Source: Burkholderiales bacterium
Lineage (GTDB): Bacteria; Pseudomonadota; Gammaproteobacteria; Burkholderiales; Casimicrobiaceae
Direction: 5' to 3'
Assembly: GCA_016790165.1 (NCBI GenBank)
Contig: JAEUPL010000001.1
Coordinates: forward strand, 124,001-188,000
Length of the DNA stretch: 64,000 nucleotides
Positions 1 through 64,000 of this stretch are shown here, in pieces; the stretch's first letter is position 1, and every line of letters starts with the position of its first letter. Below the pieces are notes generated by a model that worked only from the letters and a program-made list of their open reading frames with translations, made no database searches and had not been told where the DNA came from. The position numbers were made by a program, and so were the translations under genes.

Positions 1-2
1 CC

Positions 3-1706
3 GTGCGCTGGGTGGGTGCCAAGGAACTGCAGCGGCTGATGGCGCCTTTCGCAAAGAACCCGGAAGCATCAATTCGGGTCGACGAGATTCGCAACCTGCT
101 GTTCCTGTTTGGCACCGAAACCGAAATCAAGCACCTGCTTGAGATTGCAGAGATGTTCGACGTTGACCTGTTGTCGGGGATGTCGTTTGTCATCTACCCG
201 TTGCAGAGCGCCGAGGTCAAGACGGTCGTCGCAGACTGGGAGAGGATTTTCCCGGCGGCCGGCAATCCATTGGCGGGCCTGGTTCGACTGGTGCCGATTG
301 AGCGCATGAATGCACTGCTCGTGATCTCGCCCAACCCTGACGTCATCAAGGAAGCCCAGCGAATGCTGGAGCGGCTTGATCAGGGCAACGACGCCGGCGG
401 CGGGGCACGACTCTATGTCTACAACGTACAGTACACACAGGCTGAAAAGCTGCAGGTGACTCTGCAACAGGCCATCACCGGACGTGTCAATCCCGTGCCC
501 GCAGCGACTGTCGCTCCCGGACAGGTGCAATCGACATTGACGGCGCCGGTGTCGCCAATCGCTGGTCAGGGGTTGGTGGCGCCAGGCAACACCTTTGCAA
601 ACCCGACGACACCGGTTCAGACGCTTCAGGCGAATCCCACGATTCAGCGGCCGCAGGTTGCCGGGGCCGCAAATAGTCAGGCCAGCGCCCTCGCCCGCAA
701 CGCAACCGTGATTGCCGACAAGGATCGCAACGCGCTCTTGATCGTGGCGACGCCATCTGAGTATGCCGCCATTGAAGCGGCGATCAAGAAGCTGGATACG
801 CCGCCGAAGCAGATCGCCATTGAGGTGCAGCTCGCGCAGGTGCAACTTACCGGCGACCTCAGTTTGGGGTTGCAAGGCACGTTCAGCGGCAAACCAAACT
901 CGCCCATTAACCGGCTGACCTCCGCTGACGGGTCAGGGGCGCTGAGCGGAGGGGGCTTTTCCTATACGTGGCAAAACTCTGCCGCGAAGGCGCTGCTGAG
1001 TACGTTGCAGTCGAAGTCCCAATCGCGACTTCTCGCCGCGCCGACGCTGATCACGCTGGATAATCAGAAGGTCAGCTTCACCAACGGAACGCAAGTTTCC
1101 GTGCGTACGCAGTCCACCACCGCATCGGGAGTTACGTCCGGTACGGACTCCTACCAGTACATCAATACGGGGTTGACCATTAATTTGACACCACGCGTCA
1201 GCGGCGACAACGTGTTTCTCGAAATTCAGCAGCAGAACAGCACAGCGATTCCCAAGAAGAGTGATTCCACGAATCCCAATCCTGACATCGTGCAGAGCTC
1301 GCAGCAGACCACAGTGATGGTGCCAAACGGTGACACGATGCTGCTTGGGGGGTTGTTTACGGACTCGGGATCGTTTGATTCCGCGGGATTGCCGCTGGTG
1401 TCGACAATTCCGGTGCTCGGCGGCTTGTTCGGCAGCCAGGGGTGGAACTCGACTCGTTCCGAGCTGGTTATGCTCGTCACCCCACGAATTCTTTCGTCGG
1501 TCGAAGATACGCGCGGAGTCGTTGATGAGTTGCGCGGAAAACTCAAGAATATTGAAGCGATGATTGCACCGGTCAGCACCGCCACTCTGCCCGCCTCTGG
1601 TACGTTGCGCAAAGAGCGTGCGAAAGCGGAGGCGGAGTCCAACTCGAATGCGCTCGGTGAATTCGCCAAATCTCTGCGCGTACTAGGTGTCGGCGCAACG
1701 CAATGA
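3..1706 (+). CDS. gspD: Type II secretion system secretin GspD (5' truncated by window)
   Basis: Outer-membrane secretin that forms the multimeric exit channel of the type II secretion system. The visible 567 residues contain repeated N-domain modules (for example the DRNALLIVATPSEYAAIEAAI stretch and an earlier copy around MNALLVISPNPDVIKEAQRM) separated by a Gln/Pro/Thr-rich linker at about residues 160-230. The C-terminal secretin domain follows, with the family motifs VPNGDTMLLGGL, STIPVLGGLFG and ELVMLVTPRI. The reading frame is open to the left edge and the first codon here is GTG, so the signal peptide and N0 domain lie outside the window. Its stop overlaps the next start (ATGA), which suggests translational coupling to the lipoprotein gene. 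Type IV pilus or other secretins are alternatives, but the domain pattern fits GspD. Confidence 0.9.
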   Translation: MRWVGAKELQRLMAPFAKNPEASIRVDEIRNLLFLFGTETEIKHLLEIAEMFDVDLLSGMSFVIYPLQSAEVKTVVADWERIFPAAGNPLAGLVRLVPIERMNALLVISPNPDVIKEAQRMLERLDQGNDAGGGARLYVYNVQYTQAEKLQVTLQQAITGRVNPVPAATVAPGQVQSTLTAPVSPIAGQGLVAPGNTFANPTTPVQTLQANPTIQRPQVAGAANSQASALARNATVIADKDRNALLIVATPSEYAAIEAAIKKLDTPPKQIAIEVQLAQVQLTGDLSLGLQGTFSGKPNSPINRLTSADGSGALSGGGFSYTWQNSAAKALLSTLQSKSQSRLLAAPTLITLDNQKVSFTNGTQVSVRTQSTTASGVTSGTDSYQYINTGLTINLTPRVSGDNVFLEIQQQNSTAIPKKSDSTNPNPDIVQSSQQTTVMVPNGDTMLLGGLFTDSGSFDSAGLPLVSTIPVLGGLFGSQGWNSTRSELVMLVTPRILSSVEDTRGVVDELRGKLKNIEAMIAPVSTATLPASGTLRKERAKAEAESNSNALGEFAKSLRVLGVGATQ

Positions 1707-2182
1707 TTCAGCTTCTGTCCAAGGTTCTACAACATCTCTCCGAGTCAACAATGTTGCGAAATAACAACAGAACACCCGCGGCGGCCCTGCTGCTCGCCGT
1801 CATCGGCGTTGCACTTCTCGCTGCGTGCCAAACCGCGCCCAAGATGAGTGACGACAAGGCTTTCTGGGAGGCCAAGGTGGAGCAGCGCGCCCGTGACCGC
1901 TGGCAGGCGCTCATTGATCGTCGCTACGCGGATGCCTATAAATACTTTTCCGAGCCATCCCGGCAGGGCTTGAGCCTTGAGCAGTTCGAGCGGCAGATGA
2001 AAGCCATCGAACCGAAGACAGTTTCTGTGCGGACAGTCAAATGCGCGGCCGAGCAGTGCGCCGCCACGCTGGATGTCACAATGGAGTATTCTGTGCCCCG
2101 CATTGGTAAGCGGCAAATGCCGCTTCCCGTCGATGAAGTGTGGGTTGCGAACAACAACGAGGTGTTTTTGGTTCGTCGGTGA
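1703..2182 (+). CDS. Small lipoprotein downstream of gspD
   Basis: Predicted lipoprotein of 159 residues: a hydrophobic segment ends in the lipobox LLAAC, with the lipidated Cys at residue 42. The mature part is charged (KAFWEAKVEQRARDRWQALIDRRYADAYKYF) and resembles short NTF2-like or lipoprotein domains that begin with a helical 'A-W-x-A-L-I-x-x-x-Y-x-x-A-Y' pattern. Two cysteines (VKCAAEQCAA) could form a disulfide. The ATG at 1703 overlaps the gspD stop by 4 bp; a second in-frame ATG at 1751 gives a more ordinary-length signal peptide and is equally possible. The position suggests a role linked to the secretion system, such as a pilotin-like or accessory factor, but no sequence feature proves it. 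Confidence 0.75.
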   Translation: MIQLLSKVLQHLSESTMLRNNNRTPAAALLLAVIGVALLAACQTAPKMSDDKAFWEAKVEQRARDRWQALIDRRYADAYKYFSEPSRQGLSLEQFERQMKAIEPKTVSVRTVKCAAEQCAATLDVTMEYSVPRIGKRQMPLPVDEVWVANNNEVFLVRR

Positions 2183-2183
2183 C

Positions 2184-2212
2184 TGGACATCGACATCTGA
2201 CTGGGGTATTAT
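2184..2212 (+). promoter_or_regulatory. Sigma-70-like promoter for the surface-protein gene
   Basis: TGGACA (2184-2189) and TATTAT (2207-2212) are separated by exactly 17 bp, each matching 5 of 6 consensus positions. Transcription would start near 2219, leaving a leader of about 74 nt that ends with an AGAGGAG ribosome-binding site (2274-2280) before the ATG at 2293. This suits the codon usage of the downstream gene, which looks highly expressed. Confidence 0.55.
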
Positions 2213-2292
2213 TTTCCCAGCAAAAGAATATGTATTGCTGTTGGTTCTAAAGTGATCACTCAAAAACTCAGACAGAGGAGTCAAATCTAACT

Positions 2293-3894
2293 ATGATTAC
2301 GTTCAAGCAAAAAGCGCTGTTCTCCGCAATCGCGGGCGTCGGTGCTCTCGCTGCGGCAGGCGCTGCGAACGCTGTCTACGTCAACCACGACGGTCTCGGA
2401 CAAGCGCTCATCTACCCGTACTACACCGCCCGTGACGGCAACGCTACGCTGCTGTCGGTCGTTAACACGACCAACAACGCGAAGATCGTCAAGGTCCGCT
2501 TCCTCGAAGGTAAGAACTCGAAAGAAGTTCTTGACTTCAACCTGTTCCTGTCGCCGTTCGACGTGTGGACTGGTGCCGTTCTTCCGGCGACCTCGGCTGC
2601 TGCTGCGCTGCTGCCTGGCTACTCGAACCCGGGCGTTGACGCTCTGGGCGGCGGCATGCTCGTGACGGCTGACCGTTCGTGTACCAACCCGAAGATCCCG
2701 GCTGCTGGCGCCGCCTTCCGTAACTTCGCCTACTCGGGCGATACGACGGTTGCTGCTAACCAGTCGATGGATCGCTCGATGGAAGGCTATCTCGAAATGA
2801 TCGAAATGGCTGAAATCATTTCGACCAGCACGCTGTGGTCCGACGTCAAGCACACCAAGGCCAACAACTGGACGCCGGCTTGCTCGCTCGTATCTAACGC
2901 CTCTGTGAATGCAAACGCCGCAGCGCTGACCGCGCCGACCGGCGGCCTGTTCGGCGCTGGCACCCTGCTCAACGCAGGCGGCGGCACCAACACGGGTTAC
3001 GACGCGATGGCGCTGAACGACTTCTGGGCTACGGGCACTGGCTCGCAGTTCACGCAGTCTGGCGACGTCAGCCCGAACTTGGGTAGCGCTACCGGCAAGA
3101 CCTCGGTTGTCCAAAATGGCCAGCTGATCTATTTGACCCCGTGGACCGCAGGTCGTGACGCTGTTTCGGCAACGATCATGCACGCCAAAGTCATGAACGA
3201 GTACGCACACACCGGCGACGGCGTGGTGGGTACTGACTGGGTCATGACGATGCCGACCAAGCGTTTCTACGTGAACAGCACGGTTGCTCTGCCACCGTTC
3301 CAATCTCCGTGGAATGGCAAGACCTCGAAGGATGACTTCGGTGTCATGGACACGGACCGCGAAGAGTTCAGCGCAACATCTGTCTCGACCGACGACTTCT
3401 CGCCGGGCCCGACGGGTTCTGCTGCTGACTGTACTGGCACGTCGCAAAACAGCAGCAGCATTCCGCTGCAGACTGTTGTTGCTTCGCTGTGCTACGAAGC
3501 CAACATTCTTGGCTTCGGCAAGATCCAGTCGAGCGCTAAGTCCAACGTTCTGGGTTCGACCAACTTCTTCAACCTGGTGACGGCCGTTCAGAACTCTGGC
3601 AATGCCGTGAACGCACCGGGCAACGAAGGTGGTTGGGCTGCTGTGACCTTCCCGGTCACGACGTCTGGCGCACACCAGCTGGTTGCAAACAGCGCGACCT
3701 CGGCAACGGGCGCAACCGCTGTAGTCAACTTGGCTGCTCCGACGGCTGCTGCGGCTCAGTACAGCGTGGTAACTTACGGTGGTCTGCCGGTGATCGGCTT
3801 CGCAATCGTTCAAGCCAAGAAGACGGGTTCGGATCGTTACGCTTCGTCGTACGGCCACAAGTACTCTGTCTCGGTCACGGTTGCTGCCAACTAA
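2293..3894 (+). CDS. Exported surface protein of unknown function
   Basis: Protein of 533 residues with a clear Sec signal peptide (MITFKQKALFSAIAGVGALAAAGAANA, cleavage near residue 27). The mature N-terminus VYVNHDGLGQALIYPYYTARDGNATLLSVVNTT resembles a conserved family of uncharacterised exported proteins that I recall from betaproteobacteria and other proteobacteria; I know of no assigned function. Codon choice differs from its neighbours: GCT is favoured for Ala, AAC is nearly exclusive for Asn, and CGT and GGT are common, a pattern typical of very highly expressed genes. A near-consensus promoter lies upstream and a strong terminator immediately downstream, so it is probably a monocistronic, abundant envelope protein. 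Being next to gspD it could be a type II substrate or an S-layer-like component; both are inference. Confidence 0.75.
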   Translation: MITFKQKALFSAIAGVGALAAAGAANAVYVNHDGLGQALIYPYYTARDGNATLLSVVNTTNNAKIVKVRFLEGKNSKEVLDFNLFLSPFDVWTGAVLPATSAAAALLPGYSNPGVDALGGGMLVTADRSCTNPKIPAAGAAFRNFAYSGDTTVAANQSMDRSMEGYLEMIEMAEIISTSTLWSDVKHTKANNWTPACSLVSNASVNANAAALTAPTGGLFGAGTLLNAGGGTNTGYDAMALNDFWATGTGSQFTQSGDVSPNLGSATGKTSVVQNGQLIYLTPWTAGRDAVSATIMHAKVMNEYAHTGDGVVGTDWVMTMPTKRFYVNSTVALPPFQSPWNGKTSKDDFGVMDTDREEFSATSVSTDDFSPGPTGSAADCTGTSQNSSSIPLQTVVASLCYEANILGFGKIQSSAKSNVLGSTNFFNLVTAVQNSGNAVNAPGNEGGWAAVTFPVTTSGAHQLVANSATSATGATAVVNLAAPTAAAAQYSVVTYGGLPVIGFAIVQAKKTGSDRYASSYGHKYSVSVTVAAN

Positions 3895-3927
3895 GATCGC
3901 TGATGAGCGTAAGCTCACAGACAAAAA

Positions 3928-3951
3928 AGCGGGCTTCGGCCCGCTTTTTTT
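3928..3951. terminator. Rho-independent terminator (bidirectional form)
   Basis: A perfect 7-bp stem AGCGGGC / GCCCGCT closes a TTCG tetraloop (3935-3938) and is followed by a seven-T tract. A run of A precedes the stem, so it could also work on the other strand. It ends the surface-protein transcript 30 bp after its stop codon. Confidence 0.9.
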
Positions 3952-4022
3952 ATCGACTCTAGTAAAATACATTGACAATAAAACCGGGGCCTAAATTGAC
4001 GCATCAAGTCAGGAGATCAGAC

Positions 4023-5219
4023 GTGCGAATGCATGAAATTTGGAAACTGGTTGCAACCGCGCTCGGTCTTGCCGCCGCTCTCGCTGCGAACCCAGCCGCA
4101 GCACAATCGGCGTCGGCGAGCATCCCGGCCAACTGCACGCAAAACGGTACTACGGTAACCTGTACCACCACGACTACCTTTACGATCCCGACGACGGTCA
4201 ACCTCGTATCGCAGACGTCGGGATCGGGATTTTCATACACGACAGGTACGTCGAATATCGTCTGCTCCGGCCTGAGCGCATCGCCATCGTCGGTCAGTGC
4301 AGTCAGTTCCAATGTCCTCCTGACGGCGAACTGCACTGGCTCGTACGCCTACTTCTGGAACCAGTCAACGGTGCCTACAAGCAGCGCCACGACAAACGTC
4401 ACAACACCTTCGAGTACGGCATCGTACCCGGTGTCCTATCGCGTTGATGTGTGCCCTGCCGGATCGACCACGACGTCCGCCAGCTGCGTGACCTACACTA
4501 CTCAGGTTTCGTATTCCGCCTCGGTAGCCGCGCCGAGTGGGTGCAGCATCACGCCGGCTTCACCTACGCTGGCCGCTGGAATCTCTCAACAATTCGCTGT
4601 CAGCTGCACGGGCGGCGGCCCCATCGCGACGTACAGTTGGACCAAAAATTCGACCCCGTTCGGTTCGGCGAGTACCATCACCGACACCCCGTTCCCCGTG
4701 GGTGGAAACACGGCAAACGTGGTCTACGCGGTTACCGTTGGTAATACGGGCGGCAGTGTGACGGTTTCGACGACCGCCACCCTGCAGTCCACCGTGACCA
4801 ACTACTGCACCCGCGCCTATCCCGATGTTATCGTTCCCGACTCATCAGTCGCCGGCTACTATGACATCCCGATGATTGGTGCTGACACGTACACGATCAA
4901 GCTGACCATCAGCGATTCACAAAACACTACCGGTGCTGCCGTGTTGCCGTCGTTCGGCATCATCGAGTCACCCAGCGCGAATATCGCATTCAAACACGCG
5001 ACTATCTCGAAGAACCCATGCGACTTCACGGGTACCGCCCAAACAATCATGTACTGGGAACAAACCGGCGGACGTCTGGTCACTCTTAACGATCCAAACC
5101 GTGTCGGAAGTGGTTTTGCAAGGCTCACTACTGGTGTTTGGTACGTGAACATCAAAAACCTCGACTGTCAGGGTTTGTGCTACACGCGCTTCTACATTCC
5201 GACTCCTGGTCTGCGATAA
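4023..5219 (+). CDS. Exported Ser/Thr-rich protein with Ig-like modules
   Basis: About 398 residues, starting at GTG 4023, which lies 7 bp after AGGAG (4011-4015); ATG 4029 is the alternative. The signal peptide ends in ANPAAAQ. The mature part is very rich in Ser, Thr and Val with paired cysteines. At least two stretches read like Ig-like/PKD-type beta-sandwich units (for example CSGLSASPSSVSAVSSNVLLTANC and CSITPASPTLAAGISQQFAVSC, each bracketed by Cys), suggesting disulfide-stapled beta domains. The last 130 residues form a different domain (YCTRAYPDVIVPDSSVAGYYDIPM onward) that looks like a carbohydrate-binding or pre-peptidase-like beta fold. A function is not recognisable. It has its own terminator and is probably a secreted adhesin-like protein. 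Confidence 0.7.
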   Translation: MRMHEIWKLVATALGLAAALAANPAAAQSASASIPANCTQNGTTVTCTTTTTFTIPTTVNLVSQTSGSGFSYTTGTSNIVCSGLSASPSSVSAVSSNVLLTANCTGSYAYFWNQSTVPTSSATTNVTTPSSTASYPVSYRVDVCPAGSTTTSASCVTYTTQVSYSASVAAPSGCSITPASPTLAAGISQQFAVSCTGGGPIATYSWTKNSTPFGSASTITDTPFPVGGNTANVVYAVTVGNTGGSVTVSTTATLQSTVTNYCTRAYPDVIVPDSSVAGYYDIPMIGADTYTIKLTISDSQNTTGAAVLPSFGIIESPSANIAFKHATISKNPCDFTGTAQTIMYWEQTGGRLVTLNDPNRVGSGFARLTTGVWYVNIKNLDCQGLCYTRFYIPTPGLR

Positions 5220-5240
5220 CGTAGCCCATACCTACATCAC

Positions 5241-5268
5241 CGGGGCCATCTTGGCCCCGCTTTTTTTT
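5241..5268 (+). terminator. Rho-independent terminator
   Basis: The 8-bp perfect stem CGGGGCCA / TGGCCCCG with a three-base loop is followed by C and eight T residues. It lies 21 bp after the stop of the Ig-like protein gene and 15 bp before the next start, so the PPIase gene probably has either read-through or its own promoter. Confidence 0.9.
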
Positions 5269-5282
5269 CCAACCCCCGATCA

Positions 5283-6293
5283 ATGAAACTCAAACTTCAT
5301 TTCGCCATATCGCTCGTGGCTGCACTTGCCAATGTTGCCCACGCACAAGTCCTGGCGAAGCAAGGCGACTTGACCGTGACAGCCAGCGACGTTCGCGCCG
5401 CAATCATTGGCTATGACGACAAGTCGGAAACCGCGAAATTTTCAAGCCTCACTGTGGCGAAGGACTCCATCTCCGCGCTTCTGCTGACAAAACAGTTTGT
5501 CCGTGGCGGAGACGCGCTCCTGCGACTCACCGATCGCGAGAAGGTCTTTCTGAACTATGCTGCGGACCGCAATCGCCTTGACGCGGCGCTTGCGCTGCTC
5601 GACCGCCGCGAGCGTGAACGGGCGAAATCCGACCAAGCCGCCATCGAAGCGCGCGCCAAGGAGTTCTATGACGCGCGCCCCGACGGCTTCAAGGTGCCGG
5701 CCAAAGCAAAGGTTGCGCATATCCTGCTGCGGCCGGACGGCAAGCGCTCAATCTCGGAACTCGCCGCGTTGGCAGAGAAAATTAGCAAGCTCGGGCGAGA
5801 GGGAACGCCCTGGCAGTTGCTCGTCGACACCTATACGGACGACGCCAAGTCGCGCGAGAAGGCCGGTGAAGTCGGCGACTTTTACGAGAACAACAGCGAC
5901 CATCCGATGGTTGTCGGTGCGTTCCGCAGTTCCCTGGTCAACGAAATCTCGGAGCCCGTCCTGTCGCGAAGCGGTATCCACGTCGTAAAGGTGATCAAAC
6001 GCGAACCGACGCGACGTGGCACGTATGAAGAGGTGAAAGAGAAGCTGATTGACGCGGTCATCCAGGAGCGCATCACCACCGCGCGACAGGACTTCATCAG
6101 CTCTCTCGAAAAGACGGCGCCCACCACCTTTGATGAGGGCGCAATTGCACCTTTCATAGCACAGTCGAACAAGTTCAATGACGAACAAATGCGACGCGCT
6201 CTGAACGCAGCAAACGCGTCGGACTTCGCCCCGCCCGCGCCGGAGGCAAAACCCGCAGACAACAACCGAGGTGGCGCGACGCGTCCGAAGTAG
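5283..6293 (+). CDS. Periplasmic parvulin-type peptidyl-prolyl isomerase
   Basis: Protein of 336 residues with a signal peptide (cleavage after NVAHA, residue 21), an N-terminal helical SurA/PpiD-like chaperone region (about 25-135), a parvulin (PpiC) domain and a C-terminal helical tail rich in Ala/Pro. Parvulin hallmarks are KAKVAHILLR (about 141-150), AGEVGDFYEN and ISEPVLSRSGIHVVKVIKRE. It would catalyse prolyl isomerisation of exported proteins in the periplasm. Relatives called EpsD are found in exopolysaccharide loci, but the context here is exported surface proteins, so a dedicated foldase for the neighbouring secreted proteins is plausible. The stop lies 15 bp from the next start, so the two are probably co-transcribed. 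Confidence 0.85.
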   Translation: MKLKLHFAISLVAALANVAHAQVLAKQGDLTVTASDVRAAIIGYDDKSETAKFSSLTVAKDSISALLLTKQFVRGGDALLRLTDREKVFLNYAADRNRLDAALALLDRRERERAKSDQAAIEARAKEFYDARPDGFKVPAKAKVAHILLRPDGKRSISELAALAEKISKLGREGTPWQLLVDTYTDDAKSREKAGEVGDFYENNSDHPMVVGAFRSSLVNEISEPVLSRSGIHVVKVIKREPTRRGTYEEVKEKLIDAVIQERITTARQDFISSLEKTAPTTFDEGAIAPFIAQSNKFNDEQMRRALNAANASDFAPPAPEAKPADNNRGGATRPK

Positions 6294-6307
6294 CAGGTAG
6301 ATAAGCG

Positions 6308-7711
6308 ATGCAGCTCAAGACACACCGCGCCATGCTGGCGACCATGATCGGAACGTTACTGGCAGCGCTCCATACGCAACCGGCACACGCGCAAACCTGC
6401 CCCTTCGACCAGGGCGCGTCGGACGCCGTCAACGACGGCGTGGTGCTCACGCGTTACGCCCTGAATATGACTGGCGCGACCCTCGTGGCGGGCACCAAGT
6501 ACGCGGCGCTCGACCCTGCCAACGTGCGAGCCAACATCGAGTGCATGAGCTGCGGGCTCGACATGAATGGCGACGGCACCGTGGATACCACGGATGCGAC
6601 CATCATCGCGCGGCACCTCGCAGGCATCAAGGGCAGCGCGGTCGCGGACGGCCTCTCGCTGGGCACGGCCACCTCCGCCTCACGGTCGACCAGCGCCGCC
6701 GTGGTGAGTTTTCTAGCCAACGGCTGTCAGGCAGGCGGCCCCATCAGTGCGTTTGTGCAGGGCGGAAATGCGTTCGGCGCGCCTGCCGTACTTGGGACCA
6801 CGGACGGCAACACGCTCACGGTGACCACGGGCGCAAACAACGGCGTAAGGCTCTCGACACAACTGGCCGACGGCGCCTTCACGGCGATCAATGTGATCTC
6901 GGGCGCAGCCGGAAACGCTGCAACCGGCGGCGCCGTGGGCGCCACGATCGCCGGCGGTGGAACGCTGCAGAGCGGCACGCCCATCAGCAACGCTGTGAGC
7001 GGCAGTTTCGGCTCGGTCGGGGGCGGTTTGGGTAATACCGCTGGACCCCGAGCGGTGGTGGCGGGGGGCGACAGCAACACGGCGAGCGCCTATGCGAGCG
7101 CCATCCTGGGCGGCAGTGGCAACAGTGCCACCGCGACGCTGGCAACGGTGGCCGGTGGCGCGGACAATACCGCGACGGCCGCTTCGTCAACAATCATCGG
7201 TGGCCGGTCCAACCAGGCGAACGGATTTGACAGCGTAACCTTGGGCGGGAGTTTTGCCAGGACGCAGTTCACCGGCCAGGTAGCCCATGCGGCGGGTGCA
7301 TTCCTCTCTGTGCCAGGCACCGCACAGTCCAGTGCATTCGTGCTGCGCAACCGGACAACAACCGCGACAGCGACCGAACTGTTTCTTGATGGTGCGTCGC
7401 AGCGCCTGCTGTTCCCGGCAGATCGAGCGGCTGCGCTAGAGATCCAGCTAATCGCGAAGAATGAACGGACGGACTTGCTGGAGACGGCGCACTACACCTT
7501 CCGTTGCACGTACGGCCGCGTCTCTGCGCCAGACGTCGCTGACATTCGTCCGGCGGGATGCGGAAAAACCGAGGTGCAAAAGGACGCGCTCGCCTGGGAT
7601 GCCAACGTGGTACTGGGCGCAGACAAAAGCTTCCAAGTTCAGGTGACTGGCGTCGCAGGGCAGAACATCCGCTGGGTAGCGACTGTGCGCGCTACTGAAG
7701 TGGCACAGTAG
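6308..7711 (+). CDS. Exported protein with dockerin-like module and Hag-like Gly/Asn repeats
   Basis: 467 residues. The signal peptide ends at QPAHAQ (about residue 29). Residues 31-110 hold a dockerin-like duplicated calcium module: the second half, LDMNGDGTVDTTDATIIARHLAG (84-106), has an intact EF-hand-like loop, and the first half (SDAVNDGVVLTRYALNMTG, about 38-56) is its degenerate partner. Residues 235-316 contain about five repeats of 15-17 residues with the pattern GG-x-x-N-x-A-x(6)-V/I, resembling the head repeats of YadA/Hag-type adhesins. The C-terminal 130 residues form a non-repetitive domain with two Cys (FRCTYG, AGCGKT). It is probably a surface or secreted adhesin. No cohesin partner is visible in the window, so the dockerin-like unit may just be a calcium-stabilised linker. 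Confidence 0.75.
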   Translation: MQLKTHRAMLATMIGTLLAALHTQPAHAQTCPFDQGASDAVNDGVVLTRYALNMTGATLVAGTKYAALDPANVRANIECMSCGLDMNGDGTVDTTDATIIARHLAGIKGSAVADGLSLGTATSASRSTSAAVVSFLANGCQAGGPISAFVQGGNAFGAPAVLGTTDGNTLTVTTGANNGVRLSTQLADGAFTAINVISGAAGNAATGGAVGATIAGGGTLQSGTPISNAVSGSFGSVGGGLGNTAGPRAVVAGGDSNTASAYASAILGGSGNSATATLATVAGGADNTATAASSTIIGGRSNQANGFDSVTLGGSFARTQFTGQVAHAAGAFLSVPGTAQSSAFVLRNRTTTATATELFLDGASQRLLFPADRAAALEIQLIAKNERTDLLETAHYTFRCTYGRVSAPDVADIRPAGCGKTEVQKDALAWDANVVLGADKSFQVQVTGVAGQNIRWVATVRATEVAQ

Positions 7712-7753
7712 CCACCACGAACGGGCCGCATGATCGCGCATAGTCGGAGCGAA

Positions 7754-9151
7754 TCAGCCTCGCAGCGCGGCTGGCTGGGAAACCACGGCGCGCAGTAGTT
7801 CAACCACGCGATTCACCGAGTCGCCGGTCGGCCCGACCGACGCCGCTTCCTGAACACAACCGCCGAGCGCATCTTGAATCAGCCCCTCGAGTGCTGCTGG
7901 CGCGGCGTCGAGCCAATCGGCCACCCGATCGAACAAGGCGACCGCGTCCTGACGCGGAATCCCATTGCGACGCACCCACTGCGCAGATCTCGCCGGCCCG
8001 CCCGGAATGGCGTGTCGCACACACACGCGACCAGCCGTGGACAACCAGTTCGCGTCGAAATCACCCAGCGAATAGTGCAGAATCTGGAGGCGCGTTGCGG
8101 CACGGACACGCACCCCGGACCTGGCGGCGCGACACGTAAAACTCAAGTCGTAGCCATGAAAGCCGTCGTCAGGATCCCCATCCCAACCAATAGCGTGTGC
8201 GACGCCTCGGTGAGCGCCAATAAAAAAGCCATCGCCAAGCGCCATCGACTCGTCCGGACGGACGACCCCGCACCACGCGACGTCGCAGGCGCCCGGCGCC
8301 GCGCTGGGCAACGTGACGGCCCCACGTAGATACGCAGGGCCCGCCGAAAACCACGCCGGCCCAGCAAGCGCGGCAGAACCAACGGGGAAAAACACGTCCG
8401 CGCCAGCAAACGATTCGCGGACGCGACGCGCAAACTCCGGCGACAGCAATTCAATGTCGTCGTGCGTGAAAAGTAACCACTCACCCCGCGCGCTCGCCAT
8501 ACCGCGCCGATAACCGTCGCCCATAAAGCGGGCGTCGTCGATTCGGACGATTTCTACGTCGTCGCCAGCAAAAGCGTGTGCACACTCTGCGGAAAATCGC
8601 GCAAATCGGTCTTCGCGATGGCTGCACACGATGACCGAGATTGGCCCGGTCATGGCGGGACGCGGTACCGGTCGTTTCGGCGCGTCCACGTCGCACGAGT
8701 CCAGTTGCTGCAGAAAGACCGGGAAGAACGGATGGAAGTGAGCGGGGGAGTGAACCGCCGTGGCCAAACAGGCCAATTGCGCGTCCACCCGATCAGAAAA
8801 GTGCTCAAAAAGCTGCCGCACACTGACGCTGTGTGCAGATCGGTGTGTGGAGAGGCGCAGGTCCGAGAGCCAAGCGAGCGTCGCCGCATCGGGCCGACCG
8901 GCACGCGCCAGCATCAACCCGGCGTTGGCAAGACTCTCGCCATGCGACGCCGACGACACGTCAGAGCACTGAGCTGCGCGAAGAAAGTAAGTGGCCGCCA
9001 ACAGTGGCTGCGCCAGCTTCGCCGCCGCCTGTCCGGCCAACCGCAACGCGACGGCGCTGGTCGCAGTTGCCGCAGTCAACTTCTCCGCGTCCGCGATCAC
9101 CCCGGCATAGTCACCCCGTTGATACTGCTCCATCCACCGCGACAACGGCAT
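7754..9151 (-). CDS. Glycosyltransferase with TPR-like N-terminus
   Basis: 465 residues. Residues 1-135 are Ala/Leu-rich helical pairs resembling TPR units (ALRLAGQAAAKLAQPLLAATYFLRAA). From about residue 169 a GT-A-like domain begins with GPISVIVCSHRED, followed by VEIVRIDDARFMGDGYRRGM and the acidic metal/nucleotide motif LLFTHDDIELL (Asp231-Asp232). A later DDGFHGYDLSFTCRAARSGV stretch matches the acceptor-side region seen in GT2-type enzymes. The predicted role is transfer of a sugar in the cytoplasm; the acceptor is unknown. It is convergent with the adhesin-like gene and heads toward it, and it is followed on the same strand by other glycosyltransferase genes upstream. Confidence 0.75.
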   Translation of the reverse strand: MPLSRWMEQYQRGDYAGVIADAEKLTAATATSAVALRLAGQAAAKLAQPLLAATYFLRAAQCSDVSSASHGESLANAGLMLARAGRPDAATLAWLSDLRLSTHRSAHSVSVRQLFEHFSDRVDAQLACLATAVHSPAHFHPFFPVFLQQLDSCDVDAPKRPVPRPAMTGPISVIVCSHREDRFARFSAECAHAFAGDDVEIVRIDDARFMGDGYRRGMASARGEWLLFTHDDIELLSPEFARRVRESFAGADVFFPVGSAALAGPAWFSAGPAYLRGAVTLPSAAPGACDVAWCGVVRPDESMALGDGFFIGAHRGVAHAIGWDGDPDDGFHGYDLSFTCRAARSGVRVRAATRLQILHYSLGDFDANWLSTAGRVCVRHAIPGGPARSAQWVRRNGIPRQDAVALFDRVADWLDAAPAALEGLIQDALGGCVQEAASVGPTGDSVNRVVELLRAVVSQPAALRG

Positions 9152-9172
9152 GGCGAGCCTCTACGGGGGCGC

Positions 9173-10855
9173 TTACGCCTTCAGCACGCACGTGTGGCGT
9201 ACGGCGCCCGCGCGATCATGGCGGGCCGTGAGCCCGACGGTCGCACCCGCCTTGCCGCGCACAATCCACGTGAAGCGAACGCGATCCTGCGTCGCGTTGG
9301 CGCCCGGGAAGAAGCTGACCAGTGTGTGATGGTTGTTGCGACCTTCCAACTGCGGGCCCTCAATCCGGCGTTTGCCCTCAACCAGCGACACACCGTCTGG
9401 TAGTTCAATTTCGGCCATCACGCCGCGCACCAGTTTTTTGCCTCGGGTGAGCTTGCTCACGTCAGACGGCAGGTAGCCCGTGTTGTGTACGCCAAAATCA
9501 ACGCGCCACAAGTCGTCGCCCAATGCCGTGATCTGTGTTGAGTGGTGCTCAAGTTTGGGCGACATCAACGCCTGAAAGATGATCCAGTCGGGGAACTTCT
9601 CGACTTCCTTCTCCATCAGGTGTGGCGGCGGATTACTGAACGTGTGGAAGCGGTTCCAGCCGCCGAGTTCCACTTTGCCAAGCTCGGGATGGTCGAAGGC
9701 GTACCACTCAACGTAGCCCTTGCCCTGATGTACTTCATCGGTCCACCTGAGCAGCTTCAAGTCGTCCTCGAAAGGATGATCGCGGAACCAGTCGATGAAC
9801 TTGTAGTCCTTGATGCCTGCTTCGCGCATCGGGCACCAGATCTCCACCACCCAGGCGTACGAACCGAGCTCGGTGTAGAGCCAATCCTGAGTTCCGGTGA
9901 TGACTTCTTTTGGGTGGTACTTGAACTCGTGAAACACGCTCACCGCCGGGTAGCCGGTGAGCGCCTCCCCCTTTTTGCCCTGCGTCTGGAACACCCACAT
10001 ATCTTCCGGCGGCATGTCGTCGTCCGGCTTGGTGCCAAACGGGCGCAACAACACGCCACTCCAGGTGTGAAAGAACACCCCACCGCAAATGTTGCGGTGG
10101 CGATTGATGAATTCGACGCACGCGCGCACTTCCGGCTCGCTGGTCGGAAAGTCCCCTGCGCCGAGCTGTTGGCTTTCCGGGCGCCATTCCTCCGGAAAGT
10201 TGCGATTCAGGTCGAGTCCTTGTTTTGGCCGTGCGACGGGCAAATTGAAACCGTCGTAATTCTTGACGCGCCCCTCGCTCACGATGCGGTAGTACTCGCC
10301 GCCCGATTCCGTAGGATCGCGACGTACCATGAGACGTGGCTCGTTCGCGTGCTTTTTCCACGGCCCGTTGTCGTCACGGAAGCGCATCATCAGAATGCGA
10401 CCGTCACCGTCGATGTCTTCGGCCTCGAGGCCTTCGATCGAATCCTCGTTGTAGGGATAGGGTCGTGTTGAGGAGCGGATGTACTTCGGATGATCCGCCA
10501 TCGCCCATTCCGCGCCGTCCGGATTCACCCGCGGGATCACATATAGCGTGCGCGAATCCAGGAGGCGCGTAATGTCTTCGCGCTGGCCGTACTTCGTGAG
10601 CAGCGTGTCAATCAGTTTGAGCGCCGCGACAGAACCGGAAAGCTCGGTGGCGTGAATGTTGGCATCCACGTAGAACGCCGGCTTGGATAGCGGCTCACCC
10701 GTGGCGTAGTTGGTCAAGGTGATGCACCAGATCGGCCGCCCCTCATGGCTGGTGCCAATCGTGGCCATCCGCGCCAAGCCCGGGTGGGCGTCGCAGGCGG
10801 CGCGCAACAGGGTGGTCAATTCCTCAAACTTGACGAAGCGATCGTAGGGAAACAT
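9173..10855 (-). CDS. M14-family zinc carboxypeptidase
   Basis: About 560 residues from ATG 10855; a longer TTG start at 10891 is possible but less likely. The peptidase M14 zinc site is complete: NIHATELSG (His68 and Glu71 as the H-x-x-E pair), DLNRNF (substrate-binding Asn-Arg at 217-218), the third zinc ligand in GGVFFHTWSG (His263) and the catalytic Glu in YAWVVEIW (Glu338). No signal peptide is evident, so a cytoplasmic peptidase is expected unless exported otherwise. The C-terminal 120 residues form an additional beta-rich domain seen in large bacterial M14 proteins. It lies between glycosyltransferase genes, 21 bp upstream of one of them. The natural substrate cannot be told from sequence. 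Confidence 0.88.
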   Translation of the reverse strand: MFPYDRFVKFEELTTLLRAACDAHPGLARMATIGTSHEGRPIWCITLTNYATGEPLSKPAFYVDANIHATELSGSVAALKLIDTLLTKYGQREDITRLLDSRTLYVIPRVNPDGAEWAMADHPKYIRSSTRPYPYNEDSIEGLEAEDIDGDGRILMMRFRDDNGPWKKHANEPRLMVRRDPTESGGEYYRIVSEGRVKNYDGFNLPVARPKQGLDLNRNFPEEWRPESQQLGAGDFPTSEPEVRACVEFINRHRNICGGVFFHTWSGVLLRPFGTKPDDDMPPEDMWVFQTQGKKGEALTGYPAVSVFHEFKYHPKEVITGTQDWLYTELGSYAWVVEIWCPMREAGIKDYKFIDWFRDHPFEDDLKLLRWTDEVHQGKGYVEWYAFDHPELGKVELGGWNRFHTFSNPPPHLMEKEVEKFPDWIIFQALMSPKLEHHSTQITALGDDLWRVDFGVHNTGYLPSDVSKLTRGKKLVRGVMAEIELPDGVSLVEGKRRIEGPQLEGRNNHHTLVSFFPGANATQDRVRFTWIVRGKAGATVGLTARHDRAGAVRHTCVLKA

Positions 10856-10948
10856 GGCGGCACGCAATCGGGCAAAGGAGCATTGTGCCAAACCGAACCG
10901 TCACGCCCACCCCGTGGCGGTGGTTAGCGAAATGGCGCATGCCAGCGC

Positions 10949-11073
10949 CAACAGCTTTTTAGGTCAAACGACAGCCATCCGGTCGATACGCTGATGAAAT
11001 GGGAATAGTCGACTTTTTCCATATCATGGGCAAAAACCGCTTGCATCAGTCGGTCAAGCCAAAAAGCTGTTAC
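10949..11073. repeat. 125-bp palindromic intergenic element, copy A
   Basis: It begins AACAGCTTTTTAGG and ends in the inverted counterpart CCAAAAAGCTGTTA, with GTCGAC at 11008-11013, positions 60-65 of the element. The flanks of the core are A/T-rich (AATAGTCGACTTTTT). It sits 9 bp after the stop of the GT41 gene and about 93 bp upstream of the carboxypeptidase start. Four other copies share length, ends and core offset. Confidence 0.85.
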
Positions 11074-11082
11074 TCAGGCCGG

Positions 11083-13068
11083 CTAGAGACTGCGCAGAAA
11101 GTCCGCGAGCGTGGCAAACACGTTGGGGCTGCTGCCACCCGCATGGCGCGGCGCATCGATGCGCGCCAGACGCCTGCGGTTCGTTGCCAGTTCGATGGCG
11201 CGCGTCGCAACCTGATCGCGGTTCGGCAGCACGCAGTCGTCCGCGCCACGAGCGCGCAACAGCGCGGCGCTCTGCCGGCCACGCAAAAAAGCGCCCTCAT
11301 GCGTGACCACCGGAAGTCCTTGCGCCAGTGCGTCCACCGTCGTGCTCCCCCCGCTGAACGGCCAGGTGTCAAGCGAGACGTCCATCGCATGATGCAACGC
11401 GAGGAATTCCAGCCACGTCATCCACGGCCGCGTCACGAAGCGTTCATCCATCGCCACGCCGGCGTCGCGGCAGCGCGCGCGCAGCAGGGAGTCGAACGCA
11501 AGGCTTGAGACACCGGCGCTACCGTGGGGAAACCGAACGATGCGTGCACGCGGGTCGCGCTGCAACACCACCATCACCGTCTCGACGAACGACGGCGACC
11601 ACTTCTGCAACTGCTGGCTCACCAGGTAGTAGTGGTCGTCATCGCTCAGTCCAAACGCATCACGCGTGCGGGCCGCAACCAGTGGCGGGGGCTCAATGCG
11701 CGTGCCCATCCCCGCGAGCCGCACCACACGCTCACGATAGTAAGGCGCCGGCGCGGGTACTTCGGCGGCGTCCGGTGCCAGAAAGTAGTCCATCGTCGGC
11801 AGGCCGGTGCTCAGTGGATTGCCGTACCCGGCGCACTGAATGGGCGCGCAGCGCAGTGCAGCCACCAGCAGCATCAACGGCGAGCCCTGCGGTTCGGGAA
11901 ACACCAGCGCGTCATTCTCGTCGCGCAGAAGGGCATCGCGCAGCGCCGCCCAGCGGTGAATTTCATCCACGCCCAGATATTGCAGCGGCGTGCGCGCTGC
12001 GAGCCGTGCCGTGACGTCGTCGTTCGGTCCGACGGCGTAGAGGCGCACCTCGAACCCCGCCGCGAGCAAATCGTCAATCCACGCGTTGAAGAACCGTCCG
12101 GCGCTGCTTTGGTTGAGCCGGTTCGAGACGATACCCACCCGGCGCGGCGTCCCCCTGCGTGCGGCTTTGGGCGGTACGCGCAGCGGCGCCGCAATCGCGT
12201 CGACAAAATCGCCCCAGGCGCATTGGGCAGCCGTGATGTCGGCATCGTGATAGGCGAGCAGGAACGGCGTGGTGGCGAGGCAGCGCGCCCGCTCGTCACC
12301 GCGCAACGGCGACTGCTGCGCGGCAAGGGTCAGTGCGCGAACGGCGGCGATCCAGGTGTCTCGCCACAGCGAGGCCGAGGCGTCATCGCGATAAAACGCG
12401 GGCAGCATGTTGAGATGCCGCACCGCCTCGGGCGACAGCACCGGCTTGGCCGCGAGCTGGCGAAGATTGTCGAGCGCCAGGTCCGCACGTTCGGGGAATT
12501 CGCGCAGGAAAAATTCGCGCGCGGTTGCGGCTAACGTCGCATCCTCGGGGTGCGACTGCATCAGTCGGTCAAAGGCGGTCATCGCCGCATCGCGGTTGCC
12601 GGCCATTGCCAGAAGCTCGGCGTGGGCGCGGCCGATGGCGGCGTCACCGTTCACCAGCGTGGCGTAGGCGGCATGCTGGCGCAGTGCACGTTCAGCCTCG
12701 CCACAACCGACGGCGGCGCGCAGATAAACAATCCACCAGCTCGGCCGCATTGCGCCGAGCGCAATCACCGGCTCGATGCGATCGAGCGCCGTCCGATAGT
12801 GCCCGAGGTCAAATGCCACGCGCGCCACGAGCACACGGGTCGCTACGTCACCGGCGTCGCTCAACCAGCGGTCAATCACCGCCTGCGCATCATCCAGCCG
12901 CCGCAGCTCTGCCAGCGCGATGGCCGCACTGCGTGCTGCGGCGGGAGAGCGTTGTGCATCGCTGGCTGCGTCCCAGCGCGCGAGCAACTCAGGCAGCTGA
13001 CGTGCTCGCAGCAGCGCGCCGAGCTGCGTGGATAGCTCCGGCGCCGGATCCCCGGTGCCCGCGCTCAT
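11083..13068 (-). CDS. TPR/GT41-like glycosyltransferase (OGT/SPINDLY family), copy 1
   Basis: About 661 residues from ATG 13068, which overlaps the stop of the upstream sugar-transferase gene (ATGA). The N-terminal 300 residues are helical repeats (TPR-like: ALAELRRLDDAQAVIDRWL and similar). The C-terminal half has the GT41 pattern: RRVGIVSNRLNQSSAGRF, FPEPQGSPLMLLVAALRCAPIQ, and the UDP-binding region DTWPFSGGSTTVDALAQGLPVVT. The usual GT41 motif SDF-x-x-H is replaced by SNRLNQSS, so the catalytic-base histidine seen in copy 2 is absent; it may use another residue or glycosylate differently. Likely a cytoplasmic protein O-glycosyltransferase, as known for the family; the target is unknown. 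Confidence 0.8.
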   Translation of the reverse strand: MSAGTGDPAPELSTQLGALLRARQLPELLARWDAASDAQRSPAAARSAAIALAELRRLDDAQAVIDRWLSDAGDVATRVLVARVAFDLGHYRTALDRIEPVIALGAMRPSWWIVYLRAAVGCGEAERALRQHAAYATLVNGDAAIGRAHAELLAMAGNRDAAMTAFDRLMQSHPEDATLAATAREFFLREFPERADLALDNLRQLAAKPVLSPEAVRHLNMLPAFYRDDASASLWRDTWIAAVRALTLAAQQSPLRGDERARCLATTPFLLAYHDADITAAQCAWGDFVDAIAAPLRVPPKAARRGTPRRVGIVSNRLNQSSAGRFFNAWIDDLLAAGFEVRLYAVGPNDDVTARLAARTPLQYLGVDEIHRWAALRDALLRDENDALVFPEPQGSPLMLLVAALRCAPIQCAGYGNPLSTGLPTMDYFLAPDAAEVPAPAPYYRERVVRLAGMGTRIEPPPLVAARTRDAFGLSDDDHYYLVSQQLQKWSPSFVETVMVVLQRDPRARIVRFPHGSAGVSSLAFDSLLRARCRDAGVAMDERFVTRPWMTWLEFLALHHAMDVSLDTWPFSGGSTTVDALAQGLPVVTHEGAFLRGRQSAALLRARGADDCVLPNRDQVATRAIELATNRRRLARIDAPRHAGGSSPNVFATLADFLRSL

Positions 13069-13727
13069 GCCGTGTTTGCCTCGTACACGCCCGGACGCGT
13101 ACTGCCCCAGTATTGCCGCGCATAGCAGCGGTCGACGACGCCCGCATAGCGGATGCCCGTGTAGTGCTCGGGAAAGAACCAGAAGCTCGGATAGATGCGA
13201 ATGTAGCTGTGTCCGCCGCGACCGATGACGCGCGTGAATGCGAGCGGCCCGGTGAGCTTCCACACGTCCAGTGCCGGGCATTCGCGCAGACCGGGGGTCA
13301 CCATGATTGCGTCGGTCATCGCCGCCATCAGGGGCGTCTGCGGCAAGCAGCCAATTACGCCGTTGGCGATCATGCCGGGGCGCGCGTATTCACTCTCGTG
13401 CACCGCAAATGCGCGATTGTTGAGCAGGTCATCGGTCAGCGGCGCGATGCATTCCGCGTCAGCGTCGATGTACACGCCGCCAAAGTGATGCAGCAACTCG
13501 TAGCGCACGATGTCGGCCTTGCCCGCGAAGTGTGGCATCGCGTCGTACGCGGCCTGCGCGCGCAGTGGCGGCAAGTTCGCCTCGGTCCACAATCGGTATT
13601 CCCAGCCCGGATGCATCGCCTGCCACGTTCGCATCCACTGCTCGGGCCGGCGCGACTGATCGCCGAGCCAGATCTGATGAATGATCTTCGGGATTTGCGT
13701 GCTCAATGGAGAGGAGGATTCAGTCAC
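13065..13727 (-). CDS. DXD-type sugar transferase (Gly_transf_sug/GT32-like)
   Basis: About 220 residues from GTG 13727; an open frame extends to 13862 but that would overlap the upstream gene by 120 bp. The N-terminus IPKIIHQIWLGD and the segment KADIVRYELLHHFGGVYIDADAEC contain the family's signature, including the D-A-D metal-binding motif. The family transfers hexoses from nucleotide sugars to glycans or lipids. It lies between the two GT41-like genes, overlapping one by 4 bp and spaced 13 bp from the other, so the three are almost certainly one transcription unit and may build a single glycan. Confidence 0.82.
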   Translation of the reverse strand: MTESSSPLSTQIPKIIHQIWLGDQSRRPEQWMRTWQAMHPGWEYRLWTEANLPPLRAQAAYDAMPHFAGKADIVRYELLHHFGGVYIDADAECIAPLTDDLLNNRAFAVHESEYARPGMIANGVIGCLPQTPLMAAMTDAIMVTPGLRECPALDVWKLTGPLAFTRVIGRGGHSYIRIYPSFWFFPEHYTGIRYAGVVDRCYARQYWGSTRPGVYEANTA

Positions 13728-13740
13728 GGCGGTGGTGGGC

Positions 13741-15741
13741 TCACGCGGCTGGATCGGGGGCACCGGCCTCGACAGCACGGGCGAAGGTGTCGAGCAGCAG
13801 ATTTTCCCAGTCTTGCGTAAACGCTGCAGTGTCGAACAGATCCAGCATCCTGGGATCGGCAAGATGTTGACGGTAGTCGCGCAGCCGCGCGCGGTCGAGG
13901 AGCAGGGCGTGCAGCCGGTTGGCGTAGGCTTCGATGGAGTCGGTGATCAACTCGTTGAGCCCCACGGCGGCCAGCAGGCTGGCACCAACGCGGCCGTGGT
14001 AGCCATCGCCCAGGCAGGTCAGCATGGGCACACCCATCCACAGTGCGTCGGCGCCCGTGGTGTGCGATGCGCAGGGGAGTTGGTCCAGCGCGAGGTCAGC
14101 CGCGGGCAGTCGTGCCAGGTGCTCGGCAGGCGGCACGCGAGGCGCCCAGAGCACACGCGCGGTGACACCATGCTCCGCAATCAGCGGTGCCAGTGCCGCA
14201 CGCGCACTGGCGCCGGGATCGAGCAACCAGAGCACCGCGTCGTCCTGCGCGGCGATCGCGCGCAACCACACGCGGAACCACGGCTCGCTCCATTTGAACG
14301 ACTGATTGAAGTTGCACAGCACCAATGCCTGCGCGGGCAATCCGAGCGCTGCGCGCGGCGTGGGCGCGGGGCGCAGGCGCCGGCGGTCATTCGCCTGATA
14401 GCAGCGCGGCAAGCGCAGCAACGTCTCGTTGTAGAGGGTATCGCTGTCGGGCGGACTGACGATAGCGTCGCTCACCAAAAACTCGACGCCCTGCCGCGCG
14501 AGGGTGCCCGGGTAGCCAAGGTAGTGCACGATTACCGGCGCAGGACGGAGCGCCACGATGCCGAGACGCTCGCCATAGGTTAAGCCCTTGAGTTCGACCA
14601 GCACGTCGATGCCGTCCGCCTCGATGCGCGCCGCAACCTCTGCGTCAGACAGCGCGCTGACTTCATGCCAGTTCGGGATGGCGCGTTGCAGGCGAGCACG
14701 GTAGGTCGAGTCACCGGTTGGGCCATAACTGTAGGCATAGGCTTCTATGCGCTTGGGGTCGTGCGCCTCGAACAAACCGGCCATCAGGATTGCCGTGGCG
14801 TGGTCGTGGAAATCGCTCGACAGATAGCCGACGCGTAGCGGCCCGGTGCGCGCCACCGCGCGGACATGCGGTGGCCGGGCAGCGACTGCTGCGTCGACAT
14901 GCCGACCGTGCCGCTCGGCGTAGTCGCGCAATAGGGCCGGCGACATCTCGCAACCGAGCAACGTGAATGGACTCAGCGCAGGGTGCACCTCCCCAGCAGC
15001 GATGCGTTCCAGCATCGCTTGCTGCACAGGGGCGGCTTCGGACCAGCGGCAGGCAATGCGCAGCAGGTGCCAAAGCTTCGCCAGCGCGCCCAAATCGTCG
15101 GGCCGCATTTTCAGCAGCGCACGCAGGCGCGGCTCCGCCTGAGCAAAATCGCCGACGCGAATTTCCAGATTGGCCAGGGCCAGCGACAAGTCTGCGTCCT
15201 GCAGACCCAGCGCCAATGCCGCGCGAAGCGGCCGCACGGCCTGCGCCGCGCTCGGCGTGTGGATGAGTGCCAGCCCGAGCTCCGCCAACACCGCCGCATC
15301 GTTTGGCTGCAGTGCCGCCAAACGGTTCAGGCGCGCGGCACGTTCTGCGCTGCGCCCCAATTCGCGCAGGCACTCGCATTCCTCCCACACCAGTCCGGCG
15401 ATGTCGCCGCACTGCGCGAGACCGCTGCGAACGGTCGCGAGCGCGTCCGTCGTGCGCGCCTGTGCGCGCTCCAGCGTCGCCAGTTCGGCAAACAGAGGTG
15501 CTGCATCGGCACGCAACCCGAGCCGGCGCGCACCTTGCACCGCTCGTTGTAAATGGTGAATTGCGATCGCGGGATCGTCGGCTCGTACTGCCTGCGCGAG
15601 GCGCAACAGCGCACCGGGGTGATCCGGGATGAGGTTGAGCAGGGCACGATAGTGCGTCAGTGCTGCCGCGCCATCACCCTGCGCCTCGGCGGCGAGCGCC
15701 GCGCGCAGCGTCAACTCGGCAGAGGGCGCGGGTGAAAGCAC
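13741..15741 (-). CDS. TPR/GT41 O-GlcNAc transferase-like protein (SPINDLY family), copy 2
   Basis: 666 residues. About 250 N-terminal residues form TPR-like helical repeats with the typical A-x(4)-G pattern. The GT41 catalytic part runs from about residue 300: RVGYLSSDFHDHATAIL (with the histidine at 314 expected for the catalytic base), DGIDVLVELKGLTYGER, PVIVHYLGYPGTLA, VLCNFNQSFKWSEPWFRVW and HTTGADALWMGVPMLTCLGD. This is the full bacterial OGT/SPY pattern. It is predicted to transfer GlcNAc or fucose to Ser/Thr of proteins in the cytoplasm. It lies 12 bp from pgk in the same orientation and could be co-transcribed with the glycolytic genes. Confidence 0.88.
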   Translation of the reverse strand: MLSPAPSAELTLRAALAAEAQGDGAAALTHYRALLNLIPDHPGALLRLAQAVRADDPAIAIHHLQRAVQGARRLGLRADAAPLFAELATLERAQARTTDALATVRSGLAQCGDIAGLVWEECECLRELGRSAERAARLNRLAALQPNDAAVLAELGLALIHTPSAAQAVRPLRAALALGLQDADLSLALANLEIRVGDFAQAEPRLRALLKMRPDDLGALAKLWHLLRIACRWSEAAPVQQAMLERIAAGEVHPALSPFTLLGCEMSPALLRDYAERHGRHVDAAVAARPPHVRAVARTGPLRVGYLSSDFHDHATAILMAGLFEAHDPKRIEAYAYSYGPTGDSTYRARLQRAIPNWHEVSALSDAEVAARIEADGIDVLVELKGLTYGERLGIVALRPAPVIVHYLGYPGTLARQGVEFLVSDAIVSPPDSDTLYNETLLRLPRCYQANDRRRLRPAPTPRAALGLPAQALVLCNFNQSFKWSEPWFRVWLRAIAAQDDAVLWLLDPGASARAALAPLIAEHGVTARVLWAPRVPPAEHLARLPAADLALDQLPCASHTTGADALWMGVPMLTCLGDGYHGRVGASLLAAVGLNELITDSIEAYANRLHALLLDRARLRDYRQHLADPRMLDLFDTAAFTQDWENLLLDTFARAVEAGAPDPAA

Positions 15742-15753
15742 GACCGCGGATGG

Positions 15754-16935
15754 TCAGTTCGTGCGGGTTTGCAGCGCGGCCACGGCCGGCAGCGTCTTGC
15801 CTTCGAGGAATTCAAGGAACGCACCGCCAGCCGTCGAGATGTAGCTGACCTTGTCGGCGATACCGAATTGATTGATCGCGGCAATGGTGTCGCCGCCCCC
15901 GGCAATCGAGAAGGCCGACGAGCCGGCGATGGCGGCGGCGATCGCCTTGGTGCCGGCGGCAAACTGCTCGAATTCAAACACGCCGACCGGGCCGTTCCAC
16001 ACGATGGTGCCCGCCTTCGCCAGCACGTTGGCCAATGCCGCAGCGCTCTCTGGCCCGATGTCGAGGATCATGTCATCGTCGCTGACGGCAGCAATGGTTT
16101 TGGTGGTTGCCACGGCGGTCGCGGCAAACGCTTTGGCACAGACGACATCGCTCGGCAGTGGGACCGACGCGCCGCGCGCGGCCATCTTGTCGATGATCTT
16201 CTTGGCTTCGCCCACAAGTTCGGTTTCGGCGAGCGATTTTCCGATCGTCGCGCCCTGCGCCAGCAGGAAGGTGTTGGCAATGCCGCCGCCCACAATCAGT
16301 TGATCCACCTTGTCGGCCAGCGAATCAAGGATGGTGAGTTTGGTCGACACTTTCGACCCGGCAACGATGGCGACCAGCGGCCGCTTCGGGTTGCCAAGCG
16401 CATTGCCGAGCGCTTCGAGTTCGCCCGCCATCAATGGCCCGGCGCAGGCGATGGGCGCGAAGCGCGCGATGCCTTCTGTCGTGGCTTCGGCGCGATGCGC
16501 GGTGCCGAAGGCGTCGTTAGCGTATACGTCGCACAGCGCGGCCATCTTCTTCGCGAGCGCCTCGTCGTTCTTCTTCTCGCCCTTGTTGCAGCGGCAGTTT
16601 TCGAGCAGGACGACTTCGCCGGGCGCGACCGTGAAGCCACCATCGACCCAGTTCGCGATGAGTCGTACTGGCTGACCGAGCAGCGCGGCCAGGCGATCCG
16701 CAATCGGCGCCAGCGAATCCTCGGGCTTCAGTTCGCCCTCGGTGGGGCGGCCCAGGTGCGAGGTGACCATGACCGCCGCACCCGCCTTGAGTGCATGCTG
16801 AATGCCCGGTACCGAGGCGCGAATCCGCGTGTCGTCCGTGATCTTGCCCGCGTCATCCTGCGGCACGTTGAGATCGGCACGGATGAATACGCGCTTTTGA
16901 GCGAGGTCGAGATCGGTGAGGCGGAGAAATTTCAT
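15754..16935 (-). CDS. pgk: Phosphoglycerate kinase
   Basis: 393 residues, the usual length. It converts 1,3-bisphosphoglycerate plus ADP to 3-phosphoglycerate plus ATP, and the reverse in gluconeogenesis. Motifs: [15 protein letters not shown] at the N-terminus, [49 protein letters not shown] and [17 protein letters not shown], with the Gly-rich nucleotide loop [12 protein letters not shown] near the C-terminus. The start is only 2 bp after the GNAT gene's stop, so the two are co-transcribed. Confidence 0.97.
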
Positions 16936-16937
16936 GT

Positions 16938-17444
16938 TCAGCGAGTGCGATAAACCATGTCAATGATGTCGGAGGTCAAGCCGTCAAGTTGCCAGGCGCC
17001 GACGCGGCGCCCTTCTTCGACGAAACCGACCTTGCGATAGAGGGCGTGGGCGCGTTCATTGTGGCTGTACACGTTGAGTTGAATGCGGTCCCAGCGGCCG
17101 CTGCAGGCGGCCAGCGCGGCGCGGATCAATCGCTCTCCAATGCCCTGACCACGATACGCCGGCGCGAGCAGCATACCGAGCGTGGCGCAGTGGCGTTGAC
17201 CCTCAATGCGCGGCATCGCCGCAGGCACGACGTCGCAGAGCCCGACGACCACATTTCCGTCAACCGCCACGAAATGCGGGTGCCCGGAAGTGATGTTCGC
17301 GGCGTGATAGGCAATCGCCTCCGGCGCCGGGATGGCCGCGGTGAAGGCCAAAAAGCGCCGCTCCTCGAACACTGCGTTCAGGCACGTGACGAGGGAGGGT
17401 AGATCGGCCAGCTGCGTGGGACGGATCTGAACGTCGTGGGGCAT
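16938..17444 (-). CDS. GNAT-family N-acetyltransferase
   Basis: 168 residues spanning a complete GNAT fold. The acetyl-CoA-binding motif A is visible as [26 protein letters not shown] (the R-G-Q-G-I-G loop), followed by [30 protein letters not shown], typical of RimJ/RimL-like or PhnO-like acetyltransferases. The substrate is unknown. It is inserted between gap and pgk, genes that are usually adjacent in this cluster. A role in acetylating metabolites or proteins of central metabolism is possible but not shown. Confidence 0.88.
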
Positions 17445-17514
17445 CGATCACTCCGTCAATCGCGCCGGTCAAGGCTTGACCGACTCACCACGAACGACCA
17501 CGCCGAGCCAACGC

Positions 17515-18522
17515 TTACTTCGCGCCCATCAGCGCGACCGTGGTGTCCAGCATGCGATTGCTGAAGCCCCATTCGTTGTCATACCAAGAGCAGACCTTGA
17601 CCAGACGGCCGGAGACCTTGGTGCAGGTTGCATCGAACACCGAGCTGTGCGGGTTGTGGTTGAAGTCGCTGGAGACGAGCGGGCCGTCGCTGTAGGCGAG
17701 CACGTTTTTCATCGCGCCGCCAGCGGCCGCTTTCATGATGTCATTGACTTCGGCCACTGTGGTGTCACGCGCGGCGATGAACGACAGATCGACCAGCGAG
17801 ACGTTGATGGTGGGCACGCGCACCGAGAAGCCGTCGAGCTTGCCGTTCAATTCGGGCAGCACCAGACCAACCGCTGCGGCGGCGCCGGTCTTGGTCGGGA
17901 TCATGTTGTGCGCGGCGGCACGTGCGCGACGCAAGTCTTTGTGGAACACGTCGGTCAGCACCTGGTCGTTGGTGTAGCTGTGGATGGTATTCATCAGGCC
18001 GCTAACCACGCCGACCTGTTCGTGCAGCACTTTCACCAGCGGTGCCAGGCAGTTGGTAGTGCAGCTCGCATTCGAGATCACCGTGTCGCTCGCCTTGAGC
18101 ACGTTGTGGTTCACGCCGTAAACGACCGTCGCGTCCACATCTTTCTCGCCAGGGGCCGAGATGATGACCTTTTTCGCGCCGCCGGAGAGGTGCGCGCCGG
18201 CTTTCGCCTTGCTGGTGAAGAGACCCGTGCATTCGAGGACGACATCCACGCCATGCGCGCCCCAGGCGATTTCAGCCGGATTGCGGACGGCGAACACCTT
18301 GATGTGATCGCCCTCGATCACGAGGTTGTCGCCCTCGACGGCCACCGTCTTGCCGAACGGGCCGTGCGCGGTGTCGTAGCGTGTCAGGTGCGCATTGGTT
18401 TCGCTGTCGCCAAGATCGTTGATTGCGACGATTTCGATGTCGGTGCGACCCGATTCGTAGAGCGCACGAAGAATGTTGCGACCGATGCGGCCGTAGCCGT
18501 TGATGCCTACCTTGATTGCCAT
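17515..18522 (-). CDS. gap: Glyceraldehyde-3-phosphate dehydrogenase
   Basis: 335 residues from ATG 18522 ([16 protein letters not shown]). It catalyses NAD-dependent oxidation of glyceraldehyde 3-phosphate. The Rossmann motif [10 protein letters not shown], the nicotinamide-pocket INDL (about residues 34-37), the catalytic [13 protein letters not shown] (Cys154) and the C-terminal [13 protein letters not shown] are all intact. An in-frame extension to 18546 exists but the conserved N-terminus favours 18522. The gene lies 70 bp upstream of the GNAT gene and 86 bp downstream of tkt, with an inverted repeat in the tkt-gap gap. Confidence 0.97.
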
Positions 18523-18533
18523 TTGCGTTCCTT

Positions 18534-18594
18534 GTAGGGTGGGCACCCCGTGCCCACCGATTCACGAATGATGGGCATGGGGTGCCCACCCTAC
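18534..18594. repeat. GTAGGGTGGGCACC-type inverted repeat
   Basis: Two 22-bp arms (18534-18555 and 18573-18594) are inverted copies of each other with one mismatch; each begins GTAGGGTGGGCACCCC. The loop is 17 bp. No T-tract follows on either strand, so it looks more like a REP-type repeat than a terminator. It lies between tkt and gap, 12 bp upstream of the gap start. A related but shorter hairpin occurs at 32858-32884. Confidence 0.85.
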
Positions 18595-18608
18595 CCAAAA
18601 AATCGCGC

Positions 18609-20591
18609 CTAAATGAGCGCCTTCGCCTTCGCGACGACGTTCTCAACCGTGAAGCCGAAGTGCTTCATCAGCACACCCGCCGGCGCCGATTCACCAAACG
18701 TATCGATGCCGAGCACAGCGCCGGGCGTTTGCCCGCCGTGCACGTATTTCCACCAACCGTCACTGACACCCGCCTCAATGGCCAGCTTGGGCAGTTCGGG
18801 TGAGAGCACCGCTTCCTTGTACTCAGGGCTCTGCGCGTCGAACAGCTGCGTGCAGGGCATCGACACCACGCGCGCCTCAACGCCGTCGGCGGCGAGCGTC
18901 TTTTGCGCTGCCAATGCGAGGCCAACTTCCGAGCCGGTTGCAATGAGAATCAGTTTCGGCGTCTTGGCTTCGGCGACGATATAACCACCACGACGGATCA
19001 GCGCTTCGTGCGACGCGTCGCGCTTGATGACGGCGGTGTTCTGGCGCGACAAACAGAGCATCGTCGGGCCGTTCTTGCGCTCGATGCCACTGGCGTAGGC
19101 GACGGCGCTTTCGAGCGAATCGGCCGGACGCCAGACGTTGAGGCCGGGGATCAGCCGCAGCGAGGCGACGTGCTCTACCGGCTGGTGCGTCGGGCCGTCT
19201 TCGCCGACGCCGATGGAGTCGTGCGTGAAGATGTAGAGCACGCGCTGTTTCATTAGTGCCGCCATGCGTACGGCATTGCGTGCGTAGTCGCTGAACACGA
19301 GGAAGGTGCCAACGTACGGAATCACGCCGCCGTGCAGCGCCATGCCGTTGGCGATGGCACACATGCCGAATTCGCGCACACCGTAGCTGACGTGATTGCC
19401 GCTGCCGTCGGCGATGACCGCCGTCGACTGCTTGTGATTGGTGAGGTTCGAGCCGGTCAAGTCGGCGGAGCCGCCGATCATCTCGGGAAGTGCCGGACCG
19501 AACACTTCCAGCGCGTTCTGCGCGGCCTTGCGGGTGGCGACTTCCTTGTCCACCGCCGTGGCGGCGTCGACTGCGCGCTTCACGATGTCGGCGTAATTGG
19601 CAGGCAATTCACCGGCGAGGCGGCGCTTGAGTTCGGCGTCGGCACCTGCGAAAGCCGTGTTCCATGCGGCCTCCAGCGCAGCGCCGCTGGCCTTCGCGTC
19701 GAGCGCCTCGTAAGCCTCGGACGGCACCACGAAGGGCGCGTGCGTCCAGCCGATGTGCTTGCGCGTGGCGTCGATCTCGTCGCCCATCACTGCGGTGCCA
19801 TGCGCGTCCGCGGTGCCGTGCTTGTTCGGTGAGCCGTGGCCGATGTCGGTCTTGCAGATGATCAGCACCGGCTTCGCGGTTTCTTTCTTGGCCGTTTCGA
19901 TGGCGGCATCCACCGCCGGAATGCTGTGCCCGTCAATCGGGCCGATCACATGCCAGCCGTAGGCGCGGAAGCGCTCGGCGGTGTTGTCGCGGAACCAGCC
20001 GTGCACCTCGCCATCGATCGAAATGCCGTTGTCGTCGTAGAACGCCACCAGTTTGTTCAGGCCCCACACCCCCGCCAGCGAGCAGGCCTCGTGCGACACG
20101 CCCTCCATCATGCAGCCGTCGCCGAGGAAGACGTAGGTGCGGTGGTCGATGACATCGCCAAAGCGCTTGTTCAGCAGCTTCTCGGCCAGCGCCATGCCGA
20201 CGGCGTTGGCGATGCCTTGCCCGAGCGGTCCGGTGGTGGTTTCGATACCCGCGGTAATACCGACCTCGGGGTGCCCCGGCGTCTTGCTGTGCAGCTGGCG
20301 GAACTTGCGGATGTCGTCCATCGACAGGTCGTAGCCGGAGAGGTGCAGCAACGAATACGGCAGCATCGAGCCGTGGCCGTTCGATACCACGAAGCGGTCG
20401 CGGTTGGGCCAGTGCGGGTTCGCCGGGTTGTGGCGCAAATGCTTTGACCAGAGTGCCACGGCGATTTCCGCCATGCCCATCGGCATGCCCTGATGGCCGG
20501 ATTTGGCGGCGGCCACGGCATCGACCGCGAGCATTCGGATGGCGTTGGCGGCCGTGTGGAGGGCGGAGGCGGAGGGCGCAGGCGTGGTCAT
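18609..20591 (-). CDS. tkt: Transketolase
   Basis: 660 residues from ATG 20591. A thiamine-diphosphate enzyme of the pentose phosphate (or Calvin) pathway that transfers two-carbon ketol units. Visible features: [14 protein letters not shown], the TPP/Mg motif [18 protein letters not shown] with [14 protein letters not shown], the pyrimidine-domain segment [20 protein letters not shown], and [19 protein letters not shown], all typical of transketolase rather than DXS or the PDH E1. It heads the tkt-gap-GNAT-pgk cluster. Repeat copy B lies 176 bp upstream. Confidence 0.97.
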
Positions 20592-20897
20592 GCGGGTAGC
20601 GTAGAGAGGGAAGAAATGCGTAACTCGCGCCGGGCGCGGGTTAGCCCTCAATTATCGCCGAGCCGCGATGACGCAGCACTGACGGCGAGGCACCGATCGC
20701 CGACGGTGCAACGCCGGCATCGCGTTCGCTGCTGGCGTGACGGTTCGACGGGCACCAGTCAATAGCTCAACAGCTTTTGCGCCTAAACGACCGGCGGGCG
20801 GTCGTTACAGCCAAAAATGAGTGAATGTCAACTTGACAAAAAATACCGTGTAGACCACCGTGAGGCGGTCGATGCGGCCAAAAAGCCGTAACCCGCG
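20592..20897. other. Intergenic region tkt / rhodanese
   Basis: 306 bp with no gene on either strand. The tkt-proximal 175 bp probably contain the tkt promoter, though I could not identify a convincing -35/-10 pair. The distal part, 20768-20892, is repeat copy B, which ends 5 bp before the rhodanese stop codon. Confidence 0.6.
20768..20892. repeat. 125-bp palindromic intergenic element, copy B
   Basis: Starts CAACAGCTTTTGCGCC and ends GGCCAAAAAGCCGTAAC. The central hexamer is GTCAAC (20827-20832), at positions 60-65, one base different from the GTCGAC of the other copies. The left half has a perfect 8-bp hairpin, AACGACCG / CGGTCGTT (20786-20806). Confidence 0.85.
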
Positions 20898-21290
20898 TTA
20901 CATCTGCGCCCAGGGCAACCCATCGAATCGCCAGCCGCTCTTGCGCCCGCGATGAAAGTTCTCGTCGAGATCGCCCTCGAAGCCGTGCAGCACGTTGTAG
21001 ACGTCGGTAAACCCGGCGCTTTCGAGCACCTTGCCGGCGTCGACCGAGCGCTTGCCGCTGCGGCAAATCAGCACGACAGGCCGGGATTTGACACCGGCGA
21101 CCAGCGCCTTCACATGCTGCGCGAATTCCGGCTGCACGTCCCAGTCGGGCGGCTCCTGCCACGCGATGTGCTCGGCGCCGACCGGGTGGCCCACATAGAA
21201 GAACTCGATCTCCGAGCGCACATCCACGAACACCGCGTCGGTGTTCTGGTGGATGAAGTCGAAGGCTTCTTTGGGTGAGAGGTGTTTCAT
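20898..21290 (-). CDS. Rhodanese-like sulfurtransferase
   Basis: 130 residues forming a single rhodanese domain. The active-site loop is LICRSGKRS with Cys76, the persulfide-carrying residue; the CDC25/rhodanese signatures DAVFVDVRSEIEFFYVGHPVGAEHI and GFTDVYNVLHGFEGDLD are intact. It has no signal peptide, so it is cytoplasmic. The role is sulfur transfer to an unknown acceptor. It is divergent from the methionine synthase domain gene 66 bp away, which may share a promoter region. Confidence 0.9.
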   Translation of the reverse strand: MKHLSPKEAFDFIHQNTDAVFVDVRSEIEFFYVGHPVGAEHIAWQEPPDWDVQPEFAQHVKALVAGVKSRPVVLICRSGKRSVDAGKVLESAGFTDVYNVLHGFEGDLDENFHRGRKSGWRFDGLPWAQM

Positions 21291-21356
21291 GACCCGAGTT
21301 TATCGCGCGCCCGCCGTGAGAAAATTACGGCCTGATTTCCCTCGTTCGAGTCCACC

Positions 21357-22370
21357 ATGACCCGCCGTCAACGCCTTGCTGAGCTGCTCCGCCAACGCAT
21401 CCTGATTCTGGACGGTGGCATGGGCACCATGGTGCAGCAGTACAAACTCGGCGAGACAGACTACCGCGGCCACCTCTGCCGTGACCATCGCTGTGACTTG
21501 AAAGGCAATAACGACCTGCTGGTGCTGACCAAGCCCGAGGTCATTCGCGAGATCCACAGCGACTACCTCGCGGCGGGCGCCGACATCATTGAGACCAACA
21601 CCTTCAGCGCGACTTCACTTGGGATGTCGCACTACGGTTTGGAGCCGATGGTGCGCGCGATGAACCGTGAGGCGGCGAAGCTCGCGGGCGAGTGCTGTGC
21701 GGAGTGGACCCGAAAGACACCGGAAAAACCTCGTTTTGTGGCCGGAGCACTGGGGCCGACGAGCACGACCGCGAGCATCTCGCCTGACGTCAATGATGCC
21801 TCGAAGCGAAATGTGACGTTTGATCAACTGGTCGAGGCGTACACCGAGCAGCTGGAAGGCCTCGTCGAAGGCGGCATCGATCTGGTGCTCGTTGAAACCA
21901 TCTTCGACACACTCAACGCCAAGGCGGCGCTGTTTGCTTACCAAACGGTGTTTGAGAACGATCGTGATCCTCCACCGCTGATGATTTCGGGCACCATCAC
22001 GGATGCGTCCGGGCGGACGCTGTCGGGCCAGACGGTGGGCGCCTTCTGGAACAGTGTTCGGCACGCGAAGCCGCTCTCGGTTGGCATCAACTGTGCGCTG
22101 GGGGCAGCCGCGATGCGGCCGCATATCGAGGAGTTGGCGAAGATTGCGCCAGACACCTTCGTCAGCGTGTATCCGAACGCCGGGCTGCCGAATCCGCTTT
22201 CCGACACGGGGTTCGACGAGACGCCCGCAGTGACCTCCTCGCTACTCAAGGACTTCGCGCAAAGCGGCCTCGTCAATATCGTCGGCGGCTGCTGCGGCAC
22301 CACCCCGGCGCACATCGGCGCGATTGCTGAGGCGGTGGCGAAGGTGGTGCCGCGCTCGGTCGCACCGTAG
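21357..22370 (+). CDS. metH: Homocysteine S-methyltransferase domain of split cobalamin-dependent methionine synthase
   Basis: 337 residues corresponding only to the N-terminal homocysteine-binding module of MetH. It begins [25 protein letters not shown], continues with [38 protein letters not shown] and ends with the zinc-binding cysteines in NCALGA and [11 protein letters not shown] (Cys312-Cys313). The folate, cobalamin and activation domains are missing and no second half follows here; the downstream gene is convergent. In betaproteobacteria the two halves are often separate genes, so this is probably a functional MetH1 rather than a truncation. Confidence 0.88.
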
Positions 22371-22411
22371 CGCGAAGCCCAAAAACGCGCGTCTGCCAGT
22401 CGCTGCGGTGA

Positions 22412-23413
22412 CTACTCCGCGTCGATCTTCGCCGCCTTGGTGAGCTGACCCCAGCGCTTGATCTCGCTGTCGATGAGCTTGGCGAGAGCGGCGCTGTCGG
22501 TGGCGTCGATATCAAAACCACCGTCGCGCAACTTCTGCTTGACCTCGGCGCTGGCGAGCACTTTTTGCAGCGCAGCCCCCACTTTTGCCTGAATGTCTTT
22601 GGGCAGATTTGCCGGTGCCATCAGTGCGAACCACGGCACCAGCTCGTAGCCTTTCACCTGTTCCGAGATCGCCGGCAGATCCGGCAGTGACGCCGTCCGC
22701 GTGCTGCTGGTGACGCCGAACGCGCGCACCTTGCCGCCTTTGAGTTGCGCCTGGGCGTTGCCCAAGTCGGCGAAGACGACTTCGATGTTGCCGCCGAGCA
22801 GGTCCACGATGGCGGGCGGAATCCCCTTGTACGGGATCATCTGCATCTCACCACCGATCATCGATGCAAACAGCGAACCCGACACCCACGAGCCCGACGA
22901 GCCCTGCCCGAAGCGCACCTTGCCAGGGTTGGCCTTCACATAGGTGACGAACTCAGCGAGATTTTTGGCCGGCACCTTGTCGTTCACAATCAGCACGAAG
23001 GGCGTCGTGGCGATCTTGCCGATCGGCGTGAAATCTTTAACCGGGTCGTACGGCACCTTTTTGAGCAGGCTGAGCACTGCTGCCTGCGTGGTGCTGGTCG
23101 TCACCAGAAACGTGTAGCCGTCGCCGGCGGCCTGCTTCACCTCGTTGGCGCCGATGGTGCCCTGCGCCCCCGCCTTGTTTTCGACGACGATGCTTTGACC
23201 CAGCTCCTTGCCCATCGCATCGGCCAGCACACGGCCCACCACATCGGTGGCGCTCGCCGCGGGGAAGGGCACGATGAATTTGATCGATTTGCTCGGGTAG
23301 GTTTGCGCCCACGCGCTGCCGCCGAGCGTCGTGAGGCCCACCAACGCGAGCGCGGCAACGCGGCGCAGGCACGCAGTCAACGGGCGTGAAGATGCATTCA
23401 AGGGGTCGATCAC
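22412..23413 (-). CDS. Bug/TctC-family tripartite tricarboxylate transporter substrate-binding protein
   Basis: About 333 residues from GTG 23413, which has GGAAG 7-8 bp upstream; the open frame continues to 23572 but the signal peptide points to the shorter form (LRRVAALALVGLTTLGGSAWAQ). The mature protein starts TYPSKSIKFIVPFPAASATDVVGR and contains the family's conserved VVENKAGAQGTIGANEVKQA, KDFTPIGKIATTPFVLIV and PGKVRFGQGSSGSW segments. It is a periplasmic solute receptor for small organic acids; the ligand is unknown. No membrane partners (TctA/TctB) lie nearby, which is usual for orphan Bug proteins. Confidence 0.9.
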   Translation of the reverse strand: MIDPLNASSRPLTACLRRVAALALVGLTTLGGSAWAQTYPSKSIKFIVPFPAASATDVVGRVLADAMGKELGQSIVVENKAGAQGTIGANEVKQAAGDGYTFLVTTSTTQAAVLSLLKKVPYDPVKDFTPIGKIATTPFVLIVNDKVPAKNLAEFVTYVKANPGKVRFGQGSSGSWVSGSLFASMIGGEMQMIPYKGIPPAIVDLLGGNIEVVFADLGNAQAQLKGGKVRAFGVTSSTRTASLPDLPAISEQVKGYELVPWFALMAPANLPKDIQAKVGAALQKVLASAEVKQKLRDGGFDIDATDSAALAKLIDSEIKRWGQLTKAAKIDAE

Positions 23414-23932
23414 GGGGCGCTTCCGGTGAGTGTTGTCGCGCTGATTGTAGGCATGCCGCCGATGCTGCGCTGCGGTCCGTGCCTCGGGAAACCCGGAACA
23501 TCCGCCTGAACGCATCGCGGCGCTTTGCGGAGCCGTGCCGTGGGCACAACGACACCGTCGGAGCCGGCGCAACGCGTCTGCGGCGGCCGGCCCCGTTCGC
23601 GCTGATTTGGCTTTTTAGTGCTGTAGACCGCCAAATGGTGATTGCAGCCACAAAAACGATAAAGTCGACTTATCGAAATTACGTCCTACAACCTGCGTGC
23701 GTGTGTCGTTGCGCGGAAAAAGCTGTATTGCTGCTGGCGAACCGACAAGAGCGGAGAGAATTATTTTTGGAATCGCTTTCCATATTGTGAAATTTTGGAT
23801 AGCATTCCGTTTGAACCCGGCGCATCACTGCCACCACAATGACAGGATGCTGCGCCGCACCAACGCCACAATCCGTGGACACGCAATGCGACGCTGCGCC
23901 ACCCGCAGCTGTCACCATCAAGGAGGCCCGGC
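23414..23932. other. Divergent intergenic region bug / aceE
   Basis: 519 bp without a gene. It holds repeat copy C (23605-23728) and, nearer aceE, an AT-rich stretch (23757-23812) that probably carries the aceE promoter. I could not find a convincing -35/-10 pair. The aceE start is preceded by AAGGAGG (23920-23926), a full anti-Shine-Dalgarno match 6 bp before the ATG. Confidence 0.55.
23605..23728. repeat. 125-bp palindromic intergenic element, copy C
   Basis: It starts TTTGGCTTTTTAGTGC and ends GCGGAAAAAGCTGTA. The core is GATAAAGTCGACTTATCG with GTCGAC at 23664-23669, giving the same 60-65 offset. The core itself is palindromic over 16 bp. It is the most diverged copy at its left end. Confidence 0.8.
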
Positions 23933-26596
23933 ATGGACATGCCAAAAGATCTCGACCCACAGGAAACCAGTGATTGGCTCGACTCGCTCGACAGCGTGAT
24001 CGCCAACGAGGGTTACGAGCGTGCGCACTTTCTGCTGGAGGCGCTGTTTGACAAGGCGCGTCGCACGGGTGGCAACGCCCCGTTCTCGCCGAACACCGCC
24101 TATCTGAACACGATTCCGGCCCACCTGGAAGCCAAGAGCCCCGGCAATCACGAGATCGAGCATCGCCTGCGCAGCTATGTGCGCTGGAACGCGGCCATGA
24201 TGGTGCTGCGCGGCGGCAAGAAAGATCTCGAACTTGGCGGCCACATCTCGTCGTTCGCCTCCGCTGCGACGCTCTACGACGTCGGCTTCAACCACTTCTG
24301 GCACGCGCCGAGCGCCAACCACGGCGGTGACCTCGTGTATGTGCAGGGCCACAGCGCGCCGGGCGTCTACGCCCGTGCCTTCATGCTGGATCGGCTGACG
24401 CAGGATCAGATGGACAACTTCCGTCAGGAAGTCGATGGCAAGGGCATCTCAAGCTACCCACACCCGTGGCTGATGCCCGACTTCTGGCAACTGCCAACGG
24501 TGTCGATGGGCCTGGGTCCACTCATGGGCATTTATCAGGCGCGCTTCCTGAAATACTTGCATGCGCGCGGGCTGGCCAACACGGCGGACCGCAAGGTCTG
24601 GGTGTTCTGCGGCGACGGCGAAATGGACGAGCCGGAATCGCTCGGCGCGATCAGCATGGCGGGGCGCGAAGGCCTCGATAACCTCGTGTTCGTCATCAAC
24701 TGCAACCTGCAGCGCCTCGACGGCCCGGTGCGTGGCAACGGCAAGATTATTCAAGAGCTCGAAGGTGACTTCCGTGGTTCCGGCTGGAACGTCATCAAGC
24801 TCATTTGGGGCGGTTACTGGGATCAGCTCCTCGCGCGCGACAAAGACGGCACGCTGGTCAAACGCATGGAGGAAGTCATTGACGGCGAATATCAGGTCAT
24901 GAAGGCGCGCGACGGTGCCTATGTCCGCGAGAAGTTCTTCGGCAAGTATCCGCAGCTACGGGAAATGGTCGCCAACATGTCCGACGAGGACATCTGGCGC
25001 CTCAATCGCGGTGGTCACGACCCGCACAAGATTTACGCGGCGTACGACAGCGCCGTGAAGCACAAGGGCCAGCCCACGGTGATCCTCGCCAAGACGGTGA
25101 AGGGCTACGGCATGGGTCACAGCGGCGAGGGCCTCAACATCGCGCACCAGGCCAAGAAAATGGATCTGGAATCGCTCCAGCAAATGCGCGACCGTTTTGG
25201 CATTCCGGTCAAGGACGAAGACCTCGCGAACTATCCGTACTACAAGCCCGCCGCCGATTCGCCCGAAGGTAAATACATGCGCGAACGCCGCGCAGCGCTC
25301 GGCGGTTACCTGCCGCAGCGACGCATGAAGAGCGTGAGCCTGCCCACGCCGGAAATGAGTGCATTCGATGCGCAACTCAAGGGCACCGGGGATCGCGAAA
25401 TCTCCACGACGATGGCCTTTGTGCGCATTCTCAACACGCTGGTCAAGGACAAGTCGATTGGTCGCCACGTGGTGCCCATCGTGCCCGATGAATCGCGCAC
25501 CTTCGGCATGGAAGGCATGTTCCGCCAGCTCGGCATCTGGAACCAGTTGGGCCAAAACTACCAGCCGGTCGACGCTGATCAATTGATGTTCTACAAGGAG
25601 GCGAAAGACGGCCAGATCCTGCAGGAAGGCATCAACGAGGCTGGCGCGATGGCCGACTGGATCGCCGCGGCCACCAGCTACAGCAACAACAACGTGCCGA
25701 TGCTGCCGGTCTACATCTTTTATTCGATGTTCGGCATCCAGCGTATCGGCGATCTCTGCTGGGCGGCGGGCGACATGCGCGCGCGCGGCCTGCTGGTCGG
25801 CGGCACGGCGGGTCGCACCACGCTCAACGGCGAAGGCCTGCAACACGAAGACGGCCACAGCCACGTGTGGTTCAGCTCGATTCCGAATGTACGCACCTAC
25901 GACCCGACGTTCCAGTACGAAGTTGCTGTCATCACGCAGCACGCCGTCAAGCGCATGCTCGACGAGCAGAAAGACGAGTACTACTACCTCACCGTGATGA
26001 ACGAAAACTACGTTCATCCCGATATGCCCGCCGGTGCCGAGGCCGACATCATCAAAGGCATGTACCTGTTCAAGGAAGGTGGCAAAGAGAAGAAGAAGGG
26101 CATGCGCGTGCAGCTTACCGGCTCCGGCACCATCCTGCGTGAAGTCATCGCGGCGGCGGATCTGCTGCGCGCTGACTGGGGCGTGGAGAGCGACATCTGG
26201 AGCGCGCCGAGCTTCAATGAACTGCGCCGTGACGGCATCGACTGTGAGCGCTGGAATTTGCTGCATCCGATGGACGAGCCGCGCGTGCCGCACGTGGCCC
26301 AATGTGTGATGTCGAAGGCAGGTCCGGTGGTCGCCGCGACCGACTACATGCGCATCTACGCTGACAGCGTGCGTCCGTACATCAAGAAAACCTACAAGGT
26401 GCTCGGCACCGACGGCTTTGGCCGCTCGGACAGCCGCGAAAACCTCCGTCGCTTCTTCGAGGTGAACCGCTTCTATGTGACCGTGGCGGCGCTCACTGCG
26501 CTGGCGGATGATGGCGTCATCGAGCGCAAGGTGGTGGCGGACGCGATCACCAAGTACGGCATTGACCCGAACAAGCCGAACCCGACCACGGTTTGA
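23933..26596 (+). CDS. aceE: Pyruvate dehydrogenase E1 component, homodimeric type
   Basis: 887 residues, the full length of AceE. It decarboxylates pyruvate with thiamine diphosphate and passes the acetyl group to the E2 lipoyl arm. The TPP-binding motif GDGEMDEPESLGAIS (227-241) and its partner Asn region FVINCNLQRLDGPVRGN are present, as are LGGHISSFASAATLYDVGFNHFW and the DEAR-like EGMFRQLGIW segment. It is first of three genes, 17 bp ahead of aceF. The strong AAGGAGG ribosome-binding site implies high translation. Confidence 0.98.
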   Translation: MDMPKDLDPQETSDWLDSLDSVIANEGYERAHFLLEALFDKARRTGGNAPFSPNTAYLNTIPAHLEAKSPGNHEIEHRLRSYVRWNAAMMVLRGGKKDLELGGHISSFASAATLYDVGFNHFWHAPSANHGGDLVYVQGHSAPGVYARAFMLDRLTQDQMDNFRQEVDGKGISSYPHPWLMPDFWQLPTVSMGLGPLMGIYQARFLKYLHARGLANTADRKVWVFCGDGEMDEPESLGAISMAGREGLDNLVFVINCNLQRLDGPVRGNGKIIQELEGDFRGSGWNVIKLIWGGYWDQLLARDKDGTLVKRMEEVIDGEYQVMKARDGAYVREKFFGKYPQLREMVANMSDEDIWRLNRGGHDPHKIYAAYDSAVKHKGQPTVILAKTVKGYGMGHSGEGLNIAHQAKKMDLESLQQMRDRFGIPVKDEDLANYPYYKPAADSPEGKYMRERRAALGGYLPQRRMKSVSLPTPEMSAFDAQLKGTGDREISTTMAFVRILNTLVKDKSIGRHVVPIVPDESRTFGMEGMFRQLGIWNQLGQNYQPVDADQLMFYKEAKDGQILQEGINEAGAMADWIAAATSYSNNNVPMLPVYIFYSMFGIQRIGDLCWAAGDMRARGLLVGGTAGRTTLNGEGLQHEDGHSHVWFSSIPNVRTYDPTFQYEVAVITQHAVKRMLDEQKDEYYYLTVMNENYVHPDMPAGAEADIIKGMYLFKEGGKEKKKGMRVQLTGSGTILREVIAAADLLRADWGVESDIWSAPSFNELRRDGIDCERWNLLHPMDEPRVPHVAQCVMSKAGPVVAATDYMRIYADSVRPYIKKTYKVLGTDGFGRSDSRENLRRFFEVNRFYVTVAALTALADDGVIERKVVADAITKYGIDPNKPNPTTV

Positions 26597-26613
26597 TCAG
26601 GGAGTAAGAGAAC

Positions 26614-28248
26614 ATGGCATTGCAAGAACTCAAGGTCCCTGACATCGGTGACTTTACCGACATTCCGGTCATCGAAGTGCTGGTCAAGGTGGGCGACACG
26701 GTGACCAAAGAGCAGTCGCTCGTCACGCTCGAGTCCGACAAAGCTACGATGGAAGTGCCCGCTGAAGCGGCGGGCAAAATCGTCGAGCTGCGCGTGAAGC
26801 TCGGTGACAAGGTGTCGCAGGGCACGGTGGTGGCGATCATCGAGCCCGCAGGCGCCGGCGTGTCCGCCCCGGTGCCCGCGTCGGCACAAGCCACGGTGGC
26901 ACCCGCGCCCTCCGTTGCCGCACTCGCACCCGCCCCAGCGAGCGGCGGCAGCGTCGACGTCAAGGTTCCCGACATCGGTGACTTCAAGGACATCCCGGTC
27001 ATCGAGATCCTGGTCAAGGTCGGCGATACGGTCAAGCTTGAGCAGTCGCTGGTGACGCTCGAATCCGATAAGGCGACGATGGAAGTGCCGTCGACGGCCG
27101 CTGGCGTCGTCAAGGACATTAAGGTGAAGCTGGGCGACAAGGTGTCCGAAGGCTCGGTCGTGGTGGCGGTCGAAGCCGCCGGCGCCGCTCCCGCTGCCGT
27201 AGCACCGACACCTGCGTCCAGTGCTGCACCCGTCGCCGCGCCTGCGCAGGCAGCGTCAACGGTGTCCACGCCGACCCCGCCGCCCGCAGCTGCTGCGACG
27301 AGCGTCATCAACGAGGCCAGCTTCAGCAAGGCCCATGCCTCGCCTTCGGTGCGCAAGTTTGCACGTGAACTCGGCGTCGACCTCGGCCGTGTCAAGGGGA
27401 GCGGCCCGAAGAGCCGCATCCTGCTTGAGGATGTGCAGGGCTTCGTCAAGGGCGTGATGAGTGGCGCCGCCGCAGCGCCAGCTGCCGCCGCGCCGGGCGG
27501 TGACGGCGGCGCAGCGCTCGGCCTCATTCCCTGGCCGAAGGTTGACTTCAGCAAATTTGGTGCGATCGAGGCGAAGCCGCTATCCCGCATCAAAAAGATT
27601 TCGGGCGCCAACCTGCACCGCAACTGGGTGATGATCCCGCACGTCACCAACCACGACGATTGCGACATCACCGACCTCGAAGCCTTCCGCGTTCAGCTGA
27701 ACAAGGAGAACGAGAAGAGTGGCATCAAGGTGAGCATGCTCGCCTTCATGATCAAGGCATCCGTGGCGGCATTGAAAAAGTTCCCGACCTTCAATTCCAG
27801 CCTCGACGGCGACAACCTCGTGATGAAGAGCTACTACAACATTGGCTTTGCGGCAGACACGCCGAATGGCCTGGTGGTGCCCGTCATCAAGAACGCCGAT
27901 CAAAAGGGCATCGTGCAGATCGCAAAAGAGATGAGCGAGCTCGCCGGTATGGCGCGCGAGGGCAAACTGAAGCCCGACCAGATGCAGGGCGGCTGCTTCT
28001 CGATCAGCTCGCTGGGCGGCATCGGCGGGCGCTACTTCACACCGATCATCAACGCCCCTGAAGTCGCCATCATGGGCGTCTGCAAGAGCGAGATCGCGCC
28101 GAAGTGGAACGGCAAGGAGTTCGAGCCACGCCTGATCCTGCCGCTGTCGCTATCGTGGGATCACCGCGTCATTGATGGCGCCGAGGCCGCACGCTTCAAC
28201 GTGTACTTCGGGCAGTTGATGAGTGATTTCCGCAGGATTGCTTTGTAG
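26614..28248 (+). CDS. aceF: Pyruvate dehydrogenase E2, dihydrolipoamide acetyltransferase
   Basis: 544 residues: two lipoyl domains (lipoylated lysines Lys43 and Lys154, each in [10 protein letters not shown]), Ala/Pro linkers, a peripheral-subunit-binding domain (ASPSVRKFARELGVDLGRVKGSGPKSRI, about 234-262), and the catalytic domain ending in WDHRVIDGAEAARF with the H-x-x-x-D pair (His517, Asp521). It transfers acetyl groups to CoA and forms the core of the complex. The two lipoyl segments are also highly similar at DNA level to each other and to the one in lpdA. Confidence 0.98.
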   Translation: MALQELKVPDIGDFTDIPVIEVLVKVGDTVTKEQSLVTLESDKATMEVPAEAAGKIVELRVKLGDKVSQGTVVAIIEPAGAGVSAPVPASAQATVAPAPSVAALAPAPASGGSVDVKVPDIGDFKDIPVIEILVKVGDTVKLEQSLVTLESDKATMEVPSTAAGVVKDIKVKLGDKVSEGSVVVAVEAAGAAPAAVAPTPASSAAPVAAPAQAASTVSTPTPPPAAAATSVINEASFSKAHASPSVRKFARELGVDLGRVKGSGPKSRILLEDVQGFVKGVMSGAAAAPAAAAPGGDGGAALGLIPWPKVDFSKFGAIEAKPLSRIKKISGANLHRNWVMIPHVTNHDDCDITDLEAFRVQLNKENEKSGIKVSMLAFMIKASVAALKKFPTFNSSLDGDNLVMKSYYNIGFAADTPNGLVVPVIKNADQKGIVQIAKEMSELAGMAREGKLKPDQMQGGCFSISSLGGIGGRYFTPIINAPEVAIMGVCKSEIAPKWNGKEFEPRLILPLSLSWDHRVIDGAEAARFNVYFGQLMSDFRRIAL

Positions 28249-28262
28249 CGCTGGGCGCTACA

Positions 28263-28388
28263 GGACGAAGGACGAATGACGCAAAACTTGATGATCGTTC
28301 TTCTCCGTGAATGCTTGAATACACCGCCGACGATCGAAGAATCGAATGACTTTTTCGTCATTCGTCATTCGTCCTTCGTCATTCGTCC
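28263..28388. repeat. Inverted CATTCGT/ACGAATG heptamer repeat, copy 1
   Basis: The left arm (28263-28281) is a short run of GACGAAG/GACGAAT units; the right arm (28356-28388) is four-plus units of CATTCGT or CCTTCGT in the opposite sense. They enclose a 74-bp core that itself contains an imperfect inner hairpin (GATCGTTCTTC against GAAGAATC-like). It separates aceF from lpdA and ends 20 bp before the lpdA start, which has only a weak ribosome-binding site. Confidence 0.85.
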
Positions 28389-28408
28389 TACATTAGAGCG
28401 AAGCGAAA

Positions 28409-30190
28409 ATGAACATAGAACTCAAAGTCCCCGACATCGGCGACTTCAAGGACATCCCGGTTATTGAAGTGCTGGTGAAGGTCGGCGACACGGTCGCCAA
28501 GGAGCAGTCGCTGGTGACGCTCGAATCTGACAAGGCAACGATGGAAGTGCCCGCAGACGCGGCAGGCGTCGTCAAGGAGCTGCGCGTCAAGCTCGGCGAC
28601 AAGGTATCGCAGGGCACGGTCGTTGCGATCATCGAGGCTTCCGGCGCAGCGGCTGCGGCTCCCGCGCCAGCACCGACCACTGCAGCACCTGCGCCCGCTC
28701 CGGCTGTTGCGCCTACGCCTGCACCCGTCGCCGCTGGCGCCTACACGGGTCGGGCCGACGTCGAATGCGAGATGCTCGTGCTGGGCGCCGGCCCTGGCGG
28801 TTACAGCGCGGCATTCCGCGCGGCCGACCTTGGCATGAAGACCGTGCTGGTCGAGCGCTACGCGACGCTCGGTGGCGTCTGCCTCAATGTGGGCTGCATC
28901 CCGTCCAAGGCGCTGCTGCACACGGCGGCCGTGATGGACGAGGTGAAAGCGCTCGCGAAGCACGGCATCAGCTATGGTGAACCGACGGTCGAAATTGGCA
29001 AGCTGCGCGAATTCAAGGACGGCGTGATCAAGAAGCTCACCGGCGGTCTCGCCGGCATGGCCAAGGCGCGCAAGGTCGACATCGTGCGCGGTGTCGGCAC
29101 CTTCCTCGACGCCCATCACATCGAAGTCTCGCTGACGACTGGCACCGGCCAGGACACGACCGGCGAGAAGAAGGTCGTCAAGTTCCAGAAGTGCATCATC
29201 GCGGCCGGCTCACAGGCCGTGAAGTTGCCATTCATGCCTGACGACCCTCGCGTGGTCGACTCCACCGGCGCACTGCTGCTCGACGTCAAGCCCGAGCGCA
29301 TGCTGGTGATTGGCGGCGGCATTATCGGCCTCGAAATGGCGACGGTGTACTCGACGCTGGGTGCACGCATCGACGTTGTCGAAATGCTCGACACCGTGAT
29401 GACCGGCGCCGACCGCGACCTCGTGAAGGTCTGGGAAAAAGTCAACGCGCCGCGCTTCGACAACATGATGCTGAAGACCAAGACGGTCGGCGCCGAGGCG
29501 AAGAAGGACGGCATCTATGTCAAGTTTGAAGGCGAGAAGGCACCGGCCGAGGCGCAGCGCTACGACCTCGTGCTGGTCGCCGTCGGCCGTTCGCCGAACG
29601 GCAAGAAGATCGGCGCCGACAAGGCGGGCGTCGCGGTCACCGACCGCGGTTTCATCAACGTCGACAAGCAGATGCGCACCAACGTGCCGCACATCTTCGC
29701 GATCGGCGACATCGTCGGCAACCCGATGCTCGCGCACAAGGCGGTGCACGAGGGCCACGTCGCCGCAGAAGCAGCTCATGGCGAAAAGGCGTACTTCGAT
29801 GCGCGCCAGATTCCGAGCGTGGCCTACACCGACCCCGAGGTCGCGTGGGCCGGCATCACCGAGGATGAGGCGAAGAAGCAGGGCCTCAAATACACCGTCG
29901 GCAAGTTCCCCTGGGCCGCGAGCGGCCGCGCCATCGCCAACGGCCGCGACGAGGGCTTCACCAAGCTGATCTTCGATGAGGAGACGCACCGGATCATCGG
30001 CGGCGGCATCGTCGGCACCCACGCGGGCGACTTGATTGGTGAGGTTTGCCTGGCGGTCGAGATGGGCGCCGACATGATCGACATCGGCAAGACCATCCAC
30101 CCGCATCCGACGCTGGGCGAAAGCGTGGGCATGGCGGCCGAGGTTGCACACGGCACGTGTACGGACGTGCCGCCAGCGCGGAAGAGATAA
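28409..30190 (+). CDS. lpdA: Dihydrolipoamide dehydrogenase (PDH E3) with N-terminal lipoyl domain
   Basis: 593 residues. Residues 1-80 are a lipoyl domain (Lys42 in [10 protein letters not shown]), joined by an Ala/Pro linker (82-110) to a complete FAD/NAD disulfide oxidoreductase. The FAD motif is [18 protein letters not shown], the redox disulfide is [13 protein letters not shown] (Cys158-Cys163), the NAD motif [12 protein letters not shown], and the C-terminal dimer-interface His-Glu pair lies in HPHPTLGE (His566, Glu571). The added lipoyl domain is typical of E3 in the betaproteobacterial/Neisseria PDH. It reoxidises dihydrolipoyl groups of E2. Confidence 0.97.
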
Positions 30191-30216
30191 CGCGTCAGGC
30201 GGCGTTTGGGTGGGGT

Positions 30217-30240
30217 CTGGGGGCTAGACCTGGCCCCCAG
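30217..30240 (+). other. GC-rich hairpin after lpdA
   Basis: CTGGGGGC (30217-30224) pairs with GCCCCCAG (30233-30240) over 8 bp around an 8-bp loop. There is no T-tract, so it is unlikely to terminate alone; it may stabilise the transcript end ahead of the terminator at 30290. Confidence 0.55.
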
Positions 30241-30289
30241 CATGCGTTACCTCGTTTCCGGGTTTACGTTTGCCGGACATTCACCGCAA

Positions 30290-30316
30290 AAAAAGGACGC
30301 TTCGTGTGTCCTTTTT
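30290..30316. terminator. Bidirectional rho-independent terminator between lpdA and ychF
   Basis: AAAAAGGACGC and GTGTCCTTTTT form an 11-bp stem (one G-U pair) around a five-base loop, giving a U-tract on either strand. The flanking genes converge here, so it can serve both lpdA and ychF transcripts. The remaining bases to ychF (30317-30445) show nothing else recognisable. Confidence 0.8.
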
Positions 30317-30445
30317 GCTTCATTCACTGTGGGTCGTAGCCTCGATGCAACGAAGTGGAATCGAGGGCAACTTTGGCTCGGGGAACAAATGCCTCGATTG
30401 CGCTACGCTCCATCGCGGCTACGGCACTACGACCACGCACACGCG

Positions 30446-31543
30446 CTACACGTTGAACAGGAAGTTCAACACGTCCCCGTCCTGCACCACGTATTCCTTG
30501 CCTTCGGCGCGCATCTTGCCCGCCTCCTTGGCGCCGTGTTCGCCCTTGTACTGAATGAAGTCGGCGAAGCTGATGGTTTGCGCGCGAATGAATCCCTTTT
30601 CGAAGTCGGTGTGGATCACGCCAGCCGCTTGTGGCGCGGTATCGCCCTTGTGGATGGTCCAGGCGCGCACTTCCTTCACGCCGGCGGTGAAGTAGGTTTG
30701 TAGTCCCAGCAGGTCATAACCGGCGCGAATCACGCGGTTGAGACCCGGTTCCTCGAGGCCGAGGTCCTTCAAAAACTCCATCTTGTCGGCGTCATCCATG
30801 TCGCCGATTTCGGCCTCCATGTTGGCGCAGACGGCGACCACCGGCGCCTTCTCGCTGGCGGCGTATTGGGCGACGGCCTGATAGTGCTTGTTATGCGCCA
30901 GATCATTGGCGTCGGCGACGTTGGCCACGTACATCGTCGGCTTCGCGGTGATCAGCGTGAGCTGCTTGAGCACCACTCTCTCTTCCGGGTAGAAATCAAT
31001 GCTGCGCACGGCCTTGCCCTGATCGAGCACCTTCTGGCACTTCTCGAGCACGCCCATCATGCGCTGCGCTTCCTTGTCGCCGCCTGCCTTGGCGAGCTTG
31101 CTGTACTTGAGGATCGCTTTCTCTACCGTGGCGAGGTCCGCCAGCGCAAGCTCGGTGTTGATCACCTCGATATCGTCAATCGGCGACACCTTGCCTGCGA
31201 CGTGCACCACGTTGTCGTCCTCGAAGCAGCGCACCACGTGGGCCGTGGCGTCGCAGGTGCGGATGTTGGCGAGAAACTGGTTGCCCAGACCTTCTCCCTT
31301 CGACGCGCCCTTCACCAGGCCGGCGATGTCGACAAACTCGACGGTGGCTGGCACCACCTTCTGTGGATTGACGATTTCGGCAAGCTGATTCAGTCGCTGG
31401 TCGGGCACCTCCACGATGCCGCTGTTGGGCTCAATCGTGCAGAAAGGATAGTTTTCGGCTGCGATACCCGCTTTGGTGAGCGCATTGAAAAGAGTGGATT
31501 TGCCGACGTTCGGAAGACCGACGATGCCGCATTGGACAGCCAT
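30446..31543 (-). CDS. ychF: Ribosome-binding ATPase YchF (OBG family)
   Basis: 365 residues from ATG 31543 ([22 protein letters not shown]); an in-frame extension to 31597 is unlikely. The G1 P-loop GLPNVGKS, the switch region [14 protein letters not shown], the G3 motif [25 protein letters not shown] and the C-terminal TGS domain ending [18 protein letters not shown] identify YchF, a universally conserved ATPase of the OBG class that binds ribosomes. It is divergent from the YqiA-like gene, with a heptamer repeat between them. Confidence 0.96.
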
Positions 31544-31600
31544 GATGGTGGGGCGCGTTGTTGAGTTACTTTGATAATTGTAGGAGGTGGGCCGCACCCC

Positions 31601-31688
31601 AAGGACGAATGACGAAGGACGAGTGACGAAAACGCGTTACGCTCCTGATCGTCGCTGTTTCCGTCCTTCGTCATTGGTCATTCGTCCT
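31601..31688. repeat. Inverted CATTCGT/ACGAATG heptamer repeat, copy 2
   Basis: Left arm 31601-31628 is a four-unit array of GACGAAT/GACGAAG/GACGAGT; right arm 31662-31688 is the inverted array (CCTTCGT, CATTGGT, CATTCGT). The core is 33 bp. It ends 9 bp before the start of the YqiA-like gene, covering the place where its ribosome-binding site should be. Confidence 0.85.
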
Positions 31689-31697
31689 GCGCAGCAC

Positions 31698-32273
31698 ATG
31701 AACATTCTTTATCTGCACGGCTTTCGTTCCAGCCCGCAATCGATGAAGGCGCGGCTGATGGCGGCGCACTTTGCGACGACGGAGCACCGCTTCGTGTGCC
31801 CGCAACTGCCCGCCAGTCCGGCGGCGGCGATGGAACTGGCCTGCGAATTCATCGAGGATCGCGGCGAACCGGCGTGCGACTGGGCGCTGATCGGCTCCTC
31901 GCTCGGTGGCTACTACGCCACCTGGCTTGCCGAGCGCTACGGCTGCCGCGCCGCGCTGTTGAACCCCGCCGTACTACCCGCAGACGACCTCGCGGGTTAC
32001 GTGGGCGAACAGACCCTGTATCACTCCAGCGAGCCGTTCGAATGGCGCGCCGAGTACCTGCACGAACTGCAGGCGCTACGCATTGACCCGATCACACACC
32101 CCGAGCGCTACCTGCTGCTCGCGGCCACCGGCGACGAAGTGCTCGACTGGCGGCGCATGTGCGAGCACTACCCAGGTGCCCAGCAGCACATCATTGATGG
32201 CAGCGATCATGCGATCAGTGAGTTTTCGGCGTATGTTGAGTTGGTCGCGCGCTTCGTCGCCGATGACGAATGA
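31698..32273 (+). CDS. YqiA-like alpha/beta-hydrolase esterase
   Basis: 191 residues from ATG 31698. A small alpha/beta hydrolase: oxyanion region YLHGFRSSPQS, nucleophile elbow GSSLGGYYA (Ser68), and acid and His in GDEVLDW and DGSDHAIS. This is the UPF0227/YqiA family, cytoplasmic esterases of unclear physiological substrate. Heptamer repeat copy 2 lies directly upstream, leaving little room for a normal ribosome-binding site. The last codons, GATGACGAATGA, contain the same motif as the repeat, possibly by chance. Confidence 0.85.
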   Translation: MNILYLHGFRSSPQSMKARLMAAHFATTEHRFVCPQLPASPAAAMELACEFIEDRGEPACDWALIGSSLGGYYATWLAERYGCRAALLNPAVLPADDLAGYVGEQTLYHSSEPFEWRAEYLHELQALRIDPITHPERYLLLAATGDEVLDWRRMCEHYPGAQQHIIDGSDHAISEFSAYVELVARFVADDE

Positions 32274-32429
32274 CAACTGTGCGAACAGGGAGCACAGCCG
32301 GTGTTGCACGGAATTTGGCGCTGGGGTTGAATCCACACTGACGGTACGACTGCGTGGAAGCGCTGTCCGTCCGATCAATGTTGTGCTGCGGCGTGCACGC
32401 TGCAACTATTCTTGAGGAGCACATTCATC

Positions 32430-32846
32430 ATGGCAGAAGCGAAGACCAAACCGACCACCGCCAGCATCGAGGAGTACCTCGCGTCACGGGCCTCTTCAGA
32501 GCAGCTTGCCGATTGCCATGCGCTGGTCGCTCTGCTGCAACGGTTGACAGGCGAGGCGCCGCGCATGTGGGGCCCGAGCATCGTCGGCTTTGGCTCGTAC
32601 CGCTACCCGCTCGCCAGCGGGAAGTTCGGCGAGTCCTGCGCGACGGGCTTCGCCGTTCGCGGCAAAGAGTTGGTCGTCTACCTTGTGGCAGAAGCGCCTG
32701 ACCAAACCGCACTGCTGGCCAAATTGGGAAAACACAAGTTCGGCAAGGCGTGTCTGTACTTCAAGCGGCTTGCCGATCTCGATCAAAGGGTACTGGAGCA
32801 GCTGGTGAGTGGGACGCTGGCCGAGCTCAGGCGGCGTTATGGCTAA
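32430..32846 (+). CDS. DUF1801-domain protein
   Basis: About 138 residues from ATG 32430, preceded by GAGGAG (32414-32419). The family hallmarks are a small alpha/beta domain with SIVGFGSYRYPLASGKFGE and GKHKFGKACLYFKRLADLD, as in YdhG-like proteins. Structures show a lipocalin-unrelated fold of unknown role; no function is assigned here. It stands alone on the plus strand and is followed by a strong 10-bp stem hairpin. Confidence 0.85.
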   Translation: MAEAKTKPTTASIEEYLASRASSEQLADCHALVALLQRLTGEAPRMWGPSIVGFGSYRYPLASGKFGESCATGFAVRGKELVVYLVAEAPDQTALLAKLGKHKFGKACLYFKRLADLDQRVLEQLVSGTLAELRRRYG

Positions 32847-32857
32847 GCCAGCGCCGT

Positions 32858-32884
32858 AGGGCGGGACGCTGGCGGTCCCGCCCT
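32858..32884. repeat. Short GTAGGGCGGGAC hairpin
   Basis: AGGGCGGGAC (32858-32867) and GTCCCGCCCT (32875-32884) pair perfectly over 10 bp around a 7-bp loop. The sequence resembles the tkt/gap inverted repeat (GTAGGG-GGG-AC), so both may belong to the same REP-like group. No T-tract follows; it lies between the convergent DUF1801 and lumazine synthase genes. Confidence 0.7.
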
Positions 32885-32943
32885 GCCATCCAGCGAGCCG
32901 ACGCGATCCGTGACCAGTGCGCGCGTCGACTGCGTCGCAACGT

Positions 32944-33435
32944 CTACGCCGCCTCTGCCATCCGCCGCATGCCATCCAGCGTATGCAAGCAAGCCTTCGC
33001 GACCTCGCGCCCTTTGTGCTTCATGTGTTCCCGAAAGAACTGCTGATGCGCAGCGTGCTCGTGAAACTGCTGCGGTGTGAGCACCGCCGAGAACACGGGC
33101 ACGCCGGTGTCGAGCTGCACGCGCATCAGGCCGTCGATGACGGCGGCGGCGACGAACTCGTGGCGGTAGATACCACCGTCGACCACGAAGCCGCAGGCGA
33201 TGATTGCATCGGGTCGCGCATCTCTGGCGAGCGTTGCCAGCTGCTTCGCCCGCAGCGGTATTTCAAAGGCGCCGGGGACGTCGTACTCGCTGATCTCGAA
33301 CGTGATGTGCTCGGTTGCGCCATGGCGCGTGAGCTCGTCGCGAATGGCCGCTCTGGTGGCGGCGACGAGGTCGTCGTGCCACGCCGCGTGAATCACGGCG
33401 ATGCGGAGTGTGGGGTTGCTTGGAATCTGATTCAT
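32944..33435 (-). CDS. ribH2: Type II 6,7-dimethyl-8-ribityllumazine synthase
   Basis: 163 residues from ATG 33435, preceded by GAGGAAAAC. It condenses the pyrimidinedione with dihydroxybutanone phosphate in riboflavin synthesis. Motifs include RIAVIHAAWHDDL, ISEYDVPGAFEIPLRAKQLA, ACGFVVDGGIYRHEFVAAAVIDGLM (the active-site His in YRHEF) and VPVFSAVLTPQQFHEH. The GFVVDGGIYRHEF and FHEH patterns match the decameric type II (RibH2) enzymes of Brucella/rhizobia rather than the icosahedral type. It stands alone behind an FMN riboswitch, so expression responds to flavin. Confidence 0.93.
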   Translation of the reverse strand: MNQIPSNPTLRIAVIHAAWHDDLVAATRAAIRDELTRHGATEHITFEISEYDVPGAFEIPLRAKQLATLARDARPDAIIACGFVVDGGIYRHEFVAAAVIDGLMRVQLDTGVPVFSAVLTPQQFHEHAAHQQFFREHMKHKGREVAKACLHTLDGMRRMAEAA

Positions 33436-33532
33436 GTTTTCCTCGATGAGTGTGAACAAAGAATCAGGGCACGCGAACGCAGGCCAACGCAGGCGCGTCC
33501 ACGCGAGCGAACGCACCGGTTAGCCATGCAAC

Positions 33533-33707
33533 GCGATCTCTTTCATCCGGACTGTGACCGTCGGCTCTGGCATCGCACCAGATCTGCTGACCCTGCATCG
33601 ACCGTGCAAGCACGGTCAACCCAGGCGCTCGCGGGCTCTCGCGATGCCACCGGGAGGCCGCATCACGATTACCGCCGGTAGGGAATTTCACCCTGCCCTG
33701 AGAACGC
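33533..33707 (-). promoter_or_regulatory. FMN riboswitch (RFN element)
   Basis: On the minus strand all RFN signatures appear in order: GTTCTCAGGGCAGGGTGAAA, CCCTACCGGCGGT, GAGCCCGCGAGCG, CAGATCTGGTG, CCAGAGCCGACGGTC and AGTCCGGATGAAAGAGA. The closing helix P1 pairs GCGTTCTC (33700-33707) with GAGATCGC (33533-33540), 7 of 8 pairs. The expression platform must lie in 33436-33532. FMN binding normally shuts off expression of the riboflavin or flavin-uptake gene downstream, here ribH2. Confidence 0.95.
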
Positions 33708-33732
33708 TGCCAGCCGCGTCAGGCCGCTGGCA

Positions 33733-33761
33733 ATAACATTCTAGGGTTCAACCTCTTCCAA
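33733..33761 (-). promoter_or_regulatory. Candidate promoter for the RFN-ribH2 transcript
   Basis: On the minus strand TTGGAA (33756-33761) and TGTTAT (33733-33738) are 17 bp apart, each matching 4 of 6 sigma-70 positions. A start about 7 bp downstream would place the first RFN helix shortly after initiation. It overlaps the 3' end of the diguanylate cyclase gene. Confidence 0.4.
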
Positions 33762-35331
33762 CGTGCAGACGATTGCGTCCGTCCGACTTGGCGCAATACA
33801 GCGCTTCGTCGGCCCGCTGCATCAACTCGGCGAGTGGCGTCGCCGCAGCGCCGGAAATCACGCCCGCGCTTGCCGTGATCATCAACGACACGCCGAGATC
33901 AGTCCAGTCGATGCTGCCGACCGCGTGGCGGATACGCTCGGCGACGCGCGTGGCCGCATCGAGATCGGTATTGGGAAGCAGTACGGCAAATTCTTCGCCG
34001 CCCCAGCGCGCGAGCAGATCCTGCTCGCGGCACACTGCGGCCATCGCCAGCGAGGCGCGCCGCAGCACGACGTCGCCAACGACGTGGCCGAAGCGATCGT
34101 TTACACGCTTGAAGTGATCAAGGTCGAGCACCACCAATGCGAGTGATGCACCTGTCGTGCGCAACCGATCGCTGGCGCTCTCCAGTGCGCGGCGGTTGGC
34201 GAGACCGGTGAGCGCGTCGGTGGTGGCGAGGTGATCGAGGGCACGCGTCTCCGCCTCCAGCTCGGCCTGACGTTGCCGCGTCTGCTCCAGGGTGCGGCGA
34301 TGTTCGATGTTTTCAATGCGCCGAAGCACTTCCCCGTCGCGCAGCTGGGCGTCGATGTCGCGGGCGATCTTGAGGTGCGCGAACGCGGCGGCAATATCGC
34401 CCGCCGCTTCGCGACAGCGCACCAGCAGATCGCGCGCGTCACGCTCGGCCGGCCGAAAGCCACATGCGAGCGCAAGCGTGAGGCCGGCCTCGGCGCGCTC
34501 GATCGCGGCATCGAGATGACCGGCGTCGAGCTCGGCGGCGGCAATGTGCAGGAGCGCGTCGCATTCATCCTTCGGTGCCGGCAGTTCGCGAAATATGGCG
34601 ATGGCCTGCTCACAGTGATCGACGACGGCGGCGAGCCCGCCGCGCAAGCGATAGGCGTGCCCCAGCTCGTTGAGGCACATGCCTTCGAGTCGGCGACGTG
34701 ACGTGGCGCGCGCCAGCGCCAGCGAGTCGAGCAAGAGTTGCAGGGCCGCAGGCATGTTGCCCTGCGTCGGCTGCCCCGGACGGGTTGCTTCAATCTCCCG
34801 CAGTTCGAGCACCGCCATGCAATGCAGCGTATTCGCCGCGGCCGCGTCGTCGTGCAGAGTGCGCTGCAGGGCAAGCGCCTTCGCATAGGCGTCGCGCGCG
34901 CGGGCGTGATCGCCGACGCGGGCGCTGGCGATACCGATGCCAGTCAGAAAGCGGCTCGACAACAGCGTGTCGCCGATGGCGCTGGCGTGCTGCATGCCGC
35001 GGGCAAAGCATTCGATGGCGTCGCCGTAGTCACCGAGGTCGAGTGCCATCTGGCCGCGTTGCACCGCGATCTGCGCCATGCCTTGCGCATCCCCACGCGC
35101 TGCGTAGCCAGCGTCAGCGCCTTCGAGCCAGCGCCGGGCGTCGGCATGCCGGGACGCCATTCGTGCGAGCGTGCCCATTTGCCCCAGCGCCTGCAGCCGG
35201 GCGGGCTCGTCGTGCCGCTCCTGCGCCAACTGCAGCGCCTGCTCGGCCACGCGCATGCCGGTTTCGGCTGCGCCGGCAAGGATGCAGCGTTGCGCTTCCG
35301 CGAGCAGGGCGGTGAGGTCGGGCGATGGCAT
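33748..35331 (-). CDS. TPR-GGDEF diguanylate cyclase
   Basis: 527 residues. About 330 N-terminal residues are TPR-like helical repeats, followed by a coiled-coil-like stretch (RTLEQTRQRQAELEAETRALDHLA) and a GGDEF domain. The active site is RWGGEEFAVLLP (GGEEF at 444-448), intact for diguanylate cyclase activity. The inhibitory I-site RxxD (REQD, 435-438, five residues before GGEEF) is also present, so c-di-GMP feedback inhibition is expected. No membrane segment is visible, so a cytoplasmic sensor responding through TPR-mediated protein contacts is likely. Confidence 0.92.
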   Translation of the reverse strand: MPSPDLTALLAEAQRCILAGAAETGMRVAEQALQLAQERHDEPARLQALGQMGTLARMASRHADARRWLEGADAGYAARGDAQGMAQIAVQRGQMALDLGDYGDAIECFARGMQHASAIGDTLLSSRFLTGIGIASARVGDHARARDAYAKALALQRTLHDDAAAANTLHCMAVLELREIEATRPGQPTQGNMPAALQLLLDSLALARATSRRRLEGMCLNELGHAYRLRGGLAAVVDHCEQAIAIFRELPAPKDECDALLHIAAAELDAGHLDAAIERAEAGLTLALACGFRPAERDARDLLVRCREAAGDIAAAFAHLKIARDIDAQLRDGEVLRRIENIEHRRTLEQTRQRQAELEAETRALDHLATTDALTGLANRRALESASDRLRTTGASLALVVLDLDHFKRVNDRFGHVVGDVVLRRASLAMAAVCREQDLLARWGGEEFAVLLPNTDLDAATRVAERIRHAVGSIDWTDLGVSLMITASAGVISGAAATPLAELMQRADEALYCAKSDGRNRLHVGRG

Positions 35332-35409
35332 GGCGGGCGTGATGGTGGCGGCTACGTCAGGGAATGACGCGAGGCAACGCGTGATTGTGCCAAGGGTAAG
35401 CGTTCGGCA

Positions 35410-36243
35410 TCACACCACGCGCTGCGCGCAACAGACGCGTGGCAAACCAGCCAGATCGGCATGGCGCGTCAGGCTGCCCAGACTCGCCCCGCGAAAGACC
35501 GCTGGCACGGTGTCGCCCTGATCGAACCCATGCTCCACGACCAGCCAGCCTCCAGGACGCAGGTGACGCACGGCGCCACGCGCGAGTTCGCGGTAGCTGT
35601 GCAGGCCGTCGACGGCGTCGGCCAGCGCCAGCGCCGGTTCGTGGCGCAGATCGCCCTGGGTCAAATGCGGGTCGCCCGGCACGATGTAGGGCGGATTGCT
35701 GACGATGAGGTCGAATCCGGATGCCTCACGGGTGGCCTCCGCCTCGAGCCCGGAGAACCAGTTGCTCTGCAGGCACTGCACGTTCGCGGCGCCGAGCGCA
35801 AGCGCGTTGCTGCGCGCCAGCTCAAGCGCGGGTGCCGACACGTCCAGCGCGATGACCTGGGCGTCCGCCCGCTCGAGTGCCAGCGTGACCGCGATGCAAC
35901 CCGTCCCGGTGCCCACGTCGAGGATGCGCGGGGCGGCGACGTCGCGCAGGCGAGCCAGCGCGTGCTCCACCACGAGTTCGGTCTCCGGCCGTGGAATCAG
36001 CGCGACCGGAGCGCAGCTAAAGCGCCTGCCATAGAACTCGCGCTCGCCGATGAGGTAGGCCACCGGTTCACCTGCGACGCGCCGCGCGACGAGCGCATCG
36101 AAACGCTGCGCTGCCGTATCGTCCAGTGTGTCGAGATCGTGAGCGACCAGCCAGGCGAAATCGCACTGCATGACATGACCGAGCAGCATGCGCAACTCGA
36201 GTCGCGGCAAGCGGCGGTCGGCGAGCGCGGTGCGAATGTTCAT
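35410..36243 (-). CDS. prmC: Peptide-chain release factor glutamine methyltransferase
   Basis: 277 residues from ATG 36243. It methylates the Gln of the GGQ motif of release factors using S-adenosylmethionine. Signatures: YLIGEREFYGRRFSCAPVALIPRPETE, LDVGTGTGCIAVTLALE, and the catalytic NPPY in IVSNPPYIVPGDP. prmC is usually adjacent to prfA; here the pyrF gene and a heptamer repeat sit between them. Repeat copy D lies 41 bp upstream of the start. Confidence 0.95.
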   Translation of the reverse strand: MNIRTALADRRLPRLELRMLLGHVMQCDFAWLVAHDLDTLDDTAAQRFDALVARRVAGEPVAYLIGEREFYGRRFSCAPVALIPRPETELVVEHALARLRDVAAPRILDVGTGTGCIAVTLALERADAQVIALDVSAPALELARSNALALGAANVQCLQSNWFSGLEAEATREASGFDLIVSNPPYIVPGDPHLTQGDLRHEPALALADAVDGLHSYRELARGAVRHLRPGGWLVVEHGFDQGDTVPAVFRGASLGSLTRHADLAGLPRVCCAQRVV

Positions 36244-36284
36244 GCGCCGTTCACCGCCGCCTGAAGCAAAACGAGTGCGATCGG

Positions 36285-36409
36285 CAATGGCTTTTTGCCT
36301 CCGACGGCTGCTACACGCCAATTAGCGCGCGATTCTCGTAAAAGTCGACTAGACATAAAATCACCCGCAAACCACCGCCGGTTCGTCGCTAGCGTCATGG
36401 AGCTGTTAG
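36285..36409. repeat. 125-bp palindromic intergenic element, copy D
   Basis: Starts CAATGGCTTTTTGCC; ends GGAGCTGTTAG. The core AAAAGTCGACTAGAC has GTCGAC at 36344-36349, again offset 60-65. The right-hand terminal repeat has lost the A-run. It lies between pyrF and prmC; the remaining 127 bp to the pyrF stop (36410-36536) show nothing recognisable. Confidence 0.8.
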
Positions 36410-36536
36410 AGCGCATTCGTTGCCCTGGATAACGCGATCCCGATACTCGGCGCCGCTGCCGTGGCTGCGGCGCTCGCCAAGCAGGCTGCGTTCCTGCGCG
36501 CCGGGTGACGTATTTCAGCAACCTGCTAGCAGCCTG

Positions 36537-37346
36537 CTAGATGACGGCGCCGTCTTCCAGCATCTGCTCCACCGCACCGCGTGCCGCGCGTGCGAAATCA
36601 TCGCCGCTGGATGCATAGATCACCGAGCGCGAAGCGTTGATGACGAGGCCCGTGCCTTTGCTGTCGCGGCCCACGGCGACGGTGGCTTTCATGTCGCCGC
36701 CCTGCGCGCCGACGCCGGGCACGAGCAAGGGCATGTCGCCCACCGCGCGGCGCACGTCCGCAATCACCTGCGGCACCGTGGCGCCGACGACGAGGCTGAT
36801 GTTCTTGTTTGCATTCCATTGCTCCGCAGCGAGCTTGGCAACACGCAGGTAGAGCGGTTCGCCGTCGATCAACTGCTCCTGCAGATCAGCTCCGCCCGCG
36901 TTGGAGGTGCGGCAGAGCAGGATGGTGCCGCGATCGGCGTACTTGGTGAACGGCGCGATCGAGTCGCCACCAAGGTAGGGGTTCACCGTCACCGCGTCGG
37001 CGCGATAGCGTTCGAACGCCTCCACCGCGTAGAACTCGGCCGTGCTGCCGACGTCGCCGCGCTTGGCGTCGAGGATCACCGGGATGCCAGGGTAGCGGTC
37101 GTGGATATAGTCAATCGTCGCGGCGAGCTGGTCCTCGGCAGCCACGGCGGCATAGTGCGCAAACTGCGGCTTGTAGGCGCACACGATGTCGTGCGTGGCG
37201 TCGATGATGGCCTTGTTGAACGCAAAGATCGCATCCGGCCGGTTGAACAGCCGCTCGGGCAAGCGCTTCTTCTCCGGGTCCAGCCCGACGCAGACGAGGG
37301 AGCGCGCGCGGAGCCAGGATGCGTTGAGTTTTTCCTGGAAGTTCAT
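36537..37346 (-). CDS. pyrF: Orotidine 5'-phosphate decarboxylase
   Basis: 269 residues, matching the longer group (type 2) of OMP decarboxylases. The active-site LDAKRGDVGSTAE contains the catalytic Lys95 and Asp98; SLVCVGLDPEKKRLPE and LLVPGVGAQGGD complete the substrate and phosphate sites. It makes UMP in pyrimidine synthesis. It is flanked by the repeat family copies D (downstream) and heptamer copy 3 (upstream), and separates prmC from prfA. Confidence 0.95.
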   Translation of the reverse strand: MNFQEKLNASWLRARSLVCVGLDPEKKRLPERLFNRPDAIFAFNKAIIDATHDIVCAYKPQFAHYAAVAAEDQLAATIDYIHDRYPGIPVILDAKRGDVGSTAEFYAVEAFERYRADAVTVNPYLGGDSIAPFTKYADRGTILLCRTSNAGGADLQEQLIDGEPLYLRVAKLAAEQWNANKNISLVVGATVPQVIADVRRAVGDMPLLVPGVGAQGGDMKATVAVGRDSKGTGLVINASRSVIYASSGDDFARAARGAVEQMLEDGAVI

Positions 37347-37358
37347 TTTGGCTCCGCA

Positions 37359-37535
37359 CAGGACGAATGACGCATGACGAATGACACAAAGCAGGGCATG
37401 ATTGCCTCCATGTATCGAACGGTTCCGAGGGGATAAATCATTTGTCTCTCCAACTTACGTCACCAGAACAAAAATATTGACCAAGCTTTGCGTCCTAGCG
37501 ACCACCGGGAGCGTCGTCATTCGTCTTTCGTCCTG
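37359..37535. repeat. Inverted CATTCGT/ACGAATG heptamer repeat, copy 3
   Basis: Left arm 37359-37385 (GACGAATGACGCATGACG units) and right arm 37512-37535 (CGTCATTCGTCTTTCGTCC) are inverted relative to each other around a 126-bp core. The core is AT-richer than the surroundings. It lies between pyrF and the prfA stop. Confidence 0.8.
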
Positions 37536-37546
37536 CATGGATTCGG

Positions 37547-38626
37547 CTAAGCCGAATCCATGCTAGCCATCTGCTCCGCCTGATATTCCGATCGCAGCGC
37601 GTCGACCATGTCACCGATGTCGCCATCCATGATCATGTCGAGTTTGTAGAGCGTGAGGTTGATGCGATGGTCGGTCATCCGCCCCTGCGGATAGTTGTAG
37701 GTGCGGATGCGCTCGCTGCGGTCGCCCGAGCCGACCAGCGACTTGCGCAACCCGGCCTCCTTGGCGTGCGCGGCCTCGCGCTCGCGCTCCAGCAGGCGTG
37801 AGGCCAGCACTTCCATCGCCCGCGCCTTGTTCTGATGCTGAGAGCGGCCATCCTGGCATTCGACGACGACGCCGGTCGGGATGTGCACGATGCGTACGGC
37901 GGAATCCGTCTTGTTGATGTGCTGGCCGCCGGCGCCGGACGCGCGGAAGGTGTCGATGCGCAAGTCGGACGGGTTGATGGTGATGTCCTTCACCGGGTCC
38001 GCCTCGGGCAGGATCGCCACCGTGCAGGCGCTGGTGTGGATGCGGCCTTGCGCCTCGGTCTCGGGCACGCGCTGCACGCGGTGGGTGCCCGACTCAAACT
38101 TCATGCGCGAGTACGCGCCTTGGCCGACGATGCGCGCGATGACCTCGCGGTAGCCACCCAGTTCGCTCTCGTTGGCGGACACGATCTCCACCTGCCAGCG
38201 CTGGCGCTCGGCGAATCGCGTGTACATGCGCAGCAGATCGCCAGCAAACAAAGCGGACTCGTCGCCGCCGGTGCCGGCGCGGATTTCGAGGAAGATGTTG
38301 CGCTCGTCGTTCGGGTCTTTCGGCAACAACGCGATAGTCAGCTCTTTGTCGAGGCGTTCGATGTCGGCCTTGGCAGATTCGATCTCCTCCTGCGCCATCT
38401 CCTTCATCTCGGGGTCGGCCAGCATCTCCTGTGCCGCGGCGAGATCACCCTCGCGGGTCTTGAACTCCTTGAACAGCGCCGCCACCGGCTCCAGATCGCT
38501 GCGCTCTTTCGATAGCGCACGAAAGCGGTTCATGTCGTTAACCACCGCCGGATCGGAAAGCAGGCTCTCCACCTCAACCAGACGGCGGTCGAGCTGTTCA
38601 AGTTTGACGCGGAAAGTGTCTTTCAT
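37547..38626 (-). CDS. prfA: Peptide chain release factor 1
   Basis: 359 residues, normal length for RF1. It recognises UAA and UAG stop codons and triggers peptide release. The peptidyl-transferase GGQ motif (233-235, in [13 protein letters not shown]) and the codon-recognition P-x-T motif (PET, 188-190) are visible, and [20 protein letters not shown] is the RF1 signature. Unlike RF2 there is no programmed frameshift. A long hairpin with T-runs lies 9 bp upstream of the start codon (recG side). Confidence 0.97.
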
Positions 38627-38634
38627 GGGCTCTC

Positions 38635-38704
38635 AAAAAAGGAAAAGCCACGCGCAACACTGCCTCATCCGGAAACCGGGATGACAAAGCAGGTGGGCGT
38701 GGCT
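38635..38704 (-). terminator. Terminator-like long hairpin between recG and prfA
   Basis: On the minus strand AGCCACGC (38704-38697) pairs with GCGTGGCT (38653-38646), enclosing further paired segments (CTGC/GCAG, TCATCC/GGATGA, a GG-TTT-CC apex), then TTTTCCTTTTTT. It follows recG by about 80 bp and ends 9 bp before prfA. The extended stem with internal loops is unusual for a plain terminator and could be a leader element controlling prfA. Confidence 0.6.
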
Positions 38705-38786
38705 ACAGGTGCATTTGCGGCGATTTTAGGCGATATGGCGTGGCCACCGTCATGCGCCGACGATACGGCACGCCATCGCCAGGTAG

Positions 38787-40892
38787 CTATGCCCTCGCAA
38801 ACTCCACCCGACTCTTGATCCACCGATCAAGAAACGCAGCCTTGTTGAAAGTTGGGTCGGATTCGAGCTGGGTGGCGGCATTGCGGGCGGCTTCGACGAG
38901 GTCGAGGTCTTCTTCGACATTGGCATAGCGTAGCGACGGCAGGCCCGATTGCCTCGGGCCGAGCAGTTCACCGGGGCCGCGGATGCGCAGGTCTTCTCTG
39001 GCGATGGTGAAGCCGTCGGTGGTTTCGTAGATCACCTTGAGCCGCTGTTTGGCGGTGTCGGAGAGTTTGTCGGCGAACAGCAGGATGCAGGTGGACGCAA
39101 CGCTGCCGCGCCCGACGCGTCCGCGCAGTTGATGCAGTTGCGCCAGACCAAAACGCTCGGCATGCTCAATGACCATCCAGCTTGCGTTCGGCACATCGAC
39201 GCCGACCTCGATGACGGTGGTGGCAACCAGCACCTGCGTGCGGTTCGCTGCGAAGTCCGCCATGATGGCCGCCTTCTCGTCGGCCTTCATGCGCCCGTGC
39301 AGCAGTGCGATGCGCGTGCCCGGCATGGCCGCAACGAGCTCGGCGTGCAGCGCGGTGGCATTCTGCAGCTCGATGTCCTGCGCGGCGAGCCTTTCGCTCT
39401 CGTCGATCAGCGGGCATACCCAATACGCCTGCGCGCCCTGCTGCACCGCCTCGCGAATGCGCCGTGTCACTTCGGCTCGCCGGACCTCGTTCACCAGGCG
39501 CGTCGTGATGGGCTGTCGCCCGCCCGGCAGTTCGTCGATGATGGAGACATCAAGGTCCGCGTAGTAGCTCATCGCCAACGATCGCGGTATCGGCGTGGCG
39601 CTCATCATCAGCGTATGCGGCGCGAGCGCCCGTTCGCTATCGCGCTGGCCGCGACTGCGCAGCGCCAGCCGCTGCTCCACGCCGAAGCGGTGCTGCTCGT
39701 CGACGACCACCAGACCGAGCCGCGCAAAAGAGACCTTTTTCTGGAACAGCGCATGGGTGCCGATGGCGATGTGCGTCTCGCCACGTGTGCAGGCAGATTG
39801 CGCAGCTTTCAACTCCGCGGCTGGCAAGCTGCCCGTGAGCCAGGTGATCCGCACCGGGAGGTCGGCGAGCCAGTGCGACAGCTTGTTGAAATGCTGCTCG
39901 GCGAGCAGCTCAGTGGGTGCCATGAACGCCACCTGATAACCCGCCTCCACCGCCGCCAGCGCCGCAAGCGCAGCCACAATCGTCTTGCCGCTGCCGACGT
40001 CGCCCTGCAACAATCGGGTCATGGGTGCCGGCCGCGCCAGATCAGCCATCGCTTCGGCGAGCGCCCGCTCCTGTGGCGCGGTCAATCGAAATGGCAGGCG
40101 CTGCCGCAGCAGGGTGCTGATCAAGCCGGTGCCAACGATAGGCGGCGCTGTTTCGCCCGCCCGTAACGCTTTCGCGTCGCGCAGTGCCAATTGCTGCGCC
40201 AGCAGCTCGTCGAATTTCACCCGCCGCCACGCCGGGTGCGAACGCGACTCCAGCGCTGCCACCGATGCGTCGGGCGGCGGTTCGTGCAGCACTTGCAGGG
40301 CAACCTGCCAGGTCGGCAACCGCTGCGCCACGGTCACCGCCGGCGGCAGCAGATCGGCCTGCCATTCGCGCACCTTGCGCGCTTTGCCGGCCAACGTGCG
40401 CAACGCCGCCTGCGGCACCCCAGCCGTTGCGGGATAAACCGGCGTGAGACGACCCTGCCCGGCAGCCTCCGCTGCTTCCTTCTTGAACACGGGGTGCACC
40501 ATCTCAAGACCGTAGCGGCCGTCGCGCACTTCGCCGAACACGCGGACGTGAGCGCCGGGTTTCAGCGCTTGCACGATGTTCGGATAGAAGTTGAAGTAGC
40601 GTAGCGTCAAGCGCGGGGCGAAGTTGTTGCCGCCGTCGTCATCGGTGGCCCGCAGCAGCGCGACAAACTGCCGCCGTGGCCGGAACTGAGTCTCGGAATG
40701 CTCGACCACGCCTTCAACCACCACGGATTCTCCAGCCACCAGCTCGGCGATGGGCCGCACCTGCGTCTGGTCCTCATACCGCAGCGGAAAGTGCAGCAGG
40801 AAGTCACGCAGATGCTCGATACCCAGTTTCGCGAGCCTGGGTCGCAAAGCGGGTGGCAAATACGTCTGCTCGGGGATTGGCTCGGTGGTCAC
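38787..40892 (-). CDS. recG: ATP-dependent DNA helicase RecG
   Basis: 701 residues from GTG 40892. RecG unwinds branched DNA and remodels stalled replication forks. The N-terminal wedge/OB domain is followed by the helicase core: GDVGSGKTIVAALAAL (Walker A), VVVDEQHRFGVEQR (DEQH box), VLVATTVIEVGVDVPNA and QLRGRVGRG (motif VI). The C-terminal RecG tail is present. It is divergent from the alpha-2-macroglobulin gene with 171 bp between them; that gap holds a 7-bp-stem hairpin (40908-40932) and no evident promoter boxes. Confidence 0.97.
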   Translation of the reverse strand: MTTEPIPEQTYLPPALRPRLAKLGIEHLRDFLLHFPLRYEDQTQVRPIAELVAGESVVVEGVVEHSETQFRPRRQFVALLRATDDDGGNNFAPRLTLRYFNFYPNIVQALKPGAHVRVFGEVRDGRYGLEMVHPVFKKEAAEAAGQGRLTPVYPATAGVPQAALRTLAGKARKVREWQADLLPPAVTVAQRLPTWQVALQVLHEPPPDASVAALESRSHPAWRRVKFDELLAQQLALRDAKALRAGETAPPIVGTGLISTLLRQRLPFRLTAPQERALAEAMADLARPAPMTRLLQGDVGSGKTIVAALAALAAVEAGYQVAFMAPTELLAEQHFNKLSHWLADLPVRITWLTGSLPAAELKAAQSACTRGETHIAIGTHALFQKKVSFARLGLVVVDEQHRFGVEQRLALRSRGQRDSERALAPHTLMMSATPIPRSLAMSYYADLDVSIIDELPGGRQPITTRLVNEVRRAEVTRRIREAVQQGAQAYWVCPLIDESERLAAQDIELQNATALHAELVAAMPGTRIALLHGRMKADEKAAIMADFAANRTQVLVATTVIEVGVDVPNASWMVIEHAERFGLAQLHQLRGRVGRGSVASTCILLFADKLSDTAKQRLKVIYETTDGFTIAREDLRIRGPGELLGPRQSGLPSLRYANVEEDLDLVEAARNAATQLESDPTFNKAAFLDRWIKSRVEFARA

Positions 40893-41063
40893 GCACCGAG
40901 TTTAGCGACAGGGCTGGCGAACGTCGCCCTGTGGTCGCATGACTGGACGATTGCGCTCGTTGTGGATTCGGGGTAGAACCGGTAGCCACAGCGCGGCCGA
41001 CATTCAGGCCGCCCGAAGAAAAAGTAACTCCACGCCACCACGCCACGCCCAGCGAAAACACCC

Positions 41064-44000
41064 ATGTTGCGACCCTCTCTAGCCGCCGTCCTTTCCGGAT
41101 TGGTGCTGCCGCTTGTTTCGTTCACCGCGCATGCCACCGATCTGCCCGCGCTCGCTGAGACGCGCCCCGCTAACGAAGCGAACGACATCGACGAGCAGCA
41201 GATGTTTCTCTTCCGCGCGAAGGGTCCGGTCGACGCCAAGACGTTTGTCGCGCATGTGTTTTGCGAGGTTGAGGGCGTGCGCTCGGTCGACACCGTGCGC
41301 CCGGTGGGTGGCGCACGACGCAGCGAAGTACTGCGGGCGGCGGGCATCAGCAACACCGAGAACTGGATCGCTTTCCGCTGCACGCAGAACTTCCCGAGTG
41401 GTGCCAACGTCACCATTCGCTGGGATTCGCCAACGGCAAACACCAAGCAGGCCGTCGAGACGCTGCGCTTCAAGGTGCGCGCCGGAGACTGGCTGGAGCT
41501 GAACTGCAGCCGCGAGAACAAGGACGCAGGCTGCAATCCGCTGTCCACGGTGCGGGTGGGCTTTCAGCGCGCGATTGAACCGAAGGATGCAGCGCGCTTC
41601 CGCCTGCGCGATGATGCCGGCAAGCTCTACGCACCGAAGCAGGATAGCGACGACAGCGACGGCATCACCTTTGGCAAGCTGCCGCCGGAAACGCGCTTCA
41701 CGCTGGTCGTACCGCCGAACCTGAAGGAATCGGGCACGGGCACACTGCTGACCTTGAAGCGGCCGTATACGCTGAAAACGGCCGCCTATCCGCCACTGGT
41801 CAAGTTCCCCCGCAGCTTCGGCATTCTGGAACGCCGGGCCGATCCGGCGTTGCCGATCACGGTGCGTAACCTGGAGCCTGGTACGAGCGGCGCGGGCACA
41901 GCGGCCACCCTTCGCCGCCTGCGCGTGAGCAATGAGCAAGAGATGATCCGCTGGTACGCCCGCACGCTGGGCTTTCAGCAGAGTGACCGCTCGATGGATG
42001 ACGACGAGTATGACTACTCCGACTTCGGTGAGCGGCCGAAGGGCGAGGAAGACATGCGTGGCCGTTCGCTGCTGAAGGGCAATGCGCAGGCGCAATCACT
42101 GCCACTGCCGAAGCCGGGCGGACCGAAGGAGTTTGAAGTCGTCGGTCTGCCACTGGCCGAGCCGGGGCTGCATGTGGTGGAGGCAGAGTCCGCCGCACTC
42201 GGCACATCGCTGCTCGAGAAAAAGGGTGCCATGTATGTGCGCACCATGGCGCTGGTGACCAATCTGGCCGTGCACGTGAAGACGGGCACCGGCGGCGCCT
42301 TTGTGTGGGTGACGCACCTGAACGATGCAACCGTCGTGCCAGACGCCACGGTGCGCATGCGCGACTGCAAGGGCGCTGAACTTGCCAGTGGCAAGACCGA
42401 CCGCGACGGCATTGCGCGCCTGACACCCAAGGCATCGAAGACGAAGGAATCCTGCCCAACCTTCGTGTTTGCGCAGGTGGGCGATGATCTCGCGTTCACC
42501 CGTACCGACTGGACGCGCGGGATCGAGTCCTGGCGCTTTAACCTGCCGTGGGACTACGACTACGAGGGCGACGACGCCAGCGGCAAACAGGTGTTGCATA
42601 CCATCCTCGCGCGCAACCTGCTGCGCCCTGGCGAAACAGTGCATATGAAGCACTACGCCCGCGATCAGAAGCGCTTCGGTACGGGCGCGCCGGAGGTTGG
42701 CAAATTGCCGAAGAATGTCTCGATCGTCAACGTGGGCAACAATCAGCGCAGCACACTGACGCTGGACTGGAGCGCACGCGGCAACGCGGTCACTGAGCTG
42801 CGCCTGCCCGGCAACGCCAGGCGCGGCCAATATCGCGTCGAGATCAACGGGCGCACGACCGGACGCTTCACCGTGGCTGACTTCCGTCTGCCGGTCTACA
42901 AATCCGAGCTCAGCATTCCGATACCCAATGTCGTCGGCGGCGACGTGGCGAGTGTTGATGCGCGGCTCTCGTTTCTCTCGGGTGGGCCGGCGAGCGGCGA
43001 CGTCGTCACCGTGCGTTCGCGCTTCGACAGCCGGAACTTGCCGGGCTTCGATAGTCTCCCGGACTACAGCTTCAGCGTGTACGAGTACGAGGGCGACGGC
43101 AGCCCGCGCAAGCGGCGCGGCGGCAGCAATCAACCGGAGGGCGAGGACCAGACGGTGACGCTTTCCAATGCTGGCAGCGCCCGTGTTGCACTCAGCACAT
43201 CCAAGGTGGAGCGCCCACATACGCTGATCGCCGACATGGAATACAAGGACCCGAACGGTGAGATTTACACCGCACAGGCACGGAGCACGGTATGGCCTGC
43301 TGCGGTACTCATCGGCATCAAGACGTCCGACTGGGCGATGGCGCGCGAGAAACTCGTCTACGACATCATTACCACCGACGTCACTGGCAAGCCGGTCGGT
43401 GGCGTGAAGTTCAAGGTGAAGGGCACCAATCGCACGTGGGAGGCCTATCGCAAGCGCAACATTGGCGGCTTCTACAGCTACGAGTCGAGCGAGCGCAAGA
43501 GCGATCTCGGCGTGCTCTGCGAAGGCACCTCGGACCGCAGCGGCAAGTTCACCTGCACCAGCAGTGTCGCCGCGTCCGGCGAAATCCAGTTCACCGCAGA
43601 AGTGGCCGATAGCAACGGCCGCACAGCGAGCGCGGGCACCTCGATGTGGGCGTCCAATGGCGACGACTGGATGTTCCGCGCTGAGAGCTCGGACCGCATC
43701 GATCTGCTGCCTGAGAAGAAGCGCTACGAGCCGAACGAAAAGGCGCGCTTCCAGGTGCGCATGCCGTTCCGCGAGGCGAACGTGCTGGTCACGGTGGAAC
43801 GCGATGGCAACGTGCTGTCGAGCTTCGTCACCAAGCTCTCGGGCAAGTCGGCCGTCATTGAAGTGCCGGTAAAGGAAGAATGGGCGCCTAATGCTTACGT
43901 GTCTGCATTGCTCGTCCGAGGTCGGGTGGGTGCGCCGGCGCCGACAGCGCTGGTGGATCTGGCGAAGCCGGCATTCAAGCTGGGCATCGCCAACATCGAC

Positions 44001-46322
44001 GTCAACTGGCAGCGCTACGGCCTCAACGTCACCGTCACACCCGACAAACCCGAGTACCAGACGCGCGAGAAATCGATCGTCAGGATCAAGGTGGCGCGCA
44101 GCAACAACAATCGGCCGGGCGACGGCGCCGAGCTTGCCGTATTCGCCATTGATGAGGCGTTGCTGGAGCTGCAGGGCAACAGCACCTGGAAGTTGCTGGA
44201 GGCGATGATGAAGCGCCGCGACTACAGCATCAACACCGCGACAGCACAGATGCAAGTGATTGGCAAGCGCCACTTCGGCCGCAAGGCGCTGCCGCCCGGT
44301 GGCTCGGGCGGGCGCGGCGCCGGAACCCGTGAGCTGTTCGACACCTTGCTGTTGTGGCAGGCCAACGTAGTAACCGACGCCAACGGCGAGGCGACGGTGG
44401 AAGTGCCGCTCAACGATTCGCTGACACGATTCCGTATCGTGGCGGTGGCGGATGGCTATGGCGAGCGCTTCGGCACCGGCGAAGCCAGCATTCGCAGCAC
44501 GCGCGACCTGCAACTGTTCTCCGGCCTGCCCGCCGTTGCCCGCAATGGCGACGAGTATCGCTCCGGGGTGACCCTGCGCAACAGCACAACGCGAGCTATC
44601 ACGGCGGACGTGAGTGCCGAGATGAATGGCGTGGCACTGCCGAAACGCGAGCAACGTATCGACGCCGGCCAGAGCGCGGTGATCACCTGGGACGTGAAGG
44701 CGCCTGCCGACGGCAAGGAAGTCACCTGGAACTTCGCTGCGACGGAAAAGGGCAAACCGCGCGGCGATGCACTGCGCATCAAGCAGCAGCTGCAGACGCC
44801 ACTCCCCATGCGCACGCTGGCCGACGTCAATACCGAAGTCAAGGGCAGGGGCAACCTGACCCTCAAGCCCGATGCCGGCACGAACAAGGGCGAACTCGTG
44901 GTCTCGCTCGCGCGTACCTATGGCGCCGACACCAGCGGCATCCGTGCCTATTTCGCGCGCTATCCGTTCGCCTGCCTCGAGCAGCGCATGACGAAGACGA
45001 TGGGCAGCAAAGACGAAGCGCTGTGGGACATCATCGCCAATTCGATGCCCAACTACCTCTCGGCCTCGGGGCTCGCCAACTACTACCCGGGCGACAGCGG
45101 CGAGGGCTATCCGGTGCTCACCGCCTTCGTGCTTTCCGGTGCGCACGAGGCGGGCTGGAAGATCCCGGACGAAGCCCGCAACCGCATGCTGTATGGCCTC
45201 GAGCGCTACGTGGCGGGCGAGGTGAAGACGCAGCGCGCATGGCTGCCCAACGACAGCTACTACCTGCTCTCCGAAAAACTCATCGCGCTGGAGGCGCTGT
45301 CGCGCTACGACCGCGCCTCGAAGCGCCTGCTTGATACGGTGCGCGTGGACCCGGTCAAGCTGACGGCCGCCTCGCTGGCCGACTGGCTGGACATTCTCAA
45401 CCGCAGCAAGGACATCGCCAACCGTGACGCCCAGCGCGCTGCCGCCATCAAGGAGCTGCGCGACAACATGCGTGTCGCCGGCAGCGTTGCCAATATCGCG
45501 CGCAGCGATGATCGCTGGTACTTCATGCGCAGTGACGATTACACGATGGCACGCATGTTCCGGCTGAGCCTCGATACGCGCGAGCTGGCCGAGTTCAAAC
45601 TGCCCTTGCTTCGCGGCCTCAACAACCGCATGCAGCGAGGCGGTTACTTCTGGAGCACGCAGGCCAACCTGTGGGCAGCATTCGCGCTGGAGCGGCACAA
45701 CAAGCAGGCCGCTGCCGATGGTCGCACACGCATCACTTACAACGGCGAGACGAAAGAAGTGGTGTGGGATGCTGGTTCGCTGGAGGGTGAAGCGAACTTT
45801 GTCTGGAATGCGGCCACCGCCGGCGTGAGCCTTGAGCATCTCGGTCGCGGCGAGCCGTGGGCACGGGCGCAGCTGCGTGGCGCGGTGTCGCTCACGGGAA
45901 AAGTGGACAACGGCATCACCCTGAGCAAGACGATCAAGCCCGTGCAGCAGAAACGTCCGGGCCGCTACAGTGTTGGCGATGTGGTGCAAGTGACGGTGAC
46001 CGCAGACAACAAGGCGGGCCTTGGCTGGCTGGCCATTGATGACCCGGTGCCGGCGGGCAGCACGGTGCTGGGCGGCCTCTCCAAGCTCGGCAATGTGAGC
46101 GAGCCGCCGCGCACGTGGAGCGGTTATCGCTACATCGAGCGCAGCTTCACCAACGTGCGGTCGTCATTTGAGTGGGCGGGCAAGGGGCAACACAGCTTCT
46201 CCTACGACCTGCGACTGACAACGCCGGGCAAGTTCACGCTGCCGCCAACCCATGCCGAAGCGATGTACGCACCGGAGGTGAACGGTCAGTTGGGCAATCC
46301 GGTGTTTGAGATTGAGCCGTAA
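41064..46322 (+). CDS. Alpha-2-macroglobulin family protein with thioester motif
   Basis: 1752 residues. A signal peptide (MLRPSLAAVLSGLVLPLVSFTAHA) without lipobox sends it to the periplasm. The macroglobulin domains fill the N-terminal two-thirds, with a bait-region-like stretch near residue 1020-1100, and the thioester motif is YPFACLEQRM with CLEQ at residues 1304-1307. The terpenoid-toroid and receptor-binding regions follow. Bacterial A2M proteins trap proteases and are paired with PBP1C, matching the adjacent gene, as in E. coli yfhM-pbpC. E. coli A2M is a lipoprotein; the missing Cys at the cleavage site here suggests a soluble form or different anchoring. Confidence 0.92.
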   Translation: MLRPSLAAVLSGLVLPLVSFTAHATDLPALAETRPANEANDIDEQQMFLFRAKGPVDAKTFVAHVFCEVEGVRSVDTVRPVGGARRSEVLRAAGISNTENWIAFRCTQNFPSGANVTIRWDSPTANTKQAVETLRFKVRAGDWLELNCSRENKDAGCNPLSTVRVGFQRAIEPKDAARFRLRDDAGKLYAPKQDSDDSDGITFGKLPPETRFTLVVPPNLKESGTGTLLTLKRPYTLKTAAYPPLVKFPRSFGILERRADPALPITVRNLEPGTSGAGTAATLRRLRVSNEQEMIRWYARTLGFQQSDRSMDDDEYDYSDFGERPKGEEDMRGRSLLKGNAQAQSLPLPKPGGPKEFEVVGLPLAEPGLHVVEAESAALGTSLLEKKGAMYVRTMALVTNLAVHVKTGTGGAFVWVTHLNDATVVPDATVRMRDCKGAELASGKTDRDGIARLTPKASKTKESCPTFVFAQVGDDLAFTRTDWTRGIESWRFNLPWDYDYEGDDASGKQVLHTILARNLLRPGETVHMKHYARDQKRFGTGAPEVGKLPKNVSIVNVGNNQRSTLTLDWSARGNAVTELRLPGNARRGQYRVEINGRTTGRFTVADFRLPVYKSELSIPIPNVVGGDVASVDARLSFLSGGPASGDVVTVRSRFDSRNLPGFDSLPDYSFSVYEYEGDGSPRKRRGGSNQPEGEDQTVTLSNAGSARVALSTSKVERPHTLIADMEYKDPNGEIYTAQARSTVWPAAVLIGIKTSDWAMAREKLVYDIITTDVTGKPVGGVKFKVKGTNRTWEAYRKRNIGGFYSYESSERKSDLGVLCEGTSDRSGKFTCTSSVAASGEIQFTAEVADSNGRTASAGTSMWASNGDDWMFRAESSDRIDLLPEKKRYEPNEKARFQVRMPFREANVLVTVERDGNVLSSFVTKLSGKSAVIEVPVKEEWAPNAYVSALLVRGRVGAPAPTALVDLAKPAFKLGIANIDVNWQRYGLNVTVTPDKPEYQTREKSIVRIKVARSNNNRPGDGAELAVFAIDEALLELQGNSTWKLLEAMMKRRDYSINTATAQMQVIGKRHFGRKALPPGGSGGRGAGTRELFDTLLLWQANVVTDANGEATVEVPLNDSLTRFRIVAVADGYGERFGTGEASIRSTRDLQLFSGLPAVARNGDEYRSGVTLRNSTTRAITADVSAEMNGVALPKREQRIDAGQSAVITWDVKAPADGKEVTWNFAATEKGKPRGDALRIKQQLQTPLPMRTLADVNTEVKGRGNLTLKPDAGTNKGELVVSLARTYGADTSGIRAYFARYPFACLEQRMTKTMGSKDEALWDIIANSMPNYLSASGLANYYPGDSGEGYPVLTAFVLSGAHEAGWKIPDEARNRMLYGLERYVAGEVKTQRAWLPNDSYYLLSEKLIALEALSRYDRASKRLLDTVRVDPVKLTAASLADWLDILNRSKDIANRDAQRAAAIKELRDNMRVAGSVANIARSDDRWYFMRSDDYTMARMFRLSLDTRELAEFKLPLLRGLNNRMQRGGYFWSTQANLWAAFALERHNKQAAADGRTRITYNGETKEVVWDAGSLEGEANFVWNAATAGVSLEHLGRGEPWARAQLRGAVSLTGKVDNGITLSKTIKPVQQKRPGRYSVGDVVQVTVTADNKAGLGWLAIDDPVPAGSTVLGGLSKLGNVSEPPRTWSGYRYIERSFTNVRSSFEWAGKGQHSFSYDLRLTTPGKFTLPPTHAEAMYAPEVNGQLGNPVFEIEP

Positions 46323-48570
46323 CCCGCTCACCGCAAAGCGGTTCAGCAGCGGGGATGGGCAGCGCGGGTTGGTGCTGCTCGTTGCCGCTGCTACGCTGGG
46401 CTGGCTGGGCGTGGCGCACGCCGAAGCGCCGAAGTTCGAGACCGTGCGGCACGCGCACACTCCGAGCGAACGGCTGATACTGGATCGTCATGGCGCCGTG
46501 ATCCAGCACCTGCGCAGCGACGACAAGGTCCGCCGATCCGCCTGGGTCTCGTTGGACGCCGTCTCGCCAGCGCTGATTGACGCGGTGCTTGCCTCCGAGG
46601 ACAGGCGTTTTTTCGAGCATGGGGGTGTCGATCTGCGCGCTGCTGCGGCGGCGGCCATCACGAATCTCGGACAGGGCAGTGCCGTGCGCGGCGCCAGCAG
46701 TATCTCCATGCAGGTCGCCGCGATGATGGACCGCACGCTTGCTCGGGCGGCCGATGGTCGCAGCGTGCGGCAGAAACTCGATCAGGCGCGAGCCGCGTGG
46801 GCGCTGGAACGCGACTGGAGCAAGCCGCAGATTCTTGAAAGCTATCTCAACCGCGTTTACTTTCGCGGCGAGATTCAGGGCGTTGGCGCGGCGGCAGAAG
46901 TGTTGTTCGGCAAGGCCCCGCATGGTCTCAACGCGACTGAATCCGCCATCCTCGCGGCGTTGATCCGGGCGCCGCAGGCCCCACGCGCAGTGGTTGAGCG
47001 CCGAGCCTGCGAGGTACTGCGCAGCCTCGATGCTCGCGGCGATTGCGCACAGATCGCCTATGCCGTGGATCGCTGGGGCAATATCGGCCGCCTGCGCGAC
47101 GAGCGCGAAATGGTCGCGCCGCACGTTGCCAGATTCCTTTCGGCGGAGAGCAATCAGAGCAGCCTCGATCGCGACCTTCAACTTGCTGCGCGTGACGCCA
47201 TTGCCAAGCACTTGCAGCAGCTCGGTGGCCGCAACGCGCATGACGCCGCAGTCGTTCTGATTCACAACGCCAGTGGCGAAGTGCTCGCTTATGTCGGCTC
47301 GTCCGGACGGCTCTCGGCGGCCGGTGAGGTGGATGCCGCGCGTGCACGACGGCAGGCGGGATCAACGCTGAAACCATTCATCTACGGCCTTGGCATCGAG
47401 CGAAACCTGTTCACGTCGGCGACCCTGCTCGACGACGCCCCGTTTTCGGTGGATGTCGGCGGCGGTGCGTATACGCCGCAAAACTACGCGCACGAATACG
47501 TGGGGCCGGTCAGTGTGCGCACTGCGTTGGCCTCCTCGCTCAATGTGCCCGCGATTCGCGCGCTCACGCTCACCGGCGTTGCACCCGTACACGCACTGCT
47601 GCGTCGTGCCGGACTCAGCACGCTGGTCGATGATCCCGATCATTACGGCTTCTCTCTCGCGCTCGGCAGTGCCGACGTGACGCTGCTTGAACTGACCAAC
47701 GCCTATCGCGCGATTGCGAACAATGGTCAATGGACAGCTCCCGCGTTCACCTGTCGGAGCAACCCGCCGCGACCGGACGCGTGCGGTGTGCCACGGGCGC
47801 AGGTCGCTTCTGCAGAATCCCGCCGCCTGTTCTCGGAAACCACCGCCTGGCTCCTCGCCGACATGCTGTCGGATCGCGGCGCACGCTACGTCACCTTCGG
47901 TTTCGACAATCCGCTCGCACTGTCACACTGGGCAGCCGTGAAGACTGGTACCAGCAAGGACATGCGGGACAACTGGGCGGTCGGGTTTAACGCGCGCGTC
48001 ACCGTTGGCGTGTGGGTGGGCAATGCCAGTGGCGCACCGATGCACCATGTGACGGGCATCAGCGGCGCCGGGCCGATCTGGGCAGACGTCATGGAGGCCG
48101 CTGCCGCGCGTCTGGGCGCGGGCCGTTTCCGCGATCCTCCGTCGGGTCTCGTCCGGCGCCGCGTGCAGTTCGCCGCGAATGACGGCCGCGTGGAGGCCTC
48201 GCGTGACGAATGGTTCGCACGCGGCACTGAACCGGCCGGACCACTGATCGCCGTGCGTGAATCACAGGGCGTCGGCGCGCGCATCACCGCGCCAACCGAT
48301 GGCAGCGTCATCGCGCTTGACCCCGACATTCCGGCAGATCGACAGGTGGTGCAACTCGCGAGCGGTGATCCTGCACACGCCAGTTGCTGGCAGGTGAACG
48401 GCGAACCGATCGGCTGCGCGACAGCGCCGCTACGCTGGCATCCGGTGCCGGGTGATCACGTTGTGCGATTGCTTGACGCGCAAGGGCAGGAGCGTGATCG
48501 CGTGTCGTTGACGGTGCGCGGGCAACTGGCCAGACGATCGTCACCCGCAGGTTCGACTACGCCTCAGTGA
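46306..48570 (+). CDS. pbpC: Penicillin-binding protein 1C
   Basis: About 754 residues, the start being uncertain because TTG codons at 46306 and 46312 both lie inside the upstream gene's 3' end. A signal-anchor (LVLLVAAATLGWLGVAHA) precedes a GT51 glycosyltransferase domain (catalytic Glu98 in EDRRFFEH), a transpeptidase domain (Ser353 in AGSTLKPF, the SLN motif and KTGTS) and a C-terminal BiPBP_C beta domain. PBP1C accompanies bacterial A2M; together they are thought to repair peptidoglycan damage and trap attacking proteases. The gene overlaps A2M by 17 bp. Confidence 0.93.
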   Translation: MRLSRNPLTAKRFSSGDGQRGLVLLVAAATLGWLGVAHAEAPKFETVRHAHTPSERLILDRHGAVIQHLRSDDKVRRSAWVSLDAVSPALIDAVLASEDRRFFEHGGVDLRAAAAAAITNLGQGSAVRGASSISMQVAAMMDRTLARAADGRSVRQKLDQARAAWALERDWSKPQILESYLNRVYFRGEIQGVGAAAEVLFGKAPHGLNATESAILAALIRAPQAPRAVVERRACEVLRSLDARGDCAQIAYAVDRWGNIGRLRDEREMVAPHVARFLSAESNQSSLDRDLQLAARDAIAKHLQQLGGRNAHDAAVVLIHNASGEVLAYVGSSGRLSAAGEVDAARARRQAGSTLKPFIYGLGIERNLFTSATLLDDAPFSVDVGGGAYTPQNYAHEYVGPVSVRTALASSLNVPAIRALTLTGVAPVHALLRRAGLSTLVDDPDHYGFSLALGSADVTLLELTNAYRAIANNGQWTAPAFTCRSNPPRPDACGVPRAQVASAESRRLFSETTAWLLADMLSDRGARYVTFGFDNPLALSHWAAVKTGTSKDMRDNWAVGFNARVTVGVWVGNASGAPMHHVTGISGAGPIWADVMEAAAARLGAGRFRDPPSGLVRRRVQFAANDGRVEASRDEWFARGTEPAGPLIAVRESQGVGARITAPTDGSVIALDPDIPADRQVVQLASGDPAHASCWQVNGEPIGCATAPLRWHPVPGDHVVRLLDAQGQERDRVSLTVRGQLARRSSPAGSTTPQ

Positions 48571-49505
48571 TGCGGTCCCCGCCGGATGTCTTCAATCCGT
48601 ACGATGCCATGCCCGTCGGCGGTCTTTTTTGCCGCGACTTTCCATGCGTGGCCATAAACGACTTCGACGCTGATGCGGATCGGGCCATCGTCGAGGCGAC
48701 CCGCGTCGAGCGCAGCGGCGACCGCGGCGAGTCGCCTGGGTGTCATCAGCCCGCGCGGGCGCGCAGCCAATGTGTTGGTCCCGCCCATGGCCTGGAGGTC
48801 ACGCCACAGCGCATTGGCGCTGCCGTACTCGAGCGTAATCACTTCCATATCCATCACCGGATCGGCGAATCCGGCGTGCACCAGCATGTCGCCAAGATCG
48901 TGCATGTCAGTGAACGCATGCACGCGCGAGGGCACATCAAGCCCGCACTGATGCAGCGCAGCGCGCAGCTCGCGCAAGGTGTCGGGTCCAGGCGCCGTGA
49001 ACATGGCCACGCCACCGACGCGTAACACCCGATTCCACTCCGCCAGAAGGCGCGGTAAATCGGCGGCCCACTGCATCGCGAAGTTGCTCCACAACACATC
49101 CGCCTTCTCGCGTGGCAGCGGCAGGGCGGTCATGTCAGCAACCAGTCCACGAATGGTTGCTTGCGGCGTCCGCTCGGCGGCGTTGCCGAACCAGCGCCCC
49201 AAATGAGCGCGCCATCCACTCAGGTCGGGCGAGTCCGAGCTGGGCGCGGCGCGCGCCACCATCGCCCGCGCCTGATCGATTGCGATGACTTCGCTCGACG
49301 GAAAGCGCGCCGCGAGCAGCGCGGTGTGGGTGCCTGGCCCACAGCCCACATCGAGCACGGTGCTCGGGGTAATGCGCATCACGTCGAAGCGTTCCAATAG
49401 GCGCCGCCCCACTTCGCGTTGTACGACGGCCGCACCCGCATAGGTCGCTGCGCGGCGCTCAAAGCGGGCGCGTGCCGCAGAGGGATCGAGGACGCTGGCG
49501 TTCAT
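48564..49505 (-). CDS. bioC: Malonyl-ACP O-methyltransferase BioC-like
   Basis: 313 residues from ATG 49505, which overlaps the bioH-like stop (ATGA). The SAM motif VLDVGCGPGTHTALLAARFP and the downstream DVLWSNFAMQWAADLPRLLAEWNRVLRVGG match BioC, which methylates malonyl-ACP to start pimelate synthesis for biotin. Its pairing with a BioH-like hydrolase supports that assignment; other class I methyltransferases could look similar. It ends 7 bp inside the convergent pbpC end. Confidence 0.85.
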   Translation of the reverse strand: MNASVLDPSAARARFERRAATYAGAAVVQREVGRRLLERFDVMRITPSTVLDVGCGPGTHTALLAARFPSSEVIAIDQARAMVARAAPSSDSPDLSGWRAHLGRWFGNAAERTPQATIRGLVADMTALPLPREKADVLWSNFAMQWAADLPRLLAEWNRVLRVGGVAMFTAPGPDTLRELRAALHQCGLDVPSRVHAFTDMHDLGDMLVHAGFADPVMDMEVITLEYGSANALWRDLQAMGGTNTLAARPRGLMTPRRLAAVAAALDAGRLDDGPIRISVEVVYGHAWKVAAKKTADGHGIVRIEDIRRGPHH

Positions 49506-50317
49506 CGCTGAATCGCGGCGCTGTGGGGCCGCGCCAGATGCGCGAGAACGTGCGCGGCCACTTCGTCGCCATGCGAGAGGTGCGGCGCGTGCGCTGCGTG
49601 CGCCAGTTCGACGTGGGTGCCGCCGGTCGCGTCCGCCAACCACGCACTCGATTGGCTGTAACTCAGGCGATCGAGGCGGCCGGAGATGGCGAGCAGGGGC
49701 GCGCGGATGCGGGTGACCTCGTCGCGCAAATCGACGCCGGACGTCAGCGCAATGCCGTCATCCAATGCCACGCGATGCGTGGCTGGACGTTGCGTCGCGA
49801 GGTGCTTGAGCGTGGCCGACAGCGCTGGCCAGCGGCTCGCCAGGTTCAACTCGAAGAACTGCGCAAGCGTTCCGGCGTAGTCCCGGCTCAGGCCACCACG
49901 CAGCAATTCCAGTGCGTGCGATGTGGTGGCATGGTTCCAGTCGTCAGCGCGCAAGAATCGGGGCGCCGAGGCAAGCGTGATGACATGACTGACACGTTCC
50001 GGAAAATCAATGGCCAGACGCAACGCCACCGCGCCCCCCAGTGACCAGCCAGCCACCGCGTAATGGGGGGCTATGGTCGCCATGCGGTGCGCGATCGCTT
50101 GCGCCATCGTGTCCAGTGTGAACGGTGCGACCGGCGGACTCAGCCCGTGACCGGGCAGATCAATCAGATGCACGCGGCAATGCGCCAGCACGTGCGGCAA
50201 CCACGGGCGAAAGAACTCGCTATGCAGTCCCCAGCCGTGCAGCAGCACGATATCGGGCCCGCTGCCCAACGATTCAACGGGCAGACTCGGGAACGGGCTG
50301 GACGAGGAAGAGTGCAT
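49502..50317 (-). CDS. bioH: Alpha/beta hydrolase, BioH-like pimeloyl-ACP methyl ester esterase
   Basis: 271 residues. The nucleophile elbow VAGWSLGGAVALRLA, the oxyanion region VLLHGWGLHSEFFRPW, the strand-turn HVITLASAPRF and the C-terminal ELAHAAHAPHLSH histidine are those of BioH, which releases pimeloyl from its methyl ester. The 4-bp overlap with the bioC-like gene indicates a biotin-synthesis operon. The ATG at 50317 directly abuts the comF open frame on the other strand. Confidence 0.85.
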   Translation of the reverse strand: MHSSSSSPFPSLPVESLGSGPDIVLLHGWGLHSEFFRPWLPHVLAHCRVHLIDLPGHGLSPPVAPFTLDTMAQAIAHRMATIAPHYAVAGWSLGGAVALRLAIDFPERVSHVITLASAPRFLRADDWNHATTSHALELLRGGLSRDYAGTLAQFFELNLASRWPALSATLKHLATQRPATHRVALDDGIALTSGVDLRDEVTRIRAPLLAISGRLDRLSYSQSSAWLADATGGTHVELAHAAHAPHLSHGDEVAAHVLAHLARPHSAAIQR

Positions 50318-50351
50318 GGGAAAATGGGCGAATCACAAGCGTGTTGCCCGG

Positions 50352-51167
50352 ATGTGCAGCAGCGCGCGCAAACAGACAAGGGATCGGCAAATTTTATTGC
50401 GCGAACTATTCAGCGGGCCTGATCGGGCGCGGCACATTCTGACGCGAACGTTGCCGCAGAGCTGTTTTTTTTGTGCTGACCCAAGTACGGAAGCGGTTTG
50501 TGAACCTTGCCGAGCCGCGACGCCGGGCCTGCCAGCGCAAGTGTGCCCGCGCTGCCAGCTCGCATCGGCGAACGCAGAAGTGTGCGGTCGTTGCCTCAAA
50601 AAGCCGCCGCGGTGGCAGTACTTGCACGCCCGATGGCGTTACGACTTCCCGCTGGATCACGCCCTGCTGGCCGCGAAATACCATCATCAATTCGCCCTCT
50701 ATCGTTGGGCCGTCGCTACTTTGACGGCCTGGCCGTTTGCCGCGACTGAGCGCGTGACGCTGGTGCCGGTACCGCTCGCGCCAGATCGACTCGCCGAGCG
50801 CGGTTACAACCAGGCCACCCTGATTGCGCAGGAGCTGGCGCATCGCTTTCGTGGGGCCGATGGTGCGCCCGCACTCAGCGTGGACGCTAATGCCGCGCTG
50901 CGAATTCGCGAGACGGCCGTTCAGCAGCGTTTGAACTGGGTGGAGCGGCGCCGCAATGTTCGCGGAGCGTTTGCCGCCACGCGATCCTTCACTGGTGAAG
51001 CGGTCGTGCTGATTGATGACGTGTTGACCACCGGTGCCACGCTCAATGAACTCGCACGTGTCCTGACCGCTGCCGGTGCGGCGCAGGTCGATGCGCTGGT
51101 GCTGGCCCGCGTGCTGCCGATTCGCCGACGAGAGCGAAGCAACGCGTTTGGTCGCGCGGTGAGCTGA
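50352..51167 (+). CDS. comF: ComF-family phosphoribosyltransferase-like protein
   Basis: About 271 residues from ATG 50352; the open frame begins at 50316 and the true start could also be TTG 50451 because the first motif is the zinc ribbon CFFCADPSTEAVCEPC, followed by CPRC and CGRC. The phosphoribosyltransferase part has the PRPP loop VVLIDDVLTTGATL. This is the ComF/GntX fold, linked to natural competence or DNA uptake in some bacteria. It is divergent from bioH, the usual neighbour in many proteobacteria, and 3 bp from trmL. Confidence 0.85.
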   Translation: MCSSARKQTRDRQILLRELFSGPDRARHILTRTLPQSCFFCADPSTEAVCEPCRAATPGLPAQVCPRCQLASANAEVCGRCLKKPPRWQYLHARWRYDFPLDHALLAAKYHHQFALYRWAVATLTAWPFAATERVTLVPVPLAPDRLAERGYNQATLIAQELAHRFRGADGAPALSVDANAALRIRETAVQQRLNWVERRRNVRGAFAATRSFTGEAVVLIDDVLTTGATLNELARVLTAAGAAQVDALVLARVLPIRRRERSNAFGRAVS

Positions 51168-51170
51168 ATC

Positions 51171-51665
51171 ATGATTCACGTTGTATTGGTTGAACCTGAA
51201 ATTCCGCCCAACACGGGCAATGTCATTCGCCTCTGCGCCAATACCGGGGCCATGCTGCATCTGGTGCGACCGCTCGGTTTTCCACTCGACGATGCGCGCA
51301 TGCGGCGCGCCGGGCTCGACTACCACGAATACGCCAGCATGCAGGTGCATGATGATTGGGTGGCGTGCAAACGCTCGCTGGCCGAGCGCGGGGTGGCGCG
51401 CTGGTTTGCCATCGAAACGTGCGGCACGGCGTCGCCGCACGAAACAAGGTTGTGTGCGAATGATGCCTTTGTCTTCGGCAGCGAAACCAAAGGCCTCTCC
51501 ACGGCCGTGCTCGCCGATTTTCCGCCCGAGCGGCAACTGCGGCTACCCATGCGTCCTGCGATTCGCAGCCTCAATCTCTCCAATGCCGTCGCCGTGACGG
51601 TCTACGAGGCGTGGCGACAGTTGGGGTTTTCGGGCGCGGATGAGCACGGAACGTCCCCTCGCTAG
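51171..51665 (+). CDS. trmL: tRNA (cytidine(34)-2'-O)-methyltransferase
   Basis: 164 residues. A SPOUT methyltransferase that modifies C34 or cmnm5U34 of tRNA-Leu. Signatures: [40 protein letters not shown], and the trefoil-knot segment [28 protein letters not shown]. It starts 3 bp after comF and is probably co-transcribed. Confidence 0.95.
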
Positions 51666-51818
51666 CGAACGGCGCGGTCTCGAACTTCGCAGGCGAAGCT
51701 GCAGCGCGACTGGCCCGGGCTTCGTCGTCGTGTAGCCCGGTTGCTCGCAACCGGGTCGCCGTGTGTTGATCCCCGGCTGCAATCGGGTGAACGATCTGCC
51801 GCATGTGACAGCGCACGC
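51666..51818. repeat. Intergenic hairpin region trmL / uup
   Basis: This 153-bp convergent gap holds a hairpin with stem CCCGGTTG (51736-51743) and CAACCGGG (51748-51755) and a 4-bp loop, preceded by GTAG. That form (GTAGCCCGG...CCGGGT) is a common short repeat of betaproteobacterial intergenic regions as I recall it. No T-tract follows, so termination is uncertain. Confidence 0.55.
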
Positions 51819-53744
51819 TCACTTCGACGCCAACAATTCCCACCGCTCCATCGCCGCCATGATGAGTTCATCGAGCTCCGCCGCGCGGCGCGACAGGTCA
51901 GTGGCTCGTTTGGCGTCGCGCTGATAGATCGCGCCATCGGCGAGTTCGGCGTTGATGGTGCCTTGTTCTACTTCGTAGGCTTCGATCTGCGCGGGGAGGC
52001 CGTCGAGTTCGCGCTGTTCCTTGTAGCTGAGCTTTTGCCTGGGCTTGTCTGGCGATGCGGCAGCGCCAGGGTTGACGGGCTTTGCCTCAGGCTTGACCTT
52101 TTCGCCACCGGAAGTGGGGGGGGGCTTGACGCCTTCTTGAGCCTGTTCGGCAATCGCCTGCATCACCTTCACCTGCGCCTGCCAGTCCGTGATGCCGCCT
52201 TCGTACTCACGCCACAATCCGTTGCCTTCAGCGACCAGACAACTGGTGACCACGTTGTCGAGAAAGCGGCGGTCGTGGCTGACGATGAAGACGGTGCCCT
52301 CGTAGTCGGCCAGCTTCTGTTCGAGCAGTTCGAGCGTATCGATGTCGAGATCGTTGGTCGGCTCGTCGAGCACCAGCACGTTTGCCTCTCTGGCGAAATG
52401 CCGCGCCAGCAGCAGCCGGTTGCGCTCGCCACCCGAGAGCATGCGCACTGGCGCGTTGGCACGCTCGGGCGGGAACAGGAAATCCTGCAGATAGGTCATG
52501 ACGTGCGTGCGCTTGCCACCCACTTCGATCCAGTCACTGCCCGGCGAGATGAATTCGCCGAGCGTGGCGTTTTCGTCCAGCCCGTCGCGCATCTGGTCGA
52601 AATACGCGACCTGCAAGTTGTGGCCGACGCGAATCTTGCCGCGGTCGGCTGCGAGCTCACCGAGAATCAGTTTGAGTAGCGTGGTCTTGCCGATGCCATT
52701 GGGGCCGACCAGTCCGACCTTGTCGCCGCGCAGGATGGTTGCGGTGAAGTTGCGCACGATGACACGCTCGGCGAATGCCTTCGACACATCGGTCAACTCG
52801 GCAATCACCTTGCCCGACGCGGCACCACTCACGATGTCCATCCTGACGCGACCGAGGGACTCGCGTCGCGCGGCGCGTTGCAGGCGCAGCGATTCCAGCC
52901 GCCGCACACGGCCTTCGTTGCGCGTGCGCCGTGCTTCAATGCCTTTGCGAATCCACGCTTCTTCCTGTGCCAGCAGCTTGTCGAACTTGGCGTTAACCGT
53001 CGCTTCAAATTCAAGCTGCGCCGCCTTGGTAGTTTCGTAGGCGGCGTAGTTGCCGGGGAAGCCCGTAAGTTTGCCGCGATCAAGCTCCACGATGCGGGTG
53101 ACCACATTGTCAAGAAACGTGCGATCGTGGCTGATGACGATGGCGCTGCCCTTGAACGCCGTGAGCAGCCCCTCGAGCCACGCAATGGCGGCGAGGTCGA
53201 GGTGGTTGGTGGGCTCGTCCAGCAGCAGCAAATCCGGGCCGGCGACCAGTGCCCGGGCGATAGCGACGCGCTTTTTCAGGCCACCGGAGAGGGTGGCAAC
53301 GGGCGTGTCCGGCGCAAGCCCGAGCTGCGTCAGCGTGGTGGCGACGCGCGCCTCCCAGGTCCAGCCGTCGAGCGCGTCAATCTCGTGCTGCAACGTTGCC
53401 AGATGCTCGGCGTCGGGTGACGCGGCATGCGAGGCAGTTTCAAACTGTGTCCGCAGCGCGCGCACCCGCGCCAGCCCGTCGGCCACGGCATCAAAAATGC
53501 TCGCGCCGTCAGCGAACTGCGGCTCCTGCACCACGGTTGCCACTCGCAGGCCACCCTGCACTGCCATTTCGCCATCGTCGAGCGATTGCGTGCCGGCAAG
53601 CACGCGCAGGAGGGAGGTCTTGCCGGCGCCGTTGCGGCCAATCAGGCCGATGCGCTCGCGCGATTCAATGGCAAGGTCAGCGCCGTCCAGCAGCGGCGCG
53701 AGCCCGAAGGCGAGGTGAGCGTTTTGCAGAGTGAGAAGAGCCAT
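51819..53744 (-). CDS. uup: ABC-F family ATPase Uup
   Basis: 641 residues with two ABC ATPase domains: Walker A GRNGAGKTSLL and GPNGIGKTTLL, signatures LSGGLKKRVAIARALV and LSGGERNRLLLARHF, each with a DEPTN Walker B. No membrane segments are present. The C-terminal 80 residues (KLSYKEQRELDGLPAQIEAYE...) form the coiled coil characteristic of Uup rather than EttA. ABC-F proteins act on the ribosome or DNA; Uup is linked to transposon excision and replication stress in E. coli. Repeat copy E ends 23 bp upstream of the start. Confidence 0.93.
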   Translation of the reverse strand: MALLTLQNAHLAFGLAPLLDGADLAIESRERIGLIGRNGAGKTSLLRVLAGTQSLDDGEMAVQGGLRVATVVQEPQFADGASIFDAVADGLARVRALRTQFETASHAASPDAEHLATLQHEIDALDGWTWEARVATTLTQLGLAPDTPVATLSGGLKKRVAIARALVAGPDLLLLDEPTNHLDLAAIAWLEGLLTAFKGSAIVISHDRTFLDNVVTRIVELDRGKLTGFPGNYAAYETTKAAQLEFEATVNAKFDKLLAQEEAWIRKGIEARRTRNEGRVRRLESLRLQRAARRESLGRVRMDIVSGAASGKVIAELTDVSKAFAERVIVRNFTATILRGDKVGLVGPNGIGKTTLLKLILGELAADRGKIRVGHNLQVAYFDQMRDGLDENATLGEFISPGSDWIEVGGKRTHVMTYLQDFLFPPERANAPVRMLSGGERNRLLLARHFAREANVLVLDEPTNDLDIDTLELLEQKLADYEGTVFIVSHDRRFLDNVVTSCLVAEGNGLWREYEGGITDWQAQVKVMQAIAEQAQEGVKPPPTSGGEKVKPEAKPVNPGAAASPDKPRQKLSYKEQRELDGLPAQIEAYEVEQGTINAELADGAIYQRDAKRATDLSRRAAELDELIMAAMERWELLASK

Positions 53745-54143
53745 TCAGCAAGTGTAGCGACAGCGGGATACAGCTTTTTGGCTGTAACGGCACATACACG
53801 CTATGTTTAGCGCAATTTCGTTAATAGTCGACATGAGAAAAAATGGCTGCTGAACGACCAAACAGAGGTCGTTCAGGCCGAAAAGCTGTTTCTGATACAA
53901 CGCGTGCGTCGCGATTGAAGCAGGCGCGCATTCGCCGCGCCGATGCGCAGCGAGTGCAGGACACATCGGGAATTTGCATGCTGCATTGCATCAAGTCAAA
54001 CGCGGCGCGATGCACCGTCTGGCGCGCTTTGCCGCGCTATCATGCATCGCATCCGGCGCGGCGGGCGCGGGGCAGTGACGCGCGGTTGAACTCACCGAAA
54101 ACTTGCCCGCAACGCCGACGAGAACGACAACGAGGAGGACCCG
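53745..54143. other. Divergent intergenic region uup / fadD
   Basis: 399 bp without a gene. The first 150 bp hold repeat copy E (53768-53891). The rest (53892-54143) is a GC-rich leader to fadD; an AACGAGGAGG ribosome-binding site lies at about 54129-54138. I could not identify clear promoter boxes. The uup promoter must lie within or beyond copy E, since only 23 bp separate the two. Confidence 0.5.
53768..53891. repeat. 125-bp palindromic intergenic element, copy E
   Basis: It starts ATACAGCTTTTTGGCTGTAAC and ends GGCCGAAAAGCTGTTT. GTCGAC (53827-53832) has the same 60-65 offset. The right half contains a 10-bp hairpin CTGAACGACC / GGTCGTTCAG (53850-53876), and the left end TACAGC...GCTGTA is itself a small hairpin. 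Confidence 0.85.
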
Positions 54144-55841
54144 ATGGACAAACCGTGGCTCAAGAGCTACCCGGCCGGCATGCCCGCCGAGATTAAGTAC
54201 GACCAGTACAGCTCGATTGTGCAATTGCTCGAAGAGAGCTTTCAGAAATTCGCCACCCGCCCCGCCTTCACGTGCATGGGCAAGACCATTACCTACAGCG
54301 AGGTGGACAACTTCTCGCGCGCCATCGGCGCCTATCTGCAAAGCCTCGGCTTGCAGCCGGGCGACCGGGTAGCCTGCATGATGCCCAACGTACTGCAGTA
54401 CCCGGTGGCGGTTGCGGGCATCCTGCGGGCTGGCTTTGTGGCGGTGAACGTGAATCCGCTCTACACACCGCGCGAACTTGAGCATCAGTTGAAGGACTCC
54501 GGGTCGAAGGCCATCATCATTCTTGAAAACTTCGCCGCCACCTTACAGCAGGTGGTCGACAAGACCCCAGTCAAGCACATCGTGCTCGCCGCGATGGGCG
54601 ACATGTTCGGGTTCGTGAAGGGTGCACTCGTCAACTACGTCGTGCGCAACAAGAAAAAAATGGTGCCGGCGTTTTCCCTGCCCACGGCCGTCAAGTTCAA
54701 CGATGCCGTGGCGCGCGGCAAGGGCCTCGCCATGGCGCCGTCCAGGGCGAATTTTGAAGATCCGGCCGTGCTGCAATACACCGGCGGCACCACCGGTGTA
54801 TCCAAGGGCGCGACGTTGCTCCATCGCAATATCGTCGCCAACGTGCTGCAATCCGAAGCGTGGATGCAGCCGGCGCTGACCAACCCGAAAAAACCGAAGG
54901 CGCCGGATCAGATGACCACCGTCTGTGCGCTGCCGCTTTATCACATCTTCGCCTTCACGATCTGCTATCTGCTGGCCATGCGGACGGGCGGACTGGTGGT
55001 GCTGATCCCCAACCCGCGTGACATCCCGGGCACCATCAAGGCGCTCAAGGGGTTCAAGATTCACATGTTCCCGGCAGTCAACACGCTGTACAACGCTTTG
55101 GTCAACGACCCCACGTTCAAGGAGCTTGACGTGTCCGACCTGCGCGTGGCCAACGGCGGCGGTATGGCGGTACAAAAAGCGGTCGCCGACAAATGGCTCG
55201 CCGCTACCGGCTGCCCGATTGTCGAGGGCTATGGCCTCTCGGAAACCTCGCCATCGGCCACCTGCAACCCCACGGACACCGACGCCTACTCGGGCACCAT
55301 CGGCCTGCCCTTGCCGTCCACCGAGATCGCCATCCGCGATGACGACAACAACGACGTCAAGCAGGGCGAGCCAGGCGAAATCTGCATCCGCGGCCCGCAG
55401 GTGATGGCGGGCTACTGGCAGCGGCCAGACGAAACCGCCAAGGTCTTTGCGCCGGACGGTTTCTTTAAGTCCGGCGACATCGGCGTGATGGACGAGCGCG
55501 GCTACGTAAAGATTGTGGACCGCAAAAAGGACATGGTGCTCGTGTCGGGCTTCAACGTCTATCCGAACGAAGTGGAAGATGTCGTCGCCAGTTGCCCCGG
55601 TGTGATGGAGTGCGCGGTCATCGGCGTGCCGGACGACAAATCCGGCGAAGCGGTGAAGGTGTTCGTCGTCAAGAAAGACCCGAACCTCACCGAGCAGCAG
55701 GTGCGCGACTACTGCGAAGCCAACCTCGCCGGATACAAGAAGCCCAAGTACATCGTCTTCCGCGCTGATCTTCCCAAGACGCCGGTCGGAAAAATTTTGC
55801 GGCGGGAGTTGCGGGACTTGGACAAGAAAGCGGCGGCGTGA
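54144..55841 (+). CDS. fadD: Long-chain-fatty-acid-CoA ligase
   Basis: 565 residues. It activates long-chain fatty acids to acyl-CoA through an acyl-AMP intermediate. The AMP-binding P-loop is QYTGGTTGVSKGA, followed by the adenylate motif YGLSETSPSATCNP, GEPGEICIRGPQVMAGYW, and the C-terminal domain with the catalytic-lysine region PKTPVGKILRRELRDLD. No signal or transmembrane segment. It is the start of the plus-strand run and is preceded by AGGAGG. Confidence 0.95.
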   Translation: MDKPWLKSYPAGMPAEIKYDQYSSIVQLLEESFQKFATRPAFTCMGKTITYSEVDNFSRAIGAYLQSLGLQPGDRVACMMPNVLQYPVAVAGILRAGFVAVNVNPLYTPRELEHQLKDSGSKAIIILENFAATLQQVVDKTPVKHIVLAAMGDMFGFVKGALVNYVVRNKKKMVPAFSLPTAVKFNDAVARGKGLAMAPSRANFEDPAVLQYTGGTTGVSKGATLLHRNIVANVLQSEAWMQPALTNPKKPKAPDQMTTVCALPLYHIFAFTICYLLAMRTGGLVVLIPNPRDIPGTIKALKGFKIHMFPAVNTLYNALVNDPTFKELDVSDLRVANGGGMAVQKAVADKWLAATGCPIVEGYGLSETSPSATCNPTDTDAYSGTIGLPLPSTEIAIRDDDNNDVKQGEPGEICIRGPQVMAGYWQRPDETAKVFAPDGFFKSGDIGVMDERGYVKIVDRKKDMVLVSGFNVYPNEVEDVVASCPGVMECAVIGVPDDKSGEAVKVFVVKKDPNLTEQQVRDYCEANLAGYKKPKYIVFRADLPKTPVGKILRRELRDLDKKAAA

Positions 55842-55941
55842 GGCGCTTCCGGTTCGCGTGGACTCGCGCGCGTCCCTCGCCTCGCGTCTTCCTGTGCACA
55901 GCCTGAGTTTCGAGAACCAATTGATGTGACGGAGCGTAAAC

Positions 55942-56595
55942 ATGGATAACGTTCGCATCGACCTGTCTGCGGTCGCAGATATCGACCCGGAGCAAATCGG
56001 TCGCCGGGCTGGCATCGCACCGCGACGCCCACCGGCGATGGGCTCAGAGACGGTGTTGGAGGGTGCTCTGCGTGCTTATGCTGCGACGGGGGCGACCGGG
56101 GCAGGGATCGTCCGTGATGCGCTCGCGTTCTCTGAGTCGCCAACTACCTCAGTTGCGTTTGTGGGGTCGATCCGGCGCGCTCCGGTAAGACCGCATCGAG
56201 ACTGGACGATTGCAGTCGGGCCGTCGGTCTCTGCCGCGGCTGGCGCGGGAGCGGGCTTCAGCGGCGGTCTGTACTTTTGGAACAAGACGCCTTCCGGTGA
56301 AATTGGCTTCTTTGGGTCGGCGTCGTTTGTTGCGATGACGAACATTGGGGCCTCCGTTGTGGGGCAGGGCACTTACTATTTCGGTTCAGCACCAGATTGC
56401 TTGGCTGGAACGTCGCTTGTGGTCGGTATCGACGTTGGTCCACCAGGCAGGATCATTACAGGCGGCGGCTACTTGGTGTTCTCGCCCAACCCGGTACAAC
56501 TGATTGGGATTAGCTTCGCGCTTGGCGTAGGGGTCAGCGCGCTTCCGGTCAACTTGAACGTGCAACTATCGCGGACATGGATACGACCCATTTAG
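55942..56595 (+). CDS. Orphan Gly/Ala-rich protein
   Basis: 217 residues, preceded by GGAG. No family recognised. Residues 1-90 are soluble-looking, with short Ala-rich stretches; from about residue 90 the sequence becomes strongly Gly/Ala/Val-rich with alternating beta-like segments (AVGPSVSAAAGAGAGFSGGLYF, GEIGFFGSASFVAMT, GGYLVFSPNPVQLIGISFALGVG), suggestive of a beta-barrel or membrane-inserting hairpin. It has no signal peptide. It stands alone, 100 bp after fadD, and is followed by a 281-bp gene-free stretch; the composition and isolation make recent acquisition possible. Confidence 0.55.
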   Translation: MDNVRIDLSAVADIDPEQIGRRAGIAPRRPPAMGSETVLEGALRAYAATGATGAGIVRDALAFSESPTTSVAFVGSIRRAPVRPHRDWTIAVGPSVSAAAGAGAGFSGGLYFWNKTPSGEIGFFGSASFVAMTNIGASVVGQGTYYFGSAPDCLAGTSLVVGIDVGPPGRIITGGGYLVFSPNPVQLIGISFALGVGVSALPVNLNVQLSRTWIRPI

Positions 56596-56876
56596 CCGCT
56601 TGTTGGCGCTGCGTGGACAGCACCCGCCGACGATGCGCAGCGCGCATCGCGGTGCGACGGGGCCGACGTAGGCGATACGGTCCGAACCGTTGGGGTCGAT
56701 GTGCAGCCCATTAGCTCAAGTGCATCAGACTTCGGTTGGCGCGACCCGGGACGGTTGACGACAGATTGGCCGAGCGCACGACGCTGTCGTGCAAGTCATC
56801 GGCGGAGTGCACACACGAGCAAGCCCGAAGCGTCCTACCTGATTGACGCTGTGCCGTCAGGTTCTTAGGAGATCAC
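56596..56876. other. Gene-free stretch after the orphan protein
   Basis: 281 bp with no convincing open frame or terminator. It contains only short palindromes (for example GATGCGCAGCGCGCATCGC around 56632-56650). A ribosome-binding site AGGAG precedes the VOC gene. I see nothing else here. Confidence 0.5.
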
Positions 56877-57263
56877 ATGAAACGCGTTACAGGCATTGGC
56901 GGAATTTTCTTCAAAGCCAAGGATGCGCCGACGCTACAGGCCTGGTACAAGCGACATCTCGGCATTGACGTGCAGGTGTGGGGTGGCGCGGCGTTCTCGT
57001 GGGCCGATGAGCGCGGCAACCCAACGGGTGGCACGACGATCTGGTCGGTGGGCGACGCGTCCGCCGACACGTTTGCGCCGAGCACGGCCCCGTTCATGAT
57101 CAATTACCGCGTGGCCGACGCGCGGGCGCTGCACAGGATGCTCAAGGACGAGGGCTGCAACGTGCTCGACAAGATCGACGAGTCGGAATACGGCATCTTT
57201 GCCTGGGTGATCGACCCGGAGGGCAACAAAGTGGAGCTGTGGCAGCCACCACCGGGGCAATGA
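56877..57263 (+). CDS. VOC-superfamily glyoxalase-like protein
   Basis: 128 residues: a paired beta-alpha-beta-beta-beta fold seen in glyoxalase/dioxygenase proteins. Features: GIGGIFFKAKDAPTLQAWYKRHLGIDV, SWADERGNPTGGTTIWSVGD, and the C-terminal FAWVIDPEGNKVELWQPP with the Glu ligand typical of metal-binding VOC members. The substrate is unknown. It is convergent with frnE. Confidence 0.88.
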   Translation: MKRVTGIGGIFFKAKDAPTLQAWYKRHLGIDVQVWGGAAFSWADERGNPTGGTTIWSVGDASADTFAPSTAPFMINYRVADARALHRMLKDEGCNVLDKIDESEYGIFAWVIDPEGNKVELWQPPPGQ

Positions 57264-57309
57264 GCCTGCGCTGCGCTCGCATGCAGTGGTGGACGCGATA
57301 TGCGCCGCG

Positions 57310-58029
57310 TCACGCCGCCGAGGCCGCTTCGCGCATCGTCTGAAGTAGCACGTCGGGAGGTTGTGCGCCGGAGAGTGCCAGCCGTTGATTGAATACGAAG
57401 AAGGGCACGCCGCTGACGCCTTGTTGGCGTACTGCGGCGTCCTGCGCGGCAATCTGTTGCAGGGTCGCGTCGTCTTGCAACACGTCGCGCGTTGCGTCAA
57501 CATCGAGACCGCATCCCGCCGCGATGCGCAGGAGCACGTTGAGGTCGCCGACGAATTCGCCCGCCACGAAGTAGGCGCAAAACAGCCGCTCCACCACCGC
57601 GTCGCCCCTGCCTCCGCCGCCACCTTCCACGCTCTGCGCGTAGGCAATCAATGCATGCGCCAGCAAGGTGTTGGGCTGCTGTTTGATCGCATCGAAGTTC
57701 ATCGCCAGCCCGGCGTTGGCGCCGGCCGCCTTGACGCGTGCATAGATGGCCGCAGCGCGCTCCGGACCGCCGAACTTCGCTTCGAGATAGGCGCGGCGAT
57801 CTTTGCCTTCCGGAGGTAGATCGGGGTTTAACTGAAACGGATGCCAACGCACCTCAACCGGAGCGTCTGCATGATTGGCGCGCCAGGTAGCCAGCGCTTG
57901 CTCAAGATGCCGTTTGCCGATGTAGCACCACGGGCAGACGACGTCGGAGACAACATCGATTCGGATCGCAGGTTGGGTCACGGAAATCACCGACTCGCTG
58001 AGAAGTGCAAGTAAGACCGCATCGCTCAC
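57310..58029 (-). CDS. DsbA/FrnE-family oxidoreductase
   Basis: 239 residues starting at GTG 58029, overlapping the selU stop (GTGA). A thioredoxin-fold DsbA-like protein with active site VCPWCYIGKRHLEQAL (Cys32, Cys35) and no signal peptide, so it acts in the cytoplasm. The C-terminal VSGVPFFVFNQRLALSGAQ is the cis-Pro loop of the fold. FrnE-type members are linked to disulfide exchange and secondary metabolism. Coupling to selU suggests a shared thiol or selenium chemistry role, but that is inference. Confidence 0.85.
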   Translation of the reverse strand: MSDAVLLALLSESVISVTQPAIRIDVVSDVVCPWCYIGKRHLEQALATWRANHADAPVEVRWHPFQLNPDLPPEGKDRRAYLEAKFGGPERAAAIYARVKAAGANAGLAMNFDAIKQQPNTLLAHALIAYAQSVEGGGGGRGDAVVERLFCAYFVAGEFVGDLNVLLRIAAGCGLDVDATRDVLQDDATLQQIAAQDAAVRQQGVSGVPFFVFNQRLALSGAQPPDVLLQTMREAASAA

Positions 58030-59081
58030 GCCACCAGACTGTGGGCTGCGCTGCGCAATGCGTCGGGTGCGACTTGCGGCAAGTCAATGCGGCGGGCGTC
58101 CTTCAGTCGCGGGTAATTGCGCGCGATGGCGGTTGTATACAACGGATCGTAGTGATCCACCATGAGCGAAGCGAATAGCGCGTCGATGTCGCGCCGGTCG
58201 GCCAGGTCTTGCCACGTGGCGAGAAGTTTGGCGCCACGCAGCACTTTGAGTGGGCGCAGCTTTTCCATCAACGCCTGTGGATTGGCAACGAAGTGCGCGT
58301 ACTCATTGCGGATGTGCGCCACGCGGGCAGCGAGCGGGACGTCGAGCCACACGCAGTCACCCGCTGCCATTGCCGCGCGCATGGCATCCGGCATTTGCAG
58401 GTGGCCGATCTTTTTGCTTTCGGACTCCACAAACACGGGCCGCGTTGGGTCGAGCTGGCGCAGCGCATTCCACAGCAGCGTGTCGAAATGCTTCTGCGTG
58501 GGCTGAGGCGTCTCCTGCGCGCCGAGCAGGGAGCCACGATGATTGGCGAGACCTTCAAGATCAATGACCTGTGCACCCGCTTGCGTCAGGGCCCCGAGCA
58601 GGGCAGTCTTACCGGTGCCGGTGCAGCCGCAAATCGTGACGTAGCGATGCCGCTGCGCCAACGCCGGGAGCTCGCTGTTTACCCGGGCGCGAAAGGCCTT
58701 GTAGCCGCCACTCAGTTGCCGCGCATCAAAACCGATCTCGCGCAGCAGCCAGGTGAGCGTGCCCGAGCGCTTGCCGCCGCGCCAGCAGTAGACGAGCGGC
58801 GACCAGTCTTTCGGCTGACTGGCGAAATGCCGTTCAACCATATCGGCAATGTTGCGCACCACGAGTGGGGCACCGACACGTCGGGCGGCGAAGGGCGAGT
58901 CGACTCTGTTTGTGGTGCCGACGCGAGCGCGTTCCTCGTTGTTGAGGACAGGGCGATTTACCGCCCCGGGGATGAAATCTTCCGCGTATTCACCCTCAGA
59001 GCGCGCATCGATGATGGTGGCGCCGGGCGCCAGCCAGCGGTCAATGGCATCGGCGGTCACGAGTGTGGGGCGATGGCTCAT
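58026..59081 (-). CDS. selU: tRNA 2-selenouridine synthase
   Basis: About 351 residues from ATG 59081. It replaces sulfur by selenium in the wobble uridine of some tRNAs, using selenophosphate. The rhodanese domain has the catalytic Cys99 in VYCWRGGKRSG, and the P-loop kinase-like domain has GCTGTGKT (152-159), the two-domain architecture of YbbB/SelU. It sits between the tesA-like and frnE-like genes, overlapping each by 4 bp, so one operon. No selD is in the window. Confidence 0.93.
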   Translation of the reverse strand: MSHRPTLVTADAIDRWLAPGATIIDARSEGEYAEDFIPGAVNRPVLNNEERARVGTTNRVDSPFAARRVGAPLVVRNIADMVERHFASQPKDWSPLVYCWRGGKRSGTLTWLLREIGFDARQLSGGYKAFRARVNSELPALAQRHRYVTICGCTGTGKTALLGALTQAGAQVIDLEGLANHRGSLLGAQETPQPTQKHFDTLLWNALRQLDPTRPVFVESESKKIGHLQMPDAMRAAMAAGDCVWLDVPLAARVAHIRNEYAHFVANPQALMEKLRPLKVLRGAKLLATWQDLADRRDIDALFASLMVDHYDPLYTTAIARNYPRLKDARRIDLPQVAPDALRSAAHSLVA

Positions 59082-59758
59082 CGTCCTGCCTTGAGCAAGG
59101 GCCACAGTGCGGGCCACACCGTGTCGAGCAATTCAGGTTGCGCGGCCGCCGTTGGGTGAATCTTGTCGGGCTGAAATTTGCTGAGATCGGCGCCGATGCG
59201 CTCCAGAAAGAATGGCACGAGTGCAGCGCCGGTCGCCTTGGCGACCTCGACGTACATCGCCTCAAACTGCGAAGTGTAGGACGCGCCAAAATTGGGCGGC
59301 ATGCGCATGCCAACGAGCAGGACCCGGGCGCCGCTGGCGCGTGCGGCCTCTGCCATCTTCAGCAGATTGCTCTTGGCCGCAGCGACAGGAGACCCCCGCA
59401 GGCCGTCGTTGCCGCCGAGTTCGATGACCACGATCGACGGTTTGTGTTTGGCCAGCAGCGCGGGCAAGCGGGTGACGCCACCCGCCGTCGTGTCGCCGCT
59501 GATGCTGGCGTTGACCACGGGGGTTGAAATTTTTTGCTGCGTGAGCTTTTTTGCCAGCAGATCAACCCAACCTTCGCCCGATGACAGACCATAACCGGCC
59601 GAAAGCGAATCGCCGAGGATCAGGATGGGGCCGGTACCGGATGCCGCGGCGGCGAGCGGCGTCGAAACCAGCAGCGACGACAGTGCGAGCAGACCGGTGA
59701 CAGCGAACCGGATCCAACTCACACTTCGAACAAATTTCAACTGAAACTCCATTAGCAC
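59078..59758 (-). CDS. tesA: Multifunctional GDSL esterase/thioesterase I-like
   Basis: 226 residues with a signal peptide (FAVTGLLALSSLLVSTPLAAAA). The SGNH motifs are LGDSLSAGYGL (Ser51, block I), NASISGDTTAGG (block II), VIELGGNDGLRG (block III) and DKIHPT (block V, catalytic Asp-His). This is the periplasmic TesA/arylesterase family, acting on thioesters, esters and lysophospholipids. It is divergent from the ybbA-ybbP transporter, the same arrangement as in E. coli, supporting the assignment. Confidence 0.92.
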   Translation of the reverse strand: MLMEFQLKFVRSVSWIRFAVTGLLALSSLLVSTPLAAAASGTGPILILGDSLSAGYGLSSGEGWVDLLAKKLTQQKISTPVVNASISGDTTAGGVTRLPALLAKHKPSIVVIELGGNDGLRGSPVAAAKSNLLKMAEAARASGARVLLVGMRMPPNFGASYTSQFEAMYVEVAKATGAALVPFFLERIGADLSKFQPDKIHPTAAAQPELLDTVWPALWPLLKAGR

Positions 59759-59867
59759 ATTGTAGGAGGCTGCCCACGAGGCAGCCTTGACACAAAATCA
59801 GCGCCAGAAACGGCTTCTCCAGTATTTGGCGCTCTCCGTCCGCTTTCAATCTACCATCGCGAACGTC

Positions 59868-60569
59868 ATGACCGAACCCAGCAAGACCGACCACCTCAAC
59901 GCCATACCGGCGATTCACGCCGACCGCGTTTCCCGCATCGTGCCGCTCGGCGAACGGCAACTGACGATCCTGGATGATGTGTCGCTGACGGTGGCGCGCG
60001 GAGAGACGATGGCCATCGTCGGCGCCTCGGGCTCTGGCAAAACGACCTTGCTGGGCCTGCTCGCAGGGCTGGATCGGCCCGACCAAGGAAACGTGGCCTG
60101 GCACGGCGAGACGATCAGCGCGCTGTCGGAAGAACAACTCGCGATACGGCGGCAGGGTGCGATCGGATTCGTGTTTCAGTCGTTCCAATTGCTGCCCGCG
60201 CTCACCGCGCTGGAAAACGTCATGCTGCCACTGGAGCTGGCCGGTGCACGTGACGCGGAGAGTCGAGCGAGTGCCTGGCTTGATCGGGTGGGGCTCGGCG
60301 AGCGCGTTGAGCACTTGCCCCGTCAACTTTCAGGCGGTGAGCAACAGCGCGTGGCGATTGCGCGCGCATTCGTGGCTGACCCGAAGATTGTGTTCGCGGA
60401 TGAACCGACAGGAAATCTCGACACCGATACCGGGGCAGAAATTGTTGAGCTGATGTTCGCGTTGAATCGGGAGCAGGGCACCACGCTGGTCCTGGTCACG
60501 CATGACATTGAGCTCGCCGCTCGCTGCAACCGTGTGCTGCGGCTAGCGCGCGGCAAGGTGGTGGCATGA
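59868..60569 (+). CDS. ybbA: ABC transporter ATP-binding protein YbbA
   Basis: 233 residues from ATG 59868, the LolD/MacB-type ATPase length. Walker A GASGSGKTTLLGLLAGLD, the Q-loop VFQSFQLLPALTALENVMLPLEL, signature LSGGEQQRVAIARAFV, and Walker B IVFADEPTGNLD are intact. It is the ATPase of the YbbA-YbbP transporter, with the permease starting 4 bp before this gene's stop. Confidence 0.94.
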   Translation: MTEPSKTDHLNAIPAIHADRVSRIVPLGERQLTILDDVSLTVARGETMAIVGASGSGKTTLLGLLAGLDRPDQGNVAWHGETISALSEEQLAIRRQGAIGFVFQSFQLLPALTALENVMLPLELAGARDAESRASAWLDRVGLGERVEHLPRQLSGGEQQRVAIARAFVADPKIVFADEPTGNLDTDTGAEIVELMFALNREQGTTLVLVTHDIELAARCNRVLRLARGKVVA

Positions 60570-63088
60570 GCGTCGTGCCGCGCCTTATCGTGCGCTTCGT
60601 GCGGCGCGAGCTGCGCACCGCCGAGGCACGCATTCTGGTGCTAGCGCTCGCGGTGGCGGTGGCGAGCGTCGGAGCGGTGGCGATGTTCTCCGAGCGCGTC
60701 AAGGCGGCATTTGCCAATCAGGCGAACGTGCTTCTAGGCGCCGACGTCATGATTTCCGGTGATCGGCCGCTGCCGGAATCGCTGATTGCCGAGGCAACAG
60801 CGCGCGGCTTGCGCACGACGCTCTCCACCCGGTTTGGCAGCATGGTTGCGGCAGTGCGCAACGACGCCGTGGCGCCCGCCGGCGACACCGCGCTGAGTGA
60901 TGTCAAGGCGATCTCCGGCGACTACCCGCTGCGTGGCGCTCTGGAGAAACGCAACGCAGCGGGCGAGCGCGTGCCATTCGTGGCGAGCGTTCACCCGGGT
61001 GAAGTGTTTGTTGACGAGCGCCTCGCGGCGCGGCTGCGGGTAAAAGCGGGCGACCGCATCGAACTCGGCAAACTCAAGCCGCGTGTCGCGCAGGTCTTCG
61101 CCGAGGAGCCGGAGGTTGCCGGCAGCTTCCTCTCGGCGTCGCCGAAGGTGCTGATGAGCGATGCCGACGTCGCAGCCAGTGAGTTGCTCGGCCCCGGCAG
61201 CCGCGCGACGTACCGCCTGCAGGTGGCGGGGGATCGGGCGCAGGAATTCGCCGAAGCGATCAAACCAAGACTCGGCCCCGGCCAGCGATTGGAGACCGTT
61301 CGCGAGTTGCGACCGGAAGTGCGCTCCACCCTGGAGCGCAGCGAGCAGTTCCTCGGGCTCGCGGCGTCGTTCTCCGTTTTTCTCGCGGTGGTGGCGATCG
61401 TGCTCGCCTTGCGTCGCTACCTTAAGCGCGAGATCGATACCGCGACGCTCTTCCGCACACTCGGCGCGGGTCAGCGGCAAACCTTTCTGCACTTTCTGGG
61501 CCAATTCTTTGTGCTGGCACTGATCGCATGCGTGCTCGGCGTGCTGCTTGCCTTTGTTGCGCAGGCGCTACTGGCCTGGGCTGTGCGCGGCTTGTTTGCC
61601 TCGACACTGCCCCCCGCCGGCTGGCTGCCGCTGGGTAAGGCGTTTGCGACGGGGCCGATCCTGCTTTTGGGTTTTGCGTTGCCACCGCTGGTCGCACTGG
61701 CCGCGACACCACCGGTACGCGCCTTGCGGCGAGAGTTGCCGGCGGTGAATGGTGGCGGTGTGTTCGCCGTCCTGCTTGGCGCGATTGCCGTGTTGGCTGT
61801 CGTGCTGATGCAGTCGCAGGACTTGCAGACCGGCGCCATCTTTGTCGGCGGACTGATCGCACTGGTCGGCCTGGCGACGGGATTCGCGGCGCTCCTGTTG
61901 TGGGCGATCCGGCGCCTCGTCCGGCACGGCCGTCTGGGCAAGTTGGGCGGTCCGCAGAGCTGGGCGTATGGTCTGGCCAACCTGGATCGGCGGCGCCTCT
62001 CCACCGCGCTGCAGATTGCGTGTCTGGGGCTGGGAGTGACCACGCTCATCGCGGTTGGCTTCGTGCGGACGGATTTGTTCAGCGCGTGGCAAAAGTCACT
62101 ACCGCCCGACGCGCCGAACCGATTTCTAATCAACATCCAGCCCGACCAGATCGAATCGGTCCGCACGCTCTTGCCGAAGACTGCGGATGGCAAACCTATC
62201 GCGCTGTACCCGATGGTGCGTGGCCGCCTGGTCGCGGTTAACGACAAGGCGGTCAGCCCGAAAGACTACGCCGACGAACGTGCCAAGCGACTGGTGGATC
62301 GCGAGTTCAATCTCTCGGCGGCGGAAGCGCTGCCACCGGCAAACAAGATCGTGGCGGGTGAATACTTTGCGGCGACCGACCGCGGTGTGATGTCGATCGA
62401 GGACGGTATCGCGGCCACGCTGGGCCTGAAGCTCGGCGACCGGGTGACGTTTGACGTGGCGGGTGAAGCGCTCGAGGTACGCATCACCAGCCTGCGCAAG
62501 GTGGAATGGGACAGCTTCCGCGTCAACTTCTTCGCCCTGCTGCCTGAGCCGACCGTGGCGCCGTTGCCGAAGAGCTACATCACGGCGTTTCACCTTCCCG
62601 GCAGCGACAGCAAGACGTTGCCAACCATTGTCAACGTCGCGCCGAATGTGTTGGCCATTGATGTGTCGGAAATCATGGGCAGAGTGCGCGCGATTGTTGA
62701 CCAGGTGGCGCGCGCGCTGGAGTTTGTGTTCGCGTTTACATTACTTGCTGGCTTGCTCACGCTCTACACGGCCGTGGTCGCCACGCAAGACGAGCGGCGC
62801 TACGACACGGCACTGATCCGCACGCTAGGCGGCACGCGCCGCCAAATCGTTGCCAGTCTGATTGCCGAATTCTCCGCACTCGGGGGCGCCGCGGGGCTGC
62901 TTGGCGTGGCGGGCGCGATTGCGCTGACCTGGACACTCGCAACACGGATACTGAAAATCGACTTTGTGGCGTCGCCGTCGGTGTGGATTTCTGGATTCGC
63001 GCTCGCAACCGGCCTGACGATGCTTGCGGGCTGGCTCGGTACGCGTAGCGTGCTCAATACACCCCCCATTCAGGTGTTGCGAGAATAG
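60566..63088 (+). CDS. ybbP: ABC transporter permease YbbP (FtsX-like)
   Basis: 840 residues with FtsX-type permease domains in two halves: periplasmic MacB-like loops alternating with membrane clusters around residues 20-45, 265-400, 420-480 and 700-830. FVRRELRTAEARILVLALAVAVASVGAVAM opens it, and VATQDERRYDTALIRTLGGTRRQIVASLIAEF is the conserved coupling helix. Together with YbbA it forms a transporter whose substrate is not established in E. coli; the tesA neighbourhood hints at lipid or fatty-acid-related export. Confidence 0.92.
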   Translation: MSVVPRLIVRFVRRELRTAEARILVLALAVAVASVGAVAMFSERVKAAFANQANVLLGADVMISGDRPLPESLIAEATARGLRTTLSTRFGSMVAAVRNDAVAPAGDTALSDVKAISGDYPLRGALEKRNAAGERVPFVASVHPGEVFVDERLAARLRVKAGDRIELGKLKPRVAQVFAEEPEVAGSFLSASPKVLMSDADVAASELLGPGSRATYRLQVAGDRAQEFAEAIKPRLGPGQRLETVRELRPEVRSTLERSEQFLGLAASFSVFLAVVAIVLALRRYLKREIDTATLFRTLGAGQRQTFLHFLGQFFVLALIACVLGVLLAFVAQALLAWAVRGLFASTLPPAGWLPLGKAFATGPILLLGFALPPLVALAATPPVRALRRELPAVNGGGVFAVLLGAIAVLAVVLMQSQDLQTGAIFVGGLIALVGLATGFAALLLWAIRRLVRHGRLGKLGGPQSWAYGLANLDRRRLSTALQIACLGLGVTTLIAVGFVRTDLFSAWQKSLPPDAPNRFLINIQPDQIESVRTLLPKTADGKPIALYPMVRGRLVAVNDKAVSPKDYADERAKRLVDREFNLSAAEALPPANKIVAGEYFAATDRGVMSIEDGIAATLGLKLGDRVTFDVAGEALEVRITSLRKVEWDSFRVNFFALLPEPTVAPLPKSYITAFHLPGSDSKTLPTIVNVAPNVLAIDVSEIMGRVRAIVDQVARALEFVFAFTLLAGLLTLYTAVVATQDERRYDTALIRTLGGTRRQIVASLIAEFSALGGAAGLLGVAGAIALTWTLATRILKIDFVASPSVWISGFALATGLTMLAGWLGTRSVLNTPPIQVLRE

Positions 63089-63129
63089 TGCGCGACGACC
63101 ATGGGAGCGACGGGGCACGGAAAGACGGC

Positions 63130-63768
63130 ATGATCGACATACAAACCATCGAACATCGCGTTGCCAACGCGCGTGACTGGCACGGCACGCCGCTCGGCGA
63201 GGCCGGCGACATGAGCGTGCGTGAACGTGCGCAGATGCACGCGGCGCTGGGCCGTGCCGTTCGGCCCGCCGGCGTGTTGCTGCTCCTGGTAGAACGGGGC
63301 GCCGATCTCTCGCTCGTGCTGACCCAGCGCACCGCGCATCTGCACGATCATGCAGGACAGATCAGTTTTCCGGGCGGGCGCATGGACGAAGGGGATACCG
63401 ACATCGTCGCGACCGCCTTGCGCGAAGCGAACGAAGAGATCGGGGCCGATGCGGCGCAGATGCAGGTCGTCGGCACATTGCCCAATTACGTCACCGTCAC
63501 CGCCTACGAGGTGACACCGGTGGTGGCGCGATCACAGCCGCAGCGGTTCTCCGCCGACCCGTTTGAGGTGGCCGACGTGTTTGAGGTGCCGCTGGCACAC
63601 ATTCTTGACGAAGCGAACTGGCGACGCGACAGCTTTCTGCGCTTTGGCAAGCGGCGCGAGTATTGGGCCGTGCCATGGCAGGAGCGCTATATCTGGGGTG
63701 CCACAGCGGGCATGCTGCGCACCTTCCGCGACGTATTGCTACATCCGCAGCACGAGCATCATGATTGA
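63130..63768 (+). CDS. CoA-type NUDIX hydrolase (YeaB/NudL family)
   Basis: About 212 residues from ATG 63130, with GGAAAG 6-8 bp upstream. The NUDIX box is GRMDEGDTDIVATALREANEEIGA; Asp replaces the usual first Glu, as is typical of the coenzyme A pyrophosphatase subfamily. The preceding LTQRTAHLHDHAGQISFPGG is the CoA-NUDIX signature. It hydrolyses CoA or its oxidised forms. It is translationally close to the next gene, whose ATG overlaps its stop. Confidence 0.92.
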   Translation: MIDIQTIEHRVANARDWHGTPLGEAGDMSVRERAQMHAALGRAVRPAGVLLLLVERGADLSLVLTQRTAHLHDHAGQISFPGGRMDEGDTDIVATALREANEEIGADAAQMQVVGTLPNYVTVTAYEVTPVVARSQPQRFSADPFEVADVFEVPLAHILDEANWRRDSFLRFGKRREYWAVPWQERYIWGATAGMLRTFRDVLLHPQHEHHD

Positions 63769-64000
63769 TCAGGGCGGCAACAACGAAAGCGGCGCGCAAA
63801 GCACGCCGTACGTTCTGTTTGGCGGCGACGCTGGCGTTCGCGCACTGGTCGATGCGTTCTATGACCACATGGACCTGGACGAGTCGTACACCGGAATTCG
63901 CAAACTGCACCCGGAATCGCTCGACGGGTCGCGCGACAAACTGTACTGGTTTCTCTGCGGTTGGCTCGGCGGCCCGAATCGCTACGTTGAACGGTTTGGG
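63761..64000 (+). CDS. Group II truncated haemoglobin (3' truncated by window)
   Basis: The frame starts at ATG 63761, overlapping the NUDIX stop by 8 bp, and is open to the window edge (80 codons). The visible part contains the group II globin pattern: a short A/B helix (LVDAFYDHM), then LHPESLDGSRDKLYWFLCGWLGGPNRYVERFG, ending just where the proximal His region should begin. These small globins bind oxygen and help with oxidative or nitrosative stress. The C-terminus is beyond the window. Confidence 0.85.
   Translation, partial: MIDQGGNNESGAQSTPYVLFGGDAGVRALVDAFYDHMDLDESYTGIRKLHPESLDGSRDKLYWFLCGWLGGPNRYVERFG

Follow-up and report, generated by a model that had tools for sequence, protein, structure and literature searches.

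Dispersed 122-bp dyad-symmetric intergenic elements with species-specific inner repeats in a genus of the Casimicrobiaceae

Five elements in the window

The window, i.e., the whole stretch of 64,000 bp analysed here (positions 124,001 to 188,000 of contig JAEUPL010000001.1 from a Burkholderiales bacterium of the Casimicrobiaceae, GCA_016790165.1), carries five copies of a dyad-symmetric intergenic element. The first-pass annotation had placed them at 10949-11073, 20768-20892, 23605-23728, 36285-36409, and 53768-53891 with a core GTCGAC (GTCAAC in the 20768 copy) at positions 60-65 of every copy, and both the places and the core offset were confirmed. Alignment of the five copies was almost gapless and revealed 29 invariant columns, and a weight matrix recovered the same five in the window and none besides. 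The reported length of 124-125 bp proved right in being fixed, but the symmetric unit was corrected to 122 bp, reaching from -61 to +61 about the dyad; the inverted ends were found as well, some of them degenerate (left end of the copy at 23605, right end of the copy at 36285). Counting dyad matches about the core resulted in 37, 31, 28, 29, and 32 of 62 for the five copies compared with a window background of 16.7 +/- 3.75 (63,800 positions), and 1, 26, 200, 105, and 17 window positions, respectively, scored as high or higher.

The first element (10950..11071) has its dyad between 11010 and 11011 and the core GTCGAC at 11008-11013, with end blocks GCTTTT (10954-10959) and AAAAGC (11062-11067) and inner repeats at 10966-10987 and 11034-11055; an orthologous element was identified in the related genome G005 and an element at the same place in G015. 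The second (20769..20890, dyad between 20829 and 20830, core GTCAAC at 20827-20832) lies between the stop codon of a rhodanese-family gene (20898) and a transketolase gene on the minus strand (18609-20651), and orthologous elements were detected in G005, G012, G015, G007, and G008 and, by eye, in G013. The third (23606..23727, dyad between 23666 and 23667, core GTCGAC at 23664-23669) is located in the divergent intergenic region of a TctC-family gene and a pyruvate dehydrogenase E1-family gene, with orthologous elements in G005 and G012. The fourth (36286..36407, dyad between 36346 and 36347, core GTCGAC at 36344-36349) adjoins a PrmC-type methyltransferase gene, and its spot is the mapping target of an element from record JAKPSO. 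The fifth (53769..53890, dyad between 53829 and 53830, core GTCGAC at 53827-53832) is found between an ABC ATPase gene on the minus strand (51819-53744) and a gene for an AMP-binding enzyme (54144-55841); for this one, mapping in the fetched DNA of the relatives gave no ortholog.

The ten flanking open reading frames scanned showed no common theme in function, nine of them having a Pfam match; the tenth, 36420-37370, is possibly spurious, as our gene caller predicted a gene on the opposite strand. Searches against Rfam at gathering scores resulted in no match at the five elements, and ARAGORN detected no tRNA gene in the window. The sole Rfam match in the window was an FMN riboswitch (RF00050, 33531-33709, minus strand, 103.4 bits).

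Structure and distribution in the genome

A search for the exact pattern GCTTTT..GTCGAC..AAAAGC in the 3.76-Mb genome (G000) revealed 73 matches and none in the reversed control, so that the earlier judgement that the five copies are hard to attribute to chance was upheld. Allowing up to three mismatches at fixed spacing resulted in 207 matches, again with none in the reversed control, and the scan for further copies that had been proposed to challenge the family instead brought the number to about 200. For 464 kb of this genome (the window and another 400 kb), the DNA was read directly with a weight matrix seeded with 13 exact hits and iterated, which led to 37 intact elements with scores of 52-114 and one further copy with a 3-bp deletion at the dyad, while nothing scored above 5 in the reversed sequence. 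Apart from the two halves of the deleted copy, these 464 kb contained no isolated half scoring above 12 bits. The density thus amounts to about one element per 11-12 kb where the DNA was read.

Based on the weight matrix, each element is a 122-bp dyad with GCTTTT ends, an inner inverted repeat per half, phased A/T tracts, and a GTC/GAC centre. Read from the outside, a half starts with [AT]AC[AG]GCTTTTT (-61 to -51), followed by the inner arms TAACGAC (-45 to -39) and CGGTCGTT (-31 to -24), then AGCC and a T or A tract reaching to -11, and finally AA/TT and GTC at -5 to -1. The description of the internal sequence as poorly conserved was amended accordingly, for a conserved inner inverted repeat (AACGAC..GGTCGTT) and A/T tracts are present in each half and free spacer columns lie between them. 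Conservation ranges from 100% (T at -2) down to near background (-9 to -7), and this very uneven pattern, together with the fixed length, supports the earlier proposal that ends, core, and length are under selection. The A/T clusters displayed a dominant period of 9.5-9.6 bp in all six sets of elements analysed. The full element contains 88.6 bits of information, about six times the c. 14 bits needed to pick 207 sites from a genome of this size (log2 of 3.76 Mb divided by 207), an excess that is odd for a single binding site.

Prediction with a home-made hexamer gene caller placed none of the 38 elements (including the deleted copy) within a gene, in DNA with a coding share of 83-90%, and ten of them reach 1-28 bp into the end of a gene. 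Regarding their context, 25 were found between tandem genes, six between convergent, and six between divergent genes, with one unclassed at a contig edge, a mix about equal to that of the intergenic regions of at least 100 bp (121 tandem, 24 convergent, 49 divergent). In tandem contexts, 17 of the 25 elements lie no more than 30 bp from the upstream stop codon, and for 19 of the 25 the distance to the following start is 86 bp or more.

Spacing is even on contig C15, the longest uninterrupted piece analysed, the gaps showing a coefficient of variation (CV) of 0.45 compared with 0.86 for random intergenic placement (P=0.00015), or 0.42 (P=0.00005) without the deleted copy. Even spacing was also observed for 22 elements in G005 (CV 0.54, P=0.0017) and 30 in G007 (CV 0.56, P=0.0004), in both cases against a null of uniform placement only. 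In the first 100 kb of C18, spacing is irregular with gaps of 44 kb and 0.8 kb. The former, the largest element-free gap, spans a stretch of lower GC content (about 18600-46000) with genes that look by eye like those for copper or heavy-metal resistance.

Conserved addresses and species-specific inner repeats

Matches with up to three mismatches were detected in 15 of the 17 genomes of the genus, with the highest counts in G008 (250), G012 (228), G003 (188), G006 (167), and G005 (164) and 0-2 matches per genome in the reversed controls. Genomes with another form of the inner repeat, termed dialect here, scored low (G007 three, G014 nine, controls two each), and the G007 count does not exceed its control because of its different dialect. 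A matrix trained without the genome to be scanned found 37 elements in G000, 41 in G005, and 26 in G007, the dialect being unseen in training for G007 only, as those of G000 and G005 are shared with a training genome; on genome pieces, it revealed seven elements each in G015 and G002 and four each in G011 and G010, the weakest of them uncertain. G009 is sparse, with three exact matches in the whole genome (control 0) and one more in the fetched DNA, i.e., four elements in 329 kb read, part of which had been chosen because of hits. In three G009 loci (L230, L231, and L232), each half is one base shorter, symmetrically; the spacing itself thus changed in this lineage, as judged from these sequences. 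One of the four G009 elements (L216:12984, C47:32984) lies about 3.3 kb from a ParB HTH match (C47:29369-29662). For G016, one pattern match and weak matrix matches that do not resemble elements were obtained, and 240 kb held no credible element.

Outside the genus, one of 43 genomes of the same family revealed a single match with up to two mismatches, and an exact variable-gap pattern gave one match each in G019 and G055 and one control match in G043; 80 kb each of G017 and G019, which belong to other genera, contained no elements. Among the matches listed, the named records were metagenome-assembled genomes titled Burkholderiales, Betaproteobacteria, Proteobacteria, or Pseudomonadota, and viral sequences gave no exact match to the pattern of the G000 type.

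Comparison of loci whose flanks are both collinear in the fetched DNA of a relative demonstrated that the elements keep their addresses wherever this could be compared. Element loci of G000 were occupied in 13 of 14 comparisons (G005 7/7, G012 3/3, G007 2/2, G015 1/2), and its element-free regions held an element in none of 29, giving a Fisher P of 3.8e-10 if the comparisons are taken as independent. Counted by distinct locus, 8/8 were occupied compared with 0/20 element-free regions (P=3.2e-7), of which 16 are long enough for a whole element; for G005 alone, the figures were 7/7 and 0/17. Starting from the relatives, where 134 elements were tried, eight of ten mappable elements had a counterpart in G000, a result that overlaps the former comparison. 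The sole candidate for an empty site was one of the two G015 regions. Orthologous elements were hardly more alike than non-orthologous ones (z -1.1 to 3.1, mean about 0.8, 13 pairs), and such a slight excess is what descent in place predicts, little being left to compare. Altogether, the addresses were kept through speciation and the inner spelling changed.

These dialects are genome-wide within the samples read. G000, G008, and record JAKPSO display AACGAC..GGTCGTT as the inner repeat, G005, G012, and G013 (one element seen) display GCC..GGGC forms, G007 has GCCCAATTTAATTGGGC with a TC/GA core, and G015 a mixed form. Two elements of G015 (L130:69 and L130:5522) carry AACGAC in one half and a CATATT-like sequence in the other, as if two different subunits read them. 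In a tree of the transketolase gene (one gene, 14 rows, JAKPSO 17% filled, the order inside each group being open), G000, G005, G012, and G013 cluster together (100/100) beside G008, G003, and JAKPSO (96/99). G000 therefore carries the dialect of the other group, that of G008 and JAKPSO, against its own transketolase grouping, and this mismatch is suggestive of a dialect switch or an exchange of the putative reader.

Alternative explanations and a putative recognition site

Among described systems, strong DNA gyrase sites, on which about 130 bp would be wrapped symmetrically around a 4-bp staggered cut (here TCGA), are the best named candidate. According to one report, the E. coli gyrase motif is 130 bp long and symmetric with a periodic GC content and a periodicity of 10.75 bp (PMC6379681), and the element resembles this motif and the Mu strong gyrase site in its size (about 125-130 bp), its symmetry about a possible 4-bp centre, and its phased A/T tracts. 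One GyrA/ParC-family match was detected in 13 of the 17 genus genomes (two partial ones in the other four), so that gyrase may be the sole type IIA enzyme. The element differs from gyrase sites, however, in its strong base-specific blocks and in an A/T period of 9.5 bp instead of 10-11. Cleavage preferences given in a further report (-4G, -2A, +1G; PMC12324340) do not fit either: if the cut lies around TCGA, the presumed +1 base is T in 100%, the presumed -4 is mixed, and -2A agrees in part. Of 19 genomes from other genera of the family, 14 likewise had a single GyrA/ParC-family match, and elements were not found in these genera. Moreover, GyrA follows the species grouping and not the dialect. 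The C-terminal domains of GyrA from G000 and G005 are 96.8% identical despite their different dialects, and gyrase was rejected as the dialect reader, GyrA being 95-97% identical between these two (the G003 and G013 pieces in this comparison were partial, and the G012 rows were disregarded). Thus, size and symmetry fit, cleavage preferences and GyrA conservation do not, and we consider gyrase sites an improbable explanation.

ParC of topoisomerase IV seems to be absent from the genus genomes, two GyrA/ParC matches being found in 19 of 24 genomes that represent other families of the order. Loss of topoisomerase IV was dismissed as a correlate of the elements, for it is also indicated in genera without them.

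That the elements are transcribed hairpins or bidirectional terminators appears slightly less probable still. The half consensus resembles a GC-rich stem with a T tract behind it, the proximity to the upstream stop codon (17 of the 25 tandem-context elements) would suit a terminator, and folding beat that of column-shuffled copies (z -1.7 to -6.9) by more than in controls (-1.6 to -3.3). Predicted dyad pairs also exceeded those of column-shuffled copies in 5/5 sets, and a weak dependence between the arms within halves was detected (Stouffer z -3.7; P=0.014 in G000). Column shuffling, however, also breaks the letter runs within a half, and we therefore trusted a test in which intact halves were re-paired. 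Here, the folding energy remained unchanged (Stouffer z -0.48, six sets), and dyad pairs in 52 elements of G000 numbered 31.54 compared with 31.51 after shuffling (P=0.47). A selected hairpin or cruciform would make the halves depend on each other, and no such dependence was found. The first-pass annotation would have counted missing covariation, together with a lack of conserved ends outside the five copies, against the family as such; pairwise covariation was indeed absent (none of 7,260 column pairs at z>4 among 198 elements), which argues against a hairpin but not against the family. In addition, two of the five window copies folded no better than shuffled ones, elements are not enriched between convergent genes and also lie between divergent ones, and Rfam gave no match as described above. 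Based on these results, a cruciform or RNA hairpin over the dyad was set aside as improbable; we ascribe the better-than-shuffled folding to letter runs within a half, part of it being generic according to the controls, and a small contribution of hairpins from within-half arms is possible.

Comparably doubtful is a role as self-recognition mark, i.e., a signal for uptake or transfer with dialects propagated through biased recombination, like those of the DNA uptake sequences (DUS) of Neisseriaceae. Species dialects at fixed addresses, a dialect at odds with the one-gene tree, and the lower-GC stretch inside the largest element-free gap would agree with such a mark, and DUS are likewise described as a dispersed sequence with species dialects. 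DUS are, however, short words with far more copies, in contrast to the long fixed-length dyad described here. Known uptake signals measure about 10-12 bp and are far more numerous, and a length-fixed site of 122 bp and 88 bits is unlike them.

The first-pass annotation had offered a MITE-like mobile element as one of two readings. High copy number, intergenic location, a length of about 125 bp, inverted ends, and a palindromic shape speak for non-autonomous elements of the ERIC or RUP type, now old and immobile, and ERIC/IRU (127 bp) and the RUP, NEMIS, and YPAL MITEs are similar in size, palindromic shape, intergenic placement, and abundance (PMC2229807). The most similar pair in G000 was also more alike than expected (P=0.01), and one G015 region is empty. 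Against mobility, the addresses are common to species (8/8 loci compared with 0/20 element-free regions), different dialects occupy one address, and 37 elements of G000 displayed no excess of target duplications at offsets 55-69 and lengths 2-9. The largest excess over mismatched flanks in the best eight rows was 0.081, corresponding to 7/37 identical flanks with 2.6 expected (offset 66, length 2), and the value at offset 62 was 0.13-0.40 in the six sets. Truncated copies above 12 bits were missing from the 464 kb, and the uneven column conservation is not what neutral decay from a master copy would produce. Copies of a mobile family would share descent, but in five of the six sets, the copies look like independent draws from the column frequencies, the most similar pair being as alike as expected from independent columns (P 0.085-0.835). 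Furthermore, the two halves of one element were as identical to each other as halves of different elements (six sets). In these respects and in the lack of pairing dependence between its halves, the element differs from ERIC-type MITEs, and we regard the mobile reading as unsupported and very unlikely.

REP/BIME/REPIN sequences likewise consist of two inverted units per element with species-specific variants, but a REPIN/RAYT system was rejected, for the five RAYT flanks inspected carry, by eye, GTAG-beginning hairpin repeats of other sequence and not the 122-bp element. Y1-family (RAYT-like) transposase genes are present in 15 of the 17 genus genomes, the G000 copy being located at L160:1243-1764 (C12) with the nearest element 3.9 kb away. 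A GTCGAC-based finder, which would miss other dialects, detected no element within 1.3 kb of 16 such genes, the G015 frame among them being unreliable; the closest lie at about 1.4 kb in G004 and about 1.8 kb in G012b.

With the hairpin and mobility readings disfavoured, both halves would be recognised block by block by protein. The other reading of the first-pass annotation, a site for a dimeric DNA-binding protein, thereby gains support from a dyad whose halves appear independent in base pairing. We consider it rather likely that each element is one very large dyad-symmetric recognition site of 122 bp for a putative multi-subunit protein assembly, most likely with an architectural role; the reading by protein, the wrapping of DNA, and this role are what we infer from sequence and distribution. 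Contact blocks about 10 bp apart in each half would comprise GCTTTT (-57 to -52), the two arms (-45 to -39 and -31 to -24), GCC with the A/T tract (-20 to -11), and the WWGTC half of GTC/GAC. Since the spacers vary freely in sequence but not in length, the protein may contact these blocks from a single face of the DNA, probably bending or wrapping it, and the A/T period of 9.5-9.6 bp is in keeping with one-face contacts or wrapping.

On this recognition-site reading, about 200 sites would mark the G000 chromosome between genes, whatever their orientation. The even spacing, the indifference to gene orientation, and the stable addresses suggest a chromosome-wide rather than a gene-regulatory role, most likely in chromosome architecture, such as anchoring or partitioning of DNA. 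Sites of matS/MatP, SlmA, and Noc are short, with about 13-20 bp. Like these, the elements are dispersed palindromic chromosomal sites, and they share with chromosome-organising sites a non-random and stable genomic distribution; in contrast to them, they are far larger, consist of several blocks, are evenly spread where tested, are restricted to one genus, and switch dialect. The inner-arm specificity of the reader would have changed between species and the sites along with it.

Concerning the identity of the reader, one ParB HTH match was detected in 16 of the 17 genus genomes and none in the remaining one, compared with one in 19 of 23 others; without such an expansion, an extra reader of the ParB/Noc type is not indicated. 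Among the open reading frames near three G009 elements, no candidate stood out by eye.

No described kind of element with these properties is known on the basis of the open-access literature, in which we recognised no paper describing the element, although this is weak evidence of absence. As a more tentative extension, which we hold to be possible but with the balance somewhat against it, the genus might possess a bacterial chromatin system of its own, in which about 200 fixed 122-bp addresses, one every c. 11 kb, serve as docking sites for a putative assembly that wraps the DNA at each of them; the recognition code of this assembly would be swapped between sister species and the sites rewritten genome-wide in place, perhaps following a horizontal exchange of the gene for the reader.

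Hundreds of intergenic sites that are very rich in information and stable in position imply a machine acting across the chromosome, one that is nameless in the literature searched. With a code differing among close relatives while the addresses stay the same, the system represents a natural experiment in the joint change of protein and site, and it allows direct tests of what organises a bacterial chromosome on a scale of 10 kb.
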